The notes beneath the pieces are model-generated. The model saw nothing but the letters and a program-made list of their open reading frames with translations. It was not told where the DNA came from and did no database searches. DNA of 30,309 nt, taken from the IMG/VR virus record IMGVR_UViG_3300046006_001819, positions 1 through 30,309 of that record; one strand, written 5' to 3'. This document shows positions 1 to 30,309 of this stretch, piece by piece. The position numbers were made by a program, and so were the translations under genes. The DNA comes from a virus. Positions within the stretch are counted from its first letter, which is position 1. The number at the start of each line of letters is the position of its first letter.

Positions 1-3000
1 AAGAGATTTAGTTCTGCTTCATTATATGCTTTTGATTTTTCAAAAATCTTTTTATCAAATTCAGCAAGTTTATCTTGAAGCTGCTGATATTTTTTACCAA
101 CATCAAGTAGTTTCTGTGCTTGATCCTTAACATCCTGAGTAATTTCACCTAGTAGATTTGGTACCGGAATTTTAGGATTGCCAAGAACATTTTTAATCTG
201 TGAGGTAATAGAACCTCTATCAGTGGTATTAAATCCTACCGCCGGAAGCTTGATTGCAGCAGCGCCGCCGGCACTAAGTGCTGACACCGATGATGCTAGT
301 TCTGCGGCCGCGCCTGCTGGCAAGCCTTTAGAAACAAGTGCAGTTAGATTATCTAATTGTCCACCGATATCGTTTGCAAGTTTTTCTGCACTTTGCAGAC
401 CACTCATTACTGATGTCTGTGCATCCTTAATAAGTCCAGTAAGACTGCCTGCACCCGGAATGCTGTTCACTGCTCCGTTCGCCTTATCAAGCACTGAGGT
501 TACTGACTTAATACCACCTGCTAAATTACTAATACCAGATGCTACTTGAGATGACACTGCGGCAGACGCGCCTTTAGCAACAGTTGATGCGGCAGTAGAT
601 AATGCAGCCGTGCCGCCTGCTCTTAGAGCTGGACCAGCGCCAGCAAGACTACTTACATTATCAATTGCCCCAGTAATCTTATTAGCGGTGCTAGTAATAG
701 ATGTTGCAGCAGTAGATACGGAGTTTAGAGTGTTAGCAAATGAACCAACCGAGCCACTAATTTTATTAGTTAATTGTCCGAGTGAACCGTTAACTGCTGA
801 GACGGCTCCACTGACGCCAGCAACAGTATTTTGCATTGAACTTGTAATCGAACTTAACGAAGATGTAGTTGACTTGATTGAACCGGTTAATGACGATACT
901 GCACCTAAGGCACCGGATACGGATGCGGTCGCAGTGTTTACAGTGTTGGATATACTTTTCGCATTATCAGCTAGAGTACTTAACGAGCCACCGACATTTT
1001 TCAATGCGGCTGAAGCACCACTAAGTGCGCCGGTCACCCCGCCAATAGCGTTGGTTAGCTGCCCAGCCGCTTTACCAACGTTTGATAGCCCCTCAGTAAG
1101 TCCCTTAGAAGCTGTAGTCAATGTTGCACTAAGTTGTGAAAGTTGACCAGCTTCTGCCTGTGCTTTGGCTGCTGCTTCTTTGGCAATCGCAGTAAGATTC
1201 TGCGGTACGCCGGGCTTGAATGCCTTGAATGAATCCTTAATTGAGTTGAACGCATTAGTAGCAATGCCCTTTGCTGCGTCTTGAATTCCAGTTAGACCAG
1301 CAGGTCCGCCTGCATTCTTCATGGCGTTCAACGCACTTGAGAGTCCTCCCAAACCACCTAACTTATCAGCGAGTCCTGCTGCTGCTGTTCCAGCGCCAAT
1401 TGCTTTAAGTGCATTTGTTGCGCCGCCTACAGCACCAGCTATTTTGTTAGCAGTATTGATAGCTCCAGACACTTGATTCAATGCACCTGATACTTGATTC
1501 AATGCTTGACCTGCGGCTGAACCCACTAGTCCACTGACTGCGCCTGATACGCTGCTCAATGTGCTACTTGCTTTTCCGGCAACCTGAGAGATTGCAGCAA
1601 TAGTTTCTTTTGGTCCTACTGTAGCAGCGGCTGTGACTAAACCAGCAGTTGTGCCCGCAGATTCATTTCCGGTCAGTACTCCGCTGTTCGTGAGAGCTGT
1701 TTGTGCTTTCTGCATTGTAGTCGCCATTCCTTGCGCTTGTGCAGAAGTATTTTTTACGAATGATGTAAGATTTTCGGCGCCCGGTATAGCAGTGAACAAT
1801 GTTGAAGGCAATGCTTTATCAATGATAGATGTAGCAGCATTTAGGCCGGTTGCAGTCACCTTAATGATATCGTTTGCTTGTGTAGCGATACCATTAATCA
1901 ACGTAGATGCACCGGGCTTGAGTACTCCGGCTTGTTCCATCTGTTTTGGTGTCATCGCAAATGAACCTACTGCTACCGTTGCAGATTCGGAAGACGATGT
2001 TTTAGTTGTTGTCGTTACTCCGTTAGCTGTGGTAGTAGTAGTTGATGAAGAAGAGGTTACTGACGTAGTTACGCCGGATGCCGAAACAACCGCAGCACCT
2101 TGAGTAGTTGCTGCCGCAGCAGCGCCTTGCGCAGCCGTAGTGGCAACACCTGCAATCGCTGCATTAGTTGGTCCAGGACCCATTGCTTTCGAAACTGATG
2201 GAGTAGTAGCTGGCACTGACGCTGCTGTCGCAATAGCAGGGGGAGTAGCGTTAGTTGCTGCTGCCGTAGTTGTCTGTTCTACAGCCGCAGAAGGTGCTGC
2301 CGGAAGTGAATCACTTGCGTTAAGAGTAGTCTTGACATCAACCCCTTGACCTGCGTTTGACCATGGTGCGTGTGCCGGAGCACGAGACGCAATAGTTAAT
2401 AGTTTTGCTGGCGCTGCGATAAATCCTTTTTCTTCATCAAACAATGTATCAGTCTGTGCGATGATTGGAATGACAGCAACATCTTGTGGACTAGTACCTG
2501 GGCCACCTGAGTTAAGATTTACTTTGCTACCATTAACATATGCAATACCACCAGCAACTAACGAAGCTTCGCCGCCCGCTTGAAATGCAACGGCGCCGCC
2601 CGCTTTTCCTAAATAATTACCAATAGAAAATGCCTGAATATCTTTACCGGATCGAATCTTAGTATCTTCTTCTGAGTTAGTTTGGATGTTTTTACCCTGA
2701 AGATTTAGATTCTCCATAGCATGAATGTTAACATTTTGGTCAGCGTGAAGATTTAAATCTCCCTGTGTTCTAATGTTTACTGAGTTGGTAGAGTACATAT
2801 CAATCGTACCCTCCTTACCCAACTCAATATATGATTGTCCGTTTGAGTGAAGAATCATTAACGTTTGACCATCATCGCTCATTAAGATTTGATGACCTAA
2901 TGCTGTACGAATACGAATTAACTGGTCACGCCCGATAACGTCACCGTCATCCATAACGAAGCTGTGTCCGCCTCTACGAGCAATAACTTTTAGCCTTGTT

Positions 3001-3761
3001 GCAGTTTCAAGCCCGCCCGCAGGCTCCAAATTTGACGCAAGAGAAGAATCATCAAAGCCGCCCTCGTAGATAGGTCTACCGGGAGTAGATACACCCCAGC
3101 CCACTCGGCTAGCTGTTTCACGACTTGCACTTGAACTAATAGGGCCGCGAATAGGGTCACGAATGATTCCTTGTTGGCTCATGATACTTGCTGTGTAGCT
3201 ATGAACTGGTCTTGCAGTGTCTAGATATTTGTTGCTGTCCGATACACTTTTATCATTGGTATTGATATTCGTGACAGGCAATCTAGTTGCACCGCCGTAA
3301 CTATTTGCTTCACCTGCATTAGTAACAATATTGTCACTTGAACCAATTGCTGGCACCATCTGTAGGGCATCTGCTTCTGGAATACAACCAATGTAGAAAC
3401 CATAGTTGGGGTCGCCGTTGACAAATATACAAATTACCTTTGTACCGATATCGGGAGGAGCATGCCATTCACCGTAACTGCTTGGGTTTGCAACATAGTC
3501 ACCTAAGCCAGTTTGTCCCGCTGTGGGTTTAACCATACCAAAAAAGTTACTGAGATAGCTAACAGACACCCAATTTCCTGAACTATCACTATCTGTAGGA
3601 ATACCTTTATCTGCGAGTAATACTTTGATTCTTCCAGAGCGAGTAGGGTCAATATTATCTTTAACTATCCCAATTAATGGAACAGTTTTGTTATTACCGC
3701 CATTGGCGCCTGGTTTACTTTCTTTAGTACTACCTGTTGTTTTAATTACCTCAGTTGGCAT
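1..3761 (-). CDS. gp5: gp5-like baseplate central spike protein with very long Ala/Ser/Thr/Gly-rich tail (partial, 3' end outside window)
   Basis: The reading frame is open from ATG at 3761 to the left edge (at least 1253 codons, no stop). Near residues 17-40 it reads PLIGIVKDNIDPTRSGRIKV, typical of the N-terminal OB-fold of T4 gp5/VgrG spikes, followed by GNWVSVSYLSNFFG and an FVNGDPNYGFYIG strand. Residues about 270-390 form short beta repeats (GHQILMSDDGQ, SYIELGKEGTIDMYS, NVNIHAMENLNLQGKNI), the usual gp5 C-terminal beta-helix. The T4-type lysozyme domain expected between them is not visible. From about residue 475 onwards the protein is a long Ala/Ser/Thr/Gly/Val-rich stretch that turns coiled-coil-like (Lys/Gln/Glu-rich) at the edge. 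A GAGAG ribosome site lies about 6 bases before the ATG. It follows the hub-like gene by 10 bases, so it is in the same operon. The spike assignment is good; the function of the tail is unknown. Confidence 0.75.
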   Translation of the reverse strand, partial: MPTEVIKTTGSTKESKPGANGGNNKTVPLIGIVKDNIDPTRSGRIKVLLADKGIPTDSDSSGNWVSVSYLSNFFGMVKPTAGQTGLGDYVANPSSYGEWHAPPDIGTKVICIFVNGDPNYGFYIGCIPEADALQMVPAIGSSDNIVTNAGEANSYGGATRLPVTNINTNDKSVSDSNKYLDTARPVHSYTASIMSQQGIIRDPIRGPISSSASRETASRVGWGVSTPGRPIYEGGFDDSSLASNLEPAGGLETATRLKVIARRGGHSFVMDDGDVIGRDQLIRIRTALGHQILMSDDGQTLMILHSNGQSYIELGKEGTIDMYSTNSVNIRTQGDLNLHADQNVNIHAMENLNLQGKNIQTNSEEDTKIRSGKDIQAFSIGNYLGKAGGAVAFQAGGEASLVAGGIAYVNGSKVNLNSGGPGTSPQDVAVIPIIAQTDTLFDEEKGFIAAPAKLLTIASRAPAHAPWSNAGQGVDVKTTLNASDSLPAAPSAAVEQTTTAAATNATPPAIATAASVPATTPSVSKAMGPGPTNAAIAGVATTAAQGAAAAATTQGAAVVSASGVTTSVTSSSSTTTTTANGVTTTTKTSSSESATVAVGSFAMTPKQMEQAGVLKPGASTLINGIATQANDIIKVTATGLNAATSIIDKALPSTLFTAIPGAENLTSFVKNTSAQAQGMATTMQKAQTALTNSGVLTGNESAGTTAGLVTAAATVGPKETIAAISQVAGKASSTLSSVSGAVSGLVGSAAGQALNQVSGALNQVSGAINTANKIAGAVGGATNALKAIGAGTAAAGLADKLGGLGGLSSALNAMKNAGGPAGLTGIQDAAKGIATNAFNSIKDSFKAFKPGVPQNLTAIAKEAAAKAQAEAGQLSQLSATLTTASKGLTEGLSNVGKAAGQLTNAIGGVTGALSGASAALKNVGGSLSTLADNAKSISNTVNTATASVSGALGAVSSLTGSIKSTTSSLSSITSSMQNTVAGVSGAVSAVNGSLGQLTNKISGSVGSFANTLNSVSTAATSITSTANKITGAIDNVSSLAGAGPALRAGGTAALSTAASTVAKGASAAVSSQVASGISNLAGGIKSVTSVLDKANGAVNSIPGAGSLTGLIKDAQTSVMSGLQSAEKLANDIGGQLDNLTALVSKGLPAGAAAELASSVSALSAGGAAAIKLPAVGFNTTDRGSITSQIKNVLGNPKIPVPNLLGEITQDVKDQAQKLLDVGKKYQQLQDKLAEFDKKIFEKSKAYNEAELNL

Positions 3762-3771
3762 ATTATCTCTC

Positions 3772-6700
3772 TTACGTTAATGGGAAATCAGTTGGGAATG
3801 GGTCAAACGGTGGCGGACCAAACCCTGAATTAAATCGTCCTGGCTGACCAAGCTGCGTATTATTCAATGAAAACGCAGGTGCTAGCTCTCTTTGTTGTGC
3901 AGCGTTAATATCAGCTTGTCTACTTACCGGTGCGGCGCTGGCAGTGCTACTAGCGTCATCATCTACTACTAACCCAGACGGCGTACTAGCAAGTATTTCT
4001 GCTATCAATGCATCGGAGTTGGCCGAAACTACTAGTGGTCCGGGATCGGTAACTGTCATCACTGGTAATTTAGCAGGACTGTCCGGTTTTAAACCTGAGT
4101 CGGCCACTGTTGTGTTAGGACCGCCGGCTGGTGATCCCGACGCCACATTTGTACCAGATGCAGGATTTGTTCCAGCAGCTTGTCCGGTCTGACTACTGTT
4201 TGGTTCTCTGCCGCCGGCGCTGTCAGTTTTAGGCTTTTTATTAAACGTGTTGATCGCACACTCCAGTGTTTGTTTAAATGAGCCGCCAGAAAATGTGCTG
4301 GTTACAGCAACAATCATATAACTAACGCCCTTGACCAATTTTGCGATATCTTCTGGATATTCCCAAAACAAAATGCTCTCGTTAATAGAAAGTGTTCCGG
4401 GTTGGCCTGTTATAGGACCGTTGTTAACACCTTCATCTGAATAGTCAACTGCTTCTTTGAAATCAACTTCGATAAAGACTTGTCCACCATTTGGATTTAC
4501 GGTGTATCCATCAGAACCGTAGAATTTATTATATATTTGTGATTCGTTAACTGATTGTGTTTTCCCCCCAGTTACAACCACACTTGAGTCATACATAATG
4601 AAATCCGGGTCACCTAAAATAGTCAACTTAGCATAGGCCTGTGAAGACGGATCATGTAGTGAAGTTATGTAACTGTTTTGTGCTTCTTTGCCTGCACCAA
4701 GTGTATTTTCGGTAGTACCCTGAGTCTGATTACCGCCTGTTTTTACCGCTGGGGCCCCGCTGTCAGTTGTTGCCGTTGAGGCATCAGCATTTTCTTTAGC
4801 TGCACTGTCAAGAACTGTTACGTCACCTTGTTCATTGGGAGGACTAATTGCAACAGTAAAGTAAGTGTTGTTTAATTCTTGAACGTAAGATAATATTTCA
4901 GAATTTTTACCAGTATACCAGTAATCATATCTTTTATGAGGTCCATAATATGCAGTGGTAACGTTCTTGTACGCACTATCAATTACTGGAGTTTCATACG
5001 TTTGAATAATATAATCAATGTCATACACCCAGTCACTGATTGCCCCATTCCATCTAGCGTTAGATATTTGTGAACTACAATTATACCACTTAAGAAGTTT
5101 TTTAGTGCCTTGATCAACCTGAGGTACAATTTTTTTATCCTTAGGTGGTTCTAGTGCAGTAGAATAAACTGTTTGCAATCCTTGTTCGAGAAATTGACTA
5201 GAAACAATGATATCATTGATAGCGGCAGGTATCATTTTTCCAGTATCAATTGTTATTTCTCTCGCAGTATTATTAGGTGTATTACTTTTAGTGGCTGTCA
5301 ACTCATTTGATTGTGACGTTGTTTTTGCCCCTGATCCTGGCCACTTATACTTATCCAAGTCGGCAGGAGAAACTGTTTTCGATTTACCGATGACTGATTC
5401 AGCATCGCCAACGAATACTATATTATATTTGTTATATAAATTTGGTTCTTTGGTCTTAGATGCTAAATCTTGTTGTCGTTTGTTTAGTGATGCTACAAAT
5501 TTAGTAAAAGCTTCGCCGACGGTTGATGCCGAAAACGCAATCTTATCGTCTACTGAGCCGCGCTTAGTAGTCATAGTTGCCTTCGGCGGAGTAGATGCTG
5601 CTTCAATTGAATACACTACTGCATTACCGTCAATCTTAAACTTTAGTGAGGTTATAACAATATCATAATATCGTTCAAACAGAGCACCACTTCCCGAAGC
5701 AGTTGGATCCAGCGTCTGTCCGTCAAACACCTCTGATCCCGTCATTATGTTTCCAACCTCGTCATACCCGAAAAATCTTATTCCTAAAATAAAAAATTGC
5801 TTTGACGGATTGCCGGGCAACAGTACCTTGTCACCGGAATATTTTTTTAGTGCATCCTGTGCTTTTTTTAAATTATTAACAAAAGAAAATCCATATGGTT
5901 CAGTAATGTTGAATTTAATTTCAGTTGTGTTAGTGTTACTCTGGTTATCTTTACCATTAGTTGATGTTCTAAATGATAGGTTGTCCATAGCATAGTCAAA
6001 TGAAAATCCCGGAGCACGATTTTCTTGTGTATTGTTAATGCCGCCGCTTTGTGCTACTAAAAACGCGCCGCCCGAATTTTTATATCCGCCGCCTGCTGCC
6101 GCAACATTAAGAGCATTGACTGTTTTTCTACCGGATTGAATAAATGCATCATACCCATCTGGAGTAATCATGTAAAGACTTAGCTGATACGTGTAACTAG
6201 AGCAATAACCCAAGGGGTTCTTTAATCTTTTGCCCGGTGGTTGAGTCTTTGATACTTCTGTCCGTAAAGAAGGTGAAGTGCTGTCTGCACTAGCCTGAGA
6301 ACCTGAGCCAGCCGGGGGTGCCGCAGTGCCGGTTGCACTACCTGGTGGAGTAGAAGGAGGCGCGCCAGTTGAGCCAGCTGGGTTAGCTTGCTTGGCACCA
6401 CTGTCATCGCTTGCTGCTCCAGTTAAGGGAGCTTTAGTGGCTGTACCGGTACTAGTAGTTGGCGCTGCATTTGATGTTACAACTGCTGCATTTGCTGTTG
6501 GCGAAGGGGGCGGAGTAGGTGCGGGCGGTGGCGGGGTTGGGGGAGGCGGGGGTGGCGGCGGATCTGCTTCTCCTCTAGCCTTTCTTGCGGCTGCTTCTGC
6601 TGCATTATCTGCTTTAATAGCTTGGTCAGCAGGGCCGTTTGGATTTAGTAATGAGATTGCCCGCTTAAGACGTTCCTGCGTCTTGATGGCAGAAGCGATT

Positions 6701-6906
6701 AGTGCAGTATCAGGGTTTGCCTTGGCTCGCTCTGCTGCTATGTAAAGCTCGTCGTATTGAGTAATTGCCTTCTGCATACGTTCTTGAATTGCTGCTAGAT
6801 CATATGCCGGACCATAGGTGTAGCCATCGACTATTACCTTGATTTTTTGTCCATTTGTGTCTAATACTATGCCTCGAGCAAGGGTAAGATTTTGAATAGA
6901 CGACAT
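3772..6906 (-). CDS. large baseplate protein, hub-like candidate, with polyproline linker
   Basis: This is a 1044-aa protein between the gp53-like and gp5-like genes. The N-terminus (1-105) is Ala/Lys-rich and helical. Residues about 110-215 are a low-complexity linker starting with runs of Pro, then Thr/Ala/Gly/Ser. The folded part begins near NPLGYCSSYTYQLSLYMITP. The C-terminal third contains KLTILGDPDFIM and later GVSYMIVAVTSTFSGGSFKQ, a layout reminiscent of phage baseplate hub proteins (gp27/gpD type), where a GDP-like turn and an 'xG.FxQTL' strand recur. The last 130 residues are again disordered (Gly/Ser/Pro/Ala). Its position directly before the gp5-like spike, the partner of gp27 in T4, supports a hub role. 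It is far larger than T4 gp27 (about 390 aa), so the assignment is an inference. The start is ATG at 6906, one base after the upstream stop; no strong ribosome site is visible, so translation may be coupled. Confidence 0.55.
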   Translation of the reverse strand: MSSIQNLTLARGIVLDTNGQKIKVIVDGYTYGPAYDLAAIQERMQKAITQYDELYIAAERAKANPDTALIASAIKTQERLKRAISLLNPNGPADQAIKADNAAEAAARKARGEADPPPPPPPPTPPPPAPTPPPSPTANAAVVTSNAAPTTSTGTATKAPLTGAASDDSGAKQANPAGSTGAPPSTPPGSATGTAAPPAGSGSQASADSTSPSLRTEVSKTQPPGKRLKNPLGYCSSYTYQLSLYMITPDGYDAFIQSGRKTVNALNVAAAGGGYKNSGGAFLVAQSGGINNTQENRAPGFSFDYAMDNLSFRTSTNGKDNQSNTNTTEIKFNITEPYGFSFVNNLKKAQDALKKYSGDKVLLPGNPSKQFFILGIRFFGYDEVGNIMTGSEVFDGQTLDPTASGSGALFERYYDIVITSLKFKIDGNAVVYSIEAASTPPKATMTTKRGSVDDKIAFSASTVGEAFTKFVASLNKRQQDLASKTKEPNLYNKYNIVFVGDAESVIGKSKTVSPADLDKYKWPGSGAKTTSQSNELTATKSNTPNNTAREITIDTGKMIPAAINDIIVSSQFLEQGLQTVYSTALEPPKDKKIVPQVDQGTKKLLKWYNCSSQISNARWNGAISDWVYDIDYIIQTYETPVIDSAYKNVTTAYYGPHKRYDYWYTGKNSEILSYVQELNNTYFTVAISPPNEQGDVTVLDSAAKENADASTATTDSGAPAVKTGGNQTQGTTENTLGAGKEAQNSYITSLHDPSSQAYAKLTILGDPDFIMYDSSVVVTGGKTQSVNESQIYNKFYGSDGYTVNPNGGQVFIEVDFKEAVDYSDEGVNNGPITGQPGTLSINESILFWEYPEDIAKLVKGVSYMIVAVTSTFSGGSFKQTLECAINTFNKKPKTDSAGGREPNSSQTGQAAGTNPASGTNVASGSPAGGPNTTVADSGLKPDSPAKLPVMTVTDPGPLVVSANSDALIAEILASTPSGLVVDDDASSTASAAPVSRQADINAAQQRELAPAFSLNNTQLGQPGRFNSGFGPPPFDPFPTDFPLT

Positions 6907-6907
6907 T

Positions 6908-7222
6908 TTATAGCCCCAATGCAGTGTTCAACGCTGTTTGAGTAGGTACATAAATTCCGACACCTGCTTTAAAGTCAAAGTAAGGATCAGGTCCTAATCT
7001 ATTAGGATTTCGTGCAGCAAATACCCACCACAATCTAGCATCGTTGTATAAGTCGAATGCTAATAGGTCAGGTCGATACTGATAAGTTTCCTGTAGCACC
7101 ATATATACATCGCTAGGATTTTGTGGTATGGGACGGGCTATCATTACATCTAAGAATTTATTTTCTACTATATTAGTGCTATAGTATGGACTAGCTGGTC
7201 CGTATAAACTTTGATTTGACAT
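6908..7222 (-). CDS. gp53: gp53-like baseplate wedge protein (LysM-type)
   Basis: This small protein of 104 aa has the conserved stretch YQYRPDLLAFDLYNDARLWW, then VFAARNPNRLGPDPYFDFKAG and GVGIYVPT. That pattern (arginine-Pro-Asp, 'WWVFA.RNPN', a 'DP..DF..G..I..P' end) is typical of the LysM-like gp53 baseplate wedge family of T4-like phages and its small relatives. T4 gp53 is longer (196 aa), so this is the short form. I chose ATG at 7222 because GGAGGT lies 8 bases upstream and the start overlaps the previous stop in a TAATG arrangement; an in-frame GTG at 7228 is the alternative. It is the second gene of the minus-strand baseplate operon, between the tail-tube-like protein and the hub-like protein, matching a wedge or hub assembly role. 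Confidence 0.72.
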   Translation of the reverse strand: MSNQSLYGPASPYYSTNIVENKFLDVMIARPIPQNPSDVYMVLQETYQYRPDLLAFDLYNDARLWWVFAARNPNRLGPDPYFDFKAGVGIYVPTQTALNTALGL

Positions 7223-8691
7223 TACCACATACCTCCGCCAGGAACTCTAGTGCCATTGAGTAATGCACCAGATGCATAATCACGTAGACTGAATCTATTC
7301 GATACTGAATTTCTGCTCATTATCGGTACACAAGTGATAGACATCTGAATTCTAGTAGGAACCCAGGTAACTGTGTCGTTTCCGGGGCTAGTACTAAAAT
7401 TAGGGCCCGGACCTTTGCCGCCTTTGCCTACACCCGATCCTGCTAATCTATTGTCGCTAGCAGTATATTTTGATGGTTTAGGCGTGCCAGCTGGACTTGC
7501 ACTTGTTGTTTTGATATAGTCTACGTCATCAGGTAGTGTATATGAGAAACCTTGAATTGCTAGGGGATGCGCTGCAAACTGATATCCGCCCATACCAAAC
7601 ATGTAGCATAGGGGAGGAGGAGTACCATTTTTAGGATTAGAATCTTGCCCGTAGAACATCTTAGTCATGGAACGGAAGAAGTGAATTACTGCCAATAGAT
7701 AGTTAGCCTCGTAAGTGTCCTGTGCAGTAAAATTACAAGAGAGCGAAACTGCGTCTACTCCACTTCCGGAATATTGAAATATCTTATAGTTACTATGAAC
7801 TATGTTAGTCTGCTCATAGTTAGCTGCGTAGTTTACAGAAATAGAAGGTGTATATGGGAAGATTACACCGTCAGTTTCTAAGAGTGGTTTTAATATACCA
7901 GGATCTGGTTTTGCGTTGTACAAGTATTCGCTATCAGGAGCAAGAGATAGTCGAACTCGCCAATCTTCTTTAGCAGCAAAGTTTGCTTGGTCTTGTGCAG
8001 TTGCTTCACCTTGTGCTTCAAGCGTCGGTGCTTCAACTGATGAGAAATCAGGCGGCGGAGAAGCTGGTACTGCTAAGGTGTCGGTTATTGATGGCTCCTC
8101 AGTAACAGTCAGTGAAGGGTCGCCGCTAGTAACTGAGATAGGTTCGGCACGACCGGAGATTGGATCTACATCAGCAGTAATAGCAATAGGGTCTGGCTTA
8201 GTTTTAAGTATAGGATTGGGTGCTGGGTCAGGGTCCGGTAATGCCTTAGGATTGAAATTATCGGGTGTTACGGCAACTGGGGCTGGCCGAGTGTCGGGTA
8301 ATGCAGTAGGATTGAAATTATCGGGTGTTACCGCAATGGGGTCTGGACGAGCAGCAACGGTTGTTTGCTGTGTCTTGATATCTGCATTAGTCGTTTGCAC
8401 CATTTGACTGAGGCTAGCTATAAGAGTACTGACTTTACCATTTGCCCCTACATAAAAATTCTTTTTGCCATTAACCGAAAGTCCGGTAAAGTTTTGAATG
8501 CCGAACGGATCTAAAAGTTCTTTGGTCTGTGAAGTAAGGCTTGAGTCTACTTTAATAGACGTAGTTGGAGTAGGTCCTGAATATACGACTGAATCACCGT
8601 CTTTAAGGGTATAGGTTGTCTTGCCAGCTGTACTAGATGCAATTAATGTCCAGCCATCGGTACTAGTAGTCGCGGTATACGTTGTTGCCAT
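7222..8691 (-). CDS. tail-tube-like baseplate protein (gp48/gp54-type candidate) with Pro-rich repeat region
   Basis: This 489-aa protein is the first gene of the minus-strand baseplate operon. The N-terminal 85 residues are Thr/Ser-rich beta (TYTLKDGDSVVYSGPTPTTS). Residues about 105-200 are a Pro/Asp-rich linker with a tandem unit (PVAVTPDNFNPKALPD). The C-terminal half is a folded domain: VIFPYTPSISVNYAANYEQT, then SLSCNFTAQDTYEANYLLAV, HFFRSMTKMFYG, FSYTLPDDVDYI and a final strand set VPTRIQMSITCVPIMSR. This layout recurs in baseplate tail-tube initiator or cap proteins of marine and freshwater T4-like phages. The family name by homology to T4 gp48 or gp54 is my inference. The ATG at 8691 lies some 50 bases downstream of a late-promoter-like motif at 8738-8745. 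Confidence 0.58.
   Translation of the reverse strand: MATTYTATTSTDGWTLIASSTAGKTTYTLKDGDSVVYSGPTPTTSIKVDSSLTSQTKELLDPFGIQNFTGLSVNGKKNFYVGANGKVSTLIASLSQMVQTTNADIKTQQTTVAARPDPIAVTPDNFNPTALPDTRPAPVAVTPDNFNPKALPDPDPAPNPILKTKPDPIAITADVDPISGRAEPISVTSGDPSLTVTEEPSITDTLAVPASPPPDFSSVEAPTLEAQGEATAQDQANFAAKEDWRVRLSLAPDSEYLYNAKPDPGILKPLLETDGVIFPYTPSISVNYAANYEQTNIVHSNYKIFQYSGSGVDAVSLSCNFTAQDTYEANYLLAVIHFFRSMTKMFYGQDSNPKNGTPPPLCYMFGMGGYQFAAHPLAIQGFSYTLPDDVDYIKTTSASPAGTPKPSKYTASDNRLAGSGVGKGGKGPGPNFSTSPGNDTVTWVPTRIQMSITCVPIMSRNSVSNRFSLRDYASGALLNGTRVPGGGMW
8221..8340. repeat. two 60-bp tandem repeats inside the baseplate gene
   Basis: Two adjacent 60-base units (8221-8280 and 8281-8340) share most bases, including the identical core ggattgaaattatcgggtgt. 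They are in frame with the minus-strand gene and encode two copies of a 20-residue Pro/Asp-rich unit (VTPDNFNP.ALPD). A shorter decayed third unit (PDPIAITADVDP) follows in the protein. This looks like slippage-driven growth of a flexible linker. Confidence 0.85.
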
Positions 8692-8715
8692 TCGTTATTC
8701 TCACTATAAAGTCAT

Positions 8716-8723
8716 GATAAATA
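8716..8723 (+). promoter_or_regulatory. late-promoter-like motif facing gp55
   Basis: GATAAATA on the plus strand forms an inverted pair with the minus-strand copy at 8738-8745 (8-bp arms, 14-bp spacer). Transcription from it would run through the sigma70 promoter into gp55, so it could place gp55 under its own control late in infection. This is inferred from motif similarity only. Confidence 0.4.
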
Positions 8724-8737
8724 GACTTACTCAATAG

Positions 8738-8745
8738 TATTTATC
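8738..8745 (-). promoter_or_regulatory. late-promoter-like motif for the baseplate operon
   Basis: On the minus strand this reads GATAAATA followed by CTATTGAG. It matches the T4 late promoter TATAAATA in seven of eight positions and sits about 47 bases before the start of the baseplate operon. Related motifs precede other late genes in the window. Confidence 0.55.
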
Positions 8746-8778
8746 GCAGCAAAAAACCGCTAAATTTACCCTAAACTG

Positions 8779-8807
8779 TTGCATTTTTGCAACGGTATGA
8801 GTATAAT
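8779..8807 (+). promoter_or_regulatory. sigma70-type promoter of the gp55 gene
   Basis: TTGCAT (8779-8784) and a perfect TATAAT (8802-8807) are separated by exactly 17 bases. The predicted start, about seven bases downstream, leaves a leader of roughly 22 bases before the gp55 ATG, with AGGGA as ribosome site. This is the best host-type promoter in the window and fits early or middle expression of the late sigma factor. Confidence 0.75.
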
Positions 8808-8835
8808 GTAATCTAAGAATAGGGAATTCATATTA

Positions 8836-9741
8836 ATGTTACCTGCAGTAAAAAAGCCAAAAAAGATAAATTATCTAAACAACAAAGACATTCTAAAAGA
8901 AATTCACACAAGTAAAAATTCATATTGCTCTTTCGTAGATCCAGAGTATCATCGATATGACTTGATTATTGATAAGCCAGATAGTGATATCATCACTTCA
9001 TTAACATACGCCGGTAAGCCAGCTCAAATCAAAGCTGCTAAAGAAGTTAGAGCCGCAAGATTGTCAGTAGAGGCTGGGGAAAAGATTGACCCAAAGACTA
9101 TAGCGACTACCGATTTAATTTTCAGAGTCATGACTTGGGATCACGTTCCGGTAGCACAGAAGCAACCTAGAAAAACAGTAAAGAAGAAGACTGCTAAGGA
9201 TATCTTCGTATTCATCGATGATGATAATGATGACTTTTCAGATTTAGAAGACAAGGCTCTTAAAGCAGAAGTTGAGGACATGGTTCATGTCAAAGTAAAC
9301 TTTCCACCATTCCAACACTACAAGCTTGATGACACCGGCTCTTGGGTTTGTGTTGGTAAGAGTCACTGGGAAGGTGGTATGGAGAATGGATTCTTCAATA
9401 AAGATCATGGAAACCTCACAAACAAGCTAGCTCGTATGTACATGATGCTTTGCGAGAAGTATGCAATGAAGTTTAACTGGCGCGGATATACCTACAACGA
9501 TGAAATGAAGGCTAGCGCAATCTTACAGCTAACTTATGTAGGGCTAAGATTCAACGAAGCAAAAAGTGCTAACCCATTCGCTTACTACACCGCTGCTATC
9601 ACTAATAGCTTCTGCCGTGTATTGAATACTGAGAAGCGCAATCAAAACATCCGCGACGATATCTTAGAAATGAATGGTCTAAACCCAAGCTTTAGTCGCC
9701 AAATGAGCGGCAAACCGATAGGTCAAGGGCTTAAGCAATAA
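8836..9741 (+). CDS. gp55: late-transcription sigma factor gp55, with a large internal insertion
   Basis: This gp55-family protein should bind host RNA polymerase and direct it to late promoters. The N-terminus KINYLNNKDILKEI matches the YNYVNNKELLQAI start of T4 gp55. The C-terminal half carries the sigma region-2-like part: NKLARMYMMLCEKY, FNWRGYTYNDEMKASAI, then NPFAYYTAAITNSFCRVLNTEKRNQ, parallel to T4 'NFSGYT..KQEMIADGI' and '[24 protein letters not shown]'. T4 gp55 is about 185 aa; this one is 301. The extra sequence (about residues 35-190) separates the two conserved parts and holds a basic patch, an acidic run (FIDDDNDDFSDLED) and an aromatic-rich segment. The C-terminus lacks the acidic/aromatic clamp-binding tail of T4 gp55. 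The gene has its own sigma70 promoter and starts the plus-strand early/middle block. ATG is preceded by AGGGA at 8821-8825. Confidence 0.82.
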   Translation: MLPAVKKPKKINYLNNKDILKEIHTSKNSYCSFVDPEYHRYDLIIDKPDSDIITSLTYAGKPAQIKAAKEVRAARLSVEAGEKIDPKTIATTDLIFRVMTWDHVPVAQKQPRKTVKKKTAKDIFVFIDDDNDDFSDLEDKALKAEVEDMVHVKVNFPPFQHYKLDDTGSWVCVGKSHWEGGMENGFFNKDHGNLTNKLARMYMMLCEKYAMKFNWRGYTYNDEMKASAILQLTYVGLRFNEAKSANPFAYYTAAITNSFCRVLNTEKRNQNIRDDILEMNGLNPSFSRQMSGKPIGQGLKQ

Positions 9742-9755
9742 GGTAACCAGTTTCG

Positions 9756-9784
9756 TTGCTTTTCTTTAACAAAGGCGCTATATT
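9756..9784 (+). promoter_or_regulatory. possible sigma70-type promoter before gp47
   Basis: TTGCTT (9756-9761) and TATATT (9779-9784) are spaced by 17 bases. The predicted start falls at about 9791, on the A of the gp47 ATG, which would make a leaderless message. The match is moderate and could be chance in an AT-rich gap. Confidence 0.35.
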
Positions 9785-9790
9785 GATACA

Positions 9791-10807
9791 ATGAACAATC
9801 TATTCAAGAAGGCTGCCGTCTTCACCGATATTCACTTTGGCTTAAAGTCAAACAGCTTGCAACACAATCAAGACTGTTTGGATTTTGTCGATTGGTTTAT
9901 ATTAAAGGCAAAAGAAGAAGGCTGTGAAACTTGCTTGTTCTTAGGTGATTGGAATCACCATAGAGCAAGTATTAACATTCACACACTACAGTACGGCTTA
10001 CGTGCTTTAGAAAAGATGAACAATGCCTTTGAAAAGGTGTACTTCATCCCCGGGAATCACGATCTTTATTATCGTGACCGGCGTGATGTTCACAGTGTTG
10101 AGTGGGCTAATCATTTACCTAATGTGGTAATCGTTAACGATTGGTTTAACGAAGGAAATGTAGTCATTGCACCATGGCTTGTCGGCGATGACTACAAGAA
10201 GTTGGCGAAGATGAAGGGTAAGTATTTGTTTGCTCACCTTGAACTTCCCAACTTCTACATGAACGCAATGGTTCAGATGCCCGATCATGGCGAACTCAAT
10301 GACAATGACGTTACTGGATTCGAAAAGGTATTCAGTGGTCACTTTCACAAGAGACAAGCTAGAGGCAACATCTGGTACATCGGTAATGCTTTCCCGCACA
10401 ACTACGCAGATGCAGGTGATGACGCTCGTGGTATGATGATTCTCGAATGGGATCAGGAGCCAGAGTTTCATGCTTGGCCTAATCAGCCCAAATTCAGAGT
10501 TTACAAGCTCAGTGATATACTTGATAACCCAGAGGGCTTGCTACTTCCTAAGACATATGTTAGAGTGCATCTTGATATTGATATTTCGTATGAAGAAGCT
10601 AACTTCATTCGTGAGACTATGATACCAAAACATGAACTAAGAGAAATGACACTTATTCCAATGAAGCTTGAAGGGGTCGGCCAAGATATGGCTCCTGGCG
10701 AACTAAAGTTTGAAAGTGTTGACCAAATCGTCATCGACCAAATCACTTCAATTGAAAGTGATTTCTATGATAACAAAATGTTGTTAGAAATTTATAGGAA
10801 CCTGTGA
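9791..10807 (+). CDS. gp47: recombination endonuclease subunit gp47 (Mre11/SbcD-like)
   Basis: This is the metallophosphoesterase subunit of the gp46/gp47 complex, which processes double-strand ends for recombination-dependent replication. All phosphoesterase motifs are present in order: DIHFG (near residue 13), GDWNHHR (near 56), GNHD (88-91), a conserved His in AHLELP, and GHFHKR (near 183). Length (338 aa) is that of T4 gp47. The C-terminal part (about 230-338) would be the capping and gp46-contact region. Its stop overlaps the next ATG by one base (TGATG), and gp46 lies one gene further on, so the set is likely co-transcribed. The ribosome site is poor, with AAAGGCG 14 bases upstream at best. 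Confidence 0.93.
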   Translation: MNNLFKKAAVFTDIHFGLKSNSLQHNQDCLDFVDWFILKAKEEGCETCLFLGDWNHHRASINIHTLQYGLRALEKMNNAFEKVYFIPGNHDLYYRDRRDVHSVEWANHLPNVVIVNDWFNEGNVVIAPWLVGDDYKKLAKMKGKYLFAHLELPNFYMNAMVQMPDHGELNDNDVTGFEKVFSGHFHKRQARGNIWYIGNAFPHNYADAGDDARGMMILEWDQEPEFHAWPNQPKFRVYKLSDILDNPEGLLLPKTYVRVHLDIDISYEEANFIRETMIPKHELREMTLIPMKLEGVGQDMAPGELKFESVDQIVIDQITSIESDFYDNKMLLEIYRNL

Positions 10808-11460
10808 TGAGTAGAGCCAGCAACCGGCATGTTTGGGTTTTTAGGGAGATGCGTACCGGGGGAACAGCGTTCTCCGCTGAACTGTCGGCAGTATTAGCCA
10901 AACAGTTTAACTTTGTTATAGAATCACTTGATGATGCTATTATATCACCTGATGTACTTAATCATACACATAACTTCGATCTTATTGAAGATGTGGTAAA
11001 GATTTGTAATCCTATATTGATTCGGGTAACTCGCAGGAACAAAACTCAACAAATGTTGAGCAAAAATGCAATCTTGCATTCAGCAAAGGTAATGCCTGAC
11101 AGAGCTATCGTCAATATACAACCTGACACCACAGAAGAACAATTAACTGGGTTTGATGAATTAGTTAAAAATCATCCTGTTACTATTGAAGAAAAAGATG
11201 TAATTGGATTTGCAAAACAACATTTAGAATATGACTCTCTTTGGAAAAAGCATGGTTCGTTAGTAGAAAACACAACTATATATTACGAAGATTTGTTGAA
11301 TCCAATATCTTTACCCATATTAGATTTACATAAGATCAGTTTTCTAGACAACAGGAAGCATACTGCTAAGTTACCAAAAAAATACAAAAATAGATTATTT
11401 GCCAATATCACTGAAATAGGACAATGGATGGAAAAACATTATTATGAGCATCGTACTTAA
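10807..11460 (+). CDS. sulfotransferase-like protein inserted between gp47 and gp46
   Basis: This 217-aa protein begins WVFREMRTGGTAFSAEL, resembling the 5'-phosphosulfate loop of Stf0-type sulfotransferases ('R.GGT..L'). Further on, ILIRVTRRNKTQQMLS matches the 3'-phosphate-binding strand and helix ('LIRLTRRD...QA.S'), and TIYYEDLLNP matches the 'YEDL' element. Together these suggest a PAPS-dependent sulfotransferase or a relative; the acceptor is unknown. I chose ATG 10807, which overlaps the gp47 stop by one base and has AGGA about 8 bases upstream; GTG at 10804 is the alternative. The end overlaps gp46 by 17 bases. By eye it is more AT-rich than gp47 and gp46, consistent with later insertion. 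Phage genomes often carry host-derived cargo between these two genes. Confidence 0.6.
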   Translation: MSRASNRHVWVFREMRTGGTAFSAELSAVLAKQFNFVIESLDDAIISPDVLNHTHNFDLIEDVVKICNPILIRVTRRNKTQQMLSKNAILHSAKVMPDRAIVNIQPDTTEEQLTGFDELVKNHPVTIEEKDVIGFAKQHLEYDSLWKKHGSLVENTTIYYEDLLNPISLPILDLHKISFLDNRKHTAKLPKKYKNRLFANITEIGQWMEKHYYEHRT

Positions 11461-13522
11461 AAATATTACCCTTAGGAACTTTCTAAGTATCGGTGCAGTA
11501 ACACAAGCAGTTAACTTCGATAGCAAGGAACTTACGCTTATTCTTGGTGAAAACCTTGACCTAGGTGGTGACGGTGCTAGAAATGGTACAGGTAAGACAA
11601 CTCTTATTCAGGGTCTTACCTATGTATTGTTCGGCAATCCTATCAATCAGATTCGCAAAGATAACTTAATCAATAGAACGAACGGCAAGGGTATGATGGT
11701 TACTCTTGAATATAGTTCTGCCGGTATTGAGTATAAGATTGAACGCGGTCGCAGACCAAATATTCTCAAATTCTATGTTAACGGTGAAGAACAGAAGGAC
11801 GATACAGCAGATAGTGCCCAAGGGGAGAACAAGGATACGCAAAGAGAAGTTGAGCGTACTCTGGGTATGACTGCGGACATGTTCAAGCACATTGTTGCGT
11901 TGAACACCTATTCTGCGCCATTCTTGTCATTGCCGTCAGGTGACCAAAGAAAGATTATTGAACAGCTTCTTGGTATCACGTTGCTTTCTGAAAAGGCTGA
12001 CTTGATTAAAGAAAAGATTCGCATTAATAAGGACTCTATCCAGCAGGAAGAGTTTAGAGTTAAAGCGACCGAAGATGCTAACAAGCGTGTTCAAGAACAG
12101 ATTGACAGTTTAAAGCGCCGCCAAACTCTTTGGCAGAAGCAGCATGACGAAGCACTTAACAAGCTTATCGCCGACTATGATGAACTTAGCAAGATTGATA
12201 TTGAAGTTGAACTTCGTTCACATAAAGACTTAGTTGTTTACAATGACCTAAAGAGAAAGCAAGAACAGTATGATGCTATTCTTGCCCGCCAGATTGCTTG
12301 GAAGCAAAAGCGTGACAATGACATCGCTGCCCTTCAAACGCAATATGACACATTAAGTAATATTGATATTACCGCAGAGTTACAGGCTCATTATGACTTA
12401 AAGATATATGAAGCTAACAAGATTGAACTTGAAAGTTTACACAAGACCATTAAAGCACTTGAAGCTTCGCTTAAGAAGGATCAAGCACTTGTACTTAAAT
12501 TGCAGGAAGAAATCAATACTCTTGAAGAAAACAAATGCTATGCGTGTGGTCAAGACTTCCATGATGAAAGTCATGCCTCAGTAATTAGCAACAAGCGTGA
12601 CTTGTTGATTGTTTCTGAAGGTGATCTTGCCCAAACCCAAAATGATTTAGAAAAAAATAAAAATTCAATTTATGTTTTGGGCGAGAAGCCAGTAACGCAC
12701 TACGCCACTGAAACAGAAGCTATCAAGCATAGTTCAGAACTTGAGCGTATTCAGCAGCAGATTCAAACTAAGAATGATGAAGAAGACCCTTATGCCGATC
12801 AGTTGATTGGTCACGGAGTAGTGCTTCCCTCAATGCCGGTGACAATCTATGATACTGAGGCAGAAGCAGTCGAACATAAAACTATCGTTGCTAATCTTGA
12901 GAAGTCTATTGCGACCAAGGCAGAAGAATCTGACCCATACAGTGAGCAAATCACTGATATGGAGAAGCAGGCTCTACAGGAAATCAGTTTTGATAAGATT
13001 AATGAACTCACTAAGTTGGGAGAACATTACAAGTTCCTACAAGACTTGCTCACAAGTAAAGACTCATTCGTTCGTAAGAAGATCATCGATCAGAACTTAA
13101 GTTATCTAAATAGTAGGTTGACGAACTATCTTGACAAGATTGGTTTGCCGCACACTGTAGTATTCAAGAATGACTTGTCGGTTGAAATTACTGAACTTGG
13201 TCGTGAATTAGATTTTGATAACTTGAGTCGCGGTGAGCGTAACAGATTGATTCTTGGACTCTCATTTGCATTCAGAGACGTATGGGAAAACCTATACTAT
13301 CCTATTAATACAATCTTCATTGATGAATTGATTGATTCGGGTATGGATACTGTTGGAGTTGAGAATAGTATGGCTATTCTCAAAGACATGTCTCGTAGAC
13401 GTAACAAATCTATTTGGCTTGTGTCTCACCGAGAAGAACTTGCAGGGCGAGTTCCACAAGTTCTCAAGGTTGTAAAAGAAAATGGGTTTACAAGTTACAA
13501 TACGACTACAGATATCGAATAA
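11444..13522 (+). CDS. gp46: recombination endonuclease subunit gp46 (Rad50/SbcC-like ATPase)
   Basis: This is the SMC-like ATPase partner of gp47. The N-terminal ATPase half has Walker A GARNGTGKTTL (residues 44-54) and the conserved LTYVLFGNP helix end. A long coiled coil (about 185-560) is broken at CYAC (365-368), the zinc hook. The C-terminal half has the ABC signature LSRGERNRLILGLSFAFRD (near 594-612), Walker B TIFIDELID (near 622-630) and the switch His in WLVSHREE. At 692 aa it is longer than T4 gp46 (560 aa); the extra length lies in the coiled coil. The loop before the Walker A lysine is expanded (GENLDLGGDGARNGTGKT compared with the usual 'G.NG.GKS'). It overlaps the upstream gene by 17 bases. 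Confidence 0.93.
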   Translation: MSIVLKNITLRNFLSIGAVTQAVNFDSKELTLILGENLDLGGDGARNGTGKTTLIQGLTYVLFGNPINQIRKDNLINRTNGKGMMVTLEYSSAGIEYKIERGRRPNILKFYVNGEEQKDDTADSAQGENKDTQREVERTLGMTADMFKHIVALNTYSAPFLSLPSGDQRKIIEQLLGITLLSEKADLIKEKIRINKDSIQQEEFRVKATEDANKRVQEQIDSLKRRQTLWQKQHDEALNKLIADYDELSKIDIEVELRSHKDLVVYNDLKRKQEQYDAILARQIAWKQKRDNDIAALQTQYDTLSNIDITAELQAHYDLKIYEANKIELESLHKTIKALEASLKKDQALVLKLQEEINTLEENKCYACGQDFHDESHASVISNKRDLLIVSEGDLAQTQNDLEKNKNSIYVLGEKPVTHYATETEAIKHSSELERIQQQIQTKNDEEDPYADQLIGHGVVLPSMPVTIYDTEAEAVEHKTIVANLEKSIATKAEESDPYSEQITDMEKQALQEISFDKINELTKLGEHYKFLQDLLTSKDSFVRKKIIDQNLSYLNSRLTNYLDKIGLPHTVVFKNDLSVEITELGRELDFDNLSRGERNRLILGLSFAFRDVWENLYYPINTIFIDELIDSGMDTVGVENSMAILKDMSRRRNKSIWLVSHREELAGRVPQVLKVVKENGFTSYNTTTDIE

Positions 13523-13560
13523 AAAAATTACAGACACCGCACAGAAAGATAAGTTATAGT

Positions 13561-14124
13561 ATGCCATCACCCAGTAAGAACAAAGGATCAAGCTTCGAAA
13601 GAGAAGTCGCAAAGTTTATGAGCGACCTATACGGAGAAAGCTTCATTCGTGCACCTGGCTCAGGGGCATACATTGGTGGCAAGAATCAATCTCGCACACA
13701 AGTTTTACACGAAGGACAAATTCGCTCGTTCAAGGGTGATATTGTTCCCGGTCAAAGCTTTCCAAAGTTTAATGCAGAATGTAAGAGTTATGCAGACTTT
13801 CCATTTCATCAACTATTTTCAGGTGAGTGTAAAGTTATAGACGGTTGGATTGAGCAGATGATGGACGTTGAAGACGAGGGTGACTTAAACATTCTATTCA
13901 TGAAGTTTAACCGTAAAGGAAAATTCGTTGTAGTACAGACTAAATTGACTTGGGTAACCGATCAATTCATGTATTACACATCTAAGAAACACGGAGATTG
14001 GCTCATCTTAGATTTTGATCTATTTTTTAAACACAACAAAGACTTAGTTAAGGCATATTCAGGTACCACACCAAGCTCATCTACAGACACCAAGTCAGAT
14101 AGCATAATCACACTTAATACCTAA
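13561..14124 (+). CDS. PD-(D/E)XK-like nuclease, resolvase-type candidate
   Basis: This 187-aa protein has the order expected of a restriction-fold nuclease: GSSFEREVAKFMSDLYG (helix with the first Glu), then GDIVPGQSFPKFNAECKSYAD. There GD-(x)n-ECK supplies the Asp and the Glu-x-Lys pair of the PD-(D/E)XK active site. A Gln-rich or Asp helix follows (GWIEQMMDVEDEGDLNILFM) and a beta strand set (KFVVVQTKLTW). The last 25 residues are Ser/Thr-rich and disordered. The frame is open further upstream into gp46, but ATG 13561 is the natural start: it begins the conserved part and lies 38 bases after the gp46 stop. The ribosome site is weak (AAAGATAAG). Next to gp46/gp47 a role in resolving or trimming recombination intermediates is likely but unproven. 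Confidence 0.6.
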   Translation: MPSPSKNKGSSFEREVAKFMSDLYGESFIRAPGSGAYIGGKNQSRTQVLHEGQIRSFKGDIVPGQSFPKFNAECKSYADFPFHQLFSGECKVIDGWIEQMMDVEDEGDLNILFMKFNRKGKFVVVQTKLTWVTDQFMYYTSKKHGDWLILDFDLFFKHNKDLVKAYSGTTPSSSTDTKSDSIITLNT

Positions 14125-14140
14125 TTTAAAAACACAGAAC

Positions 14141-14480
14141 CCTACATTGTTATGTTCGTAAGAACCTCCTTGAGGCCGCACCACTGATGAATGCGTCCGG
14201 ATCTGGAGTATGCGTGACCGTGAGGTCATGGAATACCGATAGGGCTCTCGTTAGGTAGGCGAACCCTAAATGAGTCTGTGATATACTCTGTCTTGATAAT
14301 CACAGAACATGCGTTGCAGAGATGAAATATGCTCACTACAGTCCCATAAAACTTTACAGGGCAACCGGTAGCGATTAACAGCGATACGAGCTAGTTAGTC
14401 GGGGAACAGACAGCACAGGATGACGGGCCATGGCAAGGACCAAGTCTAGGTAGTGCCTCTCAGGGGCACTACCATGGCTT
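14141..14480 (+). ncRNA. candidate structured non-coding RNA, class unknown
   Basis: No reading frame of note covers this stretch and it is visibly GC-richer than the flanks. It folds locally into many hairpins: GTTC-GTAA-GAAC (14154-14165, GNRA loop); CCTC/GAGG (14165-14175); a 7-bp stem closed by GTGA, another GNRA loop (14213-14230); TAGGG/CCCTA (14240-14268); TCTGTGAT/ATCACAGA (14275-14306, 8 bp); and an 11-bp stem GGTAGTGCCTC/GGGGCACTACC with loop TCA (14449-14473). The last has no T tract, so it does not look like a simple terminator. GNRA loops are read on the plus strand, which favours that direction, following the nuclease gene. I could not place the cores of tmRNA, RNase P RNA, group I or II introns or a hammerhead. 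Strand, ends and function are not established. Confidence 0.4.
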
Positions 14481-14534
14481 CTAAACCGGCAATGTATATT
14501 CCTTATAAGATAAATTGATTACTGTTAAAAACGC

Positions 14535-14585
14535 TATACCGAAACGAACGAAGTGAGTAAGGTATAAGTTGTTCGAAGAACAACT
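14535..14585. other. two further hairpins in the convergent intergenic region
   Basis: TATACC (14535-14540) pairs with GGTATA (14561-14566), and AGTTGTTC (14567-14574) pairs with GAACAACT (14578-14585) around a GAA loop. They lie between the candidate RNA and the gp26 cassette. They may belong to the 3' end of either transcript; on the minus strand the second stem is followed by TTATACC, a poor terminator tail. Confidence 0.4.
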
Positions 14586-14603
14586 CCCAGAGTGAATATG
14601 GAA

Positions 14604-14630
14604 ATAGAGAGAAATTATCTTTCTCTCTAT
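14604..14630. terminator. hairpin between convergent transcripts, possible terminator
   Basis: A perfect 11-bp stem, ATAGAGAGAAA (14604-14614) and TTTCTCTCTAT (14620-14630), has a 5-base loop. It starts nine bases beyond the stop of the gp26 frame extension. The stem itself ends in A/T on both sides and no clear T run follows, so it may act as a processing or stability hairpin rather than a strong intrinsic terminator. Confidence 0.5.
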
Positions 14631-14638
14631 AACCGCTC

Positions 14639-14869
14639 TTAGAAATACGGCAGTTGGGATTTCTTTGTGATTTCTATATGGTCTTCTACTAGCTTTCCTA
14701 TGTGGTCTCGTTCCTCTGAGGACATATTCAGAATATCTTCGTAGGAAGCGCCCCCTCGCATATGCCATGCAAGGGATAACGCAGCCTTTCGTATTCCCGA
14801 AATGTCTTCTTCGTAACCTTCCAGCAGCTTTCTAATCTCCTCGGGACCCGAGTTTAGAAGCCTCAGTCG
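14639..14869 (-). CDS. -1 frame extension of gp26 (76 residues), expressed by programmed frameshift
   Basis: This frame opens just after a stop that lies six bases before the slippery site, and it has no ATG or GTG until its middle. It therefore has no sensible start of its own, yet it encodes a clearly protein-like, polar-helical sequence: EEIRKLLEGYEEDISGIRKA, ALSLAWHMRGGASYEDILNM and SSEERDHIGKLVEDHI, ending KKSQLPYF. The 'R.AL..AWYMRG..SYE...MS..ER..I...I..N.E.TKK..LP.F' pattern is one I associate with short proteins encoded next to gp26 in T4-like phages. After a -1 slip on T-TTT-TTC, the gp26 frame continues here and would yield a fusion of about 350 aa. The parallel is the G/GT or E/E+E' tail-assembly chaperone frameshifts of other phages. 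Confidence 0.75.
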   Translation of the reverse strand, partial: RLRLLNSGPEEIRKLLEGYEEDISGIRKAALSLAWHMRGGASYEDILNMSSEERDHIGKLVEDHIEITKKSQLPYF

Positions 14870-14875
14870 AAAAAA
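14827..14875 (-). promoter_or_regulatory. programmed -1 ribosomal frameshift signal
   Basis: On the minus strand the slippery heptamer T-TTT-TTC occupies 14875-14869, with zero-frame codons TTT TTC, the classical X XXY YYZ form. The zero-frame stop TGA is at 14865-14863. Seven bases after the heptamer a stem begins: GCTTCTAA (14861-14854) pairs with TTAGAAAGC (14835-14827, one bulged A), and inside it CTCGG pairs with CCGAG around a GTC loop. Heptamer, 7-base spacer and downstream stem-loop are the standard parts of a -1 frameshift site. Confidence 0.78.
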
Positions 14876-15690
14876 TCAGTAGGATTTAATGTGATTGTTT
14901 GGTCGTACTTGTTTCCGCAAGCTACACAAGTAATCTGCATGGGCTTTAACTCGCTATCTTTTCTAATATTTGCGCTATATTCTCTGATTTGAATATAAAG
15001 ATTTCTATCACAGTGCTGTAGGAAATCTAGAATGTATGCGGTTTCTGTTACGGGTACTGAGGGAGTGTTGATTTCAACAATAGACTTGCTTAGTAGTTCC
15101 ATTGTTAGGCTAGTAATCTTTTGCAAACCTTCTTGCATAATCTTAGCCTTCTTCTCATCATCTTCAGCACTTTCAAGTTGATTGAAGATGCGCTGTAGTT
15201 CAAATTGTTGAACTGATGCTTCATTTACTTCTCTAAAAGAAAGAGGTCTAAATGAAATCGAAAGGTCACCTAAGTCAAGTGGAGTCTTGAAGTCTGGGCT
15301 AGAAAGACCAGTAAGTAATCCTGCTAGATTAATTTTGTATCCTGAGACTTCTCCACATTTCGGACATGCTGATTCGATATCCATTTCACCGTTAGGACTT
15401 GATGCTGCTTTGATAGCAACTAAAATTGCATCTAAGTCAACGTTAGATACTGCCCAAGGATCTTTGATGTTCGGGATGCAGCTTCTAATCAATTCTACTA
15501 CCGCAGTTCCATTGAATAATGCGTCAGGTGTTCTTGCGGTAATTTCATCGATTGCAGTCATTGGGTAGACAGGAAGTTCGCCAGTTTCTGTTACCTCGAT
15601 TGCTCCTTCAGGATAGCCTAAGCCACCTGAAGGTAACTTCATATAAACTGATGGTCTTCTGAAATATTGTCTTAGCGGATTGTTGTCCAT
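14863..15690 (-). CDS. gp26: gp26-like baseplate hub protein (zero-frame product)
   Basis: This is a T4-type baseplate protein of the gp26 family, 275 aa. The start DNNPLRQYFRRPSVYMKLPS and the stretch GELPVYPMTAIDEITARTPD, then ALFNGTAVVELIRSCIPNIK and DPWAVSNVDLDAILVAIK, are characteristic. Two Cys pairs follow, CPKCG (near residue 95) and CVACG (near 258), which may bind a metal. I chose ATG 15690 because GAGGA lies seven to eight bases upstream; an in-frame ATG at 15705 has no ribosome site. It is 275 aa compared with 208 for T4 gp26. The zero frame ends FFD-stop directly on a frameshift signal, so the gene should make both a short and an extended form. A late-promoter-like motif lies upstream at 15743-15749. 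Confidence 0.82.
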   Translation of the reverse strand: MDNNPLRQYFRRPSVYMKLPSGGLGYPEGAIEVTETGELPVYPMTAIDEITARTPDALFNGTAVVELIRSCIPNIKDPWAVSNVDLDAILVAIKAASSPNGEMDIESACPKCGEVSGYKINLAGLLTGLSSPDFKTPLDLGDLSISFRPLSFREVNEASVQQFELQRIFNQLESAEDDEKKAKIMQEGLQKITSLTMELLSKSIVEINTPSVPVTETAYILDFLQHCDRNLYIQIREYSANIRKDSELKPMQITCVACGNKYDQTITLNPTDFFD

Positions 15691-15726
15691 GTGTGGGTTC
15701 CTCATAAAAAATGTGTATTGTAATTA

Positions 15727-15751
15727 CACTAAATACATAAGATATTTAGTG
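15727..15751. promoter_or_regulatory. paired late-promoter-like motifs between gp26 and the tape-measure-like genes
   Basis: CACTAAATA (15727-15735) and TATTTAGTG (15743-15751) form a perfect 9-bp inverted repeat with a 7-base spacer. Each arm is a CTAAATA late-promoter-like motif, one per strand, facing each other: the plus copy serves the gene at 15790, the minus copy gp26. The two start sites would lie within each other's path, so the transcripts would overlap at their 5' ends. Confidence 0.6.
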
Positions 15752-15789
15752 GGCAAAAAAGTAGCTATTTAATTTTACCGGAACGTTTG

Positions 15790-18700
15790 ATGAACTCAGA
15801 ATTTACTCAGGAACTAGAAGAAGAATTTCGTGTTCTAGTTGAGCTACTATCTCAACATGCATCTGCCATGTCCGGCATGACAGCTTCTATGAATCAAATC
15901 ACCACCGTGGTTGTTAATGCTAACTCCTCTGTAACAGATTATAATAACTCGCAGAAAAATAACGTTGATGCTATCAAACAGAACAACGCCGGCTCTACTG
16001 CCCTTCAGAGATCAAATAAGAAATACAATGAAGTAGTAAATGAAGCTAGAGATAGCTTTATTAGAGCGGCAGATGTAGGTAAGAATGCTCTAATAGGTTT
16101 ATACAAAACTGCTATAAGCACACAAGAAGGCTTTGCAAAATACAATAGCACTATTAGCAAAGTCGGTGACATATCAGTTGAGCTGGGTAAAAACTTTGGA
16201 ATCTTAGGAACTGCTGCTGGATATCTTGTTAAAGGCTTTACTGTACTTCTAGAGTATCAAACCCAACAAGCCGATAACATACTAAAAGCGACGGATGAAG
16301 TCGCCCGAATGGGGGCAGCCGGCACTTTCACTGCAAAACAGATATTGGATATGGGGCATGGCGCTGGTCTGACCTCAATGGAACTGGAAAAGTTAACTGG
16401 GCCAATGAAGTCTGTCAGTGGTGGATTTGTTGCTTTAGGCGGGACTACATCTGAGGGAATTAAAAAATTCGGTGAGATGGTCGCTGTTAGTGAGGATGTT
16501 CGCAGAGAATTTAAACGACTTGGTATGGGAGACAAAGAACGTAATCAGACAATGGCTGATTTCGTTTCACTAATGAACAAGTCCGGTACAGCATTTTCCG
16601 GTGAGTTAAGTTCCGCCGGGGCAGTACAACAAGCGGCGCTGCAATACACGAGACAGATGTATGTATTAGCAGATGTTTCCGGGATGTCTGTTGAAGAAGC
16701 TAAGAAAAAATATGAAGCGCAAATGTCCACTTTGGAGACGGCTCTCTATCAAAACAAGATGGAACAGGACAGAATTGCTGCTCAAAAAGCATTTGACAAT
16801 GCTGATACCGCAGAAGAACGAGCAGCAGCAAGTGCTAAATTAGAAAAAATCAAAAAAGATAAAGCTGGTTACACCGCATTCAATAATGCGTTAATGCAAG
16901 CTGGGCTAGGACCTGAACAAGTCGCAGCCGCACAAAGACAATATTTTACTGGATACATAGACGGTACTAGCGCACAGTTTGCTCAGTGGGGAGTTGACCT
17001 TGATTCACTCATCACTAAAGCAAAATCAGGTGAATTGGATTCCGGCGAAGCTGCACAAGAAATAAAAACTGGGTTTCAAAGCACAGTTAACAATCTAGGG
17101 CAAACTACTATTGCACTAGACCAACAAACAGCTAAGAATATGGGATTGGGTGTCGATATGATTCGTCGCACAACCCAGCAGTCGGAAACCGATTATAAGA
17201 AACAACTACAAGATGCAGTTGGTAAAATTACTGGTAATCAATATGGTGTAGGTAAAGTAGCCGAAGATCCGGCACAAGAAGCTAGGAACGATCTCACTGA
17301 AGCTGAACGTGCTTTGCGTATAACGGCAGACTCATTTATTGCAGACTTAAACCCACTGTTAGGCAATACTGGTCTACTTAAAGGATTAGGTATTGCAGCC
17401 GCTGCCGCAACTGCAATATTCTTAGCAATTGCAGCATTTAAATTAGGCTCTGCTGGCGTAGGTCTAGTAAAGAAGATAGGTACTAGCCCCAGCTCCGGAG
17501 TCAAAGGAGCATCAAGAACTGAAATAGGATTGGCAGCAGCCAATCCAATCGAAAAAGCTGATGACGCTTCATTCGCTACTAAAGCAGTCAATGCAGAAGA
17601 TACTGCAACCAAAGGAATACAATTAGCATCTGAGCCAAAATCAAGTTTGGCTGCTAGATTCTTATTTTTCATTACTGAAGGGTTAGCAGGTTTTGGAGCA
17701 GTAGCAGTCCCAATGACAGTGGGTTCAGTAAAACTAGCAGCCGCAATAATTGCAGTGGGCGCCGCCGTCGCAGCAGCTAATGTAACAATAGGTAAAGTCA
17801 CAATACCATATATCGCTAAAGGTATGTCTAGATTTGAAAATCTAGATGGACCTAAGATACAACTTATGGGTCAAGCAATCGCTAAATTAGGACTTGCATT
17901 TGCTATTGGGTCAGGATCAAGCTTACTAGCCTCATTAGATTTCTTTAATGGAATAAAGGGCGGAGAAGATGCAATTGACGATATCAATAAGCGGGTCTTA
18001 AAGTTACAAGAAATAGAAATCAATAAGGATCAATTCGAAAACAATCTCGACGCATTAATAGAATTTTCTACAGCTATGTTCTTAGGTAAAGTTGCTAGCA
18101 TAAAACTGGCTGACGTTAATGCAGCTAGTAATATAGTTAAAGGTGTTTCTTCGTTCTTTGGTGTAAAACCTCCACTAAGCCAAGCAGTCTACTTCTCGCA
18201 CTTAGGTATGAACGTAAAAAGAACTAAGAACAATGCAGAATCATTTAAACTATTCTCCGAAGCAATGTCATCTTATAAGGGTATGGGCAGTGGACTAGAC
18301 TCTATCAGTAGTTCTTTGGGTGAAGCGTTATTCAAATATTTTAATGCTAAACCGCCACTAGAACAATTTGTTGAATTTTCTAATCGAACAATTGATGAAA
18401 AGAAAGTAGAGAATGATGCAACCGCATTTACCAACTTTGTTAATGCAATGGCTAGTTACCGACCAGGACCTGGGTTCTTAGACTCTATCAGTAGCTTACT
18501 TACCGGTGGCACCTCTTATTTTAACAAAGGCGGTCCAGTTTATAAATTTGAAGAATTTGCTAATAAGGACTTTGTAAAAGATAAAAAAACTGGTGAATTT
18601 GATACTGGACTGTTAGAACAGTATGCATCTGATGTTGGTACAGAAGCCTTTATTGGAGAGTCACCCGTTGCTCCTGTAATTGATGATATAGCTGATGCAG

Positions 18701-19473
18701 CCAGTAATGTAGTTGATGCAGGCAAGGATGCAGTGAATGCAGCAACCGGATTTTTAGGAGACCTGGTAGATTCTGCTATTCTAAGTTTAAAACCAAAAAA
18801 TGTAACTTTAGGACCTGCGGCTTTTTTCAATATTATAGATAAAAATATGCTAGGCAGGTTCTTCCTAGCAGCTAAAGATTTTGGTAAACCAATAACTATT
18901 GGCAGTGCTTATAGACCAGATTCTTATCAGGCTCAAATTTGGGTAAGAGGTACAATTCTAAAAGAAAAAGGCATTTATACTCCTGCCAGACCAAAAGATA
19001 CCACTACGATTACTTATAAAGGCAAGCAATATACTGTAGAAGGTTCAGGTAAAGGAAGCAGACACTTACGGGGTGAAGCTATAGATATGAGTACTGATAG
19101 GTCAGCATTTGATCCTTATCTATTAAAATACGGATTACATCGCCCCTATAAGAAAAAAGATGCTCCCCACGTTCAACTACAAGCTAAAGAAGGTGGAGTA
19201 TTCACTGGACCTGGTTCAGGTTACCCAGTAGAATTACATGGTTCAGAAATCATCGTCCCAATGAATCCTGATTCTGTTCTTATGAAACTATCTCAACTAG
19301 ATTCGGACAATCTAGATGAACAAGAACTAGAAGATATCCTAATGGGTAGACAGAACGATACCAGAAATTTTGAACTATACAGTCAGTTGATATCACAACT
19401 AGATCAGATATATTGGATGGTTGATAGTACTACTGATATTGATAAAAAGATGCTCAAAGAGCAACTTTACTAA
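15790..19473 (+). CDS. tape-measure-like tail protein, paralogue 1, with M15-type peptidase domain
   Basis: This 1227-aa protein is the first of three tandem siblings. Residues 1-75 form a coiled coil (TQELEEEFRVLVELLSQHAS); the shared core (about 100-500) contains GFAKYNSTI, GGTTSEGIKKFGEM and VRREFKRLGMGDKERNQ. DPAQEARNDL is at about 493. Hydrophobic segments lie near 530-556 and 646-668, and a repeated module of about 60 residues at 726-930. Residues 1017-1135 are a peptidase M15-type (VanY/endopeptidase-like) domain: SAYRPDSYQAQIW, SRHLRGEAID with zinc ligands His1092 and Asp1099, and His1127 in PHVQL. It would cut peptide cross-links in the cell wall. A GGVFTGPGSGYPVELHGSEI motif follows, common near the C-terminus of phage tape measures. 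ATG 15790 directly follows an in-frame TTG; the ribosome site is weak. Confidence 0.72.
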   Translation: MNSEFTQELEEEFRVLVELLSQHASAMSGMTASMNQITTVVVNANSSVTDYNNSQKNNVDAIKQNNAGSTALQRSNKKYNEVVNEARDSFIRAADVGKNALIGLYKTAISTQEGFAKYNSTISKVGDISVELGKNFGILGTAAGYLVKGFTVLLEYQTQQADNILKATDEVARMGAAGTFTAKQILDMGHGAGLTSMELEKLTGPMKSVSGGFVALGGTTSEGIKKFGEMVAVSEDVRREFKRLGMGDKERNQTMADFVSLMNKSGTAFSGELSSAGAVQQAALQYTRQMYVLADVSGMSVEEAKKKYEAQMSTLETALYQNKMEQDRIAAQKAFDNADTAEERAAASAKLEKIKKDKAGYTAFNNALMQAGLGPEQVAAAQRQYFTGYIDGTSAQFAQWGVDLDSLITKAKSGELDSGEAAQEIKTGFQSTVNNLGQTTIALDQQTAKNMGLGVDMIRRTTQQSETDYKKQLQDAVGKITGNQYGVGKVAEDPAQEARNDLTEAERALRITADSFIADLNPLLGNTGLLKGLGIAAAAATAIFLAIAAFKLGSAGVGLVKKIGTSPSSGVKGASRTEIGLAAANPIEKADDASFATKAVNAEDTATKGIQLASEPKSSLAARFLFFITEGLAGFGAVAVPMTVGSVKLAAAIIAVGAAVAAANVTIGKVTIPYIAKGMSRFENLDGPKIQLMGQAIAKLGLAFAIGSGSSLLASLDFFNGIKGGEDAIDDINKRVLKLQEIEINKDQFENNLDALIEFSTAMFLGKVASIKLADVNAASNIVKGVSSFFGVKPPLSQAVYFSHLGMNVKRTKNNAESFKLFSEAMSSYKGMGSGLDSISSSLGEALFKYFNAKPPLEQFVEFSNRTIDEKKVENDATAFTNFVNAMASYRPGPGFLDSISSLLTGGTSYFNKGGPVYKFEEFANKDFVKDKKTGEFDTGLLEQYASDVGTEAFIGESPVAPVIDDIADAASNVVDAGKDAVNAATGFLGDLVDSAILSLKPKNVTLGPAAFFNIIDKNMLGRFFLAAKDFGKPITIGSAYRPDSYQAQIWVRGTILKEKGIYTPARPKDTTTITYKGKQYTVEGSGKGSRHLRGEAIDMSTDRSAFDPYLLKYGLHRPYKKKDAPHVQLQAKEGGVFTGPGSGYPVELHGSEIIVPMNPDSVLMKLSQLDSDNLDEQELEDILMGRQNDTRNFELYSQLISQLDQIYWMVDSTTDIDKKMLKEQLY

Positions 19474-19475
19474 CG

Positions 19476-19482
19476 TTAAATA
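19476..19482 (+). promoter_or_regulatory. late-promoter-like motif before paralogue 2
   Basis: TTAAATACT lies in the 30-base gap between the first two tail paralogues, 21 bases before the ATG. It is a variant of the CTAAATA motif seen in the same place before paralogue 3 and gp20. Confidence 0.4.
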
Positions 19483-19503
19483 CTATTAAGTATTGGTAGG
19501 TAA

Positions 19504-22500
19504 ATGGATCCAGAAGTAACTAGAGAATTAGAAGAACAACTTCGAAATTTGAATGAGATGATGTCTCAGCAAACTGCCGCTTTGACTGGAATGGCTAGAG
19601 CAATAAATGATTCTAATCTAGCTGTAAAAAATGCAGGCAACTCTACCAATCAATTAACTAAAGCTCAAAAAGAAAATGAGCAAAGTTCTAACCAAAATGC
19701 AACTGCTACCACGGCACTTCAACGGTCAAACGAGAAGTACGGCGAGGTTATGCAGAACGTATCTGCTAATTTTTCCGCCGCATATAGTTCAAGCACTAAT
19801 GCATTAGGTAGTTTTGTACTATCAGTATTGGGCGCCCAAGAAGGCTTTGCAAAGTACAATTCTACTATTGGTGGGTTAGGCGATGCAGCATTTAGTGTTG
19901 GTAAAAGCTTTGGTATTTTTGGATTCATCATCGGTGGTCTATTTAAAGTAGGCTCAGAAGTATTACAGTACCAAACTCAACAAGCCGACGGTCTGCTTAA
20001 TGCTACTGATGCAATTTCCCGAATGGGAGCCGCAGGTACATTTTCAGTTGAGCAAGTTAGGCAGATGGGTAGAGGTGCAGGTCTCTCCTCACTAGAACTC
20101 GAAAAACTAACTAAGCCAATGCAATCAGTGGAAGGTGGTTTTGTTGCACTAGGCGGAACAACCTCAGAGGGAATTAAAAAATTCGGTGAAATGACTGCGG
20201 TCAGTGAAGATGTCCGTAGAGAATTCAAACGTCTTGGTATGGGAGACCAAGAAAGAAATCAGGCACTTGCTGATTTCGTAACGATGATGAACAAGTCTGG
20301 TACAGCAGTATCAGGCAATTTAGCAACACAAGGTGGATTGCAAAAAGCTGCTTTAGCATATACGAGAAATCTATATGAGTTAGCAGAAATGACCGGCAAG
20401 GATGTCGAAACTGCTAAAAAAGAACGTGAAACTCAAATGGCTACTATGGAGGTTGCGCTCCAAAAAAACAAATGGGAATCCGAAAGAATCAATGCGCAAA
20501 AGAGACTACAAAACGCAACAACCGAAGAAGAACGTGCCGCCGCTAGCGCCGACATTGAGCGCATAGCTAAAGAAGAAGCTGGCTTCGAACAATTTAATAA
20601 TGAACTAAAACAAGCTGGTCTAAACCAAGAACAAATCGTAGCTGCCCAAAATCAGTATCTAACTGGAACTATCAACAGAACAAGTTCTCAGTTTGCAATT
20701 TGGGGTGTCGATATGGAAGGCATGATCCAGAAATCTAAAGATAATACTTTACAAGCTGGTGAACTCGCACAGTCATTGAAAACTGGATTCCAAGACACGC
20801 TCAACACCTTTGGTCCCGCACTGGCACTAGCTCCCGAAGCAGCAGCAGCCGTCGGCGGAAACAATATAGAAATGATCGGAAGAACGACACAAATGTCGGA
20901 AACCGATTACCGCAACCAAGCAGCAGTAGCAAATGCTAATGTAGGAGCCAATCAAGCAGGAACAGGTGCCGCTGCATTAGATCCGGCACAAGAGGCCAGA
21001 AATGATCTCACTGAAGCTGAACGTTCGCTAAGATTAAAAATCGATGACTTGGCTGCTCAATTTAATCCTTTGTTAGGCAACATGGGTGGGTTAAAATTAT
21101 TAGCTGGAGCAGCATTGGCAGCCGGCGCAGTACTAGCAGTAATTGCCGCCGGAGCAGCCGGATCCGCAGTTTGGTCAGGTGGAAAGTCACTCATTCAAAA
21201 AGTCGGAGGATTGTTCGGCAAGGGCAAAACATCTGATGTAGCAGATAGTGGTTCTGCATTAGCGGATACCGGAAATGATAAAGCAGCGCAAGACTTGCAA
21301 AAGGTTGCCGGTGGTTCTTCGATTGAAGTGTTCTTGCGTGGAATTACTGATGGATTTTCAGCCGCAGGTAAACAATCCGGCAACGTAATCAAAGGCGGTG
21401 CCGCATTAGCAGCTTCTATAGTTGCAATTGGGGGAGGTGTTGCCGGAGCAACTTGGATATTAGGCAAGTCATTGCCGACTCTTGCTGAAGGACTAACAAC
21501 ATTCAATGAAGTTGATGGTGAAAATCTAAAGCCAGTAGGGTTAGGTATGGCAGGTCTTGGTGCTGGTCTGCTAGCAATGGGTGGCAGTAAAGTATTAGGC
21601 TCAATCGGCAATCTAGTTAACTTCTTTACAGAAGAAAAAGATCCACTGGATACAGTTACATCACAAATTCTAAAAATGCAGAGTTTGGTATTTTCTAAAG
21701 CAATGGCTAAAGTATCTGCTTTGGGTGCAGTGTCCGGCATAGGCTCTATGGTGCAGGGCATGACTGAAGGCATTACTGCATTCTTTGGCGGCGACCCTCC
21801 TTATCAAGACGTTGTTGACTTTTCTCACTTAGACATTGATGCAAAGAAAACTAAAAACAACGCCACTGCATTCAAACTGTTTTCAGAAGCGTTGTCTTCT
21901 TACGAAGGGTTAGGCAGTGGATTGGGCGCAATTAGTACTGCTTTGGCAGACTCAACGGCCAAGTTCTTTGGAGTCAAGCCTCCCTTAGAAAAATTTGTAT
22001 ATTTTTCTCATTTAAACATTAATCCTAAAAAGGCAGATATAAACTCTAAAGCATTCGTTGCATTTTCAAATGCAATGGCTTCATACAAGGGCGGTCCTGG
22101 ACTAATTGATACTATAAGTACCTTAGCAGGCGCAGCATTTGGCAGCTTATTTGGTTTAGATGGTCCTATCGAAGCCTTTGGTAAATTTGCTAATAAAGAC
22201 TTTGGACCAAATGCAGCCGCAAATGCAAATGCATTTTTGAAATACGCACAAGGCGTAGGTTTAGCACGCCAAACAAATAAAGCCGCCGAAGCCGCAGCCG
22301 CAGCGCCCGCTGCAGCCGCAGCGCCCGCTAGCCCAGCATCTTCGACATCCGCACCAGCAGCAGCCCCGGCAGCAGCTTCGGCAGCAGCACCGAGCGCCGG
22401 ATCAGCACAGTCTACTCCAGCACCTGCTAAAGCACCAGCTGTGCAGCCCTCGGCTGCACAACCTGCAAGCAGTGCATCTTCGTCACCCGCACTTGAGAGT

Positions 22501-23043
22501 GATGAGAGTAATCAAATCAGTACAGGTAGTGAAAGCTCTGGAACTGAAAAGTACACAATTAACGGACGAGTAGTAGGTAAAAAAGAGTATGATGTTTTTA
22601 TGTCTGCTCATCCGGAACTCAGTAAACTTTCCCGTTCTGAATCGAGTGATTTAAGTGCATTGCTTGGCGGAACCGGTAAAATTAATCCGGAAATGGCAGC
22701 TAAGATACAAATGTTAGGGATAAACGTTGACAGTCTAAACCAGCTTGCCTCTACACAATCAGGGTTAGCTGATGTTAAAATGCCAGGGAGTGAAATCAAA
22801 GCTCCGCTAAACACTAATTCAATTCTTATGAAATTAGCTAAAACAACCGAAGAAGAAATGAAAGCTACTGCAAAAACAGCTAATGCATCTAAAGCTAAAC
22901 CCGCTGCCACTACACCTTCAGAACAGGGTGCAATGAACTTAGAATTGTATAGTATGATAACTGGTAAGGTTTCGAAAATGCTTGATATCTTAGAAAATAC
23001 TAATAGTACTACCGACAAGAGACTTAAGGTTGCTAGAGCCTAA
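19504..23043 (+). CDS. tape-measure-like tail protein, paralogue 2, without recognisable hydrolase domain
   Basis: This 1179-aa sibling aligns with paralogue 1 from end to end of the core: VTRELEEQLRNLNEMMSQQT coiled coil, GFAKYNSTI, GGTTSEGIKKFGEM, EFKRLGMGDQERNQ, YTRNLYELAE and DPAQEARNDLTEAER (about 494). The repeated module (about 711-923) is present, but its first copy seems shortened compared with paralogue 3: QILKMQSLVFSKAMAKVSAL lacks the IDPKRVEDNSEAL part. The hydrolase region is replaced by an Ala/Pro/Ser linker (about 927-1000), then a small domain (KYTINGRVVGKKEYDVFMSA) and the family C-terminal tail (NSILMKLAK, ELYSMITGKVSKMLDILENT). The GGVFTGP..GYP motif is reduced to PGSEIKAPLN. 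A structural rather than enzymatic sibling is the simplest reading. Confidence 0.7.
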   Translation: MDPEVTRELEEQLRNLNEMMSQQTAALTGMARAINDSNLAVKNAGNSTNQLTKAQKENEQSSNQNATATTALQRSNEKYGEVMQNVSANFSAAYSSSTNALGSFVLSVLGAQEGFAKYNSTIGGLGDAAFSVGKSFGIFGFIIGGLFKVGSEVLQYQTQQADGLLNATDAISRMGAAGTFSVEQVRQMGRGAGLSSLELEKLTKPMQSVEGGFVALGGTTSEGIKKFGEMTAVSEDVRREFKRLGMGDQERNQALADFVTMMNKSGTAVSGNLATQGGLQKAALAYTRNLYELAEMTGKDVETAKKERETQMATMEVALQKNKWESERINAQKRLQNATTEEERAAASADIERIAKEEAGFEQFNNELKQAGLNQEQIVAAQNQYLTGTINRTSSQFAIWGVDMEGMIQKSKDNTLQAGELAQSLKTGFQDTLNTFGPALALAPEAAAAVGGNNIEMIGRTTQMSETDYRNQAAVANANVGANQAGTGAAALDPAQEARNDLTEAERSLRLKIDDLAAQFNPLLGNMGGLKLLAGAALAAGAVLAVIAAGAAGSAVWSGGKSLIQKVGGLFGKGKTSDVADSGSALADTGNDKAAQDLQKVAGGSSIEVFLRGITDGFSAAGKQSGNVIKGGAALAASIVAIGGGVAGATWILGKSLPTLAEGLTTFNEVDGENLKPVGLGMAGLGAGLLAMGGSKVLGSIGNLVNFFTEEKDPLDTVTSQILKMQSLVFSKAMAKVSALGAVSGIGSMVQGMTEGITAFFGGDPPYQDVVDFSHLDIDAKKTKNNATAFKLFSEALSSYEGLGSGLGAISTALADSTAKFFGVKPPLEKFVYFSHLNINPKKADINSKAFVAFSNAMASYKGGPGLIDTISTLAGAAFGSLFGLDGPIEAFGKFANKDFGPNAAANANAFLKYAQGVGLARQTNKAAEAAAAAPAAAAAPASPASSTSAPAAAPAAASAAAPSAGSAQSTPAPAKAPAVQPSAAQPASSASSSPALESDESNQISTGSESSGTEKYTINGRVVGKKEYDVFMSAHPELSKLSRSESSDLSALLGGTGKINPEMAAKIQMLGINVDSLNQLASTQSGLADVKMPGSEIKAPLNTNSILMKLAKTTEEEMKATAKTANASKAKPAATTPSEQGAMNLELYSMITGKVSKMLDILENTNSTTDKRLKVARA
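22284..22500 (+). repeat. Ala/Pro-coding low-complexity repeat tract
   Basis: Irregular GCN/CCN repeats, including two copies of gccgcagcgcccgct (near 22299 and 22314), encode an Ala/Pro/Ser linker in paralogue 2. The siblings do not share it. It sits where paralogues 1 and 3 carry their hydrolase domains. Confidence 0.7.
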
Positions 23044-23048
23044 ACTTA

Positions 23049-23055
23049 CTAAATA
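23049..23055 (+). promoter_or_regulatory. late-promoter-like motif before paralogue 3
   Basis: CTAAATA followed by AAAC begins five bases after the paralogue 2 stop and ends 16 bases before the next ATG. It is identical to the motifs at 15729 and 26848. Confidence 0.5.
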
Positions 23056-23071
23056 AAACGAGAGCGTTACA

Positions 23072-26000
23072 ATGGATCCAGATGTAGTAAAAGAACTTAA
23101 CGAACAGATAAGGCAGCTAAATGAAATGCTATCGCAGCAAGCTACCGCTATGTCTGGTTTGGCAAGTTCCATGACATCGGTAGCTCCTGCAATGAAAAAT
23201 GCAGCGGATGCAACTTCAAAAAGCACTACCTCTCAAAATAATAATACGCAGTCAATTAATAAACTTGGTGGTTCTGTAACTAAACTAGACGAAATACAGA
23301 AAAAGTCAAGTCAAAATATGAATGACGCTGCAAAACACTTTGCAGCAGCAGCACATTCTTCCGGACAAGCTCTTAGAAGTTTTAAAGACAAACTATTAAG
23401 TGCTGAAGAAGGATTCGGGAAATACGGCGACGCCATCACTAAGATGGGCGATTCAGCGTTTGAATTAGGCAAGAGTTTTGGAGTTTTAGGAACCCTCTTT
23501 GGAGGAGCATTAAAAGTTGGCTCAATCGTCCTAGACTATCAATCTAAACAAGCAGATGCATTATTCAGTGCAACTGATGAGATTTCTAGATTAGGCGCAG
23601 CCGGAACGTTTACCGTCGAAGAAATTCGAAAAATGGGAGCCGGCGCAGGATTAGCATCAGCCGAATTAGAGAAGCTCATAAATCCAATGAAGTCTGTACA
23701 AGGGGGCTTTGCTGGATTAGGGGGTTCTCAGTCTGAGGGTATCAAAAAGTTTGGTCAACTTGCGGCTGTTAGCGAAGGTACACGTAGAGAATTCAAGCGT
23801 CTCGGTATGGGAGACCAAGAAAGAAACCAAGCTCTAGCTGACTACATCAGTATGATGAATAAATCCGGTGCTGCATTCTCCGGCAATTTAAAAACACAGA
23901 GTGGCTTACAAAAAGCAGCATTAAACTATACTAGAAACCTATACGAATTAGCTGAGATAACAGGTAAAGATACAGCAACAGTAGCCAAAGAACGTGAAAC
24001 TCTTATGGCTTCTATGGAAGTTGCACTCCAACAGAACAAGTGGGAGGAAGAACGCAAAGCTGCAAATACGAGACTAAGAGAAGCCAAAACTGACAGTGAA
24101 AAACGGGCAGCACAAGCAGACCTTGACCGAATTGACCGTGAGAAAGCAGGGTTCGAACAGTTTAATAATGAATTGCAACAATCCGCACTAAGCGCAGAAA
24201 TGAAAGCTGCCGCCCAACAGCAATTCTTGACTGGCGTCACCTCTGCTCAAAGTGCCAAATTCAAGATGTACGGTGTTGATTTAGATAAATCAATTGCCGC
24301 AGCAAAAAATAATACGCTACAAAAAGGTTCATTAGCTCAAGACATTAAAATTGGAATGCAAAAGACCTTAGACAACCTTGACCAACGCACGGTCGGGATG
24401 TCAGAAGATTTACAAAAAGCATACGGATACGACCAAGAAACTATTGCTAAGCTAAACCAGCAAATGAAATATGATTTGCGAACTGAGGCGGGTCGCGCCG
24501 CAGCAGCGGTTAAGGCCAACCAAGCAGGAACAGGGGTAGCTGCGACAGACCCTGCTCAGGAAATGCGCAATGACTTAGTTGAAGCAGAGCGTAAGGCTAA
24601 GTTAGTAGTAGATGAACTTGCTGCATCGATGAATCCGTTCTTAGGTAATATGGGAATGCTTAAAGCGTTTGGTGGACTTGCTGCACTGGCGGCTGCTGGA
24701 TTAGCAACAGTAGTGGCAGCTAAAGGTTTGTCAGGTCTGCTTTCATTCTTTAAGAAAGGTGATGCAGCAGCTATTCCCGGCGCCGCAGCTACTCCGGGCG
24801 CTGCACCATCAGCTACTCCAAGTGCAGCGCCAGTACGCATCCAAGAAGACCAGCTTCTAGATAAAAACGGTAAACCATTAAGGGGCGCAGCTAGAGACGC
24901 TAGGATGTGGAAACTAGCCGGAGATAAAGGCGCAACAGTTGAACCTGCAAAGAAGGGTATAGGCGGTGCAATTAAAGGCATTGCAAAATCACTATCTGAT
25001 GCAGGGGCAGCAGCACCCGGAGTAATAAAGGGAGCAGGCGCATTAGCAGTAGCTATTACTGAGTTCGGTGCAGGTATAGCCGGCGCAGTTTGGATTTTTA
25101 GTAAAGCTCTGCCTTCATTCGCTGATGGACTCAAATCATTCAAAGAAGTCGATCCCATGAATCTACTTGGTGTAGGCTTAGGTATGGCAGGGCTTGGCGT
25201 TGGTATACTGGCAATGGGCGCAGGAACAGTAGCCTCTGCAATTGGAAGCTTAGCAAAACTACTTACTGGCGGAAAAGATCCGTTCGAAGACATTTCACAT
25301 ATGCTGTTCACTATGTCAATTCTTGACATTGACCCTAAACGAGTTGAGGATAATAGTGAGGCGCTAATATCATTTGCTAAAGCAATGGCTGCAATATCAG
25401 GTTTAGGCGCACTTAGTGGAATCGGTAACGCAATTAAGGGGGTATCCGAATCATTCGGATCATTGTTTGGATCACAAACACCTCTAGAACAGTTAGTAGA
25501 ATTCTCTGAGTTATCAATTGACGCAAAACAAACAAAGAATAATGCACTTGCATTTAAATATTTTGCTGAAGCTATGGCATCATATGAAGGATTAGGCAGT
25601 GATGTCGGTGCAATTGGATCTGTTTTAGCCGACGCTACAGCAAAGTTTTTCGATGTTAAGCCGCCATTAGAGCAAGCTGTATATTTTTCTCATTTGGATA
25701 TTAACAAAAAGAAAACGGAAATTAATGCTAAATCATTCGTACTATTTTCAGAAGCAATGTCCTCTTATAAAGGAGGTCCAGGATTACTAGATGCAGTCAG
25801 TACTATAGCCGGCGCTGCCCTGTATAAGTTATTCCAGCGTGAGGGACCAATGGAAAGCTTTAAGCGTTTCACTGAAATGAAGTTCGGTGAAAATGCTCTG
25901 AAAAACTCAACTGCATTTTTTAACTTTGCAAAAGGTATAGCAATTCTGTCATCAACCGGACCCGGTCTATTAGATACCGCAATCAGTGCAGGCGCCAATA

Positions 26001-26845
26001 TAGTAGGGGCCGCTGGTACAGCTATTGCCGGTGCTGCGGCAGCAGTAGGAAATTTCTTCACCGGCGATGCAGGTACACAGCAAGGTTCAGAAGTAAAAAT
26101 CGGAAATGAAATTAGAAAAGGCGGAACGGTGTCTTGGCGAACCAACAATCCTGGAAACGTTTCTTATGGTGGTCTGGCTAAGAGTTACGGTGCAGTAGGT
26201 CGCTGGATAAAACCAGACGGTGACAAGCAACAACGTACTACCGGTATTGCTATCATGCCAACTTATGAACACGGTCTCAAATTAAAAATGGGACTGTGGA
26301 GAAGGCCAATGTACCAACCCTTAACGATGGCTGAAGGGGTAAGCCAATGGGTAACTGGCAAGGCGCGCCCGGTTGCACCACATACTGCAAACTATGCTAA
26401 AGATATGGCTCAAGCCGCCGGCGTCCCTGTTAATTTCCCCCTTAGTAAATTAAGTGATTCGCAACTTAGAGCGGCAGCTATAAAACAAGAAAAATGGGAA
26501 GGGTTCAAAGCGGGGACAATTGCTAAAGCAAGATCGGGCGGCGTTTTCACCGGACCTAAATCCGGGTACCCAATCGAAATGCACGGAACTGAAATGGTAA
26601 TTCCGTCTACACCAAATTCAATACTTACTAAATTAGCTCAATCATCAAGTGAAGTCTCTAACATGACTTTTTCTGCATTACGTAAATCTGCAACTAAAGA
26701 CGGAGATCGTCCGGCTAGAGATGAAACTACTTTCCTAAGTCCAGAAATGATATTAGATTTGGCTAAAAAGTTTGATAATGTGATTGGTGTACTAGAAGAT
26801 AGTCAAGATACCAACCACAAGATATTAAAACATTCTATGGCATAA
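23072..26845 (+). CDS. tape-measure-like tail protein, paralogue 3, with NNPGN-type lysozyme-like domain
   Basis: This 1257-aa sibling has the same plan: VKELNEQIRQLNEMLSQQAT coiled coil, core motifs SEGIKKFGQL, REFKRLGMGDQERNQ and YTRNLYELAE, DPAQEMRNDL (about 493), a hydrophobic segment and four repeated modules (about 736-960; for example KPPLEQAVYFSHLDI). Residues about 1015-1145 contain SWRTNNPGNVSYGG (Asn1025-Asn1029) and end in a helix AAIKQEKWEG with Glu1140. This resembles the 'NNPGN...' domain of phage virion-associated muramidases or transglycosylases; the enzymatic type is inferred. GGVFTGPKSGYPIEMHGTEM follows, then the family C-terminal tail. It is preceded by a GAGAG ribosome site and its own late-promoter-like motif. 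Confidence 0.7.
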   Translation: MDPDVVKELNEQIRQLNEMLSQQATAMSGLASSMTSVAPAMKNAADATSKSTTSQNNNTQSINKLGGSVTKLDEIQKKSSQNMNDAAKHFAAAAHSSGQALRSFKDKLLSAEEGFGKYGDAITKMGDSAFELGKSFGVLGTLFGGALKVGSIVLDYQSKQADALFSATDEISRLGAAGTFTVEEIRKMGAGAGLASAELEKLINPMKSVQGGFAGLGGSQSEGIKKFGQLAAVSEGTRREFKRLGMGDQERNQALADYISMMNKSGAAFSGNLKTQSGLQKAALNYTRNLYELAEITGKDTATVAKERETLMASMEVALQQNKWEEERKAANTRLREAKTDSEKRAAQADLDRIDREKAGFEQFNNELQQSALSAEMKAAAQQQFLTGVTSAQSAKFKMYGVDLDKSIAAAKNNTLQKGSLAQDIKIGMQKTLDNLDQRTVGMSEDLQKAYGYDQETIAKLNQQMKYDLRTEAGRAAAAVKANQAGTGVAATDPAQEMRNDLVEAERKAKLVVDELAASMNPFLGNMGMLKAFGGLAALAAAGLATVVAAKGLSGLLSFFKKGDAAAIPGAAATPGAAPSATPSAAPVRIQEDQLLDKNGKPLRGAARDARMWKLAGDKGATVEPAKKGIGGAIKGIAKSLSDAGAAAPGVIKGAGALAVAITEFGAGIAGAVWIFSKALPSFADGLKSFKEVDPMNLLGVGLGMAGLGVGILAMGAGTVASAIGSLAKLLTGGKDPFEDISHMLFTMSILDIDPKRVEDNSEALISFAKAMAAISGLGALSGIGNAIKGVSESFGSLFGSQTPLEQLVEFSELSIDAKQTKNNALAFKYFAEAMASYEGLGSDVGAIGSVLADATAKFFDVKPPLEQAVYFSHLDINKKKTEINAKSFVLFSEAMSSYKGGPGLLDAVSTIAGAALYKLFQREGPMESFKRFTEMKFGENALKNSTAFFNFAKGIAILSSTGPGLLDTAISAGANIVGAAGTAIAGAAAAVGNFFTGDAGTQQGSEVKIGNEIRKGGTVSWRTNNPGNVSYGGLAKSYGAVGRWIKPDGDKQQRTTGIAIMPTYEHGLKLKMGLWRRPMYQPLTMAEGVSQWVTGKARPVAPHTANYAKDMAQAAGVPVNFPLSKLSDSQLRAAAIKQEKWEGFKAGTIAKARSGGVFTGPKSGYPIEMHGTEMVIPSTPNSILTKLAQSSSEVSNMTFSALRKSATKDGDRPARDETTFLSPEMILDLAKKFDNVIGVLEDSQDTNHKILKHSMA

Positions 26846-26847
26846 CA

Positions 26848-26854
26848 CTAAATA
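26848..26854 (+). promoter_or_regulatory. late-promoter-like motif before gp20
   Basis: CTAAATACT starts three bases after the paralogue 3 stop and ends 21 bases before the portal ATG, in the same position as the motif before paralogue 3. Confidence 0.5.
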
Positions 26855-26875
26855 CTACACTGAGAGAATTACCAA

Positions 26876-28660
26876 ATGTCATATAAAAAGAAGTTTTTGA
26901 ATAAGAGCGGGATGTCAAGCCCTATCTCCGGCATGAACAGCAATGCTGGTGCTTGGAACGGTCAAGATGGATCAATGTCAGGTGGTTATAGTAACACTGA
27001 CTTTGGCTACAAGAATTACATGTCAAGACTTCCAGAAGTCTATACCGGACATCCTAACAGAATCGAACGTTACAACCAATATGAAATGATGGACGTTGAT
27101 GCTGAAATCAACGCTTGTTTAGACATCATTGCGGAATTCTCTACACAGCGTAATGAACATAACAAGACTCCATTCAGCTTTGAATTCAAAGATGATCCTA
27201 CTCCACATGAAGTAGAACTGTTGACAAAGCAATTACAGCAGTGGTGTAAACTAAACGAGTTTGATGTTCGTATGTTTAAGATTTTCCGCAACGTAGTTAA
27301 GTACGGAGATCAAGCATTCGTCCGTGACCCAGAAAACTTTAAGCTTTACTGGATTGACATGGTTAAGGTTATTAAGGTAATTGTTAACGAAAGTGAAGGC
27401 AAAAAGCCTGAACAGTATGTCATTAAAGACATCAATATCAACCTACAGAATTTGAGCGTTGCACAAAAAACGAATACTGACTTTGCAGCTAATCCAGCAA
27501 CTGGATTAGGGGGCAGTGGCGGCGGCACCAACACTCCATATACAGTGCCTGCGATGCCATATAATACTACTGGCTCACGCTTTACTTTAGGACAGAGTGA
27601 AGCTGCGGTAGATGCAAAGCATATTGTTCATTTGTCGCTAACTGAAGGGCTTGACAGATTCTGGCCTTTCGGTCAGTCAATTCTTGAAAACATCTTTAAA
27701 GTTTACAAGCAGAAAGAACTACTAGAAGATGCTGTTCTAATCTATCGTGTACAACGTGCTCCTGAACGTAGAATGTTCAAGATTGACGTTGGTAACATGC
27801 CAAGTCACATGGCTATGGCATTCGTTGAGCGTGTTAAGAATGAAATTCACCAGCGCAGAATCCCTTCACTATATGGCGGCTCAAGCGTAGTTGATGCTAC
27901 ATATAACCCGCTATCAATGAACGAAGACTATTTCTTCCCAGTTACAGCAGAAGGTCGTGGTTCAAGTGTTGAAGTTCTTCCAGGAGGACAGAACTTAGGC
28001 GAAATCGATGACTTGAAATATTTCAACAATCGTCTTGCTCGTGGTCTTCGTGTACCGTCATCATATCTTCCAACTGGACCAGATGACAATACCACTCCAT
28101 TAAGCGACGGTCGTGTCGGTACTGCAATGATTCAAGAATTCAGATTCAATCAGTACTGCGAACGTTTACAGAACTACATGGCTATGAAACTTGATGAAGA
28201 ATTCAAGTTGTTCTTGCGCTGGAGAGGTTTTAATATTGATACTCAAATGTTTAGTATCATGTTTAATCCTCCTCAAAACTTTGCTGCATACCGTCAAAGT
28301 GAACTAGACAATGCTAGAGTAAGTACCTTCACTGCTATGGAGACCCTCCCTTATATCTCAAAACGTTTTGCACTCGAAAGATTCTTAGGATTGACCGAAG
28401 AAGAAATCAAGCGCAACGAAATGCTTTGGGAAGAAGAAAACAAAGAAGAAGTGCCGATGGACCCATCTGGTTCAGACTTACGTAATATCGGCATTAGCTC
28501 TGGTGATTTCCAATCTGATATTGACACTGCGGATGAAATTGAATCATCTGAAGAAACACCTGCTGAAGGTCCGGATGTTGCAGGGCCAGTTGATAGTGCA
28601 GGCGGAGAAGCTGTGCCAGGCGGAGCAGCAGGGCCTGTAGGCGGCGGTATGCAAATCTAA
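26876..28660 (+). CDS. gp20: portal vertex protein gp20
   Basis: This is the dodecameric portal through which DNA is packaged and to which the tail is joined. The 594-aa sequence shows T4 gp20 family landmarks: RYNQYEMMDVDAEINACLDI, AEFSTQRNE, KYGDQAFVRDPE, a QKELLEDAVLIYRVQRAPER stretch, FKIDVGNMP and RVKNEIHQRRIPSLYGG. These are followed by NEDYFFPVTAEGRGSSVEVL, LPGGQNLGEIDDLKYFNNRL and RVPSSYLPTG. Length is close to T4 gp20 (524 aa), plus a Gly-rich insertion (about 205-225) and a Gly/Pro/Glu-rich C-terminal tail. ATG 26876 has GAGAGAAT upstream. The neighbours downstream (a small conserved protein, then a gp67-like core protein) follow T4 head-gene order, interrupted by a small membrane protein and a homing endonuclease. 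Confidence 0.95.
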   Translation: MSYKKKFLNKSGMSSPISGMNSNAGAWNGQDGSMSGGYSNTDFGYKNYMSRLPEVYTGHPNRIERYNQYEMMDVDAEINACLDIIAEFSTQRNEHNKTPFSFEFKDDPTPHEVELLTKQLQQWCKLNEFDVRMFKIFRNVVKYGDQAFVRDPENFKLYWIDMVKVIKVIVNESEGKKPEQYVIKDININLQNLSVAQKTNTDFAANPATGLGGSGGGTNTPYTVPAMPYNTTGSRFTLGQSEAAVDAKHIVHLSLTEGLDRFWPFGQSILENIFKVYKQKELLEDAVLIYRVQRAPERRMFKIDVGNMPSHMAMAFVERVKNEIHQRRIPSLYGGSSVVDATYNPLSMNEDYFFPVTAEGRGSSVEVLPGGQNLGEIDDLKYFNNRLARGLRVPSSYLPTGPDDNTTPLSDGRVGTAMIQEFRFNQYCERLQNYMAMKLDEEFKLFLRWRGFNIDTQMFSIMFNPPQNFAAYRQSELDNARVSTFTAMETLPYISKRFALERFLGLTEEEIKRNEMLWEEENKEEVPMDPSGSDLRNIGISSGDFQSDIDTADEIESSEETPAEGPDVAGPVDSAGGEAVPGGAAGPVGGGMQI

Positions 28661-28665
28661 ATTAA

Positions 28666-28857
28666 ATGAAAGACTTTATAAAGTTTCTTTTAATTTGGAT
28701 TTCTCAGAATTTAGCTATTCCGTTTTGGGTGGTGGGTCATGTTCACTTAAGCATGAATATGAATATCTACCAAGACTTGCATATAATATTAGCATCACTT
28801 GGGATGAATATTATTGTAGCCATTGGATTTTGGATAGACTACAAATCACAGAGTTAA
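28666..28857 (+). CDS. small membrane protein of unknown function
   Basis: This 63-aa product starts five bases after the portal stop. It has two hydrophobic segments, about 3-25 (FIKFLLIWISQNLAIPFWVV) and 35-58 (IYQDLHIILASLGMNIIVAI), so it would span the membrane twice. No ribosome site stands out, though it may be translated by coupling to gp20. Its stop overlaps the stop of the convergent homing endonuclease (TTAA at 28854-28857). No family is recognised; a holin-like or anchoring role would be a guess. Confidence 0.5.
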   Translation: MKDFIKFLLIWISQNLAIPFWVVGHVHLSMNMNIYQDLHIILASLGMNIIVAIGFWIDYKSQS

Positions 28858-29441
28858 TTTAGTCGCCAGCCGCCCAAAGTTTTGTATTTCCCATTAATGA
28901 GTTTGCTTACGTTACCTCGTTCCAATGAAAAGGTTACTGTAAACTCGTATTGAGTCAGCCGAATTACTTCATTAGTTTTTGTGTTTTGAAAAGTATGCAC
29001 TGTAGGAATATACCTAGAGTTATTTTCCCCGCACATCCTAGTGTGTCCTTTGTTGTGATGATTAGCTGAATCATATCCGGGCTTCTTAGTGTAGTGGTTA
29101 TCTCCACTAATCTTTTCTTTATTTCTAACATCTTTCATAGGATGTTTGTCTCCTATTAAGGTTCTGCCACCTGTACCGGATTCTTCAATCATATTTGCCC
29201 AGCGCGGACTTTCGACTACATTCCATAGCCTACTATAATACATTCCCCATTTGCCAAGTTCTTCTTTAGACTCGCATTCCTTTATGACAATAGTTGTTAT
29301 GTCTGCACCGTATTTCTTAAGATGGCGCCGCCAATACAACCCGGACCCGGTATATTTGAGTGGGTTCTTTTTTGAAGTTTGACACAGGTAATGGAGTTCA
29401 GTAGTTTTGTGTACTTTAACACATAGATAATAAATAGTCAT
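28854..29441 (-). CDS. GIY-YIG-type homing endonuclease (free-standing)
   Basis: This 195-aa protein is encoded against the head genes around it. The N-terminal part has YYLCVKVHKTTELHYLCQTS, then KYTGSGLYWRRHLKKYG, CESKEELGKWGMYYSRLWNV and WANMIEESGTGG. This is the variant GIY-YIG layout ('YLG.T..DP..Y.GSG..W..H') common in T4-like phages. The middle (GDKHPMKD, GDNHYTKKPG, GENNSRY) looks like repeated NUMOD3-type DNA-binding motifs, and the end (NVSKLINGKYKTLGGWRLN) like a NUMOD/IENR helix-turn-helix tail. Such genes cut related phage genomes lacking the insertion and so spread themselves. A late-promoter-like motif lies upstream at 29504-29511. Confidence 0.78.
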   Translation of the reverse strand: MTIYYLCVKVHKTTELHYLCQTSKKNPLKYTGSGLYWRRHLKKYGADITTIVIKECESKEELGKWGMYYSRLWNVVESPRWANMIEESGTGGRTLIGDKHPMKDVRNKEKISGDNHYTKKPGYDSANHHNKGHTRMCGENNSRYIPTVHTFQNTKTNEVIRLTQYEFTVTFSLERGNVSKLINGKYKTLGGWRLN

Positions 29442-29501
29442 TGCTGGTGCTCTTTCGTAGCATTAGAGCGAGTAGATGTTGGTAGCATCGTGACCCGCAA
29501 C

Positions 29502-29528
29502 TTTATTTATCATTCAGCGATAAATAAA
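29502..29528. promoter_or_regulatory. paired late-promoter-like motifs, back to back
   Basis: TTTATTTATC (29502-29511) and GATAAATAAA (29519-29528) form a perfect 10-bp inverted repeat with a 7-base spacer. Each arm contains GATAAATA, one reading left into the homing endonuclease and one reading right into the small basic protein at 29545. They point away from each other, unlike the facing pairs at 8716-8745 and 15727-15751. Confidence 0.58.
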
Positions 29529-29544
29529 AGAAAGGATGTGACCA

Positions 29545-29775
29545 ATGCAACTGTTTGAAATGTTCGATGCACCAATTAATGGTCTACAAGATGTCAATGA
29601 TGACAACAGCAAGCCGGTGTGGAGAACATCCCGCAAAACTAAATTGACTCTCGCTCAGATTAGAAAATTACGTAGAATGATTGATGTGCGTAACTATGAG
29701 AAGCAGATTTATTTGGGCAAGGTCCGTAATCAATACGGGGCTAAACCAGAAGCAGAAGCCGGCGCTGCCGCTTAA
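29545..29775 (+). CDS. small basic conserved protein between gp20 and the gp67-like gene
   Basis: This 76-aa protein starts MQLFEMFDAPINGLQDVN and continues with a strongly basic helix, KPVWRTSRKTKLTLAQIRKL and RRMIDVRNYEKQIYLGKVRNQYG, then a short Ala/Glu tail. I recognise this kind of protein as a conserved small gene in the same place, between portal and prohead core genes, in several T4-like phages, but no function is known to me. AAGGA lies 10 to 12 bases before the ATG and a late-promoter-like motif 18 bases before it. A role in head assembly is an inference from position. The Arg/Lys-rich helix contrasts with the very acidic protein encoded next. Confidence 0.7.
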   Translation: MQLFEMFDAPINGLQDVNDDNSKPVWRTSRKTKLTLAQIRKLRRMIDVRNYEKQIYLGKVRNQYGAKPEAEAGAAA

Positions 29776-29788
29776 TTACTATAGTAAT
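29775..29788. other. 14-bp perfect palindrome at a gene end
   Basis: ATTACTATAGTAAT is its own reverse complement and begins on the last base of the stop codon of the small basic protein. It lies just before a terminator-like hairpin; without a loop it is more likely a protein site or chance than a hairpin. Confidence 0.35.
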
Positions 29789-29799
29789 ATAAAAAACTC

Positions 29800-29828
29800 A
29801 AAAAAGTAGTACTTATTGAGTACTTTTC
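29800..29828. terminator. weak terminator-like hairpin
   Basis: AAAAGTA (29802-29808) can pair with TACTTTT (29821-29827); alternatively AGTAC pairs with GTACT around TTATTGA, followed by TTT. A runs lie upstream and T runs downstream, as in a bidirectional intrinsic terminator, but the stem is AT-rich and would be leaky. Confidence 0.45.
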
Positions 29829-29882
29829 CTGACTACGGCATAAGTAATTCTACAAAGCCATTTCTATTCAGGAGAAAATCTA

Positions 29883-30309
29883 ATGGACATTAAGAAATTT
29901 GAAAAGTTAATTGACCTCGTAATCAATGAGGACAACGAAAGAGCTAACGAGCTATTCCACGAAATTTGTGTTGAAAAATCCCGCGAAATCTTTGAGTCAA
30001 TCTTGGCTGAAGATGACATGGACATGGACGACGATTCACTTGAAGAAGGTGAAGACGGCGGCATGGGCGGACAAGTAGGTGATCTACTTGACGAAATTAA
30101 CGCAGAAGAAGAAGGCATGACCGAAGATGAAGAAGAAGACATCGACTTTGGTGATGAAGAAGTAGAATTCGGAAGCGACGAAGACGGCGAAGACCTAGAA
30201 GGCGGCGATGAAGTTGAAGATGCTGTAATCCGCATCGAAGACAAGCTAGACCAGTTGATGGCTGAATTTGAAGACATCATGGGCGGCGGCGCAGACGCAG
30301 GCGATGACA
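29883..30309 (+). CDS. gp67: gp67-like acidic prohead core protein (partial, runs off right edge)
   Basis: The frame is open from ATG 29883 to the window end (142 codons seen). The N-terminus MDIKKFEKLIDLVINEDNER and ANELFHEICVEKSREIFESI resembles the T4 gp67 start (a short helix, then 'ARKLFAEAMAARTIDLI'). After that the protein becomes extremely acidic (EEEGMTEDEEEDIDFGDEE), again as in gp67, whose tail is Asp/Glu-rich. A helix VIRIEDKLDQLMAEFEDIMG follows and the sequence ends in Gly/Asp/Ala at the edge. T4 gp67 is about 80 aa, so this is a longer form. It would be part of the internal scaffold that shapes the prohead and is later degraded. A strong CAGGAG ribosome site lies eight bases before the ATG; a weak late-like CATAAGTA is at 29839-29846. 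Confidence 0.7.
   Translation, partial: MDIKKFEKLIDLVINEDNERANELFHEICVEKSREIFESILAEDDMDMDDDSLEEGEDGGMGGQVGDLLDEINAEEEGMTEDEEEDIDFGDEEVEFGSDEDGEDLEGGDEVEDAVIRIEDKLDQLMAEFEDIMGGGADAGDD

Follow-up and report, generated by a model that had tools for sequence, protein, structure and literature searches.

A conserved slippery site at the end of gp26 and a putative -1 frameshift into a gp51-like domain in jumbo-type phages

Introduction

Why would a gene named after a baseplate hub protein end on a slippery heptamer, with a second reading frame running open across its stop codon and a stem-loop predicted just behind it? This question is raised by the gp26 gene in a 30,309-nucleotide stretch of viral DNA (IMG/VR record IMGVR_UViG_3300046006_001819; hereafter the window, meaning the whole stretch that was analysed). 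An initial annotation, made from the sequence alone, proposed that a programmed -1 frameshift appends a small domain to gp26. Here we follow up that proposal by comparing the locus with its relatives, and weigh it against other ways in which the second frame could be expressed or could have come about.

Results

The gp26 locus of the window

The window encodes a T4-type portal, a late sigma factor, gp46/gp47-like SbcCD subunits and a baseplate wedge subunit, and neither a tRNA nor an Rfam match was found in it. By sequence search, the cultured phages closest to it are jumbo phages, namely Atu_ph07, Phosso, the PA5oct/Paride group, BF and CBB, together with GAP32, 121Q, Munch, RaK2, SCTP-2 and others; PBECO4 is also among the matches. 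The name gp26 holds for the gene in question, since its zero-frame protein matches both Pfam T4_baseplate (8e-13; 49 bits against a gathering cut-off of 24.5) and the baseplate hub family phrog_150. An in-frame ATG is present at 15705, upstream of the gp26 start listed in Table 1, and relatives align from MDNN.

Read on the minus strand, gp26 ends in ...NPTDFFD* (GAT TTT TTC GAC TGA), with the heptamer T TTT TTC in X XXY YYZ phase and the stop codon right behind it, just as the initial annotation had described. Both the slip site and the second frame are thus seen directly. The -1 frame stays open for 78 codons and adds 76 new residues after FF, in agreement with the length claimed for the extension, which gives a predicted fusion of 350 aa. 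Its earliest ATG/GTG/TTG comes 107 nt past the slip, in the middle of the domain, so that the claim of there being no usable start before that point is borne out, and the stem-loop that was said to begin seven bases downstream is predicted to begin 6-7 nt past the heptamer. The features of a programmed -1 signal are therefore present: an X XXY YYZ heptamer, a spacer of 6-7 nt, and a stem that is selected at the level of the group (see below).

Two other elements lie beyond the extension. A minus-strand hairpin is found 8 nt past the -1 frame stop (Table 1), and the intergenic region downstream of gp26 holds an imperfect 19-bp palindrome (79%) at 14442-14480.

Table 1. Positions of the gp26 gene, the elements of the putative frameshift signal and the neighbouring features in the window.
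Feature	Position	Strand	Remarks
gp26 zero-frame CDS	14863..15690	-	275 aa; PF12322 T4_baseplate and phrog_150 baseplate hub
Slippery heptamer T TTT TTC	14869..14875	-	from sequence reading and conservation in relatives
Zero-frame stop TGA	14863..14865	-	3 nt past the heptamer
-1 frame extension, FF + 76 residues	14639..14875	-	TAA at 14641-14639; homologue of the gp51 C-terminal domain
Predicted downstream stem-loop	14826..14862	-	arms 14862-14854 and 14835-14826; inner hairpin 14852-14840
First ATG of the -1 frame	14759..14761	-	mid-domain (AWHM|RGG); implausible as a gene start
Perfect 11-bp hairpin	14604..14630	-	candidate transcription terminator, from sequence
Probable tape-measure protein	15787..19473	+	1228 aa; VanY-like C-terminal part; divergent neighbour, conserved beside gp26

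The gp26 gene and the probable tape-measure gene are adjacent, and lie divergently on opposite strands. No profile named the 1228-aa ORF as a tape measure; homologous ORFs stand beside gp26 in many relatives, and the counterpart in RaK2 is annotated as tape-measure-like. The C-terminal region of this ORF resembles VanY (D-Ala-D-Ala carboxypeptidase). Between it and the portal, two further plus-strand ORFs encode 1179 and 1257 aa (19504-23043 and 23072-26845), and for neither was a convincing PHROG match found. In Rhizobium phage RHph_I1_9, the gene order is tail tube, gp26, gp51.

Conservation of the slip site

Because bare TTTTTTC occurs six times in the AT-rich window, the heptamer alone proves nothing. 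At the gp26 end of 17 cultured relatives, TTTTTTC is present in 15 and TTTTTTT in two, and in every case the -1 frame that follows is open and encodes a related protein. For 59 jumbo-type loci, the window and the cultured relatives included, these counts are 57 and two, and TTTTTTC is found in all 62 of a further set. As a result, TTTTTT followed by C or T, with an open homologous -1 frame from the slip onward, is seen in 121 of 121 jumbo-type loci (TTTTTTC in 119), which are partly non-independent, the two sets having been dereplicated against each other only for the stem test, and which mostly come from metagenomes, as do the relatives in general. The heptamer is also carried by all 66 distinct cyanophage-type (P-SSM2-like) loci, by Schizotequatrovirus phi-Grn1 and by Desulfovibrio phage 7757.

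The spacing of 3 nt between heptamer and stop is common to 44 of the 59 jumbo-type loci; the zero-frame tail past the slip ranges from 3 to 33 nt, and the protein of the -1 frame stays aligned. A Shine-Dalgarno-like stimulator upstream of the slip was found in none of 78 sequences. What is conserved across the relatives above chance is the slip site, the frame and the stem, as well as the phase and place of the heptamer. The initial annotation had named an alignment of gp26 loci as the comparison that might refute it, and the outcome favours the proposal: relatives keep the heptamer and the -1 frame, and most of the jumbo-type ones have no separate start close to the slip.

Coding in the -1 frame

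Among 41 ungapped sequences, no stop codon interrupts the -1 frame, and codons with a single difference are synonymous to nonsynonymous at 12799:8703, against 3963:19616 and 2114:21651 in the other two frames. The synonymous excess is limited to the -1 frame, whose third codon positions vary most; the -1 frame is under protein selection. This agrees with the initial annotation, to which the extension looked like a real domain found beside gp26 in relatives. The +1 frame, open over short stretches only and unconserved, was rejected. In none of the annotated relatives examined is the fusion recorded, and the second frame, if present at all, is given as a separate hypothetical protein or as gp51, so the annotations of these relatives need correcting.

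A stem selected at group level

The predicted stem of the window (-11.9 kcal/mol) is by itself ordinary, with a z of -0.62 against dinucleotide shuffles. For 78 dereplicated sequences, the same shuffles give the stem a mean z of -1.9 +/- 0.2, against -0.74 to +0.07 at nine other offsets. When codons are shuffled synonymously, the mean z is -2.64 and 68% of sequences reach p < 0.05, with controls at -0.63 to +0.17. Covariation in the stem, at 74.8% paired, was yet no better than in shuffles, and RNAalifold returned no structure on the alignment. Selection on the downstream stem beyond codon needs is supported by the shuffles, at the level of the group only. A P-SSM2-type phage has a different stem, of 11 pairs and 5 nt downstream, and several cyanophage-type loci likewise have a different stem of similar size about 5 nt downstream.

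The extension and the gp26/gp51 family

AlphaFold2 models the extension as a confident small helical domain (pLDDT 87). In profile and sequence comparisons, the gp26 core matches T4 gp51 (E 1.4e-6), the cyanophage extension matches the C-terminus of T4 gp51 (E 6.5e-7) and the jumbo extension matches the cyanophage extension (E 2.3e-5); a direct profile comparison of the jumbo extension with the C-terminus of T4 gp51 is weak (E 0.02). Judged by these matches, and with the cyanophage extension as a bridge, the jumbo extension is homologous to the C-terminal domain of gp51. T4 gp51 is itself a gp26 paralogue (PF12322, 3.9e-52) with the extension fused in frame, T4 gp26 ends without a heptamer (GAG TTC TTT GAG), and the annotated gp51 of P-SSM2 is the -1 frame after TTTTTTC. 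Eleven of the 23 extensions tested against PHROGs belong to phrog_18291, a family without assigned function.

Fold searches were less telling. A sequence search found no solved structure for gp26, and Foldseek against the PDB gave no significant match. When the chaperone N-domain fold was looked for with VIA-align, the HK97 chaperone 2ob9_A covered 100 of 107 residues in the alignment (Z 5.8, rmsd 5.1), but unrelated helical chains scored equally well, and the comparison failed to discriminate. Against viral models, Foldseek matched the extension mostly to small phage proteins without names, with a tape measure chaperone of Moogle and a baseplate hub assembly catalyst of Acinetobacter ZZ1 among the lower, non-significant rows.

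Going by these homologies, a single protein seems to exist in two forms, gp26 being the short one and gp26-gp51 the long one. Frameshifting would supply both in the jumbo phages, P-SSM2-type cyanophages, phi-Grn1 and Desulfovibrio phage 7757; T4 would use a separate gene for each, and Vibrio phages D531 and 207E48.1 apparently rely on a stop-start overlap.

Discussion

We consider it very probable that gp26 and its -1 frameshift product are a tail-assembly chaperone pair resembling lambda gpG/gpGT. Most ribosomes would stop at the TGA and release the short gp26, while a minority, decoding TTT in the P site and TTC in the A site, would move back by a single base to TTT TTT, assisted by the stem downstream, and would go on to make the long protein with its helical, gp51-like C-terminal domain. 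By analogy with the lambda pair, the short form may coat the tape-measure protein, a few long forms may bring in tail-tube subunits, and both would be gone by the time the virion is complete. What we infer is that slippage takes place, how the two forms are proportioned, and that they act as chaperones in this phage, the last of these from homology and gene layout. Several points speak against this reading. The genes for gp26 and the tape measure are on opposite strands, whereas a classical chaperone gene has the same strand as the tail tube and tape-measure genes that flank it. The stem of the window alone is ordinary and its covariation is matched by shuffles, the direct profile match of the jumbo extension to the C-terminus of T4 gp51 is weak, and the fold match to the HK97 chaperone does not discriminate. 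The initial annotation is supported as to the frameshift, for which the comparative evidence is strong. It knew of no such frameshift in a T4-type baseplate gene, but gp26 is a member of the T4-type chaperone family (gp26/gp51); the frameshift is thus the one expected of a chaperone, and does not point to a new gene class.

Could the extension instead be a separate small gp51 gene, whose translation is coupled to that of gp26 or re-initiates close to its stop codon, with T6C reflecting FF codon usage? Several loci lend this some credit, since cyanophages have an ATG 8 nt past the heptamer that is annotated as the gp51 start, phi-Grn1 and RHph_I1_9 have stop-start overlaps, and in Vibrio phages D531 and 207E48.1, which lack the heptamer, the overlap is TAATG. 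However, no start is found soon past the slip in the window or in most of its closer jumbo relatives, and no start-codon position in the -1 frame is conserved among jumbo-type relatives; for the window, a gene with its own start was rejected on these grounds. Protein conservation begins at FF, upstream of any start codon, and tblastn with the extension alone gives matches in relatives that begin exactly at the first (slip) residue. Codon usage is also an unlikely source of the heptamer, as the T-preceded TTT-TTC is kept while Phe codons elsewhere in the same gp26 genes vary (TTT 367, TTC 245), and the 12 other FF pairs in these genes all use codons other than TTT-TTC. Moreover, when representatives of the cyanophage-type loci were folded, several had the ATG annotated for gp51 within the 5' arm of a stem, and for that reason this annotated start may go unused. 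All in all, we regard a separate gene as unlikely.

Less likely still is slippage of the polymerase on the T6 run, by which a fusion mRNA would be made in place of ribosomal slippage. The homopolymer of six T is indeed there, and either kind of slippage would yield the same protein, but a run of six bases is short for polymerase slippage, and a selected stem at ribosome spacing and a conserved terminal C fit a ribosomal heptamer. That the frame break is a sequencing error, a misassembly or a decayed fusion, of which T4 gp51 would be the existing in-frame version, is refuted in practice, because more than 180 separate sequences share the break at the same place, and selection is purifying on either side of it.

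Returning to ribosomal frameshifting, two variants of the gene end deserve mention. In Vibrio phages D531 and 207E48.1, the ATG of the extension overlaps the gp26 stop, a third expression mode. The gp26 end of RHph_I1_9 has a slip-like TTTTTTG together with a TGATG overlap, possibly an intermediate between frameshift and re-initiation. We see an even chance that the TTTTTTC one-gene frameshift is ancestral in the T4-superfamily, with T4 having duplicated the gene (gp26, gp51) and Ackermannviridae-type phages having taken up the stop-start overlap. If true, a single protein pair has moved between three modes of recoding or expression, and the long-unexplained essential gp51 of T4 is a frozen long form. 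On the chaperone reading of the locus, the "baseplate hub" gene and the orphan phrog_18291 of jumbo phages move to the tail-assembly-chaperone class, and the notion of a T4 group without chaperone frameshift fails for its large relatives. The locus and its relatives also offer a two-form system in which frameshift, duplication and stop-start overlap occur as natural variants, and in which the need for a fixed short:long ratio becomes testable.

Comparison with known systems

The lambda pair gpG/gpGT and its counterparts are reportedly treated as -1 frameshift chaperones by Xu, Hendrix and Duda (2004). As in lambda, the locus studied here combines a short ORF with a -1 extension reached through a heptanucleotide slip in overlapping frames, and the gene stands beside a probable tape measure. 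It differs in its unrelated sequence, its TTTTTTC slip, its larger PF12322 gp26, and in the position of gp26 on the strand opposite the tape measure. Lambda needs a small share of the long form, and its virion retains neither of the two (PMC5009743); according to Atkins et al. (2016, PMC5009743), long-tailed phages other than T4 have widely kept the chaperone frameshift.

For T4, PMC3004832 counts gp26 and gp51 among the chaperones of hub assembly and states that the particle contains no gp51. The gp26 core and extension described here are homologous to gp26 and the gp51 C-terminus of T4. The T4 genome encodes the short protein and the fused paralogue in separate genes and lacks the heptamer, where the window has one gene and a putative frameshift. 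Cyanophage P-SSM2 and its relatives share the identical heptamer, the -1 extension and a downstream stem, but have a shorter extension with an ATG just past the stop, annotated as a separate gp51 gene.

T4-like chaperone genes are said to have been identified by Vladimirov, Gautam and Davidson in 2022. A 2025 paper that cites this work mentions poly-T slip sites and T4-like chaperone genes (PMC12846349), and the PRFect paper says of the same work that some T4-like phages have a short copy and a fused long copy, with no frameshift (PMC10885494). The Vandenendeviridae phage Adele frameshifts by -1 at a poly-T motif that closes a tail-assembly-chaperone gene located upstream of the tape measure; it belongs to another phage family and has the motif GTTTTT (PMC12846349). 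Our literature search pairing jumbo phage, tail assembly chaperone and frameshift found no paper. Going by these papers, poly-T slippage in T4-like chaperone genes seems to be in the literature already, and our finding is not categorically new; what may be new is the jumbo-phage branch, its stems and the identity of phrog_18291.
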